Source: an uncultured Fibrobacter sp.
GTDB taxonomy: Bacteria > Fibrobacterota > Fibrobacteria > Fibrobacterales > Fibrobacteraceae
Direction: 5' to 3'
Assembly: GCA_900313675.1 (NCBI GenBank)
Contig: OMSO01000004.1
Location: forward strand, 1 to 64,000
DNA length: 64,000 nt
This document shows, piece after piece, positions 1 to 64,000 of the stretch. Under the pieces are notes generated by a model. It made no database searches and was not told the DNA's origin. It worked only from the letters and a program-made list of their open reading frames with translations. Numbering within the stretch: position 1 is the stretch's first letter; every line of letters begins with the position of its first letter. The position numbers and the translations under genes were made by a program.

Positions 1-804
1 GGATTTTCTGAGCGGCAAATCAAGTTTTGCAGGCAGTTTTACCGCACTTACCCAATTGGGAACGCACTGCGTTCCCAATTGAACTGGTCGCAATATCGTA
101 TGCTGATTCAGATTCCTGATCCCGACAAGCGCGAATATTACGAACTAGAGGCGGTAAACAATTCTTGGAATGGCCGCGAACTCGAACGTCAAATCAACAG
201 CCAGCTATACGAGCGCCTTTTGCTCAGCAACGACAAGGAATCCGTGCTGGCGGTCGCTCGCAAGGAGCGCATCCCTGAATCCCCGCAAGAGGTCATCAAG
301 GATCCGATGATTTTGGAATTTGTTGGCTTGAAAATGAATTCGGCCTTTTATGAAACCGATCTGGAAGGCGCGATTATTTCGCATATTACTGATTTTCTTC
401 TCGAACTGGGTAAGGGTTTTTCCTTTGTTGCCCGGCAGAAGCGGATTATGCTCGAAGACGATGAATTTTTTATCGACCTCGTTCTTTACAACAGGCTGCT
501 TCGCTGTTTTGTCGTTATTGAAATCAAGACGGGCAAAATCACGCATCAGGATATAGGCCAACTCCAGATGTACGTGAATTACCACGACCGCATTGAAAAA
601 CTTCCCGATGAAAATCCTACCATCGGCATTCTTTTGTGCGCGGGCAAGAATGATTCTGCCGTGAAAATGACTTTGCCCGAAGACAACAAGACTATCCTCG
701 CTAGTGAGTACAAGTTGTATCTGCCCACCACCGAGCAACTGGTCGGTGAAATCAACGAGGCCAAGGAACTCGTGAAAAAACGAAAAGCCCGGCGCGGGAA
801 GTAA
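1..804 (+). CDS. DUF1016 / YhcG-type PDDEXK nuclease domain protein (5' truncated by window)
   Basis: The frame is open from base 1 (GFSERQIKFCRQFYR...) and ends at the TAA at 802-804, so the true start lies upstream of the window; the TTG at 79 is internal. The region from about 110 onward matches the C-terminal DUF1016 nuclease domain: a conserved FFIDLVLYN strand, then VVIEIKTGKI, giving the D...ExK pattern of PDDEXK nucleases, then DIGQLQMYVNYHD. The family is often linked to restriction-modification loci or mobile DNA, but no partner gene is visible here. The biological role of this copy is unknown. The basic tail (KKRKARRGK) is typical of a soluble nucleic-acid binding protein. Confidence 0.85.
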   Translation, partial: GFSERQIKFCRQFYRTYPIGNALRSQLNWSQYRMLIQIPDPDKREYYELEAVNNSWNGRELERQINSQLYERLLLSNDKESVLAVARKERIPESPQEVIKDPMILEFVGLKMNSAFYETDLEGAIISHITDFLLELGKGFSFVARQKRIMLEDDEFFIDLVLYNRLLRCFVVIEIKTGKITHQDIGQLQMYVNYHDRIEKLPDENPTIGILLCAGKNDSAVKMTLPEDNKTILASEYKLYLPTTEQLVGEINEAKELVKKRKARRGK

Positions 805-845
805 TGCACAGGTGTTGACTTCCCGTTTTTCAAAAAATGAAAAAC

Positions 846-866
846 GACGGGCTTCGAGCCGTCTTT
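846..866 (+). terminator. possible terminator after the DUF1016 gene
   Basis: Arms GACGG(G)CT and AGCCGTC enclose a TCG loop, with one bulged G. They are followed by TTT and, after a short gap, a TTTTTT run. This fits a weak intrinsic terminator. Confidence 0.45.
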
Positions 867-899
867 ATCCGCTTTTTTCCGTGCTCGCAGGCCGTTTGC

Positions 900-919
900 C
901 CCTAGCCCCCGGCCCCTAA
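900..919. repeat. CTAGCCCC/CCCCTAAA-type dispersed repeat
   Basis: A short copy of the CTAG-rich intergenic repeat seen also at 2245-2322, 8181-8213, 54831-54881 and 62068-62107. It lies just upstream of the promoter-like motif of the next gene. Confidence 0.5.
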
Positions 920-924
920 ATTTC

Positions 925-932
925 TATCTTTG
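925..932 (+). promoter_or_regulatory. TAnnTTTG promoter-like element upstream of the aminotransferase
   Basis: TATCTTTG lies 30 nt before the ATG at 963. It fits the Bacteroidetes -7 consensus TAnnTTTG. No convincing -33 element is visible. Confidence 0.4.
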
Positions 933-962
933 GCCTCGGAATTTTTTAACAGGACTAAGGTC

Positions 963-2258
963 ATGAGCTACAATCCTCTCGCAGAACAGGCCAACGCGGA
1001 ACTTTCCGCAAACGGCTGCAGCGTACTTTCCATGCTTTCCGAAAGGGGCAAGGCAATCTTCTTCCCCCGCAAGGGCATTCTGGGCCAGGGCGCCGAAGCC
1101 AAGGGAAAAGAAATCAACGCCACCATCGGCACAGCCCTGGAAGACGACGGTAGCCCCCTGGTTCTCGACTGCGTGCTCAAGAGCCTGAACCTGCCCAAGC
1201 AGGCCTTCCTCTACGCCCCCAGTTTCGGAAACCCCGACCTGCGCAAAGCCTGGAAAGAGCAGATTGTCCGCAAGAACCCGAGCCTCGCAGGCAAGGCCTT
1301 CAGCAACCCGGTTGTGACCTGCGCCCTGACCCACGCCATCAGCTGCGCGGGCTACCTTTTCTTGGATCCGGGCGACGAGGTGATTATCCCCGACCTTTAC
1401 TGGGACAACTACGAACTGGTGTTCGTGAACAGCTGCGGTGCAAAGATCAAGACTTTCAACACCTTCAAGGACGGCGGTTTCGACACGGAAGCCCTGAAGA
1501 AGGCCCTCTCCGAGAGCAAGAGCCAGAAGAAGGTGGTGTTGTTGAACTTCCCCAACAACCCCACGGGCTATACCGCCACCGAAAAGGAAGCGGTAGAAAT
1601 CGCGAAGATCCTCACGGACTGCGCCAACGCGGGCAACAAGGTGGTGGCCCTGCTGGACGACGCCTACTTTGGACTGGTCTATGAGGACGGCGTGACCAAG
1701 GAATCCCTGTTCAGTAAGGTGCTGGACGCAAGCGAGAACCTGCTGGCCGTGAAGCTGGACGGCCCCACCAAGGAAGACTACGTGTGGGGTTTCCGCGTCG
1801 GGTTCATGAGCTTTGGTTTCAAGGGCGCCACGGAAGCCCAGCTCAAGGCCCTCGAGGACAAGGCCGCTGGTACGGTCCGCGGCAACATCTCTAACGCCCC
1901 GAGCATCAGCCAGAAGATTCTGCTGGCCGCCTTCCAGAGTCCGGAATACCTGCAGCAGAAGGCCGAGAAGTTCGCCATTCTCAAAAAACGCTACGACATC
2001 ATCAAGCTGGTGCTGGCCGACCACCCCGAATACAAGGAGGCCTTCGAGGCCATGCCTTGCAACAGTGGCTACTTCATGTGTGTAAAACCCAAGGGCGTAG
2101 ATGCCGAACTGCTCCGCCAGAAGCTCATCAGCGACTACAGCACGGGTACCATCATGCTTTCGGGCCTTATCCGCGTGGCATTCAGCGCCGTGCCTACCGA
2201 CAAGCTGGGCAAGCTGTTCGAAAATATTTATAATTGTGTTTTAGAGATTAGAGGCTAG
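963..2258 (+). CDS. class I/II aminotransferase (PLP-dependent), aspartate/aromatic type
   Basis: A 431-residue fold-type I PLP enzyme. Visible motifs are NFPNNPTGY near residue 195, DDAYFGLVYED near 232 (the Asp pairs with the PLP ring nitrogen) and GPTKEDYVWGFRVGF. The lysine of that last motif (about K270) is the likely Schiff-base residue, with the usual spacing to the conserved Arg. I chose the ATG at 963 because AGGACTAAGG precedes it; an in-frame TTG at 930 has no such support. The 3' end of the gene runs into a CTAG-type repeat, which encodes the last few residues and the stop. The amino acid substrate cannot be told from sequence; a dicarboxylic or aromatic amino acid is likely. Confidence 0.85.
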   Translation: MSYNPLAEQANAELSANGCSVLSMLSERGKAIFFPRKGILGQGAEAKGKEINATIGTALEDDGSPLVLDCVLKSLNLPKQAFLYAPSFGNPDLRKAWKEQIVRKNPSLAGKAFSNPVVTCALTHAISCAGYLFLDPGDEVIIPDLYWDNYELVFVNSCGAKIKTFNTFKDGGFDTEALKKALSESKSQKKVVLLNFPNNPTGYTATEKEAVEIAKILTDCANAGNKVVALLDDAYFGLVYEDGVTKESLFSKVLDASENLLAVKLDGPTKEDYVWGFRVGFMSFGFKGATEAQLKALEDKAAGTVRGNISNAPSISQKILLAAFQSPEYLQQKAEKFAILKKRYDIIKLVLADHPEYKEAFEAMPCNSGYFMCVKPKGVDAELLRQKLISDYSTGTIMLSGLIRVAFSAVPTDKLGKLFENIYNCVLEIRG

Positions 2259-2322
2259 GATTTAGAGGCTAGTGTGAATGAATAGCTACAAGGACTTCCT
2301 AGTCTCTAGATCCTAGCCCCTA
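2245..2322. repeat. inverted pair of CTAG-type dispersed repeats before gltA
   Basis: Two copies of the CTAG-rich repeat (2245-2272 and 2297-2322) lie in opposite orientation, separated by about 24 nt. They could fold into a long imperfect hairpin immediately before the gltA ribosome binding site (GGAGGA at 2325-2330). The first copy overlaps the stop codon of the aminotransferase. Confidence 0.6.
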
Positions 2323-2333
2323 CTGGAGGAATC

Positions 2334-3623
2334 ATGTCCGATAAAGCGACCTTGAATTACAACGGAAAGAGTTACGAGCTCCCCGTGGTTGAAGGCACCG
2401 AAAACGAACACGGTCTCGACATCAGCACTTTGCGCAAGAGTTCCGGCCTGGTGACCCTGGACTACGGTTACCTGAACACGGGCAGCACCAAGAGTTCCAT
2501 TACCTACGTGGACGGCGAGAAGGGAATTCTCCGTTACCGCGGCTACTCCATCGAGGACCTGGCCGAAAAGGCCACCTTCCCCGAAACCGCATGGCTCCTG
2601 ATTTACGGCGAGCTGCCTAACCCCGAGCAGCTGGGGCATTTCCGCACGCTGCTTACCGAAAACGCACTGCTCCACGAAAACCTGCTGCACTTTTTCCGTG
2701 AGATGCCGCCCAGCGCCCACCCCATGGGCATTCTCAGTTCCATCGTGAACGCCGTGGGCCTCTTTACTCCCCGTTTCTACGACGACGAAAACATCGCCAG
2801 CGCTTTTGAGCTGACTACCGCGGGCCTTATCTCCAAGATCCGCACCATCGCAGCATTCTCATACAAGGCAAGCATCGGTGAACCCTTTGTTTACCCCGAA
2901 GCGGAACGCAGCTACTGCAGCAACTTCTTGAACATGATGTTCAGCAGCAAGGCCAGGCCCTACCACCTAGACCCCATCATGGAAAAGGCACTGAACACCC
3001 TGTTGATTGTGCACGCCGACCACGAGCAGAACTGCTCCACTTCTACCGTACGTATGGTGGGCAGTTCCCAGGCGAATCTTTACGCCAGCATCTGCGCCGG
3101 CATCTGCGCCCTGTGGGGCCCGCTCCACGGCGGTGCCAACCAGGCCGTTCTGGAAACGCTTCTCCGTATCCAGAACAGCGGCATGACCATCGAACAGGTG
3201 ATGGAAAAGGCCAAGGACAAGAACGACCCCTTCCGCCTTTCTGGATTCGGCCACCGGGTGTACAAGAGTTACGACCCTCGTGCCAAAGTCTTGAAAAAGC
3301 TCATGGGCCAGGTGTTCGAGCACGAACACATCAACGACCCGTTGCTGGAAATCGCGCTCAAGCTAGAAGAAGCCGCCCTGAAGGACGACTACTTTATCGC
3401 CCGCAAGCTCTACCCCAACGTAGACTTCTATTCGGGCATTCTCTACCGCGCCATGGGTATTCCGACCAATATGCTCACGGTGATGTTTGCCATCGGCCGC
3501 TTGCCCGGCTGGATTGCCCACTGGAAAGAGATGCATGACGACCCGAATTCCAAGATCAACAGGCCCCGCCAGATATACGTAGGCGAAACGGCCCGCCCCT
3601 GGATCGATCGGAATAAACGATAA
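2334..3623 (+). CDS. gltA: citrate synthase
   Basis: A 429-residue type II citrate synthase, condensing oxaloacetate and acetyl-CoA in the cytoplasm. The family signature GFGHRVYKSYDPRAK is present, as are the catalytic-histidine region HADHEQNCSTSTVRMVGSS and the LWGPLHGGANQ segment. A strong ribosome binding site (GGAGGAATC) precedes the ATG. The length is normal. The N-terminal extension with LDYGYLNTGSTKSSITYVDG is typical of hexameric Gram-negative enzymes. The gene is convergent with metY, the two being separated by a 120-bp tandem repeat. Confidence 0.97.
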   Translation: MSDKATLNYNGKSYELPVVEGTENEHGLDISTLRKSSGLVTLDYGYLNTGSTKSSITYVDGEKGILRYRGYSIEDLAEKATFPETAWLLIYGELPNPEQLGHFRTLLTENALLHENLLHFFREMPPSAHPMGILSSIVNAVGLFTPRFYDDENIASAFELTTAGLISKIRTIAAFSYKASIGEPFVYPEAERSYCSNFLNMMFSSKARPYHLDPIMEKALNTLLIVHADHEQNCSTSTVRMVGSSQANLYASICAGICALWGPLHGGANQAVLETLLRIQNSGMTIEQVMEKAKDKNDPFRLSGFGHRVYKSYDPRAKVLKKLMGQVFEHEHINDPLLEIALKLEEAALKDDYFIARKLYPNVDFYSGILYRAMGIPTNMLTVMFAIGRLPGWIAHWKEMHDDPNSKINRPRQIYVGETARPWIDRNKR

Positions 3624-3639
3624 TACAATTAGGGAAGGA

Positions 3640-3917
3640 GTTATGCGACTAGGGAAGGCTTACGCCCTCCCTATTCGTTATTGCATACGCTTGCGTATGC
3701 CCACGAAAATAACCCGCTCCATCAGGCCGAGCCTTCAGGTTTGCGGGTTATTGAGTGCCGGGAGGGTCTTAGGGAGGGTTATACCCTCCCTATTCGTTTT
3801 ATGCATACGCTTGCGTATGCACACGAAAATAACCCGCTCCATCAGGCCGATCCTTCAAGTTTGCGGGTTATTGAGTGTCGGGAGGGTATTAGGGAGGGTT
3901 ATACCCTCCCTATTCAT
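3640..3917. repeat. 120-bp tandem repeat with three hairpins per unit between gltA and metY
   Basis: Units 3661-3780 and 3781-3900 are nearly identical at a period of exactly 120 bp, with a partial copy at 3901-3917 and a degenerate start at 3650-3660. Each unit carries three inverted repeats. The first is GCATACGC-TT-GCGTATGC. The second is AATAACCCGC...GCGGGTTATT with a loop of about 25 nt. The third is GGGAGGGT-TAT-ACCCTCCC at the junction. It separates two convergent genes and could serve as a bidirectional transcription barrier. The open frames across it (3643-3957, 3681-4250) are artefacts of the repeat. Confidence 0.9.
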
Positions 3918-3919
3918 TA

Positions 3920-5197
3920 TTACACCTTCTCTAGTGCCTGCGTCAAGTCCGCGATGATGTCTTCGACATTCTCAATGCCCACGCTGAAGCGGATCAGGTC
4001 CGGCGCGACGCCTGCTTCGATGAGCTGTTCGTCGCTGAGCTGGCGGTGGGTGTGGCTCGCCGGATGCAGCACGCAGCTGCGGGCGTCGGCCACGTGGGTC
4101 ACGATGCAAATCATCTTGAGATTGTCCATGAACTGGATGCTCTTTTCGCGGCCACCCTTGATACCGAAGGTAAGCACGCCGCAGGGGAGCCCGCCCTTGA
4201 ATTGCTTCTTAGCAAGTTCGTGGTACTTGTTACCCTCGAGGCCCGCATAGTCGACCCAGGCCACCTTCGGGTGGTTCTGCAGGAACTTCGCACAGGCGAG
4301 AGCGTTTTCGCAGTGGCGCGGCATGCGCAGGTGAAGCGTTTCAAGGCCAACGTTCAGGAGGAACGCATTCTGCGGAGCCTGGATGCTGCCGAGGTCGCGC
4401 ATGAGCTGTGCCGTAGCCTTCGTGATGAAGGCGCCCTTGCCGAAAGCCTTCGTGTAGGCAAGGCCGTGGTAGCTCGGGTCCGGTTCGGTTAAGCCCTTGA
4501 ACTTGTCGTGATGGGCTTCCCAGTCGAAGTTTCCGCTATCCACGATGCAGCCGCCCACGGCCATCGCGTGACCGTCCATGTACTTGGTGGTGGAATGGGT
4601 CACGATGTCCACGCCGAATTCGATCGGGCGGCAGAGAATCGGAGTCGGGAACGTGTTGTCCACAATCATCGGCACGCCGTGCTTGTGGGCAAGCTTCGCG
4701 AAACGTTCCAGGTCCAGAATCTTGCCGGCGGGGTTAGCCACCGTCTCGCCGAAGAAACACTTGGTGTTCGGGCGGAAGGCCTTCTCGATTTCCTCGTCAC
4801 TCGCGTCCTGGTCCACGAACGTGCATTCGATGCCGAGCTTCTTCATCGTCACGGAGAAGAGGTTGCTCGTACCGCCGTAGATGGCGCTGGTGCTGATGAA
4901 GTGGTCGCCCGCCTCACAGATGTTGAACACGGCGAAGAAGTTCGCCGCCTGACCGGAACTCGTGAGCATCGCAGCGACACCGCCTTCCATGGCCGCAATC
5001 TTGGATGCCACGGCGTCGTTGGTCGGGTTCTGCAGGCGCGTGTAGAAGTAGCCGCTGGCCTTCAGGTCGAACAGGTCGGCCATCGCGTTGCTGGACTCGT
5101 ACTTGAAAGTGGTGCTCTGGTAGATGGGAAGGACGCGCGGTTCGCCGTTTTTCGGCTGCCAGCCGCCCTGTACGCACAAAGTTTCGATCTTGGACAT
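3920..5197 (-). CDS. metY: O-acetylhomoserine aminocarboxypropyltransferase / cysteine synthase family protein
   Basis: A 425-residue Cys/Met-metabolism PLP enzyme. It carries the family landmarks YTRLQNPTNDAVASKIAAMEGG and LTSSGQAAN near the N-terminus, DNTFPTPILCRPIEFG in the middle, and the PLP-lysine motif HSTTKYMDGH. The long form of about 425 residues is typical of O-acetylhomoserine sulfhydrylases, which make homocysteine directly from sulfide. Shorter cystathionine gamma-synthases run to about 390. A TATATTTG element lies upstream. The gene is monocistronic and convergent with gltA. Confidence 0.92.
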   Translation of the reverse strand: MSKIETLCVQGGWQPKNGEPRVLPIYQSTTFKYESSNAMADLFDLKASGYFYTRLQNPTNDAVASKIAAMEGGVAAMLTSSGQAANFFAVFNICEAGDHFISTSAIYGGTSNLFSVTMKKLGIECTFVDQDASDEEIEKAFRPNTKCFFGETVANPAGKILDLERFAKLAHKHGVPMIVDNTFPTPILCRPIEFGVDIVTHSTTKYMDGHAMAVGGCIVDSGNFDWEAHHDKFKGLTEPDPSYHGLAYTKAFGKGAFITKATAQLMRDLGSIQAPQNAFLLNVGLETLHLRMPRHCENALACAKFLQNHPKVAWVDYAGLEGNKYHELAKKQFKGGLPCGVLTFGIKGGREKSIQFMDNLKMICIVTHVADARSCVLHPASHTHRQLSDEQLIEAGVAPDLIRFSVGIENVEDIIADLTQALEKV

Positions 5198-5223
5198 TTT
5201 TGCCTCTTGTTTGTTATCGGTTT

Positions 5224-5231
5224 CAAATATA
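5224..5231 (-). promoter_or_regulatory. TAnnTTTG promoter-like element upstream of metY
   Basis: TATATTTG on the minus strand, 26 nt before the metY ATG. It is an exact match to TAnnTTTG. Confidence 0.45.
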
Positions 5232-5335
5232 GCAAAAGGGGACAGAAAACACTATTGCACTTATGCAAATATCTGCATAAAACAAAGGCCCGCCTTGCGA
5301 CGGGTTTGAATGTCCAATTGATTAAATTCTTCAGT

Positions 5336-6340
5336 CTATTCCGACATCACGCAGCGGACGTTGTAGGCTCTTTTTTCCGTCTGGTCATCTGCTGTCACAT
5401 ACTTTGGAGTTTCCCAGCTGCCATAATCCTGGAATCGTATCGCCACTTCGTTGGCACTACTCTTCTGGATCCAAAGGTGCCCCTGTCCGTTATTGTTTCC
5501 AAAAAGCCACTTGGAGCCTTCTTGTTTGAAGCGACCGCCAAGAACCCACCATTCGTCCAATTCCTTTCTAGTTTTTTCCTTCATCGAAGCAAGAGCGGCA
5601 TCCACCTCGTCCTTCGTAGGCAGGCGCCATCCTGATGGACAAACAACATCCCTTGCGCTGTAGGTGTAATAGATACCATAGTGGTCACAGACATTCACGG
5701 TTTCCTTAGTCGCTTCCGGGCCGGGTTCGGTTTCTATTTCTACCGTTGCATCACATTGATACCCTGTATTCGGCTTATAGGTCAAATTGCTTTCCATCCA
5801 ATATACGGAGCCGATCTTGAGCAAGCTGTAGGTCTGATTGTTTCTGACATCCGTGAGCTTCATGGCGGTCATGTCTACCGTAGGTGCGCGTGAATCCACA
5901 CTAACCGCAGGCGCTTGCGAACTGGAGGACTGTTTTACCGAAGAACTAGAATTACCCTTGGAACTGGACGAGCCGCCCGAAACATTCGTCTCGGAAGAAG
6001 CGGGTTTCGTTGCCGCAGACGAACTAGGTGCAAAGTTTTTTTCGCAGCCTTCGGTCCAGCAAAAAACGCCACTGCTGTAATAGAGACTTCCTTCGGCATC
6101 GGCCACATAAATGGTGTCCTTGCCACCGTTAATGACAATTTTATCGCCTGGCTTTGAGGAGGAGCCGCTCTTCGCGGTTGGATTTGAGCCCTCGGGCTTT
6201 GAACCATCATCGTCCGAAGAGGAAGAATCGACATCGCCAAGTTCGTCGACACTTACTTTACTAGGACTACCATCGTCCGAACACGCAGCAAACAAAAATG
6301 CTGCACAAAAAAACAGAATCCACGTTTTCAATGCACTCAT
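5336..6340 (-). CDS. lipoprotein with Fibrobacter succinogenes major paralogous domain (TIGR02145)
   Basis: A 334-residue predicted lipoprotein. A hydrophobic signal ends in the lipobox-like FAACS, with the lipidated Cys about residue 20. A Ser/Asp/Glu-rich low-complexity linker follows to about residue 160. The C-terminal domain has the TIGR02145 pattern: MTAMKLTDVRNNQTYSLLKIGSVYWMESNLTY, then YYTYSARDVVCPSGWRLPTKDE, ending YNVRCVMSE. This domain is greatly expanded in Fibrobacter and its function is unknown. It is likely exposed at the cell surface or periplasm. It is transcribed away from nuoA. Confidence 0.88.
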   Translation of the reverse strand: MSALKTWILFFCAAFLFAACSDDGSPSKVSVDELGDVDSSSSDDDGSKPEGSNPTAKSGSSSKPGDKIVINGGKDTIYVADAEGSLYYSSGVFCWTEGCEKNFAPSSSAATKPASSETNVSGGSSSSKGNSSSSVKQSSSSQAPAVSVDSRAPTVDMTAMKLTDVRNNQTYSLLKIGSVYWMESNLTYKPNTGYQCDATVEIETEPGPEATKETVNVCDHYGIYYTYSARDVVCPSGWRLPTKDEVDAALASMKEKTRKELDEWWVLGGRFKQEGSKWLFGNNNGQGHLWIQKSSANEVAIRFQDYGSWETPKYVTADDQTEKRAYNVRCVMSE

Positions 6341-6402
6341 AGCCTAAATATAACCTCTGGAGTCTAAAAAAGCACGTAAAATTATACTATCTTTTGGCCA
6401 CT

Positions 6403-6795
6403 ATGAGCAATGTAGAGGTTTTTGACACTACTTTCGCCGTGACCATTCTGGTCATTATGGCGGTTTGCATCCCCACGGCCCTTTTGCTGGCCAACTGGTT
6501 CTTGCACCCGGGCAAAATCAAGGATACCGCCATCAAGGGCACGTCCTACGAGTGCGGTCTCGCCCACGTTTCAGGTACGGCCAACGAGCGCTATCCGGTC
6601 AAGTACTACCTGGTGGCCATGCTGTTCTTGGTGTTCGACCTGGAAGTAGCGTTCCTGTACCCCTGGGCCGTGCAGTTCCTGGCCGGCGGCTGGGAGCTTT
6701 TGCTGGTGCTACTAGGCTTCCTGGTCATCCTGGAAGCGGGCTACCTCTACGTGTTCCGCAAGGGCGTGCTGGACTGGGCAACCCTCAAGGACTAA
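6403..6795 (+). CDS. nuoA: NADH-quinone oxidoreductase subunit A
   Basis: A membrane subunit of complex I with three transmembrane helices and the conserved YECGLAHVSGTANERYPVKYYLVAMLFLVFDLEVAFLYPWA segment (the loop with its Cys and the FDLE acidic motif). I prefer the ATG at 6403 (MSNVEVFD) to an in-frame TTG at 6394. A TATCTTTT motif lies only about 7 nt before it, so the transcript may be leaderless or nearly so. No other nuo gene is adjacent: rubrerythrin follows on the opposite strand past a terminator. The remaining subunits must be encoded elsewhere, or this is an orphan copy. Confidence 0.92.
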   Translation: MSNVEVFDTTFAVTILVIMAVCIPTALLLANWFLHPGKIKDTAIKGTSYECGLAHVSGTANERYPVKYYLVAMLFLVFDLEVAFLYPWAVQFLAGGWELLLVLLGFLVILEAGYLYVFRKGVLDWATLKD

Positions 6796-6823
6796 GTTTC
6801 TAGAGTATTCTATCTCAAAATAA

Positions 6824-6861
6824 AGAACGCAGGATTTCGGTCCTGCGTTCTATTTTTTTTT
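6824..6861. terminator. bidirectional intrinsic terminator between nuoA and rubrerythrin
   Basis: A perfect 11-bp stem (AGAACGCAGGA / TCCTGCGTTCT) with a TTTCGG loop is followed on the plus strand by ATTTTTTTTT. On the minus strand it is followed by TTATTTTGA. It sits between two convergent genes. Confidence 0.92.
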
Positions 6862-6870
6862 GAATTTCTA

Positions 6871-7428
6871 CTACTTGAAGTAGCGGCCCAGCAAGCCCTG
6901 GAAGGCAGAGCCATGACGGGCCTCGTCCTTGCACATCTCGTGAACAGTGTCGTGGATGGCGTCGTAGCCCAGTTCCTTGGCGCGCTTGGCCAGGGCGAGC
7001 TTGCCTTCGGTGGCACCGGCTTCGGCGGCAACCCTGAGTTCCAGGTTCTTCTTGGTATCGGGATAGACCACCTCGCCCAGCAGTTCGGCGAACTTGGCGG
7101 CGTGTTCGGCCTCTTCAAAGGCGATACGCTTGTAGGCCTCGGCCACTTCGGGGTAACCTTCGCGGTCGGCCTGGCGGCTCATGGCCAGGTACATGCCTAC
7201 CTCGGTACATTCCCCTGCAAAGTTTTCCCTGAGACCCTGAACCACCTCGGCGTCCAGCCCCTGGGCAACGCCAATCTTGTGTTCGTCGGCCCAGACAATC
7301 TTGCCACCGGCGCTCTGTTCTACCTTTTCGAAGAACTTGCTCTTGGGGGCCTTGCACTGGGGGCATTCATCCGGGGCTTCCGGTCCCATGTGCACGTAGC
7401 CGCAAACCTTACAAACCCATACTTTCAT
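6871..7428 (-). CDS. rbr: rubrerythrin with N-terminal rubredoxin domain (reverse rubrerythrin)
   Basis: A 185-residue non-haem iron peroxidase that reduces hydrogen peroxide in anaerobes. The domain order is inverted compared with classical rubrerythrin. The rubredoxin-like [10 protein letters not shown]...CPQCKAP comes first (residues 5-30). The ferritin-like diiron domain follows, with ExxH ligands in EEAEHAAKF and [10 protein letters not shown] strong ribosome binding site (GAGGAG) precedes the ATG. The flavodiiron protein at 45455 probably acts in the same oxygen-protection physiology. Confidence 0.93.
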
Positions 7429-7484
7429 ACTGTGTCTCCTCTCCGCTCCTAGGCGGGGCTGATGTGTGAATTTTAATGCGAGCG

Positions 7485-8141
7485 CTAGGCCTTGAAACTG
7501 TCCAGAGCCTCGTTGGGGCCAATCAAGAACAGCACGTCGTTTTCCTTGAGCACATAGTCGGCGATGTTACCGATCTTGGGCTTGGATTCCAGCGGGTCGC
7601 GGATGGCAATCACCTGGATGCCGTACTTGTGGGTCAGGGACAAATCCTTAAGGGTCTTGCCCTGGAACTTTTCGGGGCACACGATCTCGATAATGGAGAA
7701 GCCTTCCATGAAGGGCAAGAAGTCCAACATGTTGGGGCGGTTGAGCCGCTCGGCCAGGCTGATGGCGGAATCCCTTTCCGGGTGGAAAATGTCGGACACC
7801 CCCAGCTTTTCGAGGATGCTGGTATGGGCGGCACTGCTGGACTTGGCAATGATATGCTTTACGCCCAGTTCCTTCAGGTTCAGCACCGTAAGGAGCGAGG
7901 CCTGCAGGTTTTCGCCAATGCAGACGATAACAGAATCCGCCTTCTGCAGGGGGATAGACGAAAGCTGCTTTAAGCGGGTACTGTCCGCCACAATCGCCTG
8001 AGAAACAGAACTGGAAATGTCCTGCACCTTGTCGGGGTGGCAGTCGATGACCATCACGTCGTGACCCAGGGAGGTCAGGTGCTTGGCCAAAAAGATGGCC
8101 GAGTTCCCGAGCCCGATAATTACAAATTGTTTAGAAGCCAT
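7485..8141 (-). CDS. trkA: TrkA/KtrA-type potassium channel regulatory subunit (RCK domain)
   Basis: A 218-residue cytoplasmic RCK protein. The Rossmann nucleotide-binding motif [17 protein letters not shown] lies at residues 6-22, with the acidic MVIDCHPDK end of strand 2. The C-terminal TrkA_C domain covers about 135-215. The single RCK-N/RCK-C layout matches KtrA-like gating rings rather than the duplicated TrkA of enterobacteria. It follows trkH on the same strand with a 72-bp spacer containing a CTAG-type repeat. Together they form a potassium uptake system. Confidence 0.92.
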
Positions 8142-8180
8142 GGATTACCTCTTGCTTTGCAAGGTAGAAAAAAGGACGGA

Positions 8181-8213
8181 CCCTAGCCTCTAAATCCTAG
8201 CCTCTAGCCCCTA
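8181..8213. repeat. CTAG-type dispersed repeat between trkH and trkA
   Basis: CCCTAGCCTCTAAATCC followed by a near copy, up to the trkH stop codon. It belongs to the same family as at 2245-2322. Confidence 0.6.
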
Positions 8214-9608
8214 TTATCCCACCATGATATCTTCTTCGGCGAACCAGGTGGTGTTCTGGACACGACCCGCCACGGCAGAAATCAAGAAGAGGGGGCCCAT
8301 ACGGCCAATGAACATCACGCAGCAGATAACCACGCGTCCAACGGTAGAAAGCTCACCCGTTAGTCCCATAGAAAGACCGCAAGTACTGTAGGCGCTCACC
8401 ACCTCAAACAGCACCTTGAGGAAAGAAGACTGTCCGGCACCAGACACCCCTCCAGGGATTTCGGTACAGAGCAGAATCAGGGTCGCAAGCACAATGACCA
8501 CGATGGCCACCACGAAAATCCGCACCGCCTTATCTACGGTGGTTTCGGGAATGGTGCGACCAAGAACCTGGGTCTTTTCGCGCCCCAGCAGGCGGTTGAA
8601 CCCCAAAAGCCCAATCACCGCAGCGGTAGTCACCTTGACGCCACCACCGCAGCTGCCGGGGTTTGCACCGATAAACATGATGACGATAAAGAAGAACAGG
8701 GAACTGGCACACAGTCCGGGAACATCCACCGTGTTGAGCCCAGCGGTGCGGCTGGTAAAGGCCATGAACAGGGTGGATTCAAACTTCTGCCCAACACTCA
8801 GGTCGCCAAGGGTGTTGTTCCATTCCGTAAGCGAGAACACCAGCACGCTGGCCGCCACCACGAACAGGGTGCCGAAGGTCGCGATGCGGGTATGGAGCGA
8901 AATTTTCCGGACCTTGCGCTGCTTAAAGTCAAACACATACTGGAGTTCCGTTACGGCCAAGAAACCAAATCCCCCCGCCAGGGCCAGCACGCAGGTGGAA
9001 AGGTTCACCAGGGGGTTCAGCTGGAACTGTACCAGGGAATCCGGGAACAGGGTAAAGCCCACATTACAGAAAGAACTTACCGCCTGGAACACCGAAACGA
9101 ATATGCGGTCGTAGAGCGTGGCGCCAGAGAACTGGGTAAAATAGACCGCCGCCCCGATGAGTTCCAGAATAAAGGTGAAGGGCAGAACCGCCTTCAGGAT
9201 TTTCGAAGGGTCGATGTTTCCCTCTTGAGAGAAAGCCGATAGCAGCACGGACTGGTGGTTAAAGCCAGGGTGCATGCCCGCCAAAAGAATCAAGGTGGTA
9301 GAAACCGTCATGATTCCAAGACCGCCCAGCTGCATCAGCACCAGCAGGACCCAGTCGCCAAAGTGGGTAAACGTACTGCTGATATCCAGCACAGAAAGTC
9401 CAGTGACGCACACGGCAGAAGTGGCGGTAAACAGGGCTTCCAAGAAGGAGATGGGCGTCCGGAGCGATACCGGAAGTTGAAGCAAAATAGCGCCAACAAG
9501 AATAAGCAACAAGTAGCCCAGCACCACCAGCGTGATGGGGTTGGTCTGTTTCTTCTTGGCAACGGGGCCGTCGGCAAAACGCAGGCCCTGGTACTTGGAA
9601 CGCAACAT
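8214..9608 (-). CDS. trkH: TrkH/KtrB-type potassium uptake membrane subunit
   Basis: A 464-residue integral membrane protein. It shows the repeated M1-P-M2 pore pattern of the SKT superfamily: TATSAVCVTGLSVLD (first P-loop), VSSFCNVGFTLF (second), TSRTAGLNTVD (third) and VSAYSTCGLSMGL (fourth). The GANPGSCGGGVKVTT segment is the conserved intramembrane loop. The length fits KtrB-like subunits. It is the first gene of a two-gene operon with trkA. Confidence 0.93.
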   Translation of the reverse strand: MLRSKYQGLRFADGPVAKKKQTNPITLVVLGYLLLILVGAILLQLPVSLRTPISFLEALFTATSAVCVTGLSVLDISSTFTHFGDWVLLVLMQLGGLGIMTVSTTLILLAGMHPGFNHQSVLLSAFSQEGNIDPSKILKAVLPFTFILELIGAAVYFTQFSGATLYDRIFVSVFQAVSSFCNVGFTLFPDSLVQFQLNPLVNLSTCVLALAGGFGFLAVTELQYVFDFKQRKVRKISLHTRIATFGTLFVVAASVLVFSLTEWNNTLGDLSVGQKFESTLFMAFTSRTAGLNTVDVPGLCASSLFFFIVIMFIGANPGSCGGGVKVTTAAVIGLLGFNRLLGREKTQVLGRTIPETTVDKAVRIFVVAIVVIVLATLILLCTEIPGGVSGAGQSSFLKVLFEVVSAYSTCGLSMGLTGELSTVGRVVICCVMFIGRMGPLFLISAVAGRVQNTTWFAEEDIMVG

Positions 9609-9627
9609 GGGGAGGAATATAGCAAAT

Positions 9628-9655
9628 AGTTGTCAGTTATGAGTTGAGAGTTGTT
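9628..9655. repeat. AACTCATAACT-type dispersed repeat
   Basis: The minus strand reads approximately AACTCTCAACTCATAACTGACAACT. A similar element occurs at 48322-48349, also in a short intergenic gap. Confidence 0.4.
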
Positions 9656-9688
9656 CTATTGATGGAAACCAGCCTTCGACTAAAAAGC

Positions 9689-9696
9689 TAAATTTG
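9689..9696 (+). promoter_or_regulatory. TAnnTTTG promoter-like element upstream of the SBF symporter
   Basis: TAAATTTG, an exact match to TAnnTTTG, lies 8 nt before the ATG at 9705. The transcript leader would be very short. Confidence 0.35.
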
Positions 9697-9704
9697 GCGC
9701 CGTC

Positions 9705-10595
9705 ATGAAAAACTTGCGCGCCATCCTGATGCCCGTGGCCATTTTACTCGGAATTTTGATTCCCCAGGCCCATGTACTGTCGCCCCTGATGCCTTTTTTG
9801 ATCGGGACTATGATGTTCCTCACCTTCGTGACGAAAATCCCGCCCCAGACCCACGGATACACCTTCAAGATTGAGATTCGTGCCTTCGTGGTAAGCCTAG
9901 TCCTTATCGGCGTCCTGTGGGCCATCGTTACTGCGTTCAACCTCCCGCGGGAAGTACTCTTGGGAGGGGCCATCATCGCCCTGTGTCCGCCTGCAAACGC
10001 AGCTCCCGCCATGGCAAAAATGCTGGGCGGTTCGGCATCTCTGGCCCTGAAAATATTCCTGAGCGGAAACCTGATCGCCTGCTTCTCCATCCCGCTAATT
10101 TTTGGCTATCTGACCGGAGCGGACGCGAGTCTCTCTGAAATAGCCTGGAAAATTTTCAACACCATCCAGCCCATCATCAGCATCCCGCTGGCTTTTGCGC
10201 TTGGACTCCGGGCCTTTTACCCGGAGCTTGCCGACAGGGCGGCCAAGTTCCAGAAGTACACCATGTTCGTGTGGACATTTTCCGTATTCGTGATTCTTGC
10301 AAAGGCCAGCTACGACATTCGCGAAATGGGATTTATGGATCTGTGGAACAGCGGGAAACTGCCAATGATGGCAGGGATTTCGTTGGTACTTTGCATTTTG
10401 CTGTTCTGGCTAGGCTGGTTCTGCGAAAGGAATCGTAGACCCATCGAAGGCTCCCAGAGCATGGGCCAAAAGAACACCACGCTGGTCATCTGGATATCGA
10501 CGCTATACGCAGGACCGGTGGTGGCGCTGGCCCCCACCTGCTACGTGGTCTGGCAAAACCTGGTGCTCAGCTGGATGAGCCGCAAGAAGCTTTAA
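9705..10595 (+). CDS. bile acid:sodium symporter family (SBF) transporter
   Basis: A 296-residue membrane protein with 8-10 predicted helices. It matches the SBF/BASS family. The ALCPPANAAPAMAKMLGGSASLALKIFLSGNL segment resembles the family's unwound crossing-helix motif, and a second one lies near FSIPLIFGYLTGAD. Family members carry organic anions, often with sodium; the substrate here is unknown. No Shine-Dalgarno sequence is visible. Its stop overlaps by 4 nt the end of the convergent gene on the minus strand. Confidence 0.82.
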   Translation: MKNLRAILMPVAILLGILIPQAHVLSPLMPFLIGTMMFLTFVTKIPPQTHGYTFKIEIRAFVVSLVLIGVLWAIVTAFNLPREVLLGGAIIALCPPANAAPAMAKMLGGSASLALKIFLSGNLIACFSIPLIFGYLTGADASLSEIAWKIFNTIQPIISIPLAFALGLRAFYPELADRAAKFQKYTMFVWTFSVFVILAKASYDIREMGFMDLWNSGKLPMMAGISLVLCILLFWLGWFCERNRRPIEGSQSMGQKNTTLVIWISTLYAGPVVALAPTCYVVWQNLVLSWMSRKKL

Positions 10596-13096
10596 CGGAT
10601 GCGAACCTGGCGGACCACTCCGTTTACCCGCACCACGTAATTCCCAGGAACAAGACCGGTCACCCTAAACCCGGTAGAACCGGCGACACCTTTCCGAACC
10701 AAGCGTCCCTGCATATCCATCACGGACACGATGGCGCCAGATTTCACATTGGTAATTTCCAGCCCATGGTTTTGGACCACAATGCCGAAACCATGAATCC
10801 TCACGGAGGCGAAGTCCCTTATAGAAGAGGGGTCTTTTTTATATGTCGGGTCTTCTACCCAATAAGGGTATAGGGTCAAGGTGCTGTTCTGCTTGTAGAC
10901 GGCATCCAGCTCATAAACCTTGGAGCCTCCATTCTTGGTGGACCAGCCGTCCTGAAGGTATCCTTCCCTGGTATAGGAGGCCCCCCTCAGATTGATGGGA
11001 ACGTCGTACTGCTTGACATCCGACGGCACCACCTCTACACCATAGGAACCTGCCATGTAGACAATGGGGAATGTCTTGACGGACCATTTGGCAAACAAAG
11101 CCTTGTCTCCCGTAGAGCCCTTGGTTATCTGTACCGCAGGCATGGAGAATTTTTTATCGTAATACCAGCCTTCAAAGGTATAACCTGTCTTTGAGGGGTT
11201 CTTCAGTTCAATACTTTCACTCTTGATATTGTACGAGGCGGGATTCTTGGAATTGTTTTTTCCACCGTTCAATTCGTATGTAATGGTATAGTCTACAGGA
11301 GACCACTTGGCATGAATTACCGTATCCCCTGTTATAATCGTACTGAAGTCAAATGCATCGTCGCCATCCTCAAGACCGAACCACCCTTCAAATTCATAAC
11401 CTGTAGCCTCAGGGTTTTCGGGCTGAGCCACAGTCTGGTCATTCCGGGCATTTTCCTGAACATAGACCTCTGTCGTACCGAACCCGTGGGTGTTGAAAGT
11501 TACCACATAAGTGGGCGCCGCAACCCAGACGGCATAGAATGTCTTTTGTTCCGAAGCCGCGCCAAAATCGTTCAAGGCCTCGGTAGCATCTTCAGTGGCG
11601 GCCCAACCGGCAAAGTAGTATACCGTTCCATCTTTAGCATACCGCGGTACTCCAATTCCATCCACATCAATTTTGTCACCCGCGGCAACCAGCTTTTTCT
11701 TTAAATTCGACGGTGCTTCTCCATCTGCATCAAAGACTCCCTTAGTCGTAGCATCAAAGGCAATCAGATACATGGTTTTCCAATAAGCATAAATCGTCTG
11801 GGGCCCCTTCACCGTGCCCAAATTCTCGGTAGGTTGCGCCGCATCGGAGGTCAAAGCCCAGCCGCCAAAGACAGTATCGCCATGGACGGGAGTCGATATT
11901 TCGTCAGCTGTAATCAAGTCTCCCGCCTTAAGGAACTTGGTATACTTGGCTCCGCTTGTAAACGCCCCCTCGTTGGCATTAAAACTAATCTGGTAAACCA
12001 TATTCCCATTGGCATCCAGTGATATGCCGTTGAGGGTTATATGGGCAGCACCAATACCCCACGAGCCTTCCTTAGAACAAGCATTATTTGCCCACTGACC
12101 GCCATTCAGATCGCAAACCACCTTGCCTATGTTGATGTTCTTGGCACTGGAAATAGTACCTTCCATGGTCAAGCCATCGGCAATCTTTCCTAACCCGTCT
12201 TCAATAATGTCCGTGTCGAAATAGGACCTAGAAACAGATAGCGCCCCCTTCTCATAATAGCCTACAACGCCACCGGCAGTGCCGTTCCCGCTATTGATAA
12301 TGATACTCCCATCGTACACGCAGGCATCGACAGAAACACCTCCCGTAACACCTTCTCCTTCACGGATAGAGCCCACAACGCCTCCCACATAGGATTCGTC
12401 GCCGCTTACCCAGACATCAACCGTACTCAGGCTGTTATTAATGCTTCCTTTCCATGCGTTACCCACAAGGCCGCCAATACTGTTGCCCTTGCCACTCGTG
12501 AGAATTTCTCCCGTTACAAAGCAATTTTCAACGGTTCCGCCCCTTTGGAATCCTACAAAAGGTCCCACTGAAATCGGGTTGTCCTTGCCACCGGATACAC
12601 CCTTGTTAGTTGCCGCCAGAATATCCACATCTTGTAGATTCAGGTTCTTGATGGTTCCGCCATTAAGAACACCGACAAGGCCTACATTCTGGGCATTGCA
12701 CTTGGGATATTTCGCTGGGCAGAAGGCTCCGGGAATCTCGCCCAATTCCTCAGAATTCAGATACAGGTTTGAAATAGTCTGGTTGTTTCCATCAAAGACT
12801 CCGCCAAACATTATGGCTCCAGAACCGGAGGCTATGGGCATAAACAGCTTGTGCCCCATATCCAGCGGAGCCATCAGCTTGGCATTAATGTTGATTGTCC
12901 CAGAAGTTGAATTCACGGAATCGGCAAACCAGGCTAGATTCGCTTCATTCTCAATGAGAAAAAATTTCTGCTTGTCTATGGTTTCTGTTTTGGAGGGCTT
13001 CGTTTTGGTTTTCCCATCCCATGCAGCAAATGACAAACCGACCCCCACCACAAAAAGCAGCAGGGTAAAAAATATTACCGCGCGAGGTTTTTGCAC
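10592..13096 (-). CDS. secreted InlB B-repeat / GLUG-motif protein with C-terminal sorting-like domain
   Basis: An 834-residue secreted protein. A signal peptide occupies residues 1-25. Then comes a beta-helix-like region with GGLVGN, VGGVVGS and GGVVGYY motifs (GLUG type, about 60-320). Four to five Listeria-Bacteroides (InlB B) repeats follow, with the pattern YxITYxLNGG...GYTFEGWYYD (about 370-740). The last 75 residues end SVMDMQGRLVRKGVAG...LVPGNYVVRVNGVVRQVRIR. This resembles the type IX secretion sorting domain and Fibrobacter basic terminal domains. The start is GTG at 13096, preceded by AAGGAGTGATTT. It is probably a surface adhesin or surface-layer component. Confidence 0.82.
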   Translation of the reverse strand: MQKPRAVIFFTLLLFVVGVGLSFAAWDGKTKTKPSKTETIDKQKFFLIENEANLAWFADSVNSTSGTININAKLMAPLDMGHKLFMPIASGSGAIMFGGVFDGNNQTISNLYLNSEELGEIPGAFCPAKYPKCNAQNVGLVGVLNGGTIKNLNLQDVDILAATNKGVSGGKDNPISVGPFVGFQRGGTVENCFVTGEILTSGKGNSIGGLVGNAWKGSINNSLSTVDVWVSGDESYVGGVVGSIREGEGVTGGVSVDACVYDGSIIINSGNGTAGGVVGYYEKGALSVSRSYFDTDIIEDGLGKIADGLTMEGTISSAKNINIGKVVCDLNGGQWANNACSKEGSWGIGAAHITLNGISLDANGNMVYQISFNANEGAFTSGAKYTKFLKAGDLITADEISTPVHGDTVFGGWALTSDAAQPTENLGTVKGPQTIYAYWKTMYLIAFDATTKGVFDADGEAPSNLKKKLVAAGDKIDVDGIGVPRYAKDGTVYYFAGWAATEDATEALNDFGAASEQKTFYAVWVAAPTYVVTFNTHGFGTTEVYVQENARNDQTVAQPENPEATGYEFEGWFGLEDGDDAFDFSTIITGDTVIHAKWSPVDYTITYELNGGKNNSKNPASYNIKSESIELKNPSKTGYTFEGWYYDKKFSMPAVQITKGSTGDKALFAKWSVKTFPIVYMAGSYGVEVVPSDVKQYDVPINLRGASYTREGYLQDGWSTKNGGSKVYELDAVYKQNSTLTLYPYWVEDPTYKKDPSSIRDFASVRIHGFGIVVQNHGLEITNVKSGAIVSVMDMQGRLVRKGVAGSTGFRVTGLVPGNYVVRVNGVVRQVRIR

Positions 13097-13200
13097 AAAT
13101 CACTCCTTGATACTAACCCAAACTCGCAATACAGCGTATTGCAAAACTCTACAAGTTGAAAATAAACAAAAAAAACATGAAAAATCCCGACAAAATGATA

Positions 13201-13223
13201 AAAGGGCAAAAAATATGCCCTTT
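13201..13223 (-). terminator. possible terminator after the first RND exporter
   Basis: An 8-bp perfect stem (AAAGGGCA / TGCCCTTT) is followed in the minus direction by TTATCATTTTG. It lies 66 nt past the stop of the RND gene. The U-run is poor. Confidence 0.4.
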
Positions 13224-13288
13224 GTCACATTTTCAGAACGTAAGCCGCGTTATTCTAACCTGGAATAATGCCAACAGATGCCCAGGTT

Positions 13289-15940
13289 TCAATTTTTTGC
13301 GGATTCGACAATCTGTTTCTTCTTGAGCCAAGAACCGCACAGGTACATCGTAAAGATGATGCTTGTGACAAGGAACATGGCGATGCTAATGCAGGCCAGG
13401 TCGCCGATGCCCTTGAGGCCGCGGTGAGTCGTGAACAGGAACCCGACAAAGCCCGCGATGGTGGTGGTGGAACTTGCCATCACGTTGCGGCCGGTGGTGT
13501 CCATCAGCTGGCGGAGCGTCAGGTCCTTGTCGCCTATCCATGAGGTAATCATGTGGATAGTGGCGTCGATGCCGATACCGAGTGACATTGGGATTACAAT
13601 CACGTTGTAGATGCTGATCTTGCCGAATTCAAACATGTCGGTGAGGAACCCGAGAAGCCCGAGGGTGAGGAGTGTTCCCATGCCAAAGGAAATGCAGCCT
13701 GCCAAGAAGAGTTTCGGCTTGCGGAAAGAAATGACCAGCGTGCCGAAAATCACGAGGATGATGACCAGCGCAAGCCTGAAGCTATCCTTCTTCACGGAGT
13801 CAATCACATCAGAGAGAATGAACTGCGAAGAGAAGGTGCGCAGGTCTTCGCCGTCAAAGTTCCAATGGCCGTAGCGTTCCTGGAACCGGTGCAGGGCGTG
13901 GGCATCCCAGCTGGGGAAATCTCCGTAGATGAAACCGATTTTTCCATAGCTGCCGTCTTTTTCGCGAAGCAGGTCAAGAGTCCAGCTCGGGACATCTTCG
14001 GCGGTAAAGGTTTTCTCTACAGAGGATAGCTTGCGCAGGTTCGCAATATTCACGGAATCTTCGCCCTCGGCACGATCAAACACGCGGGCCTCTACAAGGT
14101 CGCGGATTTCTTCGATGATTTCGAGGCGGGCTTCCTGGGAATCTTTTGGCGGAACGAAACTCTTGAGGGTGAGGAAACTTCCGAGGGTTGAATCGTGTTC
14201 CACGTGCAGGCGCACCATCAGCGTGTCATAAAGTTTGTCGAGCTGTTCGGGCTTGCTTCCCATCACGGCGGCCGGTGTCGACGTTACCGCCTTACCTGTA
14301 GCACGCGTCACCTTCGTAGAAATCTTGTTCTTCGAGGCCGATACGTTCGTCGAGACGCGACGCAGGTTACGGAGGTTGTGTTCGAAGTCCACATCCTGTG
14401 CAAACCAAATGGAAACTGCACCGAGCGCAAAGCTCGCAAAGGCCGCATACTTGAAGAACTTGAGGATTTTCGCCTCGTCCCAGGACTTGGGCAACAGGGA
14501 ATTTTCCGGAGCCTTCGGAATTCCGCCCATGCACTTGATAAAGACGGGGAGCACAAGCACAGAGGTAAGCATGCTGAAGAATACGCCTACGGAGGCCACC
14601 ACGCCGAACTCATAGAACCCACGGAAGTGCGCAGCGAGAAGAGTCAAGAAAGCAGCAATCGTCGTGAAGCTTGCGAGCAAGAAGGGCTTGAGCATTTTCC
14701 TCTGGGCATGTTCCAGCACTTCTTCAAGGGTGGCGTATTTGTGCAAAAGTTTCTGCGAAGTGCCCAAAATGTGAATCGAGTAGTCGATGCCGATGCCCAG
14801 AATGATGGAGGCGACAAACACCGTGAACGGATTCAGCTTTCCGTAGAAGAGGGCAGTAAACGCAAGCGTCGGGAGGCAGGCGTACAGCACCGAAGCAGTC
14901 ACCAGAATCGGGCCCTTCACGCTCCTGAAGAAGAAAATCGTGAGGAAGATGATGAGCACGAGGCTGATGGCGAAGGAGAAGACAGAATCGTTGGCCACTT
15001 CGTCCACTTCCTTGAGGCCCTCGTAGGTGCCTTCCACCGTAAAGCGTGTGGGAACGGGATAGGTCTTGCTGCTGAAATAGGCCAGCAGGGAATCGGTACG
15101 GGCCAAGATGTGGGTCACGAATTCATAGTCAGTAGAAGGCTTGATGAGCTTCGCGTTCACCACGCCGTTGTAAAGAATCTTTCCGGTGCTGTCGGGGCGG
15201 GGGGAACCGATGAGGCGGTTCTTAAGTTCTGTGGGAATGGTGGATTTCGGATTCCATTCTTCCTCTTCGTTTGCGGCTTTTGCTATATCGACGGAATCGG
15301 CCTTGTCTTTTTTGAAGAATGCGTCAAAGGCGCTCACCGCCTCGTCGGGGAGGCCTAGTTCCTGCGGCAGGTTTTCGTCGATCCAGACTCGTTCTTTTTT
15401 CGCGGGCTCGGCTGTTGTCGCACTATCGGTCCCTGAATTTGTCGAAGGGTCGCCCAGCAAATCCACTACCAGCGGGCCGTTCTTGCGACCAATTTCAAGC
15501 TGCAACTCTTCCAGGTTGTCGCGGATGTGTTCCAGGTGCTTTATGGGCAGGTAGAGGAGAGCGTTATCCTTGAAAAACTGGTTGTCGTTATCTACCTGGG
15601 TAGAAACGAAATCGCCTTCCCAATTCTTGTGGATGTAATCGGCGATGGAATCCTGCAGGGCCACCACCAGGTTCACGTCTTCGCTTTGGATGGCAATCAT
15701 GAACTTGTCGGTAGAGCCAAAACGCTGGTAAGATTCCTCAAGCGCCTTTACGCTGGGGGTTCCCTCGGGCAGCAAGTGGGAAAGGTCGGCATCTAGCTTG
15801 AGTCCCGGCTTGAATAAAATGGGAATCGCAAAAAGTAGCGCCAAAATCAGGTAAAAGGCGAGGGCCTTGTACTGGTGCTTGCAAATCAGGGGGATGTACC
15901 AGTTGGAAAATCTTTCGGGAAGTGTTTTTTTGTTAGCCAT
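13289..15940 (-). CDS. RND/MMPL-family exporter, module 1 (left)
   Basis: An 883-residue inner-membrane transporter with two RND/MMPL membrane domains, each following a large periplasmic loop. It has a signal-anchor helix near residue 25, then DADLSHLLPEGTPSVKALEESYQRFGSTD in loop 1. Membrane domain 1 contains GIGIDYSIHILGT and domain 2 GIGIDATIHMITSW, which are the paired helix-4 motifs. I chose the ATG at 15940 (MANKKTLPERF); the longer frame to 16009 runs through a hairpin. It is the distal gene of the left module behind a sulfatase-fold gene, and a close paralogue of the exporter at 20115-22703. The C-terminal 250 residues are almost identical. The cargo is unknown; lipids or lipid-linked products are typical for MMPL proteins. 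Confidence 0.88.
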   Translation of the reverse strand: MANKKTLPERFSNWYIPLICKHQYKALAFYLILALLFAIPILFKPGLKLDADLSHLLPEGTPSVKALEESYQRFGSTDKFMIAIQSEDVNLVVALQDSIADYIHKNWEGDFVSTQVDNDNQFFKDNALLYLPIKHLEHIRDNLEELQLEIGRKNGPLVVDLLGDPSTNSGTDSATTAEPAKKERVWIDENLPQELGLPDEAVSAFDAFFKKDKADSVDIAKAANEEEEWNPKSTIPTELKNRLIGSPRPDSTGKILYNGVVNAKLIKPSTDYEFVTHILARTDSLLAYFSSKTYPVPTRFTVEGTYEGLKEVDEVANDSVFSFAISLVLIIFLTIFFFRSVKGPILVTASVLYACLPTLAFTALFYGKLNPFTVFVASIILGIGIDYSIHILGTSQKLLHKYATLEEVLEHAQRKMLKPFLLASFTTIAAFLTLLAAHFRGFYEFGVVASVGVFFSMLTSVLVLPVFIKCMGGIPKAPENSLLPKSWDEAKILKFFKYAAFASFALGAVSIWFAQDVDFEHNLRNLRRVSTNVSASKNKISTKVTRATGKAVTSTPAAVMGSKPEQLDKLYDTLMVRLHVEHDSTLGSFLTLKSFVPPKDSQEARLEIIEEIRDLVEARVFDRAEGEDSVNIANLRKLSSVEKTFTAEDVPSWTLDLLREKDGSYGKIGFIYGDFPSWDAHALHRFQERYGHWNFDGEDLRTFSSQFILSDVIDSVKKDSFRLALVIILVIFGTLVISFRKPKLFLAGCISFGMGTLLTLGLLGFLTDMFEFGKISIYNVIVIPMSLGIGIDATIHMITSWIGDKDLTLRQLMDTTGRNVMASSTTTIAGFVGFLFTTHRGLKGIGDLACISIAMFLVTSIIFTMYLCGSWLKKKQIVESAKN

Positions 15941-15962
15941 AGGGAGCAATATAATAAAAAGG

Positions 15963-15986
15963 GTCGCATACGGCACGGTATGCGAC
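15963..15986 (-). terminator. hairpin/attenuator between sulfatase-fold gene and RND gene of module 1
   Basis: A 9-bp perfect stem (GTCGCATAC / GTATGCGAC) with a 6-nt loop is followed in the minus direction by CCCTTTTTATTATATT, and 22 nt past the stem lies the RND start codon. It may attenuate read-through. The right-hand module has no equivalent, as its spacer is only 17 nt. Confidence 0.6.
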
Positions 15987-16033
15987 TCAAGTTGTTGATA
16001 TTCGGTCAATTACGACTGATAGAGGGATAAGCC

Positions 16034-18001
16034 TTACGGCATCATGATGTCGTTGCGGAGCACGGAACGCACGGCTCTGGCGGCCCCAACAGCCTTCTTT
16101 TTCCAGGCAAGGTCGCTTGCATCCGTCGTGAGCGCGTACGGGGATTCGCCACCGGGGGCGGCGCGGTACACATCCTCGTTTTCGAGGCCCCCTGCAAGCA
16201 CATGGTCGTGGAACCCTAGGTAGTAGGCGTTTTGCGAGAAGAATACCGATGGCTGTTCTGCAGGGCGCTCCTGAGCAAGCAAGTCATAACCCCAGAAATG
16301 GTTCGGTTCGCGGACCTGAGCCAAGTCAAAAATCGTGGGCCCTAAATCCAGTTGCGAGGCCACATCTTCGCGAATGGTAAGCCCATTAAAGAGAGCTGTG
16401 TCAGCCGAGAAAATCCCGATAAAGATTTGCGAAGCCGAAAGACCAAGCGGTTGCGGAACCAGATAATCTACGGAATCTACTGGAGTGTCGTGGTCGCCTA
16501 AAATAATAATTACCGTATTTTTGAAATCGGGGCGTGTGGAGAGTGCTTCGAAGAATCGCCCGAGTTGCTGGTCGGTATAGCGGATGGCGTTCCGGTAACG
16601 TACCATGGCGTCTTCGGGTTTTTCGGCATAAGTATCGGGGTAGCCGTAGAACGGAATATGCGAAGAAATGGTGTTGAACGAAAGTTCCCAAGAACTGTCC
16701 GCAGGCATTTTGTTGAGCAAATCAATGGCGAGATCCACTCCCAGGCTGTCTGCAGAACCTTCGATTTTTTCTTCGCCAATCAGGTGCCAATCCTTGCCGA
16801 AAAATTTTTCAATGAAGGGGAGGGTATGGTCAAAAATTGGGTTAGAAACGGTCGCATAGGTGCGGTGATAATTTGTTAAAAATTCAGGCCAGCCCTTGAA
16901 CTTGTTTGCCGCATAGAAACTGGGTACGTCGCGGTTGGGGTGAGAGGGGAACCCCATGTAGGTGGCCATGGTGCCGCGCACGGTGGGGTAGCCGCCGCTA
17001 AAAGCGTTCTTGAACCAGAGGGCTCCACCCAGCGCATTGCCGGCGGAATCCTTGGCGTAATAGCCGCCATTTGCCAGTTTCCAGATATTCGGTGCCACTG
17101 CCGTATCGCCGTCGAGCATCTTGTTGAAGATGCGGCCCTTGAACGATTCGCCCATGATGAACACGATGTTGTACGGCTTTTTCGCCTTGTATTCATGAGT
17201 CGGCGCACTGCGGTACATCGGAAGTTCCAGAGCATCGCTGCGACCTACCGCAAAATCTTTTGGCAGGAACGAATCTAAATCGCCGACAAGTTCCTCGGTA
17301 ATCTTCGCGTTGTCGTGAATAAACTCAAAAGTTTCGACAGCGGCAATGTGCAGGATGGGCGCCGTAAGTGTATGCTTGCCCAGTGTAAAGCGCATGTCAA
17401 CCTTCGTGTGGGTCACGGGGATTTCAATCCAGCCGCGAGTGCCCGTAAGGAACAGCACGAGCGGCGTTAGCGATAGAGCCATGCCGATGGCGAACATCGC
17501 GACAGGCGTTTTTTGGGAGGCAGGCTTCCAGCCGCCTTCACTGTTGGTGAGCACGAGCGAACGGCGCTGTTTACGGAGCCTGAGCGAGTATGCGATTACA
17601 TAAGCGATTGCCCCCGCAAAGCAAAGCACAACCATCGAAACCCACAGCACCGTCCCGAGCATGTCGCCACCCAGTGTAGAAACCGTAGTGGCGTCGGTGA
17701 TGTTTGAAATGTGAAAATACGTGCGCAAAAACGAATAAGAAAGGCGCTGGTGCGAAAAACGAAAAACATCGTAGTCTGCAATCGCAATAAAGAAATAGAG
17801 CGCGTAAAAGACGGCTAGCCCGCGGGGAGAGCGCGCGAATCCGAATAGGCCCGCCATGGCAAGCACTGCGCCGAATGCCATAAAAATCTGCCAGAGGGTC
17901 TTGCCTTCGAACATCTCGGCCATCGAGAGCCCCAGCGGGTCGGGCAGGCTGTAGAAAAACACCAGCAAGACGCTCTGCACCACAAGGGCAATGAGTGCCA
18001 T
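16034..18001 (-). CDS. sulfatase-fold LTA synthase-like transferase, module 1 (start-less / OFF orientation)
   Basis: An alkaline-phosphatase-superfamily membrane enzyme. About five N-terminal helices precede a periplasmic catalytic domain starting at KKPYNIVFIMGESFKGR; the Ser in GES is the likely nucleophile. LGDHDTP is a later metal-site motif. LTA synthase and phosphoethanolamine transferase relatives move phospho-groups onto lipids or glycans. The first ATG (18001) is inside the first helix and lacks a ribosome binding site. The same frame stays open to 18115 and encodes NKRSLKHILLARSF, matching the N-terminus of the right-hand paralogue (MISHKNKRSIK). It contains no ATG, GTG or TTG. The gene therefore appears to have been separated from its start codon by inversion of 18082-18142. 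In the other orientation it would encode 686 residues. Confidence 0.85.
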   Translation of the reverse strand: MALIALVVQSVLLVFFYSLPDPLGLSMAEMFEGKTLWQIFMAFGAVLAMAGLFGFARSPRGLAVFYALYFFIAIADYDVFRFSHQRLSYSFLRTYFHISNITDATTVSTLGGDMLGTVLWVSMVVLCFAGAIAYVIAYSLRLRKQRRSLVLTNSEGGWKPASQKTPVAMFAIGMALSLTPLVLFLTGTRGWIEIPVTHTKVDMRFTLGKHTLTAPILHIAAVETFEFIHDNAKITEELVGDLDSFLPKDFAVGRSDALELPMYRSAPTHEYKAKKPYNIVFIMGESFKGRIFNKMLDGDTAVAPNIWKLANGGYYAKDSAGNALGGALWFKNAFSGGYPTVRGTMATYMGFPSHPNRDVPSFYAANKFKGWPEFLTNYHRTYATVSNPIFDHTLPFIEKFFGKDWHLIGEEKIEGSADSLGVDLAIDLLNKMPADSSWELSFNTISSHIPFYGYPDTYAEKPEDAMVRYRNAIRYTDQQLGRFFEALSTRPDFKNTVIIILGDHDTPVDSVDYLVPQPLGLSASQIFIGIFSADTALFNGLTIREDVASQLDLGPTIFDLAQVREPNHFWGYDLLAQERPAEQPSVFFSQNAYYLGFHDHVLAGGLENEDVYRAAPGGESPYALTTDASDLAWKKKAVGAARAVRSVLRNDIMMP

Positions 18002-18067
18002 TGTAAGGAAGGGATTCTTGAGGGCAGAAAACCCACAAAAAGATCTTGCAAGCAGGATGTGCTTTAA

Positions 18068-18081
18068 CGACCGTTTGTTTT
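18068..18081. repeat. left inverted repeat of putative invertible switch
   Basis: CGACCGTTTGTTTT is the exact reverse complement of 18143-18156. It lies inside the coding frame of the left sulfatase-fold gene, over its NKRS codons. It includes AAACGGTCGT on the minus strand, which resembles, from memory, the ARACGTWCGT motif of Bacteroides Mpi invertible promoters (one mismatch). Confidence 0.85.
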
Positions 18082-18142
18082 CCGCATAGGCATTTTGCTT
18101 TAAAGAATTAAATTGCTATATTTTTCAATATGATTTCTCACA
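18082..18142. other. putative 61-bp invertible segment carrying promoter and start codon
   Basis: It is bounded by a perfect 14-bp inverted repeat and lies between two divergent paralogous operons. On the plus strand it contains TATATTTT and then ATG ATT TCT CAC A, the first codons of the right-hand gene. Reversing it on paper places the same ATG in frame with the left-hand gene, giving MISHKNKRSLKH, and leaves the right-hand gene without a start. The reading-frame phase at both repeats is identical, as such a switch needs. Confidence 0.75.
18117..18124 (+). promoter_or_regulatory. promoter-like TATATTTT inside the invertible segment
   Basis: TATATTTT lies 5 nt before the ATG at 18130, with TTGCTT 16 nt upstream of it. 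There is no Shine-Dalgarno sequence, so a leaderless or very short-leader transcript is expected. It points toward the right-hand module in this orientation. Confidence 0.45.
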
Positions 18143-20097
18143 AAAACAAACGGTCGATTAAATTCCGCACACATTTGTTTTGGTTTGTCATTGCTTTGAT
18201 GTTAATTGCAGGTAGATTTTTACTGCTTTGTTCTCTCTATATGCTGCCAACTCCGACAGGTCAATCTCTTGTGCCTGATTGGAATAGGTTCATTTGGCAT
18301 ACACTCTATGCAGAATCGGGTTTTTGCATGGCCCTAGCCTTTTTCTTTTTTACCTTTACGCTATGGGTTCCTCAAAAAAAATTAAGGTGGATAAAGATTA
18401 TTTCTGTTGCTTGCGCATCGCTGTATCTTTTTTTGAGCGGTGTTGATGACGAGTTGCAAAGATGGATGAGTCAAAAACTTTCACTTTCTTTTATTAAAAC
18501 ATACACATTTGCTTTCACTGATGGCGGCCTTGTCGGTAAAATTGCCTTAGGTGGACTTGGCCACTTTCTTCTCACCCTTGGAATTGTCGTTTCTACAATA
18601 ACACTCATTTCTTTCTTTTTATATAAAGTAGATTTATCGCAAATTAGACATAGGCCTATTCAAAAAAACACATGGATGTCTCTAGGATTCATTTTTGTTT
18701 TGGCTGTCCTTGGTTGTACATCCCACCTTTGGTATCACTACTCTCCTCGTCGATGGGATCGTATTCGCCCTGTCGTTTATTCCCTTGTAAGCGATTTATT
18801 TGAGTCGGTCGATTTAAAGGAAAAACCAAAGGATTTTCAGGAAGGCGTTGCCATCTTGGGAGGTGACCCCGATAAAGACTATCCCTTTTGGCACGAAAAA
18901 AAAGACGAACAAAAGTCTTTAGACTTATTCAAGCAAAAGCCCTTAAGCGATAAACCCAACATAATCTTGTTCACCATCGAAAGCCTAAGGGGATGGACTA
19001 GTGACATGCGGGTGGAAAGCAATTGCAAACGTTTCCCAAACTTATGCAGATTGTCCCAAAAGAGCTTGTATTTTCCGAATACTTATAGCATAGGAAATCC
19101 GTCTGTGGAGGGACTTTTAGGCATAATGACGGGTGTCATGAGTTTGCCATCCAATACCCTTTTAAGAGATTTTCCAAATACCAGATTAAAATCCTTTTCT
19201 GAAATACTTTCTGAGGCTGGGTATTATACGGAGGTTCTATTGGGTGCGGACCCACGTTTTGACAATGAAGAACCTTGGTATAGAAAGTGGTTCGATTATT
19301 ACGAATTCGACCCGAAAAATGCCGACGACGTTTCTTCCGCATTGAGATTTGTGGAAAGGTATCGTCAGCGCCCCAAAGACAGGCCCGCATTCTTCCATTG
19401 GATGAGTTTAAGCATGCACACTCCCTACATTTTGCCAAGCAAGATGGGAGAAACGCCAAAAGATCCTGGACAAGCCTATCTCAGAGCCACAGCCTATATG
19501 GATAGCGCCCTCGGAATAATTCTGGATTCTTTAGAAAATGAAGTCCTTTCACAGAAGACTCTGCTCATTTTAACCGGAGACCATTCCTCGCCCAACGGTA
19601 AACAGCAACAGGATGCTGCCCGCATAGGCCTTGGAAGCGAAGGTTATTCGTGGATTAGCCTTATGTTTTGCGGACCTGGAATCATTCCCAGGATTGATTC
19701 TAGAATTGTTTCACAGCAAAATATTGCACCAAGCATATTGGGATATCTTGGCTTAGATGTGTCGAACCATTTTATGGGAATCAATCTCTTTGCAGGTAGT
19801 CTAGATTCAATAGAATTGCCTCAAATTTATTCCTTCAAATATGGTAGTATGGCCATGCGAAAAGATTCTTTGGCGTATTACATACACCCTGTAAATGGAA
19901 CGGAGCCTGCAATTGTCCAAAAGATACTTTTATCTCCTACTTGGAACACCGATGATCCTTCGGAAGGTTTTACAACGGGAGAGATTGTCGAAACGCCTAT
20001 TGAAAAGCGAAAAGAAATCGCAAGAAAAATGAGAGCGGCAGCCAATGCTTGGAATTATATTGTTTACAGCAATAGAATTATGCCGCCAGAAAAATAA
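18130..20097 (+). CDS. sulfatase-fold LTA synthase-like transferase, module 2 (ON orientation)
   Basis: A 655-residue membrane enzyme of the alkaline phosphatase superfamily. N-terminal helices run to about residue 210. A periplasmic catalytic domain follows, with KPNIILFTIESLRGWTSD (Ser after the conserved Glu is the likely nucleophile), SLSMHTPYILPSK, and LILTGDHSSPNGKQ for metal binding. It resembles the left-hand paralogue in architecture and N-terminal residues, but the rest of the protein is strongly diverged. Base composition is AT-rich (22 G+C of 60 at 18361-18420, against 38 of 60 at 16981-17040 in the left copy), suggesting transfer. It is followed after 17 nt by its RND exporter. 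The start codon and first five residues come from the putative invertible segment. Confidence 0.88.
   Translation: MISHKNKRSIKFRTHLFWFVIALMLIAGRFLLLCSLYMLPTPTGQSLVPDWNRFIWHTLYAESGFCMALAFFFFTFTLWVPQKKLRWIKIISVACASLYLFLSGVDDELQRWMSQKLSLSFIKTYTFAFTDGGLVGKIALGGLGHFLLTLGIVVSTITLISFFLYKVDLSQIRHRPIQKNTWMSLGFIFVLAVLGCTSHLWYHYSPRRWDRIRPVVYSLVSDLFESVDLKEKPKDFQEGVAILGGDPDKDYPFWHEKKDEQKSLDLFKQKPLSDKPNIILFTIESLRGWTSDMRVESNCKRFPNLCRLSQKSLYFPNTYSIGNPSVEGLLGIMTGVMSLPSNTLLRDFPNTRLKSFSEILSEAGYYTEVLLGADPRFDNEEPWYRKWFDYYEFDPKNADDVSSALRFVERYRQRPKDRPAFFHWMSLSMHTPYILPSKMGETPKDPGQAYLRATAYMDSALGIILDSLENEVLSQKTLLILTGDHSSPNGKQQQDAARIGLGSEGYSWISLMFCGPGIIPRIDSRIVSQQNIAPSILGYLGLDVSNHFMGINLFAGSLDSIELPQIYSFKYGSMAMRKDSLAYYIHPVNGTEPAIVQKILLSPTWNTDDPSEGFTTGEIVETPIEKRKEIARKMRAAANAWNYIVYSNRIMPPEK
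18143..18156. repeat. right inverted repeat of putative invertible switch
   Basis: AAAACAAACGGTCG, the exact reverse complement of 18068-18081. It covers residues 5-9 (K-N-K-R-S) of the right-hand gene. Confidence 0.85.
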
Positions 20098-20114
20098 TCT
20101 TTGGAGAACAGAAT

Positions 20115-22703
20115 ATGATAGAACATTTTTCTAAATGGTACATATCCTTAATTTGCAGCCACCAGTACAAGGCCCTGGCTTTTTACCTGCTTTTAGCTGT
20201 GCTCTTTGCGGTTCTTATTCTCTTTAAACCTGGTCTCAAGCTGGACGCCGATCTTTCGCATTTGTTGCCCGAAGGCACGCCCAGCGTGAAGGCCCTTGAG
20301 GAATCTTACCAACGTTTCGGTTCAACAGACCAATTCATGATCGCTATTCAAAGCGATGATGTTTATCTAGTTGCGGCCTTGCAGGATTCAATTCGTGAAT
20401 ACATTCACAAAAATTGGCAGGGAGATTTTGTTTCAACCCAAATTGACAATGAAAACCAGTTCTTCAAGGACAATGCTCTACTTTACTTGCCTGTTAAGCA
20501 CCTAGAAAACATCCGCGACAATTTGGAAGATCTTCAACTTGAAATTGGCCGCAAGAACGGCCCGTTCGTGGTTGACTTGCTGGGATTTGCCGATTCGTCT
20601 GCCACGGATTCCGCTGGTGAGTCGTCTGCTCCTGCGAAAAAAGAACGTGTGTGGTTTGACGCAAATATACCGCAAGATCTCGGACTCCCCGACGAAGCGG
20701 CTGGAGCATTCGATTCATTCTTTAAAGGTAAAGGCGAAAACGTTTCGATTGATGGCGAGGAATGGCACAAAAAGAAACCCGTCCCTGTTGCCCTGAGAAA
20801 CCGTTTTATCGGGTGTCCACCTCCCGATAGCACCGGAAAAATTCTATTCAACGGAGTGGTAAATGCGAAACTGATCAAACCTTCTACCGATTACGAATTC
20901 GTAACCCATATTCTTGCGCGCACGGATTCCCTACTCGATTATTTTAGGGCAAAAACTTATCCCGTACCGACCCGCTTTTCTGTCGAAGGAACGTACGAAG
21001 GCCTCAAGGAAGTGGACGAAGTGGCAAATGACTCCATCTTCTCGTTCGCCATCAGCCTAGTGCTGATTATCTTCCTTACTATCTTCTTCTTCCGAAGCGT
21101 GAAGGGTCCAGTTTTGGTGACCGCATCGGTACTTTACGCATGCCTCCCGACCCTTGCGTTTACGGCCCTGTTCTACGGAAAGCTGAACCCGTTCACGGTG
21201 TTCGTGGCCTCCATTATTCTGGGTATTGGTATCGACTATTCCATCCACATCTTAGGCACTTCCCAAAAGTTGATGCACAAGTATGCAACACTAGAAGAAG
21301 TCTTAGAAGCGGCACAGCGCAAGATGCTCAAGCCCTTCATTCTCGCAAGTTTCACGACGATTGCCGCATTCCTTACCTTGCTGGCGGCGCACTTTCGCGG
21401 CTTTTACGAATTCGGCGTGGTCGCTTCCATGGGCGTGTTGTTCAGTATGCTCACCTCGGTGCTGTTCTTACCGGTACTCGTGAAGTGCATGGGCGGTATC
21501 CCGAAGGCTCCGGACAAGTCCCTGTTGCCCAAGTCCTGGGACGAGGCGAAAATTTTGCGTTTCTTCAAGTATCTTGCCCTAGCAGGCTTTGTTCTCGGTG
21601 CTGTATCTATTTGGTTTGCACAGGATGTAGACTTTGAACACAACCTGCGTAACCTGCGCCGAGTTTCTACAGAAAAAACACAAGCAAAGAAGGGTATTCG
21701 CACGGGTGTTACAAGAATCAACAACAGGTCTTCATCTACTCCTGCCGCTGTTATGGGAAGCAAAGCGGAGCAGCTGGATCTCCTTTATGACACCTTGATG
21801 GTGCGCCTCCATGTGGATCACGATACAACTTTACGCAGTTTCCTCACATTAAAGACTTTCGTTCCGCCTAAGGATTCTCAAGAAAAGCGTCTTGAAGTCA
21901 TCGAGGAAATTCGTGAACTTGCCGAGGCCCGCGTGTTCGATCGTGCGGTCGGTGATGATTCTGCGAACATAGCAACTCTACGCAAACTTGCTAATGTCGA
22001 ATCAACCTTTACTGCCGAAGACATCCCCGATTGGGCGTTGGACCTGCTTCGTGAAAAAGACGGCAGCTATGGCAAAATCGGCTTCATCTACGGAGACTTC
22101 CCCAGCTGGGATGCCCATGCACTGCACCGATTCCAGGAACGCTATGGACACTGGAACTTTGACGGCGAAGACCTGCGAACCTTCTCCTCGCAATTTATCC
22201 TTTCTGACGTGATCGATTCCGTAAAGAAGGATAGCTTCAGGCTCGCCCTCGTAATCATCCTCGTGATTTTCGGTACGCTGGTAATCTCTTTCCGCAAGCC
22301 GAAACTCTTCTTGGCTGGCTGTATTTCCTTCGGCATGGGAACGCTACTCACTCTCGGGCTTCTCGGATTTTTGACCGACATGTTCGAGTTTGGGAAAATT
22401 AGCATCTACAACGTGATTGTGATTCCCATGGCCCTCGGTATCGGTATTGACGCCACCATCCACATGATTACCTCATGGATAGGCGACAAGGACCTGACGC
22501 TCCGTCAGCTGATGGACACCACCGGTCGCAACGTGATGGCAAGTTCTACCACGACGATTGCGGGCTTTGTAGGTTTCCTGTTCACCACCCACCGTGGCCT
22601 CAAGGGCATCGGCGACCTGGCCTGCATTAGCATCGCCATGTTCTTGATTACAAGCATCATCTTTACGATGTACCTGTGTGGTTCTTGGCTGAAAAAGAAG
22701 TAA
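20115..22703 (+). CDS. RND/MMPL-family exporter, module 2 (right)
   Basis: An 862-residue paralogue of the exporter at 13289-15940, with the same two RND/MMPL membrane domains and the motifs GIGIDYSIHILGT and GIGIDATIHMITSW. TTGGAGAACAGAAT precedes the ATG. It differs from copy 1 mainly in two linkers, a Ser/Ala-rich one near residues 155-225 and the segment after NLRNLRRVST. The last 250 residues are almost the same protein. Base composition changes along the gene: 25 G+C of 60 at 20341-20400, 34 of 60 at 22501-22560. This fits conversion or recombination between the copies. It forms an operon with the sulfatase-fold gene upstream, whose product or substrate it probably moves. Confidence 0.9.
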   Translation: MIEHFSKWYISLICSHQYKALAFYLLLAVLFAVLILFKPGLKLDADLSHLLPEGTPSVKALEESYQRFGSTDQFMIAIQSDDVYLVAALQDSIREYIHKNWQGDFVSTQIDNENQFFKDNALLYLPVKHLENIRDNLEDLQLEIGRKNGPFVVDLLGFADSSATDSAGESSAPAKKERVWFDANIPQDLGLPDEAAGAFDSFFKGKGENVSIDGEEWHKKKPVPVALRNRFIGCPPPDSTGKILFNGVVNAKLIKPSTDYEFVTHILARTDSLLDYFRAKTYPVPTRFSVEGTYEGLKEVDEVANDSIFSFAISLVLIIFLTIFFFRSVKGPVLVTASVLYACLPTLAFTALFYGKLNPFTVFVASIILGIGIDYSIHILGTSQKLMHKYATLEEVLEAAQRKMLKPFILASFTTIAAFLTLLAAHFRGFYEFGVVASMGVLFSMLTSVLFLPVLVKCMGGIPKAPDKSLLPKSWDEAKILRFFKYLALAGFVLGAVSIWFAQDVDFEHNLRNLRRVSTEKTQAKKGIRTGVTRINNRSSSTPAAVMGSKAEQLDLLYDTLMVRLHVDHDTTLRSFLTLKTFVPPKDSQEKRLEVIEEIRELAEARVFDRAVGDDSANIATLRKLANVESTFTAEDIPDWALDLLREKDGSYGKIGFIYGDFPSWDAHALHRFQERYGHWNFDGEDLRTFSSQFILSDVIDSVKKDSFRLALVIILVIFGTLVISFRKPKLFLAGCISFGMGTLLTLGLLGFLTDMFEFGKISIYNVIVIPMALGIGIDATIHMITSWIGDKDLTLRQLMDTTGRNVMASSTTTIAGFVGFLFTTHRGLKGIGDLACISIAMFLITSIIFTMYLCGSWLKKK

Positions 22704-22781
22704 TTCGATACACATTCTTATTTTCTTGTTCGTTTTTTCAAACGGCGTTATTTTGTTATATGTATTTTTTAGAAGTAAATT

Positions 22782-23393
22782 ATGGTTTTTGGATACATTC
22801 GTGTAAGCAGTGATAAACAAACTACAGAAAATCAGAAGTTTGAAATATCTCGATATTGCGAGAAAAATGGTGTCAAAATTGACAAATGGGTTGAAGAAAA
22901 AAATAGCGGCGCCTTAAATTATAGCAAAAGGAAGCTTGGAAAATTACTTAAAAATATTAAGCGGAATGACACTATTATATGTAGCGAAATATCTCGCTTA
23001 GGCCGTAATCTGTTTATGATTATGGAAATATTAAACATTTGCATGAATAAGGGATGTCAAGTATGGACAATCAAGGACAATTACAGATTAGGCGATGATA
23101 TTCAGAGCAAAATCCTAGCCTTTGCTTTTGGCATTTCGGCAGAAATAGAGCGGAATCTAATCAGTCAAAGGACTAGAGAAGCTTTAGCTCGAAAGAAAGC
23201 CGAAGGTATTTCACTAGGACGGCCAAAAGGGAAAAAAACTGCGCCCTGTAAACATAAACTTTATGGGAAAGAAAACGAAATCTTCAAATTGCTAAACAAG
23301 GGATGTTCCAAAAAGAAGATTGCTAAAAAATGTGGTGTTGATAGAAACACTATGGCAAAATTTATTGCAACAACGAAGCTGAACCCAAAATAA
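22782..23393 (+). CDS. Mpi-type serine recombinase (DNA invertase)
   Basis: A 203-residue small serine recombinase. The catalytic Ser sits in GYIRVSSDKQ (S9). The active-site arginine region ISRLGRN is present. The long helix with AEIERNLISQRTREALARKKAEGISLGRPKG precedes a C-terminal helix-turn-helix (KKKIAKKCGVDRNTMAKF). Size and sequence style match Bacteroides Mpi invertases, which flip promoters between inverted repeats. The gene is strongly AT-rich (19 G+C of 60 at 22981-23040), implying transfer. It follows the right-hand module by 78 bp and overlaps the 3' end of the convergent glycosyltransferase gene by 32 bp. It is the obvious candidate to act on the repeats at 18068/18143. Confidence 0.93.
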   Translation: MVFGYIRVSSDKQTTENQKFEISRYCEKNGVKIDKWVEEKNSGALNYSKRKLGKLLKNIKRNDTIICSEISRLGRNLFMIMEILNICMNKGCQVWTIKDNYRLGDDIQSKILAFAFGISAEIERNLISQRTREALARKKAEGISLGRPKGKKTAPCKHKLYGKENEIFKLLNKGCSKKKIAKKCGVDRNTMAKFIATTKLNPK

Positions 23394-24564
23394 AATCTAC
23401 CGCCTTTTCCAAGTCTTCGGCCTGGCGGGCATGAACCTGCGCGTAGTGTTTCGGGGCACGTTCTGCATAATCCCCATAGATGCGGGCATCGAGCAGTTGC
23501 ACCAGACGGTTCTTGATTTCGCTTACGGAATATGGGTCAAAGTACAGCACCGCATCGCCGCAGACCTCGGGAATGGAAGTCGTGCCACTCGCCGCTACGG
23601 GTACGCCATAGCGCATGGATTGCACCGGCGGGTAGCCGAAACCCTCGTTCAGGCTCGGGAACACGAACGCGTACGCATTCTGGTGCAGGAATTCCAGTTC
23701 CTTGCTTTCCACATAGCCGAGCAAGACAAAATGATCTTTATGCTTGAGGTGGCGCAGGTAGGCACGCGCATTCGTAGCCCCGGTAATTACCATCTTGTAA
23801 TCAAACGACTTGCCCTGCGATTCATACATGCCCACCAGTTCATCGAAAGCCTTGGCCGCCCGCAGGTTGTTCTTTTCCCAGCGGGCGCCACTGGTGAGCA
23901 AGAAGTATTTTTTCGCTGTGACTCCCGGCGGCAAGAAACCTTCGGGTTCATATGACCTCATGGGGCTGTAGAACACCGGGATTTCCAGGTCCATGAGTTC
24001 CGGGAAGAACGCCTTGATGGAGGCGCGGCTGTGCTCGCTCACCGTGATGGTACGGACCTTGCGACCCTCCGGCCCTGAAGTCAACGACTCCGCCATGCGC
24101 CGCGCCAAGTCCTGGTACTTGGGCTTGTAGTAATGCTTTTTCCAGCTTTCGCGGTAACGAACCAACGCCTCAAATTTTTGTCCGAGATTCTTGGCAAAAC
24201 CGACGCCAGCCCAGTTGTACTGCATTTCCAGCGCACGCACGCCGTGCCAGGTAAACACGAAGTCCTTCACATCTATCGCCCATTTTTTTTCGAGGGAATA
24301 AAGCGGCGTATAGAAGGTATCAATCTGGTTTTCGTTAATAATCTGCTGCGGTGTTTTTTCGCTGATATCGAACAGCGGAATATTCTGCGTTTTGCAGGCA
24401 TCGAGAATCATCGGATCCAGGTACTTGCGGCTATCGTAGGCGCAGCTGAATTGCACGCCGCGCTTGACCAGCGCCCAGAAAATCACTTCTCCGTAAGAAC
24501 CACCGCCATGGAACTTGGCACTATGAATGGGCTGCACAGCCACCAGATTGAATAGCAGGTTCAC
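23362..24564 (-). CDS. glycosyltransferase, GT4-like (group 1)
   Basis: A 400-residue GT-B glycosyltransferase. The N-terminal domain has HGGGSYGEVIFWAL. The C-terminal nucleotide-sugar domain has LLTSGARWEKNNLRAAKAF, FVLLGYVESKELEFLHQNAYAFVFPSLNEGFGYPPVQSMRYG (the E-x7-E motif region) and VAASGTTSIPEVCGDAVLYFDP. The GTG start at 24564 overlaps the preceding stop (GTGA), implying translational coupling. It is the last gene of the minus-strand glycan operon. The 3' end overlaps the recombinase gene tail to tail. Confidence 0.9.
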   Translation of the reverse strand: MNLLFNLVAVQPIHSAKFHGGGSYGEVIFWALVKRGVQFSCAYDSRKYLDPMILDACKTQNIPLFDISEKTPQQIINENQIDTFYTPLYSLEKKWAIDVKDFVFTWHGVRALEMQYNWAGVGFAKNLGQKFEALVRYRESWKKHYYKPKYQDLARRMAESLTSGPEGRKVRTITVSEHSRASIKAFFPELMDLEIPVFYSPMRSYEPEGFLPPGVTAKKYFLLTSGARWEKNNLRAAKAFDELVGMYESQGKSFDYKMVITGATNARAYLRHLKHKDHFVLLGYVESKELEFLHQNAYAFVFPSLNEGFGYPPVQSMRYGVPVAASGTTSIPEVCGDAVLYFDPYSVSEIKNRLVQLLDARIYGDYAERAPKHYAQVHARQAEDLEKAVDFILGSASLLQ

Positions 24565-25598
24565 TTGCGGCCCCCGCGATTATCCTTCCCGAGAAGCGTT
24601 CCCAAAATTCTCAGCGGAAACACAAGGAAAGGCATATTCTTGTAGATCCACGCGAGCGACTTCGCGAAGGCGTAACTGCGGATAATGTAGGCGCCAGCCG
24701 CCCCCACCTTACGGGTCTGGAATTCAAACTCTTCCTTGGCGTGGGCAATCACGTCGTCGTAGTACTCGTTGATGGTAATGCTCTTGTCGGCATTGACCTT
24801 CACCGGAATGTTCTTCAGGTTGGTGTAGAAGTCCTTGCGCAAAATCTTGGGCAAGAACAGGTCCATGCTGGCAGGCACCTTGTGGCCGCGGGTATCGATG
24901 ATGCGAGAACCGAAGAAATGCAGCACCTTCGCCGTGGGCAAGAAACGGTTGCCGTAAGCCAGCTGGCAGTTCCAGCCACCGGGCATTTTCTTAGTGATGT
25001 AATTAAACTTGAAATTCGTTTCGGCGAGGCTCGCCATGTCGTAGGGGAAGTTCTTGGACACGCAATAGAGCCACAGCTCGTGCCAGGTTTCGAAGAATTT
25101 GCGTGCTTCGGGAGTGTCTGCTGCAAACATCACGCCCCCGTTGAAAATCTCGTCGTTCAGAATCGGCGAAAATCCCATCATCTTCGCGTTGTTCAAAACC
25201 TTCTTGCGGTTAATCGCCTTCGAAAGGTTGGTGTGGAAGTCCAGCACCGCATAGATGCCGCCTTTCCATTCTTCGGGAATCGAGAGGTCGCCCACGATGG
25301 CGATATCGGAATCCATGTACAGAAAATCGCCGTCGACCACATTGCGCATGACCGTCTTGAGGTAACGGGAACGGAGCATGGGCGTGAACTTCTCGTCAAG
25401 GGTCAGAACCTTCAGTTCATCCACCGCGTCCTTCAAAACGGCACGGGGGCCAACCAGCGTTTCGGCCGTCTTGTCGTCGGTCAAAAGCGTCACAAAGGCA
25501 CCCGGGTTCTGCACCCGGAGCGAAGCAATCGCCACCAGCGTCTGTTCGCAGAAAAAATCCTTCGGGGAACTGGTCAGAACAAAAAGGTATTTGGTCAT
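24561..25598 (-). CDS. glycosyltransferase with GT-A/DxD fold (GT8-like)
   Basis: A 345-residue putative nucleotide-sugar transferase. LRSRYLKTVMRNVVDGDFLYMDSDIAIVGDL contains the metal-binding DSD. ILNDEIFNGGVMFAAD and a C-terminal histidine (KVLHFFGSRI) follow, as in GT8 enzymes. I chose the ATG at 25598 because GGGGAG sits 8 nt upstream; an in-frame GTG at 25607 overlaps that site. It lies between the nucleotidyltransferase gene (24-nt gap) and the GT4-like gene. The sugar is unknown. Confidence 0.82.
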   Translation of the reverse strand: MTKYLFVLTSSPKDFFCEQTLVAIASLRVQNPGAFVTLLTDDKTAETLVGPRAVLKDAVDELKVLTLDEKFTPMLRSRYLKTVMRNVVDGDFLYMDSDIAIVGDLSIPEEWKGGIYAVLDFHTNLSKAINRKKVLNNAKMMGFSPILNDEIFNGGVMFAADTPEARKFFETWHELWLYCVSKNFPYDMASLAETNFKFNYITKKMPGGWNCQLAYGNRFLPTAKVLHFFGSRIIDTRGHKVPASMDLFLPKILRKDFYTNLKNIPVKVNADKSITINEYYDDVIAHAKEEFEFQTRKVGAAGAYIIRSYAFAKSLAWIYKNMPFLVFPLRILGTLLGKDNRGGRK

Positions 25599-25623
25599 GG
25601 GCAACACTCCCCGTCAAAGTTTG

Positions 25624-26352
25624 CTAATCCAGCGGAATCGTGGACTTTGCGTTTTCAAAATCTTCAACCGTATCGAGTTCGCAGGAGAAATAGTCCGAGG
25701 CATCCCACACGGTGTAGGTATGACCCTGCGGAATCAGGCGTTCAAAGGCCAGCTCGTAGAACGTGTTTTCCAAATGCTCCACGTTCATCATCTTTTCAAG
25801 TTCGGCATAGAGGGCGGTAGAATAGGCCGCACCGATCTTTTCGATACCGAGGCTCTCGCCTGCGGCAGCCTTCGGGGAACAGGTCTTGCTGATTTCAGAA
25901 ATGTTTCCGTCGGCACCCAGGACCACCTTCATTTCTTCTTCGCCCAGTTCATGGCGGATCAGCGTAAGCACGTTCGCCGCCTTGGAAGCGAGCACGTTCT
26001 TTACAATCTGCGGGTCGTAAAGCAGGTCGCTGTCCAGCAGCAGGAATTCCTTGCCGGCTACCGCCTGGCCTGCAAGCCATAGCGAATAGATGTTGTTCGT
26101 GGAATCGTAAAGCGCGTTGTGGATGAAGGTCACGCGAATGGAATCGCCGTAATGGCTTTTCACGAAGTCTTCGATCATGTGGTTCAGGTAACCCGTCACA
26201 ATCACGAAATCGCGAACACCAGATGCCATGATTGCGTCCATGGAACGTTCCAAAAGGGAACGGCCCTTCACATCCAAAAGGCACTTGGGCGTGTTATCGG
26301 TGAGCGGGCGCAAGCGCTTCGCCATTCCGGCAGCAAGAATTACGGCAATCAT
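25624..26352 (-). CDS. sugar-phosphate/choline-phosphate-type nucleotidyltransferase (LicC/PntC-like)
   Basis: A 242-residue nucleotidyltransferase. The N-terminus MIAVILAAGMAKRLRPLTDNTPKCLLDVKG is the classic LAAGxGxRLxPLT...K signature. FLLLDSDLLYDP supplies the metal-binding acidic residue. The compact size without a hexapeptide tail matches LicC/PntC-type cytidylyltransferases more than glucose-1-phosphate enzymes. The ATG at 26352 overlaps the upstream stop as ATGA, so the upstream PLP enzyme and this protein are probably made together. With LicD in the same operon, a CDP-aminoalcohol or CMP-phosphonate donor is the best guess. Confidence 0.83.
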   Translation of the reverse strand: MIAVILAAGMAKRLRPLTDNTPKCLLDVKGRSLLERSMDAIMASGVRDFVIVTGYLNHMIEDFVKSHYGDSIRVTFIHNALYDSTNNIYSLWLAGQAVAGKEFLLLDSDLLYDPQIVKNVLASKAANVLTLIRHELGEEEMKVVLGADGNISEISKTCSPKAAAGESLGIEKIGAAYSTALYAELEKMMNVEHLENTFYELAFERLIPQGHTYTVWDASDYFSCELDTVEDFENAKSTIPLD

Positions 26353-27383
26353 AGGGCGGCACAACGCTTGATGGTGTCGACCACCACCTGAATTTGTTCC
26401 TTACGGCCCAAGGTAATGCGCAGGCAGTCTTCGAGACCCTTGTCGCTCATAAACTTGATCTTGTAATCCTGTTCGGCCATGGCCTTCTGCAGGGCTTCCT
26501 TGATGCGGGTCGGGTACTTGATCAGGATGAAGTTTGCAACGCTCTTGTACACCTTGAATCCCGGGAGGTTGCCAAGTTCCTTCTTGAACAGCTGGCGGTC
26601 CCATTCCATTTCGTCGGCGACCTTGCGGTAGTGATCTTCGCTTTCAATGGCAGCCATGGCCACCGCTTCGCTGAAGCGGTTGTAACCCAGGTACTTGTTG
26701 GCGTAGCTCAGGAACGATTCGTGCCCCTTGCCCATAAAACCAAAGCCCATGCGCAGTCCCGGAAGTCCAAAGAACTTGGAAAGGGTGCGGGAAATAATCA
26801 GGTTCGAATACTTGTTCACGAGGGGTGCAATGTAGGCGGTATCCGTCGTAATGAACGAAGCGTAGGCTTCATCAATCAGCACCATGGTGTCGTTCGGAAT
26901 GTTTTCCATGATGCGACCGATTTCGTCTGGTGTAAGGCTATTGCCCGTCGGGTTGTTCGGCGAAGCGAGCAAGAGCATGCGCGGGTGAATCTTGTTGGTG
27001 AGCGCAATGACCTCGTCCACATCGTAGGCGAAGGTGTCTTCCTTTTCGTGCAGCGGGTACATCTCGAAGGAACCGCCACATTCGCCGGCGATGCGGTTGT
27101 AGTACCACCACGAAAATTCCGGAATCATGATGGTCTTGTTGTCACCCTTCATGAGGTAGTAATGGACAGCGTTCTTCAAAATGTCTTCGCCACCGTAACC
27201 CAGCAGCACCTGTTCTTCGGGCACGTTGTAGATTTCGCTGAGCTTTACCGAGAAGATGCTCTTTTTGCCCTCGTCATAGATGCGGGTGTAGAAGCAGAGC
27301 AGTTCAGGGTCAAAGTTCTTGACGGCATCCAGCACCTTCTGCGAAGGCTTGAAGTTGAATTCGTTTCTGTCCAAGTAGTTCAT
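26349..27383 (-). CDS. HisC/CobD-like PLP enzyme (aminotransferase or decarboxylase)
   Basis: A 344-residue fold-type I PLP enzyme. It has LLASPNNPTGNSL, VLIDEAYASF and the PLP-lysine motif SRTLSKFFGLPGLRMGFG, and resembles histidinol-phosphate aminotransferase and the threonine-phosphate decarboxylase CobD. No histidine-biosynthesis gene is near. It is coupled by ATGA overlap to a nucleotidyltransferase and lies upstream of two glycosyltransferases. In FR-900098 biosynthesis FrbH fuses a nucleotidyltransferase to a decarboxylase of this type, so these two genes may be a split analogue. A true aminotransferase role for a sugar or amino acid remains possible. Confidence 0.8.
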   Translation of the reverse strand: MNYLDRNEFNFKPSQKVLDAVKNFDPELLCFYTRIYDEGKKSIFSVKLSEIYNVPEEQVLLGYGGEDILKNAVHYYLMKGDNKTIMIPEFSWWYYNRIAGECGGSFEMYPLHEKEDTFAYDVDEVIALTNKIHPRMLLLASPNNPTGNSLTPDEIGRIMENIPNDTMVLIDEAYASFITTDTAYIAPLVNKYSNLIISRTLSKFFGLPGLRMGFGFMGKGHESFLSYANKYLGYNRFSEAVAMAAIESEDHYRKVADEMEWDRQLFKKELGNLPGFKVYKSVANFILIKYPTRIKEALQKAMAEQDYKIKFMSDKGLEDCLRITLGRKEQIQVVVDTIKRCAAL

Positions 27384-27442
27384 GTTTTACCTTTGTGGGG
27401 CCTATACCCCGATTCAAAACCTTTTTAAATATACGTTTTTCC

Positions 27443-28252
27443 TTATTTCCACCACACGTCAAGCCCGTGATTGTAGCGCTTTTCGACCGGCGGAAGCTGC
27501 ATGTAGTCGCGGTAGAAGAGCGACAGGTAGTAATCGTAATTCTTGTAACCGCTAAATTTGCGGTTCTCGAAGGGATAGTCCACCGTTTCCGCAATTTTTT
27601 TCAGGTCCAAAATGCGGTCGGTTTTGGTATCGAAGAAAAGGGTCGCCACATGGCCCGAATGGGCTGTGGGGTAGCGACGAATCACCCGTTCCACATAGCG
27701 GCAGAAGCGCTTCTTGCCCACGATGCAGGCAACCGCATAGAAGAACCGCTTGTACAGAAGCGTCCAGGCATCGTAACCCTTCGACTTGAAGTCGGTGGTA
27801 ATGGCAAGGGTAATCACGCGCAAGAAACTGCAGTAGAGAACGAACGCCTTTTCAAAGAAACTGGATTTCGGGAGTCCGTCCAGCGGGAAAATATCGACCC
27901 AGATTCCCATTTCGCCCTTGTGACGTTCCATCTTGACCGTAGTGCGGTTGTCGTAGGCCTTGGCAAACGGGTAGAAATAGCCGTCGCAGGTATCGTCGAC
28001 CAGTGTGAGCCATTCCTTGTGGCCCACCGCATTCTTGTCTTTCAGGATGGCGATGAGTTTCTCGTAATCTTCGCGCAACATGCAGATATCGATGTCGTCG
28101 TCCCAGGGAATGTAGCCCTTGTGACGCACCGCCCCCAAAAGCGTGCCGTAGGCAAGGCTATACTTCAGGTTGTTTTCCTTGCAAATGCGATCGATCTCGT
28201 CCAGAATGGACATCTGAAGTTCACGACATTCCTGCTGTTCAATCTTCTTCAT
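27443..28252 (-). CDS. licD: LicD-family phosphotransferase
   Basis: A 269-residue LicD protein. The signature SLAYGTLLGAVRHKGYIPWDDDIDICMLREDYEKL (residues 28-62) carries the conserved D-D-D-I-D metal site. DIFPLDGLPKS follows. LicD enzymes transfer phosphocholine or related phospho-aminoalcohols from CDP-activated donors onto surface glycans. The start overlaps the flippase stop (ATGA). A 59-nt spacer separates it from the PLP enzyme downstream. Confidence 0.92.
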   Translation of the reverse strand: MKKIEQQECRELQMSILDEIDRICKENNLKYSLAYGTLLGAVRHKGYIPWDDDIDICMLREDYEKLIAILKDKNAVGHKEWLTLVDDTCDGYFYPFAKAYDNRTTVKMERHKGEMGIWVDIFPLDGLPKSSFFEKAFVLYCSFLRVITLAITTDFKSKGYDAWTLLYKRFFYAVACIVGKKRFCRYVERVIRRYPTAHSGHVATLFFDTKTDRILDLKKIAETVDYPFENRKFSGYKNYDYYLSLFYRDYMQLPPVEKRYNHGLDVWWK

Positions 28253-29697
28253 TTTTTATTTCCTGCCGAGACGGCGTTCCTGTCTTTGTCCATCTTTTTC
28301 TTGACTACAAGGCCATAAGCGCCAAGAGCCAAAAGAATCACCACGTAAACGGCGGCTTTTTCGAGTATGGACAAGGTAAACACCTGCATGTTGATGGCAA
28401 TATAGAATGCAATCAAGAAAAAGATCCAGAACACTTGCGACAAGAGACGCAAGGAGTAGGGCTGGAGTCCCATCTTGAAAAGATAAATGTTGTTGCAGAT
28501 GACCGCAAATATGTTGTAGCTGAGCATCGAAAGGGCTGCCCCCACAAGGCCGTAGGTCGGAATCAGCAAATAGCCCGACAGGAGTGCCACGCCAAGGGAA
28601 ACGATATCCATAATCAAGGAATACAGGCTCTTGCCCATGCCGTTCAGCACCACTAGGGACATACCGCCAAAACCTGCCACCAGGTGCACCAGCAAAAGGA
28701 TTCCAAGGGTTTCAGGCTGCACGATAAAGTCCTTGCCCGCAATGCCCAGAATCAAGTCCGGGAACAGCACGATAAAGAATCCGATCATGAGCTGGATGAA
28801 GGTGACCATGAAAACGCAATAACTGTAAACCGGCTTTAGGTCGGTCTTGAGGCGTTCCTTGTTCATGCCCGCCACCACCGGCGTAAGAATCGGGGTGAAT
28901 CCGACGCGAATGGTCTGGAGTGCATTGGAAATGGTGACCATGATTCCGTAGGCACCCGCCTTTTCAGGGCCAAGGAACAACATGACCATCCAGAGGCTCG
29001 AACGGATCAGGAAAGACGACACGAATTCATCGACCCCTAGCGGGAGCGAGTAACGCAACAGCACCCACGATACCATCTTGTGAGGGCGCAAAGGCATTTC
29101 GGGGAACTGCCTGCGGACCAGCACAAAATGCACGACAAAGCCCACTACCTGGCCCACAAGCAAGCCCAGCGGAAGCGCATGCGGGATTCCCATAAAGTGG
29201 AGCGCAATGGAGGTTGCCGGTGCAAGAGTCACCGTCAAGAATGAATTCACGAATACGGCGTTTTGCGGACGGCGGTTGCCTTCGGAAGCGGTGCTAAAGA
29301 CATAGGTGCCCACATAGAACAAAAGCGAAAGGGCGTACCAGGGGAGCTCCTTGGAAATGTAGGGCGTGAAGGAGCCCACAAAAATGACAGCCGTGCAAAG
29401 AACCGAAATTGCTGCCGAAATCCAGAAGGATTCCATGATGCCGTCGTATCGGGGGCGGCCGTGCAGGCCGTTCTGCGGCAAGTACCAGTACAGGCCCTTG
29501 TCGAGCCCAAGCGTTGCCGAATGCGCAATGGTCAAAAGGAGGGTCTGGGCAGATACAAAGATTCCAAATTCGGCGGCGCCAAAAATACGCGCCATCACGA
29601 AAGTCAAAAGCGGACCGCAAACCTTGAGGATTGTCCCCACGATGTTTACAATCATCGCCTTTTTTAGGAACTTGCTGTCGGTTTCCAGATTGCTCAT
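28249..29697 (-). CDS. oligosaccharide flippase (Wzx-like, MOP superfamily)
   Basis: A 482-residue polytopic membrane protein with 12-14 predicted helices. The N-terminal KKAMIVNIVGTILKVCGPLLTFVMARIFGAAEFGIF is typical of polysaccharide flippases. It should move the undecaprenyl-linked product of this operon across the inner membrane. It is the first gene of the minus-strand operon, divergent from rpiB. Confidence 0.88.
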   Translation of the reverse strand: MSNLETDSKFLKKAMIVNIVGTILKVCGPLLTFVMARIFGAAEFGIFVSAQTLLLTIAHSATLGLDKGLYWYLPQNGLHGRPRYDGIMESFWISAAISVLCTAVIFVGSFTPYISKELPWYALSLLFYVGTYVFSTASEGNRRPQNAVFVNSFLTVTLAPATSIALHFMGIPHALPLGLLVGQVVGFVVHFVLVRRQFPEMPLRPHKMVSWVLLRYSLPLGVDEFVSSFLIRSSLWMVMLFLGPEKAGAYGIMVTISNALQTIRVGFTPILTPVVAGMNKERLKTDLKPVYSYCVFMVTFIQLMIGFFIVLFPDLILGIAGKDFIVQPETLGILLLVHLVAGFGGMSLVVLNGMGKSLYSLIMDIVSLGVALLSGYLLIPTYGLVGAALSMLSYNIFAVICNNIYLFKMGLQPYSLRLLSQVFWIFFLIAFYIAINMQVFTLSILEKAAVYVVILLALGAYGLVVKKKMDKDRNAVSAGNKK

Positions 29698-29828
29698 AAC
29701 AGGCCAAAAATAGATTTATTTTGCTTGGAATCCGAGAAAGGATTAGGCTTTAATCCGATGAATTATCTATATTGGGTGACGAAGTTCAAATAAGTGGACC
29801 TTTTCAACTCGCAAAACGGGATTTTATC

Positions 29829-30266
29829 ATGTTCAAGACCATCGCTATCGGCTGTGACCACGCCGCATTCGAATACAAGGAAAAACTCGTCAAGTTCCTG
29901 GAAGGCAAGGGCTACAAGGTCCTTGACATGGGAACCGATTCTACGGAATCCTGTGACTACCCGATTTTTGCCGATAGGGTCTGCAACAAGATTACGGGCA
30001 AAGAGGCGGATTGCGGAATCCTCATTTGCGGTACGGGTATCGGCATGAGCATGGCGGCAAACAAGCACAAGGGTATCCGCGCTGCCGTGGTGGGCGACCT
30101 TACCTCTTGCGAATTCACTCGACTTCACAACGATGCCAACGTGCTTTGCATGGGAGCCCGCATTATCGCTTACGCCCAGTGTGAGGTGTTCGCCACCAAG
30201 TTCCTGGAAACGGAATTCATGGGTGGTAAGCACAAGAAGCGCATCGACATGTTCGAAGCGGTCTAA
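29829..30266 (+). CDS. rpiB: ribose 5-phosphate isomerase B
   Basis: A 145-residue RpiB/LacAB-family isomerase of the pentose phosphate pathway. The CDHAAFEYKEKL N-terminus is present, as are the catalytic-Cys motif ICGTGIGMSMAANK and GARIIAYAQCEVFATKFLETEF. I chose the ATG at 29829 (MFKTIAIG); the frame open from 29772 has no family similarity before it. It precedes lptC by 9 nt and may head the lpt operon. Confidence 0.95.
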   Translation: MFKTIAIGCDHAAFEYKEKLVKFLEGKGYKVLDMGTDSTESCDYPIFADRVCNKITGKEADCGILICGTGIGMSMAANKHKGIRAAVVGDLTSCEFTRLHNDANVLCMGARIIAYAQCEVFATKFLETEFMGGKHKKRIDMFEAV

Positions 30267-30275
30267 GGGTAGCCG

Positions 30276-30923
30276 GTGGCACGACTTTTGCCAAGCATCA
30301 CCAGGTGGTGTCGCGTTCTTGCCTTGGGCGCGGTCTTGGTGGGTTGTGCCGAAATCGAAGAAGAAAAGCCTTGGATCCATGTAGATAGACCCCAGATGCT
30401 CTTTACCGACACCACCCTCATGGACAGCTACGACAAGGGCGTGCTGAGCTGGAAACTCAAGACGGCCTATCTGGAGCGGTGGTCCAACACCGAAGAGGTT
30501 TTCGTGCGGCCTGTGCTGGTGGACATCTACGATTCCCTTGGGGAACGTTCCGCATTCTTGCGGGCGGATTCCGGCCGGCTTGACATGAAGTTTACCTACG
30601 TCTATGCCTACGGCCATGTGTACGCCCTTACGCCTAAGGGCGCTTCTGTCCGTGCGGATTCCCTGCTCTGGAACAAGAAGGACAACTTGGTCAAGACCGA
30701 AAGCTATGTACGTGTGGTCTCCGAAGATGGCGACGTGCTGCAGGGCAAGGGATTCGAAAGTGACGCCAAGATGGACCACTGGAAAATCCTTTCCAACATC
30801 ACGGGCATTTTCCAGGATGCTGCCAATCGAATCAAGGAGGAGGACAAGGCCAAGGCTGAAGAAATCGAGAAGCGAGATTCTGCGGCAGCTGTACCGCAAC
30901 AGGCAGAGGAACGCAAGGAATGA
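30276..30923 (+). CDS. lptC: LPS export protein LptC
   Basis: A 215-residue LptC-family protein that connects the inner-membrane Lpt complex with LptA in the periplasm. It starts with a GTG and a signal ending in the lipobox-like LVGCA, so it may be a lipoprotein, unlike the membrane-anchored E. coli LptC. The beta-jellyroll region runs from VLSWKLKTAYLERWSNTEEVFV to RADSLLWNKKDNLVKTES. A charged tail rich in Lys, Glu and Ala follows. It overlaps lptA by 4 nt (ATGA). Confidence 0.85.
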   Translation: MARLLPSITRWCRVLALGAVLVGCAEIEEEKPWIHVDRPQMLFTDTTLMDSYDKGVLSWKLKTAYLERWSNTEEVFVRPVLVDIYDSLGERSAFLRADSGRLDMKFTYVYAYGHVYALTPKGASVRADSLLWNKKDNLVKTESYVRVVSEDGDVLQGKGFESDAKMDHWKILSNITGIFQDAANRIKEEDKAKAEEIEKRDSAAAVPQQAEERKE

Positions 30924-32302
30924 GTGTCCTTCCGAAAAAAGTACTGTTCCTGTTTCTGGTTGCATTCGGTTGTGCCTTTTCGCAGACGTCTCCCCTTATC
31001 ATGAAACATGCGGACAATCTGGAGGTGGCCCGTACCCGCGGGAACCTGCTGCTGCAGGGCAAGGTCCATTTTGTTCACGACTCCCTGGATTTCAAGACCG
31101 AAAAGGCCACCTGGAACAAGGATGCCGAAATCCTCCAGTGCGAGGGAGGTTTCTTGGCGGCACACCCGTCCGGATACATCAAGGCGCAAACTGGCATTTA
31201 CAACAAGAAAAAGGGTATCGCTTCGGCCCGTGGGAGTGTTGTGGCCGCCGATTCGGCAAAGACCTACATGTTTACAGGGGACTATCTGGTTTACGACCGG
31301 GAGAAAGAAATCCTCACCATGCCCGAAAAGCCGAAACTCTATGAGTTCGAAAAAAAGAAGGACGGGAAAATCGATACGGTCCTGATTGAAGCCAAGACCA
31401 TTATCTACAACAAGGGAGAATCTTTTGCTGAAGCCTACCAGAAGGTAAAAGTCACCCAAGACGACATGGTGGTCACCTGCGATACGGGTTATTTCAACCG
31501 CAAGGATAACTGGCTTTCCATGAAGGGCAGTCCCACATTCGACATGAAGAATTACCACCTGACGGGGGATTCCATCTACCTTACCCTGGATTCTACGGGC
31601 AAGTCCCTGCGGTCGGCCTTGGTCATTCGGAATGCCCACGGTATCCAGCAAGAGGACGCCAAGAAAAATGCCCCCGGAAGCGTGACGGAAGCCTTCGGTG
31701 ACACCCTCTATGCCGCCTTCAAGGACAACAAGATTGAACGCCTGTATGTAAATTTGAATGCACGGGGGTTCTTTTACGAGACGGACCTTCCTGATTACCA
31801 GAACCAGATGGACGGAAACAGGCTAGATATGTACTTTAACGAGGGAAAGATGGACCATGCGGTTGTGTCCGGCAAGGCCCAGAGTACCTATTTCTACGTC
31901 AAGAAAGACCGCACCGTCGCAGGTAAGAACGAAGCCGCCGGAGATACCATCAATATCCTTTTCGATGCACAGAAAAACGCCGTCAAGTCGTTACGGCTTT
32001 TGGGCGGCGGGACCATGGCCAGCGGAAGGTATATCGACATGGAAAAGGAACAGCGGAACAAGAAGAAACTGTTGGATGCCGATTCCTCCAAAACCGATTC
32101 TACGAAATCTGTTTTGGCACAGCCTTCGGACAGTTCCAAGGTTTCGGCTCCCAAGGCCACTAGCGTAGAAACCAAGCCCGAAGGCAGCGTCCAGGATAGG
32201 TTGATGCACGAAAATTCCAAGAGGGGAGAGCTGTTCCGCAAGGCCATGAAATCCAAGGAATCACAACCTCGACCTGCCCCGAAAAAGGAGAACGCCAAAT
32301 GA
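30920..32302 (+). CDS. lptA: LptA/OstA-like periplasmic LPS transport protein (long form)
   Basis: A 460-residue secreted OstA-family protein. Signal peptide to about residue 21 (GCAFSQT). The jellyroll repeats begin [38 protein letters not shown] and continue through several OstA-type strands. It is more than twice the length of E. coli LptA, with a charged Ser/Lys-rich tail (about 365-460). It may therefore form more of the trans-periplasmic bridge in one chain. It overlaps lptC and lptB by 4 nt each. Confidence 0.85.
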
Positions 32303-33036
32303 GAACGGTAGTGAGCACGATTCGCACGGACAAGTTGCGCAAGGTTTACGGCGGCCGCCAGGTGGTGAGCGATGTTTCCATCAGCGTCTCTCAGGGCGAA
32401 GTGGTTGGGCTCTTGGGACCAAACGGCGCCGGCAAGACCACGTCTTTCTATATGATTGTGGGCATGGTCCGTCCGGATTCAGGCCATATCTTTCTGGATG
32501 ACATCGAGATGACGGACAAGCCCATGTACAAGCGGGCAAGGCTTGGTGTCGGCTACCTGCCGCAAGAAGCTTCCATTTTCCGCAAGCTCTCCGTAGAAGA
32601 CAACATCATGGCCATCTTGGAAACCCAGGACATGAAACGCGCCCAGCGCAAGAGACGTCTGGAAGAACTTCTGGAAGAATTCAAGATTACCCATATCCGC
32701 AAGACGAAATCTTACAGCTGTTCCGGCGGTGAACGGCGCCGTCTGGAAATCGCTCGCGCTCTTGCCAGCGATCCGTCGTTCCTGTTGTTGGACGAACCTT
32801 TCGCCGGTATCGACCCTATCGCCGTGGCCGACATCCAGTCCATCATTTCGGAACTGAAAGAGAAGGGCATGGGCGTGCTCATTACCGACCACAACGTGCG
32901 CGAAACCCTCTCCATTACGGACCGGGCCTATATCATGTACAAGAGCCAGGTGCTTACCGAAGGTACGGCGGAATACCTGGCCAACGACCCCGAGGCCAGG
33001 CGCATCTACCTTGGCGATAGCTTTAGACTGGACTAG
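32299..33036 (+). CDS. lptB: LPS export ABC transporter ATP-binding protein
   Basis: A 245-residue ABC ATPase powering LPS extraction from the inner membrane. Walker A is GPNGAGKTT, the signature is [15 protein letters not shown], and Walker B is [15 protein letters not shown]. The H-loop is [10 protein letters not shown]. The first residues ([20 protein letters not shown]) are a short extension. It is coupled to lptA by ATGA overlap and lies 8 nt before rpoN, the gene order conserved in many Gram-negatives. Confidence 0.96.
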
Positions 33037-33044
33037 GAACGTTT

Positions 33045-34697
33045 ATGGATGTAGGAATGCATTTAGGCCAGAGCCAACGGCTGGAGCAGAATATCTCGCC
33101 CCAGATGCTCCAGTCTATTGCTATCCTGCAGAAGAATTCCCTGGAGCTGGAAACCGCTATCAAGGCTGAGGTAGAGGCGAACCCCATGCTGGAATTTGAC
33201 GACGAACCCTTGGGAGAATCCCTGGATTCTCCCTCGGAATCGGTGCAGTCCGGTGAATCGGATTTCGATACCGAAGACGCGTCCCGCAATTCCGACGACA
33301 GCACCGTTCCTTCTTTGGATTTTGAACGGGGCACTCTCGAAGACAGCGCCGACGTGGACCACGGTCTTTTGGACGGCTCTACTCCTTCGGAGCTGAACTG
33401 GGCCCAGTATCTCGAAGACGGCACCGACCATACGGATACGCTTTACAGGGATTCCGTCAACCAGCAGAAGGACCCCGACGACGCCTGGGATCGCCCGCAA
33501 AAAGACAGGGAGGCAAGCCTCCAGGACCGCCTGCTGTTACAGCTTAGGGACTGGAACGGAACTCGAGAACTTATGGCACAGCTTGCAAAGGCGGGGTGCC
33601 CAGAAGTTCGTTTCCGCAGCCTGGTGGAATACCTGATTGACTCCCTGGACGAAAACGGTTTTCTGCAAAGTGCCGACGAGATGGCCATGGCAAAGGTCAT
33701 GTCCGACAACAATCCTTTCATCATCGAAATCGAGAAGGTGATCCGCAACGAAATCCCCCTCGAAGAGGCGAGCCTCCCGGTGGTAGAGGCGTTCCATGTG
33801 CTCCGGAGTTTTAGGCCCAGGGGAATCGGCGCCAGGAACCTTCAGGAATGTTTTATCATCCAGGCGGAATCCCTGGAAAATTTTCCGGCCCTTTCGCTCC
33901 AGATTTTGAAAGAGCGTTTCGATGACCTGATGGCGCTTCGTTACGCCAAGATTGCAAAAGACCTGGGCGTCTCTACCGAAGAGGTGCAACAGGCGGTGAG
34001 CAGTCTTTCTAGGCTTGCGCCCCACCCGGGCCAGCAGATGTCCAGCGCGCCGAACCAGGTCAAGGTGGCCGACATGAAGGTGGTGGAAAAGAAGGGCAGG
34101 TTCGAGGTGGAATGCTACCGCCGCCGCGTCCAGAAACGCCTGCACCTGAACCAGACTTACGCTTCCCTTTTAAACGACAAGCACCTGAGCAAGAACGACA
34201 GAGAATATATCCAGAACAACCTCTCCAAGGCAAAGGAATTCATCAAGGCGGTGGACAACCGTTTCTCTACTATGGAAAACGTGATGATGGCCATCGTCAA
34301 GCATCAGGAGGCTTTTTTCCGCCAGGGGCCTGCCTTCTTGAAGCCCATGATTCTGCAGGACATTGCCGACGAGGTTGGCCGCGACCTGAGCACCATCAGC
34401 CGCGTGACCAACGGAAAGTACGTGGATACGCCCTACGGCATCTTTGAACTCAAGCAGTTCTTTACCACCGGCATCAAGCAGGGGAGTGCCGCAAACGATG
34501 AAGTAATCGGCTCGGCCCAGATTCTTGAAGCTATCAAGAAGCTTGTGGATGAAGAAGACAAGAAAAAGCCCCTTTCGGACCAGGCCATCGCAGACGCCTT
34601 GGACAAGCAGGGCATCAAGGTGGCTCGCCGCACGGTGGCCAAGTATCGGGAAGAGGAACTGAAAATCCTCCCTGCCAGGCTCCGCAAGGCGCTTTAG
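33045..34697 (+). CDS. rpoN: RNA polymerase sigma-54 factor
   Basis: A 550-residue RpoN. The Gln-rich region I activator-binding segment (LGQSQRLEQNISPQMLQSIAILQ) is at the N-terminus. An acidic linker covers about 45-150. The core-binding and DNA-binding regions follow. The C-terminal RpoN box ARRTVAKYREEE is intact near the end. The start ATG lies 8 nt after the lptB stop, with AGGAACGTTT upstream. Confidence 0.97.
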   Translation: MDVGMHLGQSQRLEQNISPQMLQSIAILQKNSLELETAIKAEVEANPMLEFDDEPLGESLDSPSESVQSGESDFDTEDASRNSDDSTVPSLDFERGTLEDSADVDHGLLDGSTPSELNWAQYLEDGTDHTDTLYRDSVNQQKDPDDAWDRPQKDREASLQDRLLLQLRDWNGTRELMAQLAKAGCPEVRFRSLVEYLIDSLDENGFLQSADEMAMAKVMSDNNPFIIEIEKVIRNEIPLEEASLPVVEAFHVLRSFRPRGIGARNLQECFIIQAESLENFPALSLQILKERFDDLMALRYAKIAKDLGVSTEEVQQAVSSLSRLAPHPGQQMSSAPNQVKVADMKVVEKKGRFEVECYRRRVQKRLHLNQTYASLLNDKHLSKNDREYIQNNLSKAKEFIKAVDNRFSTMENVMMAIVKHQEAFFRQGPAFLKPMILQDIADEVGRDLSTISRVTNGKYVDTPYGIFELKQFFTTGIKQGSAANDEVIGSAQILEAIKKLVDEEDKKKPLSDQAIADALDKQGIKVARRTVAKYREEELKILPARLRKAL

Positions 34698-34708
34698 GCT
34701 TGCTTTTG

Positions 34709-34726
34709 TGTAAACTTTTGTTTACA
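34709..34726. promoter_or_regulatory. perfect palindrome TGTAAAC-N4-GTTTACA after rpoN
   Basis: Two 7-bp arms around TTTT, just past the rpoN stop and about 190 nt before hpf. No U-run follows, so it is better explained as a protein-binding operator than a terminator. The partner is unknown. Confidence 0.4.
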
Positions 34727-34820
34727 AACAAACGCGAATATCCTGCAATTATTCCGAAATTCCCCCAAATTTCCCCTCATTATTCCAAATTGGGCGAATT
34801 ATTTTTCGAAAAAAACATAT

Positions 34821-34828
34821 TATATTTG
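34821..34828 (+). promoter_or_regulatory. TAnnTTTG promoter-like element upstream of hpf
   Basis: TATATTTG, an exact match, lies 84 nt before the hpf ATG in an AT-rich spacer. hpf-hprK may therefore have its own promoter. Confidence 0.4.
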
Positions 34829-34912
34829 CTTTTTTCATAAAAAAAGATGTATATACTCTAGATGCGATGCTAGAACATCGAAATGTGCCATCTCAACATA
34901 CGGAGGTTTACA

Positions 34913-35230
34913 ATGGATATTCAATTTTCTGCCCGTCATTTTAATGCATCTGCCGGTCTCCAGGATAGGATTCAAGAAGAAATGGACAAACTGGCAAAGT
35001 TCTACCCGAACATCACGGGAGCCTCCGTCATTTTGGATCACGAAGTGGAGCACCAGCGCCATTGCGAAATCTCGGTGAACATCACGGGCTCCGTGGTGGT
35101 GGCTTCTGCCGACGAAGAGAACATGGGCAAGGCTGTGGACGTGGCCCTGGAAAGAGTCAAGACCCAGCTGAAGAAGGCCAACGAAAAGCAGAACGACCAT
35201 CGTGCCCAGCCCCTCTCTGATTTGTCCTAA
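34913..35230 (+). CDS. hpf: ribosome hibernation-promoting factor (HPF/YfiA, short form)
   Basis: A 105-residue protein that binds the ribosome's decoding region and promotes inactive dimers. MDIQFSARHFNASAGLQDRIQEEMDKL and VILDHEVEHQRHCEISVNITGSVVVASADEENMGKAVDVALERVKTQLKK are typical. I chose the ATG at 34913, which follows CGGAGGTTTACA; the frame open from 34883 lacks support. Its TAA overlaps the hprK ATG (TAATG). Confidence 0.93.
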   Translation: MDIQFSARHFNASAGLQDRIQEEMDKLAKFYPNITGASVILDHEVEHQRHCEISVNITGSVVVASADEENMGKAVDVALERVKTQLKKANEKQNDHRAQPLSDLS

Positions 35231-36261
35231 TGGCTGAATCCAGACTGAAAGACATCAAGGTTTTGCACCGGGAAAAACTCTCGGTGCGAGACTTTTTCTG
35301 TCGCTACGGCAAGGATTTGCAGCTGGCCCTCCATTCTCCGGAAGAGGACCTGAACACAAACATTGCCGAAAGCGGTATCCACCGCCCTGGCCTTGCCATG
35401 GCGGGTTATACCAAAGTTTATAGTTCGGAGCAAATCCAGGTGGTGGGCCATACGGAATGGAACTATCTGGAATCCTTGGGCACAGCGGGCCGTGTGAAGG
35501 TCTTTGAAAGCCTTTCTGTTTTCAAGGCGCCCATGTGGGTGGTGACCCATGCCCAGATGCCCCACCCGGAACTTCGGGCTATGTGCAGCAAGCTGCATAT
35601 CCCGCTGTTCTCTACGACGCTCCACACCTACGAGTTCAACAAGATTGCCCAGAGGATTCTGGAAGAATTCTTTGCGCCTCACGCCATTATCCACGGGAGT
35701 CTCGTGGATGTCTATGGTATAGGCATGCTCTTTGTGGGCGACAGCAATGTGGGCAAGTCCGAATGCGTGCTGGACCTGGTAGAAAGCGGACACCGCATGG
35801 TGGCCGACGATGTGGTTCATGTAAGTCACGTGGGAAACGTGATTATCGGACGCCCCGACCCCCTGATCCGCCACCACATGGAAATCCGCGGGGTGGGCCT
35901 CTTGGACATTCGCTCCATGTTCGGTATCCACGCTATCCGCAAGGTGAAAAAGATTGAAGTCATCGTGGAACTCCAGCCCTGGAGCCAGAACGTTTCTTAC
36001 GAGCGCACGGGGCTGAACGAGCTGGACGAAGTCGTCATGGGCGTTTCTATCCCGAAGATTGTGATTCCCGTGTCGCCGGGCAAGAACCTGACGGTGATTT
36101 GCGAAGTGATTGCCATGAATGCCCTCATGAAAATGAACGGCCAGAACGTGGCCCGGGATTTCAACGAAAACCTGATGCAGAAAATCAAGGCCAAGGCGAA
36201 GGGCGAATACACCGACGACCTCTTGGAAATGGAGCCGGAGAACTGGTCCCCCTATGAATAG
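35230..36261 (+). CDS. hprK: HPr kinase/phosphorylase
   Basis: A 343-residue bifunctional kinase/phosphorylase that modifies a serine of HPr. The C-terminal kinase domain carries the P-loop FVGDSNVGKSECVLDL, the following RMVADDVV segment, and the HprK signature EIRGVGLLDIRSMFG. The N-terminal domain covers about 1-130. It takes the place that ptsN often has after rpoN-hpf in proteobacteria. It overlaps the next gene by 8 nt. Confidence 0.95.
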   Translation: MAESRLKDIKVLHREKLSVRDFFCRYGKDLQLALHSPEEDLNTNIAESGIHRPGLAMAGYTKVYSSEQIQVVGHTEWNYLESLGTAGRVKVFESLSVFKAPMWVVTHAQMPHPELRAMCSKLHIPLFSTTLHTYEFNKIAQRILEEFFAPHAIIHGSLVDVYGIGMLFVGDSNVGKSECVLDLVESGHRMVADDVVHVSHVGNVIIGRPDPLIRHHMEIRGVGLLDIRSMFGIHAIRKVKKIEVIVELQPWSQNVSYERTGLNELDEVVMGVSIPKIVIPVSPGKNLTVICEVIAMNALMKMNGQNVARDFNENLMQKIKAKAKGEYTDDLLEMEPENWSPYE

Positions 36262-37171
36262 CTTCCGTCGAAAATTCCGTTCCAATTTATTCCCCTTTGT
36301 CGTCTTCTCGATTATCGTGGTCGGGTGCGGTATGGCCCTGTACCTGTTCCATCCGGCAAGCCCCCACCATGACCGCTACAGTTTTGTGGTGCGCTACGAA
36401 AGCGTCGGAACTCTTTCTCCGGGCAACCGCGTAGAAGTTCGCGGAATCACCAAGGGCGAAATCGAGAAGGTGCAGTTGACGGACGAAGCGGTTTACGTTA
36501 CGGCCCGCGTGCTTGCCGATACCAAGATTCCGAAAAACTCAGAGTTCCGTCTGAAAACGGCGGGGCTTATGGGCGAGCGTGAACTCAGCGTGTTGACCGG
36601 GGATTCAAAGGACCTGGTTGCCGACGGCGATACGGTGCACGGCTACTACGAAGAGGGCGCCAACGCCATAGGCCGAAACATTGCCTTTATCCTCTCGGAG
36701 CTGGACTCCATCGCCACCCAGATTGGCGCCCTGAAGGACTCCGTGACCAAGGGTACAGCGGGCAAGCGTCTTGACCGCGTGCTCAAGAAGGCAGATAATC
36801 TGGTCGGGACATCGCAGGAATCGGTCCAGGAATGGGTGGGCGAGGCCAAGGACCTGCTTTCAAAGGCCGAAGGCACTCTGGACAAGGCAAAATCCAGCCT
36901 GGGGAATGTTCCCGAAAGGGCCGAGGGCACCGTCCAGAAAGTGGAAAACCTTGTGGCTCATGTAGATACCCTCCTGACCCAGGTCCGCGGGCTTAGAACG
37001 GAACTTGAAACCATCCAGGCGAAAATCTCCCAGGACGACAACACCATGGGGCTGATTTTGTCTAAAAAAGGCGACATAATTAAGGAACTGGACCGCATAG
37101 GTGCCGATATTGACGGCCTAATCGCAGACGTCAAGAAACAGGGCCTTAGATTAAATATGGATATTTTCTAA
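36254..37171 (+). CDS. MlaD-family (MCE) lipid transport protein
   Basis: A 305-residue protein with one N-terminal helix (residues 13-31). The MCE domain follows (YSFVVRYESVGTLSPGNRVEVRGITKGEIEKVQL, about 45-125). A long predicted coiled-coil or helical tail follows to the end. MCE proteins form hexameric lipid channels in the periplasm, fed by an MlaE/MlaF ABC transporter. No such partner genes are in the window. It overlaps hprK by 8 nt. Confidence 0.88.
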   Translation: MNSFRRKFRSNLFPFVVFSIIVVGCGMALYLFHPASPHHDRYSFVVRYESVGTLSPGNRVEVRGITKGEIEKVQLTDEAVYVTARVLADTKIPKNSEFRLKTAGLMGERELSVLTGDSKDLVADGDTVHGYYEEGANAIGRNIAFILSELDSIATQIGALKDSVTKGTAGKRLDRVLKKADNLVGTSQESVQEWVGEAKDLLSKAEGTLDKAKSSLGNVPERAEGTVQKVENLVAHVDTLLTQVRGLRTELETIQAKISQDDNTMGLILSKKGDIIKELDRIGADIDGLIADVKKQGLRLNMDIF

Positions 37172-37251
37172 AATTGTGTCCTCTTTTGAAAAAAATAATT
37201 TAGTTTAACACGAAAAAGATTAAGAAGGGAACCCCAAGAAAGGAGCGAACT

Positions 37252-37725
37252 ATGGCCGAAAAGAAACCTGCAAAGATGAGTGCTGCAGACCTCAAGTTTT
37301 TTGAGGAGATGCTTCTGGAAAAACGGCGCCAGCTGGTGACCGCCCAGAGCGAGACCGAAAAGTCCAATGCATTCCAGGGCCAAAAGCACCAGTCCGGCGA
37401 CGGCGGGGATTCCGACAGTGCCGATTCCGCTACCGACTACAACGCTCTCGAGACTACGTTCTCCCTGGCGGCCCGCGAAGGCAAGTACCTGGTTTATTTG
37501 GAAGAGGCGCTCCAGCGTATCAAGAAGGGCACCTTCGGCGTGTGCAAGGTGTGCCAGCAGTTGATTCCCAAGGCCCGTCTCATGGCAGTGCCTACCGCTA
37601 CCAAGTGCGTGAACTGCAAGGAAGAGACCAAGAAGAAAGAGCAGGAAATCAACCGTATCGAAATGGCCCGCCTCTTTGCCGAAGAACAGCGCCGCGAGAT
37701 GATGAAAAAGAATGCTGGGCGGTAG
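37252..37725 (+). CDS. TraR/DksA-type C4 zinc finger protein
   Basis: A 157-residue DksA-like regulator. An N-terminal helical region (SAADLKFFEEMLLEKRRQLV) precedes an acidic DGGDSDSADSATDYNA stretch corresponding to the DksA coiled-coil tip region. The zinc finger is CKVCQQLIPKARLMAVPTATKCVNC. A charged helical tail of about 35 residues extends past the finger. The family binds RNA polymerase; the usual partner ppGpp is not visible from sequence. Confidence 0.9.
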   Translation: MAEKKPAKMSAADLKFFEEMLLEKRRQLVTAQSETEKSNAFQGQKHQSGDGGDSDSADSATDYNALETTFSLAAREGKYLVYLEEALQRIKKGTFGVCKVCQQLIPKARLMAVPTATKCVNCKEETKKKEQEINRIEMARLFAEEQRREMMKKNAGR

Positions 37726-37779
37726 GGGCGCCTTTGAGGCATTCTGCCGAAAGTTTGTGAAGAAAGTCTGCGGATAATT

Positions 37780-37959
37780 ATGTCCGATTCACTCGACGAA
37801 AAATGCAATGACCGTATGGAAAAACTTGCCGCGGAACGTCGCGACCGTATCCGCAAGATGCGCGGGTGGCTTTCGCCGCGCGATACCGTAGCCGATGATT
37901 TTGACCCTGAAGATGCCGCGCTGTACTACGGCGAAGGGCATTCCGGCTGGAACCGGTAA
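37780..37959 (+). CDS. small hypothetical protein (59 aa)
   Basis: An ATG at 37780 opens a 59-codon frame: MSDSLDEKCNDRMEKLAAER, a basic helical middle, then SPRDTVADDFDPEDAALYYG and GEGHSGWNR. It lies 54 nt after the zinc-finger gene and 8 nt before the MBL-fold gene on the same strand. It fills most of the gap, and its composition is that of a normal gene. No known domain is recognised. It is probably a cytoplasmic protein with an N-terminal charged helix and an acidic tail. Confidence 0.6.
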   Translation: MSDSLDEKCNDRMEKLAAERRDRIRKMRGWLSPRDTVADDFDPEDAALYYGEGHSGWNR

Positions 37960-37967
37960 GGCGCAAG

Positions 37968-38885
37968 ATGCTTGTCAAGATTCTGGTAGATAACATCGCT
38001 GGTGGCACGGTTTTTGCGACCAACAACAGCGTGACCAACAACAGCGCGACCAACGGCTGCGCACCCGGCAACAATTGCACGCCCCTCTGTGGAGAGTGGG
38101 GACTGTCCGTCTATATCGAGTTCGAAGGCAGGCGTTACTTGTTGGACACCGGAGCGTCTCGAAAGTTCGCGCAAAACGCCGCCGCCATGGGCATAGACCT
38201 TTCGAAGGTGGACTCTGCAATCCTTAGCCACGCCCACTATGACCACGCCAACGGCCTTGCGGAATTTTTCCGTATCAACGAAAAGGCCTCCTGCTTTTTG
38301 AGGCAAGGCGCCGCCGAAAACTGCTACCATACCCACAAGATTTTCGGGCCTTTTGCCTACCACGAATACATCGGCATCCGCAGGGGCTACCTGAAACGTT
38401 TTGCCGACCGCATTTGCTTTGTCGAAGGCGATGCACAAATCGCCCGCAATGTTTACCTGCTCCCCCACAAAGACAGCGTCGTGAGCCCGGAGGCCCGTGC
38501 CCGCATCGCCGAGGCAGCAGGTCTTTCTGTCAAGGAAAACGGCCGTTACCGCTATGACAGTTTCGACCACGAGCAGAGCCTGGTCTTCGACACTCCCGAA
38601 GGCCTGTTCGTGATGAACAGCTGCAGTCACGCCGGCGCAGACAACATCGTGAAAGAAGTGGAAGCGACCTTTCCGGGCAAAAAGATTTACGGGATTCTCG
38701 GAGGCTTCCACCTTTACCGCTACAAGGACGAGGTCGTCTATGCCTTTGCAAAGCGCCTGCTGGAACTGGACGTGCAAAAAATCTACACGGGCCACTGTAC
38801 CGGCAACCGCGCCTTCGAGATACTGCACGAAGTTCTAGGCGAACGGGCCTGCCAGATGTTCACAGGCATGTCCATAGAGGTATAG
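37968..38885 (+). CDS. MBL-fold metallohydrolase
   Basis: A 305-residue metallo-beta-lactamase-fold protein. LLDTGAS precedes the metal motif SHAHYDHANG. Further ligands are NSCSHAGADN and the C-terminal GGFHL...TGHCTGN. The pattern is that of the MBL subgroup annotated as dihydropterin-ribofuranosylaminobenzene-phosphate synthase-like, but the substrate is unknown. An insert near residues 17-36 is encoded by a 15-bp tandem repeat (38017-38058) giving ATNNS-VTNNS-ATN. Confidence 0.85.
   Translation: MLVKILVDNIAGGTVFATNNSVTNNSATNGCAPGNNCTPLCGEWGLSVYIEFEGRRYLLDTGASRKFAQNAAAMGIDLSKVDSAILSHAHYDHANGLAEFFRINEKASCFLRQGAAENCYHTHKIFGPFAYHEYIGIRRGYLKRFADRICFVEGDAQIARNVYLLPHKDSVVSPEARARIAEAAGLSVKENGRYRYDSFDHEQSLVFDTPEGLFVMNSCSHAGADNIVKEVEATFPGKKIYGILGGFHLYRYKDEVVYAFAKRLLELDVQKIYTGHCTGNRAFEILHEVLGERACQMFTGMSIEV
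38017..38058 (+). repeat. 15-bp in-frame tandem repeat inside the MBL gene
   Basis: GCGACCAACAACAGC, GTGACCAACAACAGC and GCGACCAACGGC in a row (2.8 units) encode (A/V)TNNS repeats. The period is a multiple of three, so copy changes keep the frame. Confidence 0.75.
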
Positions 38886-38891
38886 CCGCCG

Positions 38892-39626
38892 TTAATAATC
38901 CTCGTTTGCACTGTAGCAATCATCCAATCTTGCGACTACCGGTTGACACCGTGCAGACGGGTTCAAAAATTCTTCAAGGCATCCAGAGCTGATAACTTCC
39001 TCTTCGATACTTGCGCATGCCTCATTGATTCCGGAGTTATCACCCGAGTCAGTGTCATAATCAACATCTGCGCAGGTCATGCCTTCAAAGGGCAGCGTGT
39101 AAAAATACAGGCTCATCTTTTTCATGGATTGCTCAAAATCGCACTTGAGTACGGCATTCGGATCACAAGAAGCCTCCTTGTAGGTTGCGCCCGGAGTATT
39201 GTTGCAAAAAGTCTTGACAGAATCTATAACAGCCAAATCCGTGGTTTGCACTTCTTCGCATTCGCCATCTTGAACGAAGAAGCAAGAAGCAACCTTCAGC
39301 CCATTGCCGGGCGTTCCAGAGGCACCGCTCGGTGAGTTGCCGTACCCACTGCCGCTACAACCTTCGACGGGTTCGTCCAAGAGCATAGCAGCCCATGTAC
39401 CCATCGACCCGCACTGCATGGTGACATTTATATCTTCAACGAAAATTTTCTCGCACTGGTTTTCCGTAGTCGAGCATAGATAGTTGTTGACCTCTATGCC
39501 GGTCTTGACCCTGCCATTTTCGGGAAGGGTTGCCGATGGTGCCGAGTTGGAACTGTCGCTACCGCAAGCGACAAGTGTCATAGCCGCGACAGAAGCCGCA
39601 GAAAGGATGATTTTGTTAATATTCAT
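38892..39626 (-). CDS. cysteine-rich lipoprotein, function unknown
   Basis: A 244-residue predicted lipoprotein. The signal ends MTLVACGSDSS, with the lipidated Cys at about 21. The mature part has about 14 cysteines, many in the C-terminal half (CDPNAVLKC, CADVDY, CASIEEE, GCLEEF, CQPV, CYSANEDY), suggesting disulfides. No domain is recognised. It follows another lipoprotein (gap 15 nt) and a TIGR02147 gene in one minus-strand operon. Confidence 0.75.
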   Translation of the reverse strand: MNINKIILSAASVAAMTLVACGSDSSNSAPSATLPENGRVKTGIEVNNYLCSTTENQCEKIFVEDINVTMQCGSMGTWAAMLLDEPVEGCSGSGYGNSPSGASGTPGNGLKVASCFFVQDGECEEVQTTDLAVIDSVKTFCNNTPGATYKEASCDPNAVLKCDFEQSMKKMSLYFYTLPFEGMTCADVDYDTDSGDNSGINEACASIEEEVISSGCLEEFLNPSARCQPVVARLDDCYSANEDY

Positions 39627-39641
39627 AACTACTCCTTGTTG

Positions 39642-40325
39642 TTAATTTCTTGTGTAGGCCTGCACCTCTTCCATGCAGGAATTCTTTAGCTGCTCCGCTA
39701 CGTCTTCTAGCGTTTCACGGACAGGCTTGGTCAAAAAAGGCAGTTCGATAGTACAAGTGAACCTGACTCCGCATTCACATCCACCTGGAGGTGTTTGGAA
39801 TACGCCTCCCCGTTCCTGGCACGACTCCCTATAGGGCTCCATTAGTTTTTCACATAGAAACGGAGGATAAAACACATAGGAGTTTTCAACCTTCTCATTG
39901 ATGGCCACACCCCGGTCGGTAGGCACGATGTAGATAACTTCGTGGGTGGTTTTCCATTCTATCCCTTCACTAGATTTATCCACATCTATAAATCCCAAAT
40001 ACTCAATGCTATTTTGTTCGGGGTAAAGATTGACCAGGCACGACTCCGATGCGTCAATGTCGTCAAAAAAATCAAAATAAGTCTCCCTTGGAGAATTCAG
40101 GAGTATGCTGTACCATTCGCAATTATCAAATTCTTTCGGATGAGAATCTATTGCAGATTCACCCACGACTTCCCTTATGGAATCTATCTGCACGGGTTCA
40201 ACTTTGTATTCGGCCTCAACGGTGTTGCCTTCCACCGCGCCACCACCGAGTTTATCGTTGTCGCTAGAACAAGCAAGAAGGGAAAATGCGAATAATATCA
40301 GAATTGTGCTAGGTATTATCATCAT
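39642..40325 (-). CDS. lipoprotein, function unknown (partner of TIGR02147 gene)
   Basis: A 227-residue predicted lipoprotein. The signal MMIIPSTILILFAFSLLACSSDND has a clear lipobox. Cysteines are again present in the mature part (QERGGVFQTPPGGCECGVRFTC). Its start overlaps the 3' end of the TIGR02147 gene by 17 nt, so translation is probably coupled. No known domain is recognised. Confidence 0.75.
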   Translation of the reverse strand: MMIIPSTILILFAFSLLACSSDNDKLGGGAVEGNTVEAEYKVEPVQIDSIREVVGESAIDSHPKEFDNCEWYSILLNSPRETYFDFFDDIDASESCLVNLYPEQNSIEYLGFIDVDKSSEGIEWKTTHEVIYIVPTDRGVAINEKVENSYVFYPPFLCEKLMEPYRESCQERGGVFQTPPGGCECGVRFTCTIELPFLTKPVRETLEDVAEQLKNSCMEEVQAYTRN

Positions 40326-41157
40326 TCACCTTGTCCGATTCAATGGTGGTCATGGGAAACATCTGCAAGTTGAGTCTATAAACCCTATCCACGTTTTCTT
40401 CTTTGGCTACAATATCCAGAATCTTTTTACGGCAAGAGGCCAACGCCCCCAAGACCTTGGCATAGGACTGCCGGGAAAGCCCCATGGTGATACCCGTGAT
40501 TTCGCGCCACTCTGGGGGAACGTCGTCTAAAGCCTGTTCCGCAAGCCTTGCCATTTGCCGATTCATGGCCCGCAAGGCCGCGGGAATTCCCTGTTCGTCA
40601 CCTTCTACTATTTTTTCTGTCTGACGGTAGCCGCCACGACCATTACTTTTCAAGAGTCCAGACCTTAAAAGGTATCCGATGGAGTCCGCTACTTCTGCTG
40701 GGGATACCACAAGACGACAACGTTTTGCGATGGATTCGACACTAGGTTTCTCTGTAGCACAGGCCAGTTCGCGAACCACCGCATGGAGCCAGGTTGAGTA
40801 GAAATTCTGGTACCCGACACCCATTTTGCGGACTGCGTTTTCCTTGGCGATTACCTGTAATTTTTCATGGGCGACTTTACCTTTTTTAGTGTCCTTGGAT
40901 TGGTTGTAGATTACCAAATTTTGAAAAAAAGACTTCTCAAAACCCGCCAGGTCCATAGCATCTGCCACCCGCTCGGCAGAAGGGGTGCTCAGTTTAGATT
41001 TACCCTCGGAAACCAGTTTCAAAAAGTTCGGAGACGTGAATTTTGCACGCCTAGAAAATTCCCTCCACGAAAAAGAAGAGTGCTTCTTTTCCCAGGTGTA
41101 ATAGTCACGGATATACTTGCGGTAATCCTTGTATTGCAGGATAGACTTCATCATCAT
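40309..41157 (-). CDS. TIGR02147 family protein (putative transcriptional regulator)
   Basis: A 282-residue member of the TIGR02147 family, which is expanded in Fibrobacter. It starts MMMKSILQYKDYRKYIRDYYTWEKKHSSFSWREFSRRAKFTSPNFLKLVSEGKSKLS, an HTH-like region. Then comes a winged-helix-like middle (RRCRLVVSPAEVADSIGYLLRSGLLKSNGRGGYRQTE). The C-terminal DUF4423-type segment includes LSRQSYAKVLGALASCRKKILDIVAKEE. The predicted fold is DNA-binding, but no target is known. It heads an operon with two lipoproteins, which it may control. Confidence 0.85.
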   Translation of the reverse strand: MMMKSILQYKDYRKYIRDYYTWEKKHSSFSWREFSRRAKFTSPNFLKLVSEGKSKLSTPSAERVADAMDLAGFEKSFFQNLVIYNQSKDTKKGKVAHEKLQVIAKENAVRKMGVGYQNFYSTWLHAVVRELACATEKPSVESIAKRCRLVVSPAEVADSIGYLLRSGLLKSNGRGGYRQTEKIVEGDEQGIPAALRAMNRQMARLAEQALDDVPPEWREITGITMGLSRQSYAKVLGALASCRKKILDIVAKEENVDRVYRLNLQMFPMTTIESDKVNDDNT

Positions 41158-41263
41158 TAAAAATAAATCCTTAATAATGCAAAAAGAACGACTTTTTGCT
41201 GTTTTTTAGAAATGACTTTAAACAAAGCGAATTATATGATACACTTTGTATTATATACGAATT

Positions 41264-41605
41264 TCACTTTATTAGGGACACTCTGCGACGCGGGCGCCGT
41301 TTCCGTTTTTTGGGCGGGAGCGTCTCGGCGAGGCTATCTAACAGGAATTGCGTCAGCACTTCGTCGCCATTTGCCAGCCGTTCTTTTTGGGTCGCCGTAA
41401 GTTTCTTGATGCGGGCTTCCATGCGCAGGGCATATTCCTTGTTCGGGAGCTCGAACTGGCGGAGGATTTTTTCGGGCGGAAAAGCCTTGGTGAACTTGGC
41501 CCCACGCCCTGTGCGGTGCTCCTCGAAACGGGTGGCCACATCCACGGCGTAACCCGTGTAGATGCGGTTCCCGGCACAGCGGAGCATGTAAACGAAGTGG
41601 GGCAT
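41264..41605 (-). CDS. GIY-YIG nuclease-family protein (UPF0213-like)
   Basis: A 113-residue GIY-YIG domain protein. The VYMLRC...RIYTGYAVDVATRFEEHRTGRGAKFTK segment carries the variant motif (VYM/YTG) and the catalytic Arg/His region. A very basic C-terminus follows (PPKKRKRRPRRRVSLIK). The family acts on branched or damaged DNA, but this small subgroup is poorly characterised. A TATATTTA motif lies just upstream. Confidence 0.88.
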   Translation of the reverse strand: MPHFVYMLRCAGNRIYTGYAVDVATRFEEHRTGRGAKFTKAFPPEKILRQFELPNKEYALRMEARIKKLTATQKERLANGDEVLTQFLLDSLAETLPPKKRKRRPRRRVSLIK

Positions 41606-41652
41606 AGGTGTAAATATATAATTCGCGCGCGTTTTTTATTATCATTAGATTT

Positions 41653-43071
41653 ATGGAACACAAAAGAGAACGCGAGACTTTTAAGACAAGACTTGGATTT
41701 TTGCTGATTGCCGCAGGCTGTGCCATTGGCCTTGGCAACGTGTGGCGTTTCCCCTACATCGCAGGGCAATACGGCGGCGCGGCCTTTGTGCTGCCCTATC
41801 TCGGGTTCCTGCTGTTTCTCGGGCTCCCGGTGCTCATGGCAGAACTGGCCATTGGCCGTGGCGGAAAAAGCGGCGTCGGCATGGCCTTTGACCGTCTCGA
41901 AAAGCAAGGCACCAAGTGGCACTGGGCAAAGTTCCCGCTGATTGCCTCCAACTACATCTTGATGGCGTTCTACTCCGTAGTCACAGGCTGGATGTTCTTC
42001 TATTTCTACAAGATGCTCACCGACGGCGAATTCCTGAAGGGAACGCCCGACCAGATTGCAAGCGGTTTCGGCGAGATGCTTTCGAACCCGCCCCTCCTGA
42101 TTTTCTGGATGACCGTCGCTATCGTCATGGGTCTCGGCATCGTGTCCCTCGGGCTCCAGAAGGGCGTGGAACGCATTACCAAGAAGATGATGATTGCGCT
42201 GTTTGTCATCATGATCCTGCTTGCCATTCGTGCGGTGACGCTTCCCGGGGCCGGCAAGGGTCTGGAATTCTACCTGCTGCCTTCACTGGAACGACTGACC
42301 CAGTCCGGCAAGGGCGTGGGAGATGCCATCTTCGCCGCATTTGCCCATGCCTTCTTTACCCTGAGTATCGGCATCGGCAGCATGATGATTTTTGGCAGTT
42401 ACATCAAGCGGCAGCATTCCCTGACCAAGGAGGCCGCCAGCATCTGCGCGCTGGATACCGTCGTGGCCCTGGTGGCGGGCCTTATCATTATCCCCTCGTG
42501 CTTTGCCTTCGGGCAGTCTCCGGCGCAAGGACCCGGGCTTATCTTCGTTACTTTGTCCAACGTGTTCGCTCTGATGCCCGCGGGACGGTTCTGCGGGGCG
42601 GCGTTCTTCCTGTTCATGTCCTTCGCGGCACTCTCCACACTTATTGCCGTGTTTGAAAACATCGTGGCCTTCTGGATGGACCTGAAGGGCTTCAAGCGCC
42701 GGAAGGTGGCCTACTGGAACATGGTTGCGGTGTTCCTGATGTCGCTCCCCTGCGCCCTCGGGTTCAACGTGCTTTCGGGATTCGAGCCCTTTGGCCCCGG
42801 CAGCTGCGTGCTGGACCTGGAAGACTTTATCGTGAGCAACACCATGCTACCTGCAGGCGCCATTTTCATGGTGGTGTTCTGCAGCAGCCGTTACGGTTGG
42901 GGACAAGAAAAGTTCTTTGACGAAATGAACGCAGGCGAGGGATTGAAACTCCCTCGCCACACACTCATCAAGATTTATTTCAAGTGGATATTGCCCGCCC
43001 TGATAACGATTCTGCTTGCCCAGGGTTACCTGTCCAAGTTCGCACCTGAACTGGCGGCAAAGATTTTCTAG
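41653..43071 (+). CDS. sodium-dependent transporter (NSS/SNF family)
   Basis: A 472-residue LeuT-fold transporter with about 11-12 helices. The N-terminal GFLLIAAGCAIGLGNVWRFPYIAGQYGGAAFVLPYL is the sodium/substrate-binding first helix. FAHAFFTLSIGIGSMMIFGSYIKR is helix 6. It probably takes up an amino acid or related amine with sodium. Its stop overlaps by 4 nt the end of the convergent STAS gene. Confidence 0.92.
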   Translation: MEHKRERETFKTRLGFLLIAAGCAIGLGNVWRFPYIAGQYGGAAFVLPYLGFLLFLGLPVLMAELAIGRGGKSGVGMAFDRLEKQGTKWHWAKFPLIASNYILMAFYSVVTGWMFFYFYKMLTDGEFLKGTPDQIASGFGEMLSNPPLLIFWMTVAIVMGLGIVSLGLQKGVERITKKMMIALFVIMILLAIRAVTLPGAGKGLEFYLLPSLERLTQSGKGVGDAIFAAFAHAFFTLSIGIGSMMIFGSYIKRQHSLTKEAASICALDTVVALVAGLIIIPSCFAFGQSPAQGPGLIFVTLSNVFALMPAGRFCGAAFFLFMSFAALSTLIAVFENIVAFWMDLKGFKRRKVAYWNMVAVFLMSLPCALGFNVLSGFEPFGPGSCVLDLEDFIVSNTMLPAGAIFMVVFCSSRYGWGQEKFFDEMNAGEGLKLPRHTLIKIYFKWILPALITILLAQGYLSKFAPELAAKIF

Positions 43072-43364
43072 ACGATCGTCAAGATATCGCTGAAACCTGT
43101 GATGTCCAGGACTTCCATGATTTCGGCGCAAACATTCTTGACTTCCATCTTGCCCTGCTTGTTCATCTTCTTCTGGGCACTGAGCAGCACGCGGAGTCCG
43201 GCAGAGGACACGTATTCCAGCTTGGCAAAGTCAAAAATCAAGGCAGTGAGCCCTTCCAGGTTCGCATTGACGACCTGCTCCAGCTCGGGAGCGGTAATGG
43301 TATCCAGACGACCTTCCAAAGCCAGGGTCAATGTGGAATTGTCACGAGTCTGTTCGATTTTCAT
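43068..43364 (-). CDS. STAS-domain anti-sigma factor antagonist
   Basis: A 98-residue SpoIIAA/RsbV-like protein. LALEGRLDTITAPELEQVVN and LIFDFAKLEYVSSAGLRVLLSAQK carry the conserved phosphorylatable Ser (SSAGLR). It is transcribed 9 nt after the kinase at 43374-43781. The pair forms the partner-switch core; no sigma factor or PP2C phosphatase is adjacent. Confidence 0.93.
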   Translation of the reverse strand: MKIEQTRDNSTLTLALEGRLDTITAPELEQVVNANLEGLTALIFDFAKLEYVSSAGLRVLLSAQKKMNKQGKMEVKNVCAEIMEVLDITGFSDILTIV

Positions 43365-43373
43365 CTTGTACCT

Positions 43374-43781
43374 CTACTTAATTTTCTTGTAAATAGTAAA
43401 ATAATTTTGGTCGGCCTTGCGTTCGTAGTGCACGTCATCCATGGTTTTCTTCACCAAAAAGATGCCCAGGCCCCCAATTTCCCGTTCCTCCACAGGCAGG
43501 GAAACGTCCGGATCCTCTTTTTCCAGGGGATTGTAGGGGTTTCCTTTGTCTATAAAGGTAAGCGAGAACACGGATGTAGGCTCATCCAGGTTGGCGACCA
43601 CCGTTACGGTCTTGGCTCCGGAATACATGACGATGTTGCTGAACACCTCGTCGATGGCCACGTCCACCTGGACAGTCGCCTTGGGCGAGGGGTCGTATGG
43701 CTCCAGCATGGACTCCACGAAGGCGGTCAGTTCTTCGCCTTTTTCGAGAGCGGCATCGACTGTTATTTCTTTTGCGGCCAT
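43374..43781 (-). CDS. RsbW-like anti-sigma serine kinase (HATPase)
   Basis: A 135-residue GHKL ATPase. The N-box is VDVAIDEVFSNIVMYSG, and the G-boxes are FIDKGNPYNPL and REIGGLGIFLVKKTMDDVHYER. The family phosphorylates an STAS antagonist and sequesters a sigma factor or other target. It is cotranscribed with the STAS gene. A TATATTTTG motif on the minus strand (43790-43798) lies upstream. Confidence 0.92.
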   Translation of the reverse strand: MAAKEITVDAALEKGEELTAFVESMLEPYDPSPKATVQVDVAIDEVFSNIVMYSGAKTVTVVANLDEPTSVFSLTFIDKGNPYNPLEKEDPDVSLPVEEREIGGLGIFLVKKTMDDVHYERKADQNYFTIYKKIK

Positions 43782-43895
43782 GATTATGGCAAAATATACT
43801 CATTAGGACTTAGGTGTCAAGTCCGATTTTTTCTAGAATCACACATGAACCATTTTTTTATTTACATTGATGTTAAATATTTCAAGGGAGTGTTT

Positions 43896-44432
43896 ATGAA
43901 CATGTTCTGCAAAATCGGTATCACCTCTGCCTTCTGTGCCGCTGCCCTATTCACGGGCTGTTCCGATGATTCCAGCTCCGGCACGCCTGTCACCGCCGGC
44001 ATGGACGAAGCAGGCTGGCGCGAACAGTGTCTGGAGATTATCAACGAGTACCGCGCCACCGAAAATCTTGAACCCGTCGCCCTTGCCGACGAAGAAAAAC
44101 AGAAATGCGCCGACGAGCAGGCTGCCGCGGACCTCAAGTCCAACAAGGCCCATGGTCACTTTGGTGATTGCGGCGAATGGGCGCAGAATTCCGGTCCCAA
44201 CGCCTCCATGGCAAACGGTCGCAAGGCTGCCGACGTGGCCAAGTACTATCTGGACATGATGTGGGGAGAAAAGAAACTGGTAGAAAGCGGGGAGCGGGAC
44301 CTGGACAAGGACGAAGACTACCCCTACATCGGACACTACAAGAACATGCGGGGTGACTACACCAAGGTGGCCTGCGGTATAGCGGTGTCCGAAGACGGAA
44401 CTACTGGCTGGTTCAACGTCAACTTCTACTAA
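43896..44432 (+). CDS. CAP (SCP/PR1)-domain lipoprotein 1
   Basis: A 178-residue predicted lipoprotein. The signal ends ALFTGCSDDS. A CAP-type domain follows: WREQCLEIINEYRATENLEPVALADEEKQKCADEQAAADL, then KAHGHFGDCGEWAQNSGPN with the conserved His, and MMWGEKK...GHYKNMRGDYTKVACGIAVSEDG. I chose the ATG at 43896, preceded by AAGGGAGTGTTT. The longer frame open from 43407 is antisense to the anti-sigma gene. CAP proteins are secreted and can bind lipids or glycans. Confidence 0.88.
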   Translation: MNMFCKIGITSAFCAAALFTGCSDDSSSGTPVTAGMDEAGWREQCLEIINEYRATENLEPVALADEEKQKCADEQAAADLKSNKAHGHFGDCGEWAQNSGPNASMANGRKAADVAKYYLDMMWGEKKLVESGERDLDKDEDYPYIGHYKNMRGDYTKVACGIAVSEDGTTGWFNVNFY

Positions 44433-44468
44433 TTCTCACTAGGTATTTCTCAACATACAGAGGAAAAG

Positions 44469-45401
44469 ATGAAAAAGGGATTGGGATTTTTGATGCTTTC
44501 GTTTGCAACGGCAGGCTTGTTCGTCGCTTGCGACGATTCGTCTACCAAGGCAAACGCACAGGCAACGTCGGTACATACAGAAGCAGACCTTGAAGCCTGC
44601 AGCAATGAGCTGCAGGGTGAATCCGTCCTCGTTTTAAGTACGGGGCTATACTATATATGTGACAATGGGGAGTGGACAAGGAGTGCTTCTTCTGGCGGCG
44701 CCCTAAATACGGAAACAGATGACGACGCACAACCCGACGAGCTATCCGACGTTGAACTATCGTCTGGCAGTTCGGTAAACTCCGATAGCACTCCTTCGAC
44801 AGTAAGGCCGTCTTCTTCGGCAGGTGGTGCACAGGATGCGGCACAAACATCGTCTGCTACGGAAACCGGAAGCAGTTCTTCGTCCGAGCAAGTTGCCGTA
44901 ACCTCGGCAACCAGCGTTGCCTCAGCGACCGAGGCACTCAAGGAATATGAAAGTTCCCAGCCCTTCATTGATGAAGGCTGGCGAGACGAATGCCTGAGAC
45001 TTGCCAACGAATACCGGGCCACCGAAGGAGTTGCTCCCCTGGAACTTGCCGACGACGAAAAGCAGATCTGCGCCATCAACCAGGCCGCAGCCGACATGGC
45101 AGACAACAAAGCCCACGGCCACTTTGGGGACTGCGATGAATGGGCGCAAAATTCCGGACCGAATTTTTCCACCTCCTGGAGAACGAATGCCACAGGCGCA
45201 GTCCAATACTACATCAAGATGATGTGGGAAGACGAAAAGGCCCTGGTCACCAGCGGACAGCGTGACCCCGACAAGAAAGAGGACTATCCCGACATCGGGC
45301 ATTACCTGAACATGCGGAAGGCGTCTTATACCAAGGTGGCCTGCGGCATAGCAATATCCGAAGACGGCACCAAGGGCTGGTTCAATATGAACTTCTACTA
45401 A
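44469..45401 (+). CDS. CAP (SCP/PR1)-domain lipoprotein 2
   Basis: A 310-residue predicted lipoprotein with a CAP-type domain (about 165-310) that is a close paralogue of the preceding gene: EGWRDECLRLANEYRATEGVAPLELADDEKQICAINQAAADMADNKAHGHFGDCDEWAQN. Between them lies a short Fibrobacter-type module (LVLSTGLYYICDNGEWTRS) and a Ser/Thr-rich linker (about 75-150). The signal ends LFVACDDSS. It follows lipoprotein 1 by 36 nt and probably arose by tandem duplication plus linker gain. Confidence 0.88.
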   Translation: MKKGLGFLMLSFATAGLFVACDDSSTKANAQATSVHTEADLEACSNELQGESVLVLSTGLYYICDNGEWTRSASSGGALNTETDDDAQPDELSDVELSSGSSVNSDSTPSTVRPSSSAGGAQDAAQTSSATETGSSSSSEQVAVTSATSVASATEALKEYESSQPFIDEGWRDECLRLANEYRATEGVAPLELADDEKQICAINQAAADMADNKAHGHFGDCDEWAQNSGPNFSTSWRTNATGAVQYYIKMMWEDEKALVTSGQRDPDKKEDYPDIGHYLNMRKASYTKVACGIAISEDGTKGWFNMNFY

Positions 45402-45429
45402 TAGGGCCTACGAGACATTCACGGCATTT

Positions 45430-45437
45430 TATATTTG
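45430..45437 (+). promoter_or_regulatory. TAnnTTTG promoter-like element upstream of the flavodiiron protein
   Basis: TATATTTG, an exact match, lies 17 nt before the ATG at 45455. Confidence 0.45.
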
Positions 45438-45454
45438 GCAATAAAGAGGTTTAC

Positions 45455-46612
45455 ATGAAAGACTTTAGCGATTCCATCAAGTATATCGGCGTAGACGACA
45501 CGGACATCGACCTTTTCGAAGGACAGTACGTGGTGCCTGCGGGCATGGCCTACAACTCCTTTGTAATTGACGACGAAAAGATTGCGGTGACCGACACGGT
45601 AGATAGCCGCAAGGTTACGGAATGGATGGCGGGCTTGCAGGCGGCCCTTGCGGGGCGCAAACCCGACTACCTGATTATCCACCACCTGGAACCGGACCAC
45701 GCCGGCGGAATCGCCCAGTTCGTGGCGCTCTACCCCGAAACGACTCTTGTAGCAAGCGCCAAGGCGTTTGCACTGCTCCCGCAATTCATGGAACTCCCCG
45801 CCGACGTAAAAAAGCTCACGGTAAAAGAAGGCGACACCCTTGCTCTGGGCAAGCATACCTTGCAGTTCATCGGCGCTCCTATGGTTCACTGGCCCGAGGT
45901 GGTGTTCAGCTTTGAGCAGACCGAAAAGGTGCTGTTCTCTGCCGACGCCTTCGGCAAGTTCGGCATCTACGACGCCGACCCCGACGACTGGGCCTGCGAA
46001 GCCAGACGTTACTATTTCAACATCGTAGGCAAGTACGGAAACCAAGTGCAGGCCGTGCTCAAGAAGGTAGCGCCCCTGGGCGTCAAGACCATCTGCCCGC
46101 TCCACGGACCCGTTCTTGCAGAAAATCTGGAATACTATATAGGCAAGTACAACACCTGGAGCAGTTACGCTCCCGAAGACCAAGGCGTGCTTGTCGCCTA
46201 TGCCTCTATTTACGGACACACCGCCAAGGCGGCGCAGGTTCTCGCGAAGGAGCTTGAAGGTGCCGGAGTGCCGAAGGTAGTGGTGTCGGACCTGGCCCGC
46301 AGCGACATGGCCGAAGTCATCGAAGACGCCTTCCGCTACGACCGCATGGTGGTGATGGCACCCACCTACGACGCGGGACTTTTCCCCGTGATGGAAGATT
46401 TCTTGAACCACCTGAAGGCAAAGAACTACAGCAACCGCAAGGTGGGAATCGTGGAGAACGGCACCTGGGCGCCCATGGCCGCAAAAAAGATGACCGAAAT
46501 CCTTTCGACTTTGAAAAACGTTACCTTGTGCGAAACCATAGTGACGGTAAAGAGTTCCCTTTCTGCCGAATCCCTGGCCGCCTTGAAACAGCTGGCGAAG
46601 GAACTGGCGTAA
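45455..46612 (+). CDS. flavodiiron protein (FprA family A-type flavoprotein)
   Basis: A 385-residue soluble enzyme that reduces O2 (or NO) to water (or N2O) in anaerobes. The N-terminal MBL-fold diiron domain has HHLEPDHAGG; further ligands lie in MVHWPEV...SADAFGKFG and CPLHGP. The C-terminal flavodoxin domain (from about 245) has AYASIYGHTAKAAQ for FMN binding and APTYDAGLFPVMEDFLNHL. It is monocistronic, with GAGGTTTAC before the ATG. It works with rubredoxin-type electron donors; the reverse rubrerythrin at 6871 fits the same physiology. Confidence 0.95.
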   Translation: MKDFSDSIKYIGVDDTDIDLFEGQYVVPAGMAYNSFVIDDEKIAVTDTVDSRKVTEWMAGLQAALAGRKPDYLIIHHLEPDHAGGIAQFVALYPETTLVASAKAFALLPQFMELPADVKKLTVKEGDTLALGKHTLQFIGAPMVHWPEVVFSFEQTEKVLFSADAFGKFGIYDADPDDWACEARRYYFNIVGKYGNQVQAVLKKVAPLGVKTICPLHGPVLAENLEYYIGKYNTWSSYAPEDQGVLVAYASIYGHTAKAAQVLAKELEGAGVPKVVVSDLARSDMAEVIEDAFRYDRMVVMAPTYDAGLFPVMEDFLNHLKAKNYSNRKVGIVENGTWAPMAAKKMTEILSTLKNVTLCETIVTVKSSLSAESLAALKQLAKELA

Positions 46613-46615
46613 AAA

Positions 46616-48307
46616 CTACCGCATCCTAAGCAGCACCGCCGCCACATCTACGGCACGGGGCAGGCTCATGAGGCGGCTCATGCCCTGAGGCAGATTGCGG
46701 AACCCTACGTTGCGGATTTTTTCGCATAGCTTGTCTGCATTTTCCCGCAGGCCGGAATCTTCCGGATTCTGGCACAGGTTCAGCGCCAGGTATCCGGCGC
46801 CAAGCCTTTGGGACTTGTCCACCAAAAGGCCGCACTTGGAAACGTCGGCCGTAAGCAGGCCCACCTGAAGCAGGCTGTCGCCGTTCAGCTTGACCTTCAC
46901 CTGGCGCTCCACGGCAGAGGCGGGCCGCACCTTCGGCAAGAGGGGCTTCACGAATTCGGCGAAGGACCGAGGAACAGGGAGCGTAACGGCGCCTGTCGCA
47001 CCACCTCCAGAAGGCTCGACCTGCGTACCCATATCGCAGGCGCCGAAAAGCTCACGCGCCTTCGAATTCCCGCATTCGGCTTTGTATTCCGCCATCACCA
47101 CGATGTTGTCCGCAAGGCTCAAAAAGTCCCCGCAGGCGCCCGCCACCAGAATGAAGCTGAAGCCCATATCCACAAAGTTGCGGATGCGGTCGGTAAGTGG
47201 AATCAGGGGTTCCCGGTCGTCGCCCAGCAGGGCCCGCACGCGCCGGTCGCGAATGAGGAAGTTCACCGCCGACGAATCCTCGTCGATAAGGAAGGTCTTA
47301 GAGCCCATTTCCATGGCCTCCAGCAGGTTCGCCGCCTCGCTGGTAGAGCCCGAAGCCTTTTCGGTAGAGAAATTCTTGGTGGACACACCGCCGGGCAAGT
47401 CCCGCACCATGGCGGAAATGTCCGTCTCCCGCACGTAGCGTCCGTCTTCGACGCCCACACGGAACGCAGATTCTTCCACCGCGATTCCTTCGCGGCCGTC
47501 GCCCGGAACGTGTGGATAGACGGAACGGACCAGGGAGTCGAGCAGGGTGGACTTTCCGTGGTAAGCGCCGCCGGTTATGACCGTCACGCCCTTCGGGATT
47601 CCCATGCCCCGAATGCTCTTGCCGCCGATGTCGAAAGTCACCGTCAGTTCTTCGGGCGACTTGAAAGGAACCGCTCCCGGAAGGGGCTTTTCCGAAAGGC
47701 CCGACTCCCTGGGAAGCACCGCCCCGTCGGGCACAAAGGCCACAAGGCCCCGCACGGGCAGTTCCTCCAGAATGGCGCGACGGGTGTCGAGCACCTGGAA
47801 ACTTTCCTCCACCCCCGCAAGGATTTCGGGAGTGCAGTAAAGGCTTGCCGAAAGCAGGTCAGGGAGCGTCATGGTCAAGATTTCTGCCGCCAGTTCCGCC
47901 TGGATCTTGCGGCCCTCGCCGGGGAGCCGCACCGCGAGGCTTGCCCGGAGCATGCCGTTATCTACCCAGAGGGCGTTCCGCGCCAGCATTTCCGGCCCGG
48001 GAACCTCCATCTCGATGGCGGCGTTCTTTTCGGGAAACCGCTCCGCCACGTTCTTGCTGAGCCTGCGGAGCAAATAGTCCGAAATGGCCAAGCGGCGCTC
48101 AAAGGAGCCGCTCCACTCCCCGCCGTAACCGAGGGTCTGCAGGGGGGCGGTCACCAGAATTCGCGATGCCGGCGCAAAGGGGTCGCCCTGCACGTGCAGA
48201 AACTCCAGCGTAAAGTCGCCGAAATCCCAGGCCTTGTCGGCGAGGGAGCGGTACAGACCGTAGCTTTTTCCGTCAAAGACGCGGATTTTCTGGTAGAGGG
48301 CTTTCAT
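46616..48307 (-). CDS. ABC-class ATPase (PF09818-type), function unknown
   Basis: A 563-residue P-loop protein of the predicted ABC-class ATPase family. Its central Walker A is VITGGAYHGKSTLLDSL. FRVGVEDGRYVRETDISAMVRDLPGG...TEKASGSTSEAANLLEAMEMGSKTFLIDEDSSAVNFLIRDRR gives the signature-like and Walker B parts. I chose the ATG at 48307 (MKALYQKIRVFDGKSYG). No transmembrane partner is near, and the role of the family is not established. It is convergent with the flavodiiron gene, 3 nt apart. Confidence 0.85.
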   Translation of the reverse strand: MKALYQKIRVFDGKSYGLYRSLADKAWDFGDFTLEFLHVQGDPFAPASRILVTAPLQTLGYGGEWSGSFERRLAISDYLLRRLSKNVAERFPEKNAAIEMEVPGPEMLARNALWVDNGMLRASLAVRLPGEGRKIQAELAAEILTMTLPDLLSASLYCTPEILAGVEESFQVLDTRRAILEELPVRGLVAFVPDGAVLPRESGLSEKPLPGAVPFKSPEELTVTFDIGGKSIRGMGIPKGVTVITGGAYHGKSTLLDSLVRSVYPHVPGDGREGIAVEESAFRVGVEDGRYVRETDISAMVRDLPGGVSTKNFSTEKASGSTSEAANLLEAMEMGSKTFLIDEDSSAVNFLIRDRRVRALLGDDREPLIPLTDRIRNFVDMGFSFILVAGACGDFLSLADNIVVMAEYKAECGNSKARELFGACDMGTQVEPSGGGATGAVTLPVPRSFAEFVKPLLPKVRPASAVERQVKVKLNGDSLLQVGLLTADVSKCGLLVDKSQRLGAGYLALNLCQNPEDSGLRENADKLCEKIRNVGFRNLPQGMSRLMSLPRAVDVAAVLLRMR

Positions 48308-48321
48308 GGGTGAGAATGTAG

Positions 48322-48349
48322 AAAACTCATAACCGACCACTGATAACTA
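48322..48349. repeat. AACTCATAACT-type dispersed repeat
   Basis: AAAACTCATAACCGACC followed by ACTGATAACT, similar to the reverse complement of 9628-9655. A small hairpin (GGGGA/TCCCC) follows at 48354-48367. Confidence 0.4.
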
Positions 48350-48488
48350 AAAAGGGGATGTCTCCCCCTGTTTGTGCCTGAAAAACCGGTGTTTTACCCC
48401 TTTTTTGGCATTTTTCCGTTTTTCTGGCAGAAAAAAATTTATATTCACAGAGAGAGCAAAGTTTTATATAAACAAACAGGAGTAATCC

Positions 48489-49028
48489 ATGAAGAAACTG
48501 TACATTCTGGCCTTGATGGTCGCATTCCTTTTCACTTCCGCCGTCGCCGACGACGATCCACCTCCTCGTGGCAAGGCTGCCACCGTGACCATCATTACCA
48601 ACCCGCCTAACAGCGACGTTTACCTGGGTGGCGAACTTCTGGGCAAGAGCCCCATTGAAAACCAGTCCGTGCAGTCCGGCCGCCAGACCCTGGTGGTGAT
48701 TGACCAGGGCTTCGAACTGGTGAACCAGCGCGTGAATGTGTGGCCCGGCAACGACAAGCGCAACAAGTTCGACTTCGGCACCAAGATTCCCAAGGGCAAC
48801 ATCAAGGTGACCACCATCCCCGGCAAGTGCCTCATCTACGTTGACGGCGACAACGCCGACAAGACCGACGGCGCCGCCCTCACCATTACGAGCCTCGACG
48901 CCGGCGACCACGTTGTCCGCGCCGAATGCAGCAACGGCCGCTCTGCCGAAGAACTGGTGACCGTCCGTGGCGAAGAAACCGCCGAAGTCACTCTGGACGC
49001 TTCCAAGGGCAAGAAGTACAAGAGATAA
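48489..49028 (+). CDS. secreted protein with two PEGA domains
   Basis: A 179-residue secreted protein. Signal peptide 1-20 (VAFLFTSAVADD). Two PEGA modules follow: ATVTIITNPPNSDVYLGGELLGKSPIENQSVQSGRQTLVVIDQGFE and GNIKVTTIPGKCLIYVDGDNADKTDGAALTITSLDAGDHVVRAE. PEGA domains are small beta folds found in surface and cell-wall associated proteins. A TATATTC motif and AACAGGAGTAATCC precede the ATG. A strong terminator follows. Confidence 0.88.
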   Translation: MKKLYILALMVAFLFTSAVADDDPPPRGKAATVTIITNPPNSDVYLGGELLGKSPIENQSVQSGRQTLVVIDQGFELVNQRVNVWPGNDKRNKFDFGTKIPKGNIKVTTIPGKCLIYVDGDNADKTDGAALTITSLDAGDHVVRAECSNGRSAEELVTVRGEETAEVTLDASKGKKYKR

Positions 49029-49086
49029 TTCTCGCGACGCAAACGCCGCGACTGTCCAAGTGCCGTTCCGCGACGTTTTCAACAGC

Positions 49087-49137
49087 GTCATTCCGTGCCT
49101 GGTTGGTGAGCTTGTCGAACCATGACACGGAATCCAG
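49087..49137. repeat. GTCAT-type palindromic dispersed repeat
   Basis: It begins GTCATTCCGTG and ends CACGGAATCCAGATT. The outer arms ATTCCGTG/CACGGAAT are complementary, and GGTTGGTGAGCTTGTCGAACC lies inside. Related elements are at 54886-54910, 56350-56374 and 58936-59018. Confidence 0.6.
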
Positions 49138-49140
49138 ATT

Positions 49141-49165
49141 CCCCGGCCAAGCCGGGGCTTTTTTT
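49141..49165 (+). terminator. intrinsic terminator after the PEGA gene
   Basis: A perfect 7-bp GC stem (CCCCGGC / GCCGGGG, loop CAA) followed by CTTTTTTTG. Very strong. Confidence 0.92.
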
Positions 49166-49234
49166 GTTGGTCTTGGCAACTTATTTAGCTATATTAACCT
49201 TTGTAAACTTCAAACCTGAAAACAGGAGAAAACC

Positions 49235-49840
49235 ATGTCCAAGATTTTGACACTCTGCCTTTGCGCAAGTCTCGCCGCCCTCATGGGCTGCTCCGGTGGC
49301 AAAAAGGTCACCCGTATCGACGAAAACTCCGTCACCGACCTTTCCGGCGCATGGAACGACACCGATTCCCGCCTGGTGGCCGACGAGATGATTACCGACT
49401 GCCTGAACCGCCCCTGGTACCAGACCATGATCCAGCAGAAGAACGGAATCGTTCCGACGGTGGTCATCGGCAAGATCCGCAACAAGAGCCACGAACACAT
49501 CAACGTAGAAACCTTCGTGAAGGACATGGAACGAGCCCTCATCAATTCGGGCAAGGCCGACTTCGTGGCCAACGCCGAAGAACGCGCCGAACTGCGTAAC
49601 GAACTGGCGAGCCAGGCCGGCAACGCCACCGAAGAGACCCGCAAGGACGCCGGCCAGGAAATCGGCGCCGACCTGATGCTCACCGGAACGCTCAATTCCA
49701 TCGTGGACCAGGAAGGCGGCGAACAGGTCATCTACTACCAGGTGGACCTGGAACTCACCGACATCCAGAGCCACCGCAAGGTCTGGGTAGGCGACAAGAA
49801 AATCAAGAAGTACGTGTCCAAAGACAGCGTGAAGATGTAA
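49235..49840 (+). CDS. lpoB: LpoB-type penicillin-binding protein activator lipoprotein
   Basis: A 201-residue lipoprotein (signal ending ALMGCSGG). The LpoB-like domain has TVVIGKIRNKSHEHINVETFVKDMERALINSGKADFVA and QEIGADLMLTGTLNSIVDQEGGEQVIYYQVDLELTDIQSHRKVW. LpoB-type proteins activate a class A penicillin-binding protein from the outer membrane. It is followed by a COG3014-type lipoprotein, a pairing found in other bacteria, which supports the call. AACAGGAGAAAACC precedes the ATG. Confidence 0.88.
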   Translation: MSKILTLCLCASLAALMGCSGGKKVTRIDENSVTDLSGAWNDTDSRLVADEMITDCLNRPWYQTMIQQKNGIVPTVVIGKIRNKSHEHINVETFVKDMERALINSGKADFVANAEERAELRNELASQAGNATEETRKDAGQEIGADLMLTGTLNSIVDQEGGEQVIYYQVDLELTDIQSHRKVWVGDKKIKKYVSKDSVKM

Positions 49841-49929
49841 TGGGGTTGTGAGGCTTGAGGGCGGTCGCATGCGCTCCCTTTGAGGAGTGAGCGATTACCC
49901 TTGGACCTTCGCCACATCTTCATCTCAAA

Positions 49930-49980
49930 GCGCCAACGGCGCGACCTCATAGCCCAAAGGCACGAAGTGCCGACCTCATA
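49930..49980. repeat. pair of covarying-arm hairpin repeats (CAAAG...CGACCTCATA)
   Basis: Two units with the same flanks and different but complementary arms: CGCC-AAC-GGCG and GCAC-GAA-GTGC, each after CAAAG and before CGACCTCATA. Related units are at 62033-62070. They end immediately before the next ATG (49984). Confidence 0.75.
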
Positions 49981-49983
49981 CCT

Positions 49984-51378
49984 ATGAAACGTCTCCTCCT
50001 TCTGCTAATCCCATTCCTCTTAGCGTCATGTGCCAACAAGTCCATGACGCGTTACGAGACTCTTGCCCCGACGCTGGAAAAGAAAGGCTTCGAGGCCACC
50101 ATCGCCGAGGTGAAAAAAGAGAAGGACGACCTTTACGGAAGCAACAGCGAGTTCCTGTACTACTACGACCTGGGAATTCTCCATCATTACAACCGTAACT
50201 TTGACGAAAGTATCAAGAACCTGGCCCAGGCCGAAAAAATCTACGAGGATCTTTACACCAAGTCCGTGACCAACGAGGCGGCGGCTATTGTCACCAACGA
50301 CAACACCCGCCCCTACCGTGCAAGGCCCTTCGAACTCTTGACCCTGTACCAGTACCAGATTCTGAACTACCTGGCCAAGATGGATATTGACGGTGCCCTG
50401 GTAGAAGTCAAGCGTTCCCAGATTGCCATGAACGCCCTGTACCAGAAGGATAAGGACAAAGTAAATGACAACGGCTACCTGCGTTATTTGCAAGCCCTGG
50501 TCTATGAGCTGGACGGCGACAACGACGAGGCGGCCATCGCCTATGTGAAGGCCATCAAGGCCTACGACGAAGGCAAGATGGGGCTCCCGAAGGAGTTCTT
50601 CGAGTTTGCTACCGAAAGCCTGCGCCGTGCCGAAAGGGAAGACGAAATCCGCGCCCTGAAAAAGCCGGAACTCGCCGCTACGCCCAAGGCCACCGCCGTA
50701 CACGAGCAGGGGCAAGAAATCATCGTGCTGGGCTATGCGGGTCACAGCCCCATCCTCGGCGAGATGTACCTGTCGGGAACCTTCGTAAGCGCAGGCGCCA
50801 TGAACCTCTACTACAAGGACGGCGAGACCGGCAGGCAGATGTCGTTTACGCTGGTGGCGCCTCCCGTGCCCGGCGCCGGAAGCGAGACCTTCCACATCGG
50901 GTTTGCCCTGCCCGAAGTCCGCACATATAAAAGCCGCGTAAACCAGTTCGAAGTATCGCTTGACGGCAAGACCCGCATAAGGCCCGAGAAAGTCATGGAC
51001 GTGGACCAGGAACTGCGGCAGAACATGGACGACGAGCGGAACTCCGTCATTACCCGTACGGCGGTCCGCGTGATTTTACGGACCATTGCCGCCCAGAAGG
51101 CAAAGCAGGCCACCAACACCGGCAACGGTATCTTTGACCTGCTGAAAAACATCGCCGTAGATGTAGGCCAGACCCAGCTGGAACAGGCCGACCTGCGGGT
51201 AGGGCTGTTCTTGCCTAATTCCTTCTACATGACCCGCATACCGGTAGAGCCGGGTAGTCACGACGTGAACGTGTCGGCCATAGGCCCCCACGGAGAGACC
51301 GTTGGCGTGTACAAGTTCGACCGGATTGCGGTGCGCAAGGGCCAGAAAGTGCTACTGATTGTTCCGGCCATCAAGTAG
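49984..51378 (+). CDS. COG3014-type lipoprotein
   Basis: A 464-residue predicted lipoprotein. The signal MKRLLLLLIPFLLASCANKS has a clear lipobox. TPR-like helices follow (DLGILHHYNRNFDESIKNLAQAEKIYEDL, YLRYLQALVYELDGDNDEAAIAYVKAIKAYDEG, about 50-215). A C-terminal beta-rich part includes LGYAGHSPILGEMYLSGTF. Homologues lie next to lpoB in other bacteria, so a role in peptidoglycan synthase control at the outer membrane is likely but unproven. Confidence 0.83.
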   Translation: MKRLLLLLIPFLLASCANKSMTRYETLAPTLEKKGFEATIAEVKKEKDDLYGSNSEFLYYYDLGILHHYNRNFDESIKNLAQAEKIYEDLYTKSVTNEAAAIVTNDNTRPYRARPFELLTLYQYQILNYLAKMDIDGALVEVKRSQIAMNALYQKDKDKVNDNGYLRYLQALVYELDGDNDEAAIAYVKAIKAYDEGKMGLPKEFFEFATESLRRAEREDEIRALKKPELAATPKATAVHEQGQEIIVLGYAGHSPILGEMYLSGTFVSAGAMNLYYKDGETGRQMSFTLVAPPVPGAGSETFHIGFALPEVRTYKSRVNQFEVSLDGKTRIRPEKVMDVDQELRQNMDDERNSVITRTAVRVILRTIAAQKAKQATNTGNGIFDLLKNIAVDVGQTQLEQADLRVGLFLPNSFYMTRIPVEPGSHDVNVSAIGPHGETVGVYKFDRIAVRKGQKVLLIVPAIK

Positions 51379-51504
51379 CGAGACCGCACAAGTGCAAACC
51401 GCCGATGAAAAGTCCGCAAAATGCGGGCTTTTTCGTTTGTTTCAACCTGCACGCCCGACAAAAATTTATATTGTTTCATTGTAAAGCTTCAACGAGGAAT
51501 CACT

Positions 51505-52305
51505 ATGAATTTCAAAGTCATTCTTGCAGCGGCGGCCCTGCTCGCCACCCAGTCCTTCGCTATCATCGGTATCGGTGGCCACTACGCCCCCGGATTCGGC
51601 ACCAAGATGAAGGCTGGTCCAGTACTTCCCGTAACCGAAGGCATCCAGTTCGGTCACGAAGGTTTCGACGGCACCATGCAGGGCTTCGGCTTTAAGCTGT
51701 GGATTGACATTTTGCCCATCATCGACATCGAAGCTACTTACAACATCCAGTTCGGCTCCTACGATGCGGCCCTCTATGTCGACGGCGTTGCCGAACCGCT
51801 CCCGCTTGAAATTGAACTGGCGGGCACTCCTTTCGGCAAGGCCAACCCCAAGTTCGTGGCCAGCGGCCTGGACGTGTCCATCACCTATCCGCTGACTTTT
51901 ATCCCCGTCATCCGCCCCTATATTGGCGGTGGCGTGACCTACCACCTGAACACCTTCGTGCTGAACCAGAGCTTTGTGCAGGGAATCATCGACGACCCCG
52001 CTATTTCCGAAATGATCAAGAGCGTCGCCAACAAGGAAGGTCTTGACCCCGAAGCCCTGCAGCAGAAAGTCCAGGAACTCGAAACCCTCGGTCAGACACT
52101 CAAGCAGAAGGTGCAGGACAAGGCCATGGATGAAGGCCTGAAAACCAGCATCGGCGGTCATGCCCTGGTGGGTGTCCGTGCCAAGCTCCCCATTATTCCC
52201 ATTGCAGCCTACTGCAACTTCAAGTACTACTTTGGCGGAGACTATCCCAAGGAAGTCGATGCCGGCAACATGACTCTCGAAGTGGGTGGTGGATTCGCCC
52301 TCTAG
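51505..52305 (+). CDS. outer-membrane beta-barrel-like protein
   Basis: A 266-residue secreted protein. Signal peptide 1-19 (LLATQSFA). The mature part alternates aromatic and small residues in strand-like segments: GFGFKLWIDILPIIDIEATYNIQFGSYDAAL, VSITYPLTFIPVIRPYIGGGVTYHL, YCNFKYYFGGDYPK, ending MTLEVGGGFAL. A short helical insert rich in Gln/Lys lies at about 165-215. I chose the ATG at 51505 after GAGGAATCACT. It is probably a small outer-membrane barrel. No family is recognised. Confidence 0.75.
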   Translation: MNFKVILAAAALLATQSFAIIGIGGHYAPGFGTKMKAGPVLPVTEGIQFGHEGFDGTMQGFGFKLWIDILPIIDIEATYNIQFGSYDAALYVDGVAEPLPLEIELAGTPFGKANPKFVASGLDVSITYPLTFIPVIRPYIGGGVTYHLNTFVLNQSFVQGIIDDPAISEMIKSVANKEGLDPEALQQKVQELETLGQTLKQKVQDKAMDEGLKTSIGGHALVGVRAKLPIIPIAAYCNFKYYFGGDYPKEVDAGNMTLEVGGGFAL

Positions 52306-52328
52306 AATTTGAATTGAAAGGAATCAAG

Positions 52329-53057
52329 ATGAGCCAGAACTCTAGCAACACAAGCATTCTCATTATCGAAGACGAAATTGCCATCGCCGAGGGTCTTGTA
52401 GACCTTTGCGAACTGAACGGCTACAACGTGAAGCACTGCGCCGATGGCGAAACAGGCCTTGCCGAAGCCCTGACCGGCCAGTACGGACTAATCCTCCTAG
52501 ACCTGATGCTTCCTGGCATTGACGGCTTTACCGTCTGCGACAAGATTCGCGAAAAAGACAGGAGCACACCTATCATCATCCTATCGGCCAAGAATTCCGA
52601 CGAGGACATCATCAACGGCCTCAAGTACGGTGCCGACGACTACATTCCCAAGCCCTTCTCCGTGCCCATGTTGCTCGCCCGTATCGAGGCAGTGCTGCGC
52701 CGCAGTCGCCAGAGCGCCGAAAACGAAGGCAAGTTGGTAGCCGGCAACCTGAAGATTGATTTCCGCGAATACCGCGGCACCCGTGGCACCGAAGAAATCG
52801 CCTTCACCCGTAAAGAAGTGGAAATTCTGGAATACCTGTGGACCAACCGCGATCACGCCGTTCCCCGTTCCGAACTGCTGCGCAAGGTCTGGGGCTACGA
52901 GAACGCCGATTCCGTAGATACCCGTACCGTAGATATCCACATCACCAAGCTTCGCAAGAAAATCGAAGACGATCCTTCCCACCCGAAGTTCCTGGTAACG
53001 TTCCGCGGGGAAGGCTACCAGATGTGTTCTACGCCTGAATGCACAAAGTCCACGTAA
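52329..53057 (+). CDS. OmpR-family response regulator
   Basis: A 242-residue two-component regulator. The receiver domain has IIEDE acidic residues, the phosphorylated Asp in LILLDLMLPG (about D58) and the Lys in YIPKPFS. The C-terminal winged helix (from about 145) has FTRKEVEILEYLWTNRDHAVPRSELLRKVWGY and TRTVDIHITKLRKKIEDDPSHPKFLVTFRGEGYQM. I chose the ATG at 52329 after AAAGGAATCAAG. It overlaps the kinase gene by 19 nt. Confidence 0.95.
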   Translation: MSQNSSNTSILIIEDEIAIAEGLVDLCELNGYNVKHCADGETGLAEALTGQYGLILLDLMLPGIDGFTVCDKIREKDRSTPIIILSAKNSDEDIINGLKYGADDYIPKPFSVPMLLARIEAVLRRSRQSAENEGKLVAGNLKIDFREYRGTRGTEEIAFTRKEVEILEYLWTNRDHAVPRSELLRKVWGYENADSVDTRTVDIHITKLRKKIEDDPSHPKFLVTFRGEGYQMCSTPECTKST

Positions 53058-54832
53058 TCTTCGCCTCCATCTTTGTTGTCATCACGATACCCCTGGTAAT
53101 TCTTCTTTACCAGGCGTATTCTCAGTTGCAGCTGGGTACCAATTCGCTCTACACTGGGCATGCCATGTTCGTGGCCAACACGTTAAACCAGAGGCTGGCC
53201 CGCGACCTGGCAGTCGAAGAAAAACGTTCCTACTCCGAATACGGGTTCATTCGAACCGTGCAGGTCATCGGTGGCGAAGAAAACACCCTCTCCGAACTGG
53301 TGGACTACCCCGTCACCAGCCAATATGCGGGCCTTGTGGGACATTTCCAGCTCACTCCAGACAACACGCTCCGCACGCCGTTCTTGCCCGAAGGCCGCTT
53401 CGGCGAAATTCTTTTGGAGCAAATTCCTCAAAGTGAGCGGTTGCGTCGCGAAGAAGTCCGCAATAAAATCAAGAACATTCTGGACGAGTTAAATATTGAA
53501 AACCGCGGTATTGAAGCTATGGCCCAGCCTAGAGATTCCGTGGAAAAGGTCATTGACCACATCTACAAGCAAGACCCCAAACTAGGCCACAGCGAAAAAG
53601 AAGAAACCGCTAGGCCCCACCGGTTTGAAACCACGTCGGAAAAAGAAAACATCGCGTTCGATGCAGAATCCCAGGACATGGACAGTCTGACTACCTCTAC
53701 GGTGAATTACAATTTCGAAGTGGAAATCGAACCCTTTATGGCGAAAGTCAACAGCGACTATATCGTCTTTTTCCGTAACGTGACCAGGGGCAGCGAACTC
53801 TATATCCAGGGCTACATCGTTGACACCAAAGTCTACCTAAATAGCCTGGTCAAGAACGAGACCCAGTTCTACCCCCTCGAAAAAGACTTGGTGCTGGAAT
53901 TCAAGGACGGGCCGCGAACATTACTTTCTTTTGGCTCCCATGACGAATCCCAAGAAATTTTCTCCACCAAACTGATACCTCCCCTCAACAAAATTTCCTT
54001 GGTCATGAGCATGAAAAACAGGGACGATTCCAGGGGTAGTTCTTTCTTGATTTTTCTTGGAGCCGTAGTGCTTATCATCTTGGGGGGCGGTCTCGTGGCG
54101 ATCTACCGCCTAACCCGAAGCGAACTGAACCTGGCCAAGAAAAGGCAGGACTTTATTTCTGCGGTGAGTCACGAGCTGAAAACGCCGTTGACCTCTATCC
54201 GCATGTACGCCGAGCTGTTGCAGAACTCCTGGGTGGCAAACGAAGAGAAAAAACAAAAGTACTACAACCAAATCGCCAGCGAGGCAGACAGACTTACGCG
54301 CCTAATCCAGAATGTTCTTAATTTGTCCAAACTGGATGGAGACCGTTGGAATGTACAGCTTGCCAAGGACAGGCCCAAGGCCGTGCTGGACGACTTTGTG
54401 GCCACCTACAGCAAGAACGTAGAAAAGCACGGTTTCGAGCTCACCGTCTCTTCGGACACCGATGTCCGAGACATCACCCTGATGATGGACCGGGACGCCA
54501 TTATGCAAATCTTGATGAACCTGGTGGACAACTCGTTGAAGTTCTCCAAGGATGCGGACTACAAGATGATTGTCATCGAGCTCCGCATCAAGGATACCGA
54601 TGTCTATCTGGCGGTGCGCGACTACGGTCCGGGCATTCCGCCCGCCGAAATGAAAAAGGTGTTCCAGGAATTCTACCGCGTCGAAAACGAGATGACCCGC
54701 CGCACAAGCGGAACGGGTATCGGTCTTTCTATGGTGAAAAAACTCTGCACCCTCACCAACATGAAAATCGAGATGGAAAACGCGAACCCTGGACTCCGCA
54801 CCAAGATCCATTTCCCGCCGCTGGAAATATAG
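53039..54832 (+). CDS. sensor histidine kinase (EnvZ/PhoR type)
   Basis: A 597-residue membrane kinase with helices near residues 5-25 and 335-360 and a large periplasmic domain of about 310 residues between. The dimerisation H-box is SAVSHELKTPLTSIRMYAEL (His378). The HATPase domain has MNLVDNSLKFSKDAD, VRDYGPGIPPAEM and RTSGTGIGLSMVKKL. It partners the regulator upstream, with which it overlaps. The sensed signal is unknown; the outer-membrane gene just upstream is a plausible target. Confidence 0.94.
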   Translation: MHKVHVIFASIFVVITIPLVILLYQAYSQLQLGTNSLYTGHAMFVANTLNQRLARDLAVEEKRSYSEYGFIRTVQVIGGEENTLSELVDYPVTSQYAGLVGHFQLTPDNTLRTPFLPEGRFGEILLEQIPQSERLRREEVRNKIKNILDELNIENRGIEAMAQPRDSVEKVIDHIYKQDPKLGHSEKEETARPHRFETTSEKENIAFDAESQDMDSLTTSTVNYNFEVEIEPFMAKVNSDYIVFFRNVTRGSELYIQGYIVDTKVYLNSLVKNETQFYPLEKDLVLEFKDGPRTLLSFGSHDESQEIFSTKLIPPLNKISLVMSMKNRDDSRGSSFLIFLGAVVLIILGGGLVAIYRLTRSELNLAKKRQDFISAVSHELKTPLTSIRMYAELLQNSWVANEEKKQKYYNQIASEADRLTRLIQNVLNLSKLDGDRWNVQLAKDRPKAVLDDFVATYSKNVEKHGFELTVSSDTDVRDITLMMDRDAIMQILMNLVDNSLKFSKDADYKMIVIELRIKDTDVYLAVRDYGPGIPPAEMKKVFQEFYRVENEMTRRTSGTGIGLSMVKKLCTLTNMKIEMENANPGLRTKIHFPPLEI

Positions 54833-54881
54833 GGATTAGGATCTAGGATTTAGGGGCTAGGATCTAGGATTTAGGGGCTAG
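54831..54881. repeat. CTAG-type dispersed repeat, tandem copies
   Basis: A 21-bp unit is repeated exactly at 54840-54860 and 54861-54881, following a partial copy that overlaps the kinase stop codon. Confidence 0.75.
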
Positions 54882-54885
54882 GATT

Positions 54886-54910
54886 GTCATCCTCGCGAAG
54901 GCGAGGATCC
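54886..54910. repeat. GTCAT-type palindromic dispersed repeat
   Basis: GTC precedes ATCCTCGC-GAAG-GCGAGGAT (54889-54908), a perfect 8-bp stem. It belongs to the GTCAT family. Confidence 0.6.
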
Positions 54911-54949
54911 GATTAAGGTGTCGGTGCTTGACGGTCTAAAAATGTCATT

Positions 54950-54974
54950 CCCGACCTAATCGGGGTTCTTTTTT
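54950..54974 (+). terminator. intrinsic terminator after the two-component operon
   Basis: The CCCGA/TCGGG stem with a CCTAA loop is followed by GTTCTTTTTTG. It ends about 14 nt before the phosphofructokinase start codon. Confidence 0.7.
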
Positions 54975-54987
54975 GTATTTTTAAGGC

Positions 54988-56334
54988 ATGACGCAAGAAG
55001 ATATTCTCAACAATCCGGAACAATACGACCTCTCCATCGAAACAGTGGGAACGGGAACCCTGAAATCCCCCATGAAAGGCGTGCAGTTCGTCTCTGACGA
55101 CGACCGTATCAGTCTCACCACCGACGTGAACCGTATCAAAAAGTTTATCGATAACGGGAAGGCGATTCCCTCTCTCGAAGCGGCAGGCCCCCGCGAAACG
55201 ATTTTCCACGACCCCGCCTGGACCCGTGCAGGCATCGTGACCTGCGGCGGCCTCTGTCCCGGTCTGAACAACGTCATCAAAGGTCTTGTACAGGTGCTGT
55301 GGTTTGACTACGGCGTGCGCAACATCTTCGGCATCCCCTACGGTTACCGCGGGCTGAACCCGGCCTACGGCTACCCGCCTATCGTGCTGAACCCCGACGT
55401 GGTAGATGCCATCCAGGACGACGGCGGCACTATCCTGGGGAGTTCCCGCGGCATGCAGGAACCCTCCGTGATGGTGGATACCCTCATGCGACTGAACATC
55501 AATGTGCTTTTCTGTATCGGCGGTGACGGAACCCTCCGGGGGGCACACGCCATTGCCGAAGAAGTCAAGAAGCGTCGCCAGCCCATTTCTGTTATCGGCA
55601 TCCCGAAAACCATCGACAACGACCTGAATCTGATCGACCGCACCTTCGGTTTCGAGACGGCGGTGCTCAGCGCCACCGACGTGATTACCAGCGCCCACAA
55701 CGAGGCCAACGGGGCTTTCAACGGTCTTGGCCTGGTGAAACTCATGGGTCGCGACTCCGGATTTATCGCCGCCTACGCGGCTCTCGCCACCACGGTGGTG
55801 AACTTCTGCCTCATTCCCGAAGTACCCTTCACGCTGGAAGGCGAGAACGGACTTTTCAAGGCTCTCGAAAGCCGCTACAGCAGCGGCAAGACCCATGCCG
55901 TAATCGCCGTGGCCGAAGGCGCCGGACAGGAGCTGTTCAAGGGCTTGCCGGAACGCAAGGACGCCAGCGGCAATGTGTTGAAAAACGACATCGGTGAATT
56001 CCTGACCCGAGAAATCAAGAACCATTTCGATAAAGTGGGCAAAGAAGTCAACATCAAGTACTTTGACCCGAGCTACATGGTTCGTAGCATTCCCGCCAAG
56101 GGAACAGACGCCATCTTCTGTTTCCAGCTGGCCGAAAGTGCTGTGCACGCAGGCATGGCGGGCAAGACCGACATGGTGGTGGGCAGCATGAACGAACAGT
56201 TCAGCCATGTGCCTATAGAATACGCCGTCAACGAACGCAAGAAAATCAATCCCAACGGGACGCTATGGCACGCCGTTCTTGGAGCCACCCGCCAGCAGGA
56301 CTACTTCTCCGGAAAAGGCAAGGGAAGGAAATGA
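54988..56334 (+). CDS. pfkA: 6-phosphofructokinase (long, plant-like ATP type)
   Basis: A 448-residue phosphofructokinase of glycolysis. CGGLCPGLNNVI is the nucleotide-site loop. FCIGGDGTLRGAH has the Gly (not Asp) at the phosphate-donor position associated with ATP use. GIPKTIDNDLNLIDRTFGFETAV supplies the catalytic TIDND and a Lys where bacterial PfkA has Gly. That Gly/Lys combination is found in plant-type ATP-PFKs and spirochaete relatives. Length and the N-terminal extension of about 85 residues fit the same long group. Donor choice still needs an assay. Confidence 0.9.
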   Translation: MTQEDILNNPEQYDLSIETVGTGTLKSPMKGVQFVSDDDRISLTTDVNRIKKFIDNGKAIPSLEAAGPRETIFHDPAWTRAGIVTCGGLCPGLNNVIKGLVQVLWFDYGVRNIFGIPYGYRGLNPAYGYPPIVLNPDVVDAIQDDGGTILGSSRGMQEPSVMVDTLMRLNINVLFCIGGDGTLRGAHAIAEEVKKRRQPISVIGIPKTIDNDLNLIDRTFGFETAVLSATDVITSAHNEANGAFNGLGLVKLMGRDSGFIAAYAALATTVVNFCLIPEVPFTLEGENGLFKALESRYSSGKTHAVIAVAEGAGQELFKGLPERKDASGNVLKNDIGEFLTREIKNHFDKVGKEVNIKYFDPSYMVRSIPAKGTDAIFCFQLAESAVHAGMAGKTDMVVGSMNEQFSHVPIEYAVNERKKINPNGTLWHAVLGATRQQDYFSGKGKGRK

Positions 56335-56349
56335 CAAGGCCGGAATGAC

Positions 56350-56374
56350 GTCATGGCGGACTTGATCCGCCATC
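56350..56374. repeat. GTCAT-type palindromic dispersed repeat
   Basis: GTC precedes ATGGCGGA-CTTGA-TCCGCCAT, a perfect 8-bp stem at 56353-56373. It lies 17 nt before the next gene. Confidence 0.6.
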
Positions 56375-56390
56375 TAAACTCTGTACAAGC

Positions 56391-57143
56391 ATGAAGCTTT
56401 TTCCTCTAGCCATCTGCTTCGCCACGGTTTGCTGCTTCGCAAACCCCGACTTGGCATTTGCGGATTCCTGCTACAAGGCCCGCGCAGAACGTGCCAAGGG
56501 CGACAAGGCCGACAAGAAGAACGCAGACCTGATGATTGCCGCCTACAAACGGGCGCAAAAGGATTCCACCGTAGCAGAAAAAGCAACCGAAGGTTTGGTC
56601 AAGAGCGTCTACTTTGCCTTCCGTTTTGTACCCTTCGAAAAAAACAAACGCAAGGCCAAGCTCGACAGCCTAAAAGACCTCAGTGAAAAGGCCTATAACC
56701 GTTATCCGAAAAATCGTGAAATCGCCCATATCTATGCGGCGTCCGTCTCTATGTGGGGAGCAGAGAAAAACCCGCTAGCCGCAGTGAAAGACGGAGTCGC
56801 AGCAAAAGTTCGCGATGTTGCCACCGCTACGGGAAATTACCAAGTCCTCGGACGCGCCCACCAGCTACTCCCCCACATTCCCATTATCCTTTCTTGGCCC
56901 GACAAGGAACTCGCCGATAAATACCTGAATATGGCCTTAAAGCAAGACCCCGCTGACCTCTACAACTATTTCTTTTTAGCAGAACTTCGCCTCGACCAAA
57001 AAAGATATGATGAAGCCCAGAAGATTATCGACAAAGGTCTTGCCCGTGGCGTGCGTACGGACTTCTTCCTTGAAGACCGGCGTGGACGCTGGCACATAAA
57101 AGAAGTCCAGAAAAAACTGAACGAGAAAGTCGGGAAAAAGTAA
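56391..57143 (+). CDS. secreted TPR-like protein, function unknown
   Basis: A 250-residue secreted or periplasmic protein. Signal peptide 1-24 (CFANPDLAFA). Helical repeats follow: DLMIAAYKRAQKDSTVAEKATEGLVKSVYFAF, IAHIYAASVSMWGAEKNPLAA, YNYFFLAELRLDQKRYDEAQKIIDKGLARG. It has a basic composition and ends in charged residues. It resembles TPR scaffold proteins, but no specific family is recognised. Confidence 0.7.
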   Translation: MKLFPLAICFATVCCFANPDLAFADSCYKARAERAKGDKADKKNADLMIAAYKRAQKDSTVAEKATEGLVKSVYFAFRFVPFEKNKRKAKLDSLKDLSEKAYNRYPKNREIAHIYAASVSMWGAEKNPLAAVKDGVAAKVRDVATATGNYQVLGRAHQLLPHIPIILSWPDKELADKYLNMALKQDPADLYNYFFLAELRLDQKRYDEAQKIIDKGLARGVRTDFFLEDRRGRWHIKEVQKKLNEKVGKK

Positions 57144-57194
57144 ATAGTCGGAGAACGCACGTTCCAAAATACGCAGTGAAAAAGCCCTAATGAA

Positions 57195-57222
57195 AAACGA
57201 CTCGGATTCATCCGGGTCGTTT
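57195..57222. terminator. bidirectional terminator between the TPR and esterase genes
   Basis: The stem AAACGAC-T-CGGAT / ATCCG-G-GTCGTTT has a 2-nt loop and one T-G wobble. It is followed by GCTTTT on plus and by TTCATTAGG after TTTTT on minus. Confidence 0.75.
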
Positions 57223-57268
57223 GCTTTTAGAGAGGAACCTTTTGAAGCGACGGTCTTATCGCGAACCC

Positions 57269-58741
57269 TTAGTGTGTCACGACAATCCGTCGAGTGGCGT
57301 CGCCCTGGACCTTCAGGAAGTAGCTTCCGCCGGCAACTGCTTCCAGGGATACCGTTTCGCCCCTGGAGGCGCGGCCCGCCATCACCTTCTTGCCCTTCAG
57401 GTCAAAGACTCCGTAAGCCAGGTTGTCGCCTTCCACAACCGTGAAGCTCAGGTTCTTGTCGCCCATGGCGATCTTCGAGACCTTCGCGAATGCAGGTGCT
57501 GTGCGCTGGGCGACATCGACGTCAGACGGTGCGGCAGATTTCTGGAGGGCCACCACCGGTTCCGTTTTCCCGTAGGTTCCGGTCGCCAGCTTGTACAAGA
57601 AGTCGAAAGCCTTGTCCTGCACGCTGTCGGCAAACACGATCTCGCTGCCGTCTTCTGCGGTACGGGTGCTGTTGTAGAACTCGTGCTTGAGACCGTAACC
57701 CACCGGGTTGTAGAATTCGTGGGCCACGCCCCTTGCCGTCAGGGCAGAATCAATGGCGTAGCTTCCATAAATGGTGGGGGTCTCGATTTGGAACTTGAAG
57801 GCCTTTGCAAAGGCGCTGTACTTTTCGGGCACCGCTTCGGCAACCATCTTGTCCGGCTTGGATATGGCGTGTCCCACGTTGTAGGGCATCACGTAGTCGG
57901 AATCCCCGTGAGCGAGGAACACCGGGACATCGCTATTCTTCACGAGATCGATATCGTGGATGCCTCCCCAGAGGGCCACCACGCCGTCGGCAGTGCCCCT
58001 ATAGTCCCTGGCGCCATACTGATTCAGTTTGCCCCAGGGGACATTTTCCTTCTCGTTGCCTTTCACAACAAACTGCGACGTGGAATCGATGTAAGAGGGG
58101 AAATCCCTTTTGCTCAGGGCATAGATGTTTTCAAGAGCCATCATGGCGCCTGCGCTGTTGCCCAGCACGTAAATCTTGCTGGGGTTGATTCTCAGTGCCT
58201 TTGCGTTCAGTCTCAGGTAACGGATGGCCGCATGCAGGTCCTGCACGCTCCTATAGACCGTGCGGGCGAAACTCGCGCTGTCGATGCGGAAAGGATTGCC
58301 GCTGCCCGTCATGACCACGCCCTTGCGGTATTCCAGGGACGCCGTCACGAAACCGCGGGCGGCGAGAGAATCCGCGTAGGCGACGGATTTCTGGTCAAAG
58401 TCGTCCTTGGCTGAGGCCACGAAAGCCCCGCCGTGGCAAATCACCACCGCCGCCCTGTCTGTACCGTTGTCGTTCACAGGTTCGTAGATATCCATCACGA
58501 CCGGCTCCATCACCACCTGTTCCGATTCGTAGAGGTGCAGCATGTTCTTTTCCATCTTGAAACTCACCATCAATTCGGAGAGGATATTGTAGTTGCTCTT
58601 GTCCATGGTTGGAACGTCATAGGCGACGGTCACGGTCCTTGCGTCGCTGACATCGAAGATGCGGTCTTTGTAACGCACGCCGTCGGCGGCAAAGACGCTG
58701 GTCATCCCCATGATCGCTGCTATCATAATCTGTGTTTTCAT
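57269..58741 (-). CDS. secreted alpha/beta-hydrolase (carboxylesterase-like) with C-terminal sorting-like domain
   Basis: A 490-residue secreted esterase. Signal peptide 1-19. The hydrolase domain has the oxyanion motif VICHGGAFVAS and the nucleophile GNSAGAMMAL. Asp in LAHGDSDYVMPY is a plausible acid, and a His lies further on (GLKHEFYNSTR). The last 80 residues (FAKVSKIAMGDKNLSFTVVEGDNLAYGVFDLKGKKVMAGRASRGETVSLEAVAGGSYFLKVQGDATRRIVVTH) match the terminal domain style of the protein at 10592. The family includes acetyl xylan and feruloyl esterases, which fits a plant-cell-wall degrader, but the substrate is not proven. Confidence 0.85.
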   Translation of the reverse strand: MKTQIMIAAIMGMTSVFAADGVRYKDRIFDVSDARTVTVAYDVPTMDKSNYNILSELMVSFKMEKNMLHLYESEQVVMEPVVMDIYEPVNDNGTDRAAVVICHGGAFVASAKDDFDQKSVAYADSLAARGFVTASLEYRKGVVMTGSGNPFRIDSASFARTVYRSVQDLHAAIRYLRLNAKALRINPSKIYVLGNSAGAMMALENIYALSKRDFPSYIDSTSQFVVKGNEKENVPWGKLNQYGARDYRGTADGVVALWGGIHDIDLVKNSDVPVFLAHGDSDYVMPYNVGHAISKPDKMVAEAVPEKYSAFAKAFKFQIETPTIYGSYAIDSALTARGVAHEFYNPVGYGLKHEFYNSTRTAEDGSEIVFADSVQDKAFDFLYKLATGTYGKTEPVVALQKSAAPSDVDVAQRTAPAFAKVSKIAMGDKNLSFTVVEGDNLAYGVFDLKGKKVMAGRASRGETVSLEAVAGGSYFLKVQGDATRRIVVTH

Positions 58742-58744
58742 GAT

Positions 58745-59192
58745 GTTATCCTCTCTTTTTAATTCTTTGATACCCCTAATATATTTTCAAAAATCCATAA
58801 TGTCCAATATATAATTTCTTTGTTTTTAATCAATAAATTTGATTAAACGGTCAAAAAACAAGAAATAGGGAAAATTATATCAATGGACTTGCCTGTTTTT
58901 TATTTAAAAGGGGGAAGCCTCCCCCTGATTGCAGCCTTGCCCTAGCGTCATTCTGGGCCATGAGCGTGTCATCCTGAGCGAAGAGCCGCAGGCTCGTAGT
59001 CGAAGGATCTAGGGCAAGTCTTCCATCACCCCCTCTGCGGGCCCTCAGTCGCCGGCCCGTAACGCCCCGGCTGTTTTTATATCGCTTTTTTTCAACAAAA
59101 TTGACAAATGCCATCTTTTCCCATTCAAAAATCTTTTTTTGCAAGAAAAATGATATTTTTACCCATGTCGTCCATTCTGGCGACTGAGGTGT
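58745..59192. other. 448-bp intergenic region: AT-rich promoter side and repeat island
   Basis: Bases 58745-58905 are AT-rich and carry the esterase promoter region (TATATTAGG on minus). An AGGGGGA/TCCCCCT hairpin lies at 58909-58926. The GTCAT-type repeat lies at 58936-59018. The remaining bases to 59192 are AT-rich leader of the phosphoesterase gene. No gene is supported; the 89-codon frame at 58875-59144 is repeat-derived. Confidence 0.7.
58936..59018. repeat. GTCAT-type repeat with perfect 10-bp flanking inverted repeat
   Basis: CTTGCCCTAG (58936-58945) and CTAGGGCAAG (59009-59018) are perfect inverted repeats around two GTCAT units. The second unit is GTCATCCTGAGCG...GAAGGATCT with an internal GAGCC/GGCTC stem. 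Confidence 0.7.
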
Positions 59193-59195
59193 TTG

Positions 59196-60398
59196 ATGAT
59201 GAAAAAAAGAATGATTGTTTCGGTAATTGCCCTTACGGCATTTCTATGCGGGTGTTCCAATAGCGATAGCGCAAACAGCCCCGTAGAAACAATCAATACG
59301 GCAGAAGCAAGCGAACCCAATCTTTCCGCAGGCAAGAGTGTATCGATTTTCGTAGCAAGCGACCGTCACGACAATGGTGAAGGCAACAACCTAACTGCAT
59401 CACTCCAGATGGCGACTAGCCGCATGGACGCTGTTATGCCGCAGACAGTCTTACTCGGCGGTGACTATGTAGGCGACATGAAGAACATGCATCCCGAATT
59501 TACCATAAAGGACATCGAAAAAGAAATTTATCGTGTACTTGACCCGAGCAAAACAGAAGTGCTGTTGACTTATGGTTCCCACGACCGCAATTGCATCGAA
59601 GGCTACGCCCCCTTCTTTAGCGGCCCAAAACGCGAGCAGGGCTTTTACATCTACGGCATCAGCTTTATGCAAATAAGCTACAGTAATGATTCTGTTGCAA
59701 GGGCCGATGTGAATCGCTACAAGGTCTATTCCGATAGCATCGCAAACTTGCCCGACTCCTTAAAGAACGATTCGAACGAAATGCCGCCACCCCCACCGGA
59801 CTCAACCGAAGGCAAATCGGACAGTAAACACAAAAGGCCCAAGATGCCGAACAATGGCTACGGAGACATCGATGCGGAGGACTCCTTCGGAATTTCAGCA
59901 GAATCTGCAACAAGGCGTTTCACCGCATGGGTCAACTCGCTCCCGGACAAAGCCCCCATTATTATGATGAGCCACAAACCGCTCCACTACAACCGCGAAG
60001 ACAATCCCGGAGCGGAAACCTGGTTCAAGGCGATTGCAGCCGCAGCGAAAAATCGCGACATTATCTTCTTCTACGCCCACAACCATTCCATCGAAGAGAG
60101 GAGTGATTCCGCCATGGTGGGCATAGAGACAAATAGTCACATGATGCTCCCCGGCGACAGCATTACCGTGCAGGGCGACGGACTCGAAGGAACCCCACGC
60201 CATAAGCTGAACTTTATCTACGCCAATGCAGGATACCTGAAACTTGGCTGGTCTTCGCTCGTCACATTTACCGATACCGACATTGACGGGAATCTTGATT
60301 ACGTCAGCATCCAACGTTTCAACATTTTAGGTGAAGATGATTCCTACTTCGGTACAACCGATAAGAAGAACCCTCTCATCATGAAACTGCGGAAATAG
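59196..60398 (+). CDS. metallophosphoesterase-like lipoprotein
   Basis: A 400-residue predicted lipoprotein (signal ending AFLCGCSNSD). Calcineurin-like phosphoesterase motifs are visible: FVASDRHDNGEGN (D-x-H), TVLLGGDYVGD (GD), LLTYGSHDRN (GNHD-like), MMSHKPLHYN (H) and FFYAHNHSIEE (GHxH-like). A proline-rich insert (PPPPPDSTEGK) lies in the middle. I chose the ATG at 59196 near GAGGTGTTTG. The substrate is unknown. Confidence 0.8.
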   Translation: MMKKRMIVSVIALTAFLCGCSNSDSANSPVETINTAEASEPNLSAGKSVSIFVASDRHDNGEGNNLTASLQMATSRMDAVMPQTVLLGGDYVGDMKNMHPEFTIKDIEKEIYRVLDPSKTEVLLTYGSHDRNCIEGYAPFFSGPKREQGFYIYGISFMQISYSNDSVARADVNRYKVYSDSIANLPDSLKNDSNEMPPPPPDSTEGKSDSKHKRPKMPNNGYGDIDAEDSFGISAESATRRFTAWVNSLPDKAPIIMMSHKPLHYNREDNPGAETWFKAIAAAAKNRDIIFFYAHNHSIEERSDSAMVGIETNSHMMLPGDSITVQGDGLEGTPRHKLNFIYANAGYLKLGWSSLVTFTDTDIDGNLDYVSIQRFNILGEDDSYFGTTDKKNPLIMKLRK

Positions 60399-60472
60399 TA
60401 ACACGCTTCAGCCCATTTTGGGTAAAGATTTGACTGTTTAATGTATAATTTACAGAAGAAATCTAAGCATTT

Positions 60473-61072
60473 ATGACTCGCTTTTTTCTTGCCTTGTCCG
60501 TTTTTATGCTGATGGCCTGTTCCCAGTCCTTCACCGATTCCCGCGATGGCAAGTCCTACGATGTCGTGCAAATCGGTTCGCAGACCTGGATGGCCGAAAA
60601 TCTGGACTATGAATCCGACGGCAGTGCCTGCCCCGAGGGAGACAGCCGCAACTGCGAAAAATACGGACGGCTCTACACTTGGGAAGCTGCGCAAAACATT
60701 TGCCCCGAGGGTTGGCTGCTTCCCGACAGCTTGGACTTTGCAAAGCTTATGGAGCAGGTGGGAGGTCCGTCTCAAGCGGGCGATGCTCTCAAAGCCACCG
60801 ACGGTTGGTTCAAGAAGGGGAACGGCTCCGACGCGTTTGGTTTCAAGGCGCTCCCTGCCGGCTATCGCGGCGCCGTTTATGAAGGCGAGGACAGTGCACT
60901 TGCTGGCGGTGCTTACGACGGTATCGGCGGTTACGCCTATTTCTGGAGCGCTACCGAAACATTGGACGGACTTGCCTACTACCTGTTCTTGGATTTCTCC
61001 AGCAAGGCTGCCAATCTGAACGCTTTTGGCAAAGGTGATTTCCGCTCAGTCCGTTGCATCAAAAAACCGTAA
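60473..61072 (+). CDS. lipoprotein with Fibrobacter succinogenes major paralogous domain (TIGR02145), short
   Basis: A 199-residue predicted lipoprotein consisting of a signal (MLMACSQS lipobox) and a single TIGR02145 domain: DSRDGKSYDVVQIGSQTWMAENLDY, YGRLYTWEAAQNICPEGWLLPDS, GGYAYFWSATE, and FRSVRCIKKP at the end. It is a second member besides 5336-6340, without the long Ser-rich linker. The role of the domain is unknown. Confidence 0.9.
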   Translation: MTRFFLALSVFMLMACSQSFTDSRDGKSYDVVQIGSQTWMAENLDYESDGSACPEGDSRNCEKYGRLYTWEAAQNICPEGWLLPDSLDFAKLMEQVGGPSQAGDALKATDGWFKKGNGSDAFGFKALPAGYRGAVYEGEDSALAGGAYDGIGGYAYFWSATETLDGLAYYLFLDFSSKAANLNAFGKGDFRSVRCIKKP

Positions 61073-61092
61073 AGGGCTATATTTACCCTACC

Positions 61093-61986
61093 ATGATTAA
61101 CTCCCTTCTCGCGCGGCTTTTTTCTTACGTTCTTTTCGGGGCCTTGCTCCTGTTGAACTGGAAACGCCCTACTGTCCGCGCAAACTATGACGTGGCCTGC
61201 AAGTGGAATCCTGCTGTGGCACGGACCAAGTTTCCGCTCTTTTACGAACGGATGTTGTGCAATCTGGCCAGGCACGTGGGGGAGTTGCTTTTCTGTTTTC
61301 CCCTGTTCAAGAGGCTTCCTCGTGAGTTGCTCGCTTACCCGTACAGCCTTGGCGGTATCCGTTTCGAAATCGCTCCCGATTCCGAAGCCGTACTTCAAGA
61401 AATGCGCAAGGGCGGTATTTTCCTGACGGCCCATTACGGGAACTATGAGGCCATGGGCCCTTGGCTTTGCTGTCTCGGTATCCCTCTTGCGGCAAGCTAT
61501 ATTCCCGTGAAACCCGGCTGGCTTAACAATATTCTAGAAAACCGTATTCGTGCCGTAGGCGGCAAGACCTATTCCGTAAACGCCAAGTCCCCGAGGGAAT
61601 TTTTGCGTCTGCTGCAAGAAGGCCGGCTTTTCTGCCTGCTGGCCGACCAGGACAGTCGCATTCCCAGTGCCCAGTCCGGCACATTTTTAGGAGCTCCGGC
61701 CCACATGAATCCCCTGCCGGATTTTCTGCTGAAACATCGTCCCGAAACTCCGCTTTTTATATGCTGGATCGAAGAACCTGACCTAAGGACAAAACGCTTT
61801 CATGCCGAAAAGCTTCGGGTAGGGGAGGGGGAGACCGTCATCGGGGCTTTCAACCGCTGGCTGGAATCCCGCATTGCAAAAGAACCCGCCCTGTGGTACA
61901 GCTTTACCCACCGGCGATTCTACAGCACAACGCCAGAAATTTACAGTTGCGCCGCCCCGACGCCTTCCCATCTTTCTAATTTATGA
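61093..61986 (+). CDS. LpxL/HtrB-type lysophospholipid acyltransferase
   Basis: A 297-residue membrane-associated acyltransferase of lipid A or a related lipid. The N-terminal helix is ARLFSYVLFGALLLLNW. The HxxxxE motif is ITAHYGNYEAM-like (FLTAHYGNYEAMG), and LADQDSRIPSAQSGTFLGAPAHMNPLPDFLLK follows. I chose the ATG at 61093 (MINSLLARLF) over an in-frame ATG at 61054 inside the previous gene. A TATATTTA motif lies 7 nt upstream. Confidence 0.85.
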   Translation: MINSLLARLFSYVLFGALLLLNWKRPTVRANYDVACKWNPAVARTKFPLFYERMLCNLARHVGELLFCFPLFKRLPRELLAYPYSLGGIRFEIAPDSEAVLQEMRKGGIFLTAHYGNYEAMGPWLCCLGIPLAASYIPVKPGWLNNILENRIRAVGGKTYSVNAKSPREFLRLLQEGRLFCLLADQDSRIPSAQSGTFLGAPAHMNPLPDFLLKHRPETPLFICWIEEPDLRTKRFHAEKLRVGEGETVIGAFNRWLESRIAKEPALWYSFTHRRFYSTTPEIYSCAAPTPSHLSNL

Positions 61987-62032
61987 GAAAATGTTGAAAC
62001 AGTCTCTTAACTTGTCCTCCCATCACCTCAAA

Positions 62033-62107
62033 GGGCCGCAGGCCCGACCTCATACCTCAAAGCGAAGCGACCCCTAACCCCTAGATCCTAGCCCCTAACC
62101 CCTAACC
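62033..62107. repeat. covarying-arm hairpin repeats followed by CTAG-type repeat before murJ
   Basis: One full unit (CAAAG-GGCC-GCA-GGCC-CGACCTCATA) and a truncated one (CAAAG-C-GAA-G-CGACC) run directly into a CTAG/CCCCTAACC repeat that reaches the murJ start. Confidence 0.75.
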
Positions 62108-62108
62108 A

Positions 62109-63695
62109 ATGAACAAAGCCGCCATCATCGTTGCCGTATCCATGCTCCTGAGCCGCGTCCTCGGGATTTTCCGCGAGATGCTCCTGGCCCATGCGGCGGG
62201 CGTGTCCCTAGAAAAGAACGCCCTGGACCTGGCTTTCATGGTTCCGGACATCTTGAACCATGTGGTAAGTACCGGATTCCTGTCCATTATCTTCATCCCG
62301 ATTTTTACGGGCTACAAGGTGGCCGGCGACGAGAGGGGAGGCTGGAAATTTTTCAGCAACGTGCTGAACACTTTTGGAATAGCGTTGCTCATTCTCGTAG
62401 TTCCCGCCTTCATCTGGATGAAGGAACTTTTGCAGTTGTTGACCGTGGATGGCGCTACGCCGGAACTTATTGAGCGCGCCACCTATTATGGTCGCATTAT
62501 CCTGCCGGGTCAGATTTTCATTTTCGTGGGGAGTATCCTGGTGGCGGTGCAGCATACCCGCAAGCAGTTCCTGGTGCCCTCCCTCACGGGATTAATTTAT
62601 AATGTGGCCATCGTAGGTGGAGGTGCTGTAGGAATTGCGCTCAGTAAGTACACCGGTACAGATTTCGGTCTAGAGGGCTTCGCCTGGGGCGTGCCGGTGG
62701 GCGCCTTTATCGGCTTTTTTGCACTGCAAATATTCGGCGCCCGGATTGGTGGCGTGCGTTACGAATTTATCGTCCAGCCTACTCACCCGGACATCGTGCG
62801 CTATTTCAAGATGATGCTCCCCATGTCCCTTGGCGTAGGTTCCATGTTCGGCCTGGAATTTATCATCCGTAGCTTCGGCGCGAATTTCGGCCCCGAGGGT
62901 ATTTCCAGCCTGAACTACGCCTACCGCGTCATGTACACTCTAGTGGCGGTGTTCGGCTTTTCTGTTTCCGTCACGAGTTATCCCGACATGGCCCGCCTAG
63001 TAAAAGAGGGCGACATCGCGAGCCTGAACCGGAAAATCTGGAAAAGCCTTTCCCGCATGTTTTGCATCTTGATCCCGGCGGTGGTCGCCGTGTGGGCCCT
63101 CAGTTTCCCTGCGGTGCGTATCCTCTTTGAACGTGGCGCCTTCCATCGCGAAACTACCGAAGCCATTGCCGAAATCCTCCGCTGGTACTTGCCCGTGAGC
63201 CTCGGGCTATGCCTCCAGGCGGTACTGGTCCGCAGTTTCTATGCCTGCGAACGCATGTGGGTGCCCACGCTTCTCAACACGGGCATCTTTGCCGCTACTA
63301 TTCCGGCCTACATCGTGCTGGGCGCTCCCGAGCTAGGGCTTGGCATCAGGAGCGTTCCCATTATCGGCGCGACAGGCGCTATACTCCAGGTGCTCGCCAT
63401 GATCTTGATGTGGGCGAAAAAGAACGGCACCGACGGCATGGGGGCGTCCCTCATGAATATGCTTCGGGCGTTGTTTACCTTCGCTATCATGATTGGGGTT
63501 GCGGTTGGTTTGGACCATGTTTCCGGCAGTTTTGTCCGTAGCGCAAACCTTATCGTTCTCGTGGCCTACAGCTGTGCTGCAGGAATCTTACTGTTCGTGC
63601 TCACGCTCATTATCCAGCGTTATCTCGGAAGCAAAGACGCCAAGGATATTCTGAACGAACTCCTTGGCAAGGTGCTTAGAAAGCTGCACCTTTAA
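62109..63695 (+). CDS. murJ: lipid II flippase MurJ
   Basis: A 528-residue polytopic protein with about 14 helices. The N-terminal VSMLLSRVLGIFREMLLAHAAGVSLEKNALDLAFMVPDILNHVVSTGFLSIIFIPIF is the MurJ signature, with the conserved Arg residues. GEFAFERGAFHRETT-type (LFERGAFHRETTEAIAEIL) follows at the 7th-8th helix junction. It flips lipid II to the periplasmic face for peptidoglycan synthesis. No Shine-Dalgarno is seen; the leader is repeat DNA. Confidence 0.95.
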   Translation: MNKAAIIVAVSMLLSRVLGIFREMLLAHAAGVSLEKNALDLAFMVPDILNHVVSTGFLSIIFIPIFTGYKVAGDERGGWKFFSNVLNTFGIALLILVVPAFIWMKELLQLLTVDGATPELIERATYYGRIILPGQIFIFVGSILVAVQHTRKQFLVPSLTGLIYNVAIVGGGAVGIALSKYTGTDFGLEGFAWGVPVGAFIGFFALQIFGARIGGVRYEFIVQPTHPDIVRYFKMMLPMSLGVGSMFGLEFIIRSFGANFGPEGISSLNYAYRVMYTLVAVFGFSVSVTSYPDMARLVKEGDIASLNRKIWKSLSRMFCILIPAVVAVWALSFPAVRILFERGAFHRETTEAIAEILRWYLPVSLGLCLQAVLVRSFYACERMWVPTLLNTGIFAATIPAYIVLGAPELGLGIRSVPIIGATGAILQVLAMILMWAKKNGTDGMGASLMNMLRALFTFAIMIGVAVGLDHVSGSFVRSANLIVLVAYSCAAGILLFVLTLIIQRYLGSKDAKDILNELLGKVLRKLHL

Positions 63696-64000
63696 TTGAA
63701 TTTGCAGACGCCCTCGGCGAACAGTTCTTCCGTGCAGGTGCATCCTTTGTCCGTGCACTCGAGAGTCTTTAGTTCATCGCCCTCTTTGTAAGTGGACCAG
63801 TCATCTCGCCAACGGATGTTGTTATGGATGGTGGTGTTGATGGAGGTCATATACTTGTCTATTAAGTATTGGGGGCATTCAACCTCTTCCCAATAAAAGT
63901 TGGGGTTGTCTGCAGCCATAAACCAGTCGGCGAACCAGTTACAGCCCTGCAACATATTTGGAAGATTCGAGAAATAAAGAGAGCAATACTCTTTTACGCA
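63692..64000 (-). CDS. cysteine-rich hypothetical protein (N-terminus outside window)
   Basis: An open frame runs from the window end to the TAA at 63692-63694, overlapping the murJ stop tail to tail by 4 nt. It reads CVKEYCSLYFSNLPNMLQGCNWFADWF... to CTDKGCTCTEELFAEGVCKFN. The ATG at 63955 is probably internal, since the frame stays open with the same character upstream. Many cysteines suggest a secreted protein or lipoprotein like those at 38892-40325. No domain is recognised. Confidence 0.6.
   Translation of the reverse strand, partial: CVKEYCSLYFSNLPNMLQGCNWFADWFMAADNPNFYWEEVECPQYLIDKYMTSINTTIHNNIRWRDDWSTYKEGDELKTLECTDKGCTCTEELFAEGVCKFN

Follow-up and report, generated by a model that had tools for sequence, protein, structure and literature searches.

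Two divergent operons and their relatives

The window, meaning the whole stretch of 64,000 nucleotides analysed here, is contig C41 of a Fibrobacter MAG (2.4 Mb, 78 contigs, 81% complete), and the genome data used throughout are likewise from MAGs. Two divergent operons lie at the locus, separated by a gap of 128 bp. The minus strand carries sulA (16034..18001), encoding a sulfatase-fold membrane enzyme, and rndA (13289..16009), encoding the resident exporter, which matches the Pfam MMPL model and has a reading frame that opens at 16009 with its first ATG at 15940. The plus strand carries sulB (18130..20097), also for a sulfatase-fold membrane enzyme, and rndB (20115..22703), a Pfam MMPL exporter that appears from block trees and silent identity to be a mosaic copy, followed by a small serine recombinase gene. 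The RndA and RndB proteins are 86% identical (78% at the DNA level), and the SulA and SulB proteins share only 22% identity.

Most Fibrobacter genomes have one exporter of the rndA/rndB family, often adjoining the same glycosyltransferase gene, and the single-exporter genomes carry either an A type with sulA or a B type accompanied by an oppositely directed sulB. The B-type-only loci L033, L048, and L053 have no recombinase gene at the exporter site. The A and B modules were found together in the window, in L034 (UBA4223), L056 (UBA4375), and L054 (a distant horse-faeces MAG), and in the fragment L059, which contains sulA, sulB, and part of rndB. In L039, a close relative of the A-only type, sulA-rndA is 92% identical to the window and the B module (18023..23386) is missing; homology between the two ends at 18022 and picks up again at 23387, and the B module is therefore an insertion relative to this relative. 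A plasmid collection searched with rndB DNA gave no matches.

Some further features of the locus were observed. L041, L043, L046, L055, L058, and L044, without a second exporter, contain one or two sulB-like genes that have diverged (49-67%) and that face sulA and rndA or sit between them, and for this reason the sulA/sulB/rndA site is regarded as a rearrangement hot spot. The L059 contig was binned as Treponema sp. UBA4326 and carries the Fibrobacter switch at 95-100% protein identity; it is probably mis-binned. Synteny with sister MAGs is lost at the 3' end of rndA (window 13272-13317). Left of rndA, other contigs of the genomes G061 and G062 align collinearly with the window (TrkH, SBF, and GLUG genes), and L034, L041, L044, and L046 have a different gene downstream of rndA, common to all four. 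The break represents either a rearrangement in the window genome or a contig misjoin.

The 61-nt segment and its predicted invertase

A 61-nt segment (18082..18142) lies between a left inverted repeat, TTTAACGACCGTTTGTTTT (18063..18081, plus strand, 19 nt), and a right inverted repeat, AAAACAAACGGTCGATTAA (18143..18161, minus strand, 19 nt), the latter within the sulB reading frame. The two arms are 89% complementary over 19 nt. The segment faces sulB in the window, and its interior is reversed in L034, L056, and L059 with the flanks collinear; between the window and L034 the reverse-complement match is exact at 89/89 nt. The strain comparison thus shows the 61-nt segment in both orientations across near-identical strains. 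This site-specific inversion had not been noticed in the initial annotation, which was made from the sequence alone.

The segment contains a -10-like TATATT (18117-18122), followed after 7 nt by an ATG (18130). In the window orientation this ATG is the start of sulB (MISHKNKRSIKF), and in the L034 orientation the same ATG is an in-frame start for sulA (MISHKNKRSLKH...LKNPFLTMALI). Each orientation, then, supplies one of the two genes, and no more than one, with an in-frame ATG; the other gene, which faces away, keeps an open frame through its arm that contains no ATG. In the window the sulA reading frame runs on upstream, through the left repeat, and a start codon is gained there only with the flipped segment; a weak internal sulA start, at the ATG at 18001, is possible. 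The in-frame arms of both sulA and sulB encode N-K-R-S.

A scan for E. coli-type promoters found none in the segment. Of 257 regions upstream of genes in the window and in related loci, about 40 contain TAT..T at 6-7 nt before the ATG (18 and 22 cases, vs about 2-3 at most other distances), and this enrichment suggests that leaderless transcripts could be common in Fibrobacter. The spacing between TATATT and ATG in the segment fits the enriched distance.

The small recombinase gene (22782..23393, plus strand) encodes a Pfam Resolvase protein that matches the NCBIfam Mpi-family equivalog model NF009949 over residues 1-200 with 321.9 bits (cut-off 272). Three of the 80 Fibrobacter genomes searched contain the 100% identical invertase, and these are the same three that have the repeat pair with the matching interior. 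The genus-wide pattern search for the repeats, with gaps of 55-85 allowed (the window's own site has a gap of 71 in that pattern), gave two more matches, both with unrelated interiors. No inverted match was found among the other divergent sulB/sulA gaps (L041, L043, L046, L055, and L058), where the sole find was a 16-nt self-palindrome in L058. Single arms were also detected in 50 viral contigs, one arm each, and were taken as chance matches. The distant species represented by L054 has the same layout, with a conserved repeat core, a -10/ATG cassette, and an invertase. Its arms have 3 mismatches in 17, and its spacer, longer than that of the window, contains one -10/ATG; sulA is the gene in frame with this start, and the sulB arm is immediately preceded by a stop.

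The Mpi-family enzyme is likely, on the strength of its family assignment and its distribution, to be the one that acts on the 61-nt segment. Alternatively, the B module could have arrived on a mobile element whose resolvase or transposase is this recombinase, with another enzyme flipping the segment. The B module is indeed an insertion relative to L039, weaker matches of the protein include an IS607 transposase and Tn3-type resolvases, and the homologues in most other Fibrobacter genomes (57-68%) have no repeat like the window's nearby, with two or three weak candidates among them. However, the Mpi-family score is well over its cut-off and far over that for IS607 (322 vs 43 bits), an invertase (67% identity) and the repeat core occur together at the same place in L054, and the B-only genomes that lack the invertase have a fixed start. 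A separate flipping enzyme is accordingly considered improbable.

Mosaic structure of rndB

It had been proposed initially that G+C rises along rndB and that an AT-rich incoming copy was overwritten from its 3' end by the resident one. The counts behind this proposal, 25/60 at 20341-20400 and 34/60 at 22501-22560, were reproduced exactly, but no gradient emerged. By hydropathy analysis, two large loops separate the helices, which fall within residues 16-45, 302-505, and 705-859. The third-position G+C (GC3) of rndB follows these blocks as a sawtooth, with loop 1 at 0.47, membrane block 1 at 0.68, loop 2 at 0.43, and the C-terminal block at 0.69. The GC3 range was 0.47-0.63 in B-only genomes and 0.64-0.76 in the window's A copy.

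The close C-terminal match to rndA that had been described was confirmed, with 96-100% protein and 82-94% DNA identity from 22077 onward, and identity along the pair is far from uniform, falling to about 50-70% at the DNA level at ~20520-20790 and 21630-21720. Synonymous-codon identity between rndB and its own rndA is 0.48, 0.53, 0.53, and 0.68 in the four blocks in order, and the value for the C-terminal block (22030..22703) differs from those for the loops (0.48 and 0.53) with a Fisher p of 4.9e-5. Five control comparisons of an A copy with a B-only copy gave a weak effect at most (p 0.014 to 0.72). The exporter pair of L054 displays no C-terminal homogenisation, and silent identity there is 0.28.

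Trees built for each block placed the loops and the membrane blocks differently. In the loop trees, the rndB copies of the window and of L034 cluster with the B-only copies (SH-aLRT 99.8 and 97.6), and a grouping of the window's copy with A copies was rejected by the AU test (p 0.001 and 1e-5). In the trees for membrane block 1 (20934..21540) and the C-terminal block, both leave the B-only clade and are placed among the A copies, although a B clade was not rejected by the AU test for either block (p 0.10 and p 0.27, respectively). Both membrane blocks are thus A-like and both periplasmic loops B-type, a pattern that contradicts an exchange progressing from the 3' end.

Strains with chimeric exporters, which had been predicted, are present, namely L034, L056, and L059. 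The rndB of L034 is identical to that of the window from 21531 to the gene end and differs from it at ~20390-20510 and 21377-21482, where most of its bases are A-type. It is 95-99% like the rndA of the same locus around the second of these tracts, with a longest silent run there that gave a permutation p of 0.002. In L056 an A-like tract begins at 21179 and is accompanied by a different A-like C terminus, and in L059 rndB is A-like from about 21044 on. The best match of the L056 tract is not that locus's own A copy, and donors may therefore be other strains. The sharp breakpoints that had been anticipated were thus found in the relatives; in the window's own pair, however, no run was significant (longest silent run p = 0.46), which implies that exchange there would be old or repeatedly overwritten.

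Because the sister MAGs have short A-like tracts at different places in their B exporters, recombination from A-type exporters into an AT-rich rndB is supported, although the idea that it advanced from the 3' end has been abandoned. As judged from the tracts, the exchange appears old and soft in the window rndB and sharp in the relatives. For L034 the donor was likely the A copy within the same genome; for the window, either the adjacent copy or the A allele of a different strain may have served. A large inversion through the exporter arms, also raised previously, was not seen in the two-module loci, 5/5 of which share one orientation.

The same pattern might arise from constraint alone, with conserved membrane helices simply using G+C-richer codons. 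In A copies too GC3 is higher in the membrane blocks (mean 0.67-0.68 vs 0.61-0.62), protein conservation of these blocks is high in all exporter copies, and part of the conservation in the membrane helices is indeed ordinary constraint. What exceeds it is synonymous-codon identity, and this excess is specific to the comparison of the window rndB with A copies from the species complex to which it belongs; when either window copy was compared with B-only copies there was little or none. In addition, sister strains that are otherwise identical differ in short A-like tracts. Constraint without conversion is thus an unlikely explanation. Assembly artefacts, with A and B reads joined by short-read assemblers in near-identical stretches, are another conceivable source of the chimeric tracts: every genome is a MAG, the L056 exporter copies are interrupted by a scaffold gap and contig ends, and L059 likewise ends within the exporter. 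However, L034 is free of gaps over 20 kb, and the tract at 21377-21482 is common to the L034 and L056 B exporters, including a base T absent from the A copies compared. The phylogenetic discordance of the window rndB is independent of the chimeric tracts, and the DNA inverted at the switch is unique, with flanks that are collinear. Artefact is on balance very unlikely.

A predicted either/or switch and its known counterparts

The interpretation favoured here, which is held to be quite probable, is an either/or switch between two sulfatase-fold/MMPL operons combined with gene conversion of the exporter from A into B. The B module would be an AT-rich block that brought its own Mpi-type invertase, and the predicted role of this enzyme is to flip the 61-nt segment between its inverted repeats. 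Since the segment carries both the promoter-like element and the start codon, one operon has both and the other neither; transcription would follow the orientation of the segment, presumably producing leaderless transcripts, and the cell would probably make just one of two surface-modifying machines at a time. Homologous recombination, in the form of gene conversion with a putative donor within the same genome, would have given the membrane blocks of rndB their A-type sequence. Its periplasmic loops would be kept B-type by selection, presumably as a match to the partner enzyme or product. A fuller version of this proposal has about an even chance of being correct. It holds that the locus is a self-contained exclusive switch module, made up of an invertase, a promoter-plus-start-codon cassette in frame with the gene of the resident enzyme, and an alternative enzyme with an exporter whose membrane halves were then homogenised to the resident type with the loops left specific, and that cells alternate between two envelope chemistries.

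The neighbouring genes encode glycosyltransferases, a nucleotidyltransferase, an aminotransferase, and a relative of LicD-like cholinephosphotransferases, all scoring under curated cut-offs, and these gene types make a surface glycan or lipid with a phospho head group a plausible product. The sulfatase-fold enzymes match LtaS, phosphoglycerol transferase, and YejM models weakly. Each is predicted to transfer a head group, and the exporter, with loops matched to the product, to move that product or its lipid carrier. The hopanoid exporter HpnN was considered as an identity for the exporter and rejected (165.9 bits vs a curated cut-off of 751.85). Titles and abstracts of the literature on aminoethylphosphonate in Fibrobacter yielded nothing useful.

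In the Hin flagellar switch of Salmonella, a serine invertase selects between two alternative surface components, and a choice of this kind is predicted here. Unlike in Hin, the Fibrobacter invertase gene lies outside the 61-nt segment, and the second operon would not require a repressor. Short tracts are copied between paralogues when duplicated genes on one chromosome undergo gene conversion, as would be the case here with copies in inverted orientation. In contrast to usual conversion between paralogues, the exchange appears to follow domain borders, with membrane blocks exchanged and periplasmic loops distinct.

Mpi itself is the master invertase of the Bacteroides fragilis capsule promoters (PMC4747536). 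Those capsule loci (PMC4747536; PMC5903667) have in common with the Fibrobacter locus an Mpi-family serine invertase, short inverted repeats, a promoter-containing segment (promoter-like in the present case), and surface-related genes. B. fragilis has 13 scattered sites, whereas the Fibrobacter locus has one local site, where the segment lies between two divergent operons, carries a start codon and first codons, and would feed one operon or the other. If promoter and start codon flip as one, the choice between the operons would be strict, and the N-K-R-S-encoding arms fit such a design. Fibrobacteres is absent from the phyla for which a survey of 209 datasets lists inversions, though the phylum may not have been sampled (PMC5903667), and in the literature searched no report was found that links Fibrobacter with Mpi/invertible promoters or with invertons. 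If correct, the proposal would describe a phase-variation mechanism for the cell envelope in fibre-degrading gut bacteria, and the exporter mosaic would serve as a natural experiment that tells which parts of the exporter have to match the partner enzyme.

Elsewhere, L087 (8969-9117) and L093 (8934-9016) each combine an imperfect repeat and a -10/ATG cassette, ~0.4 kb or less from the Mpi homologue, and these are perhaps further switches.
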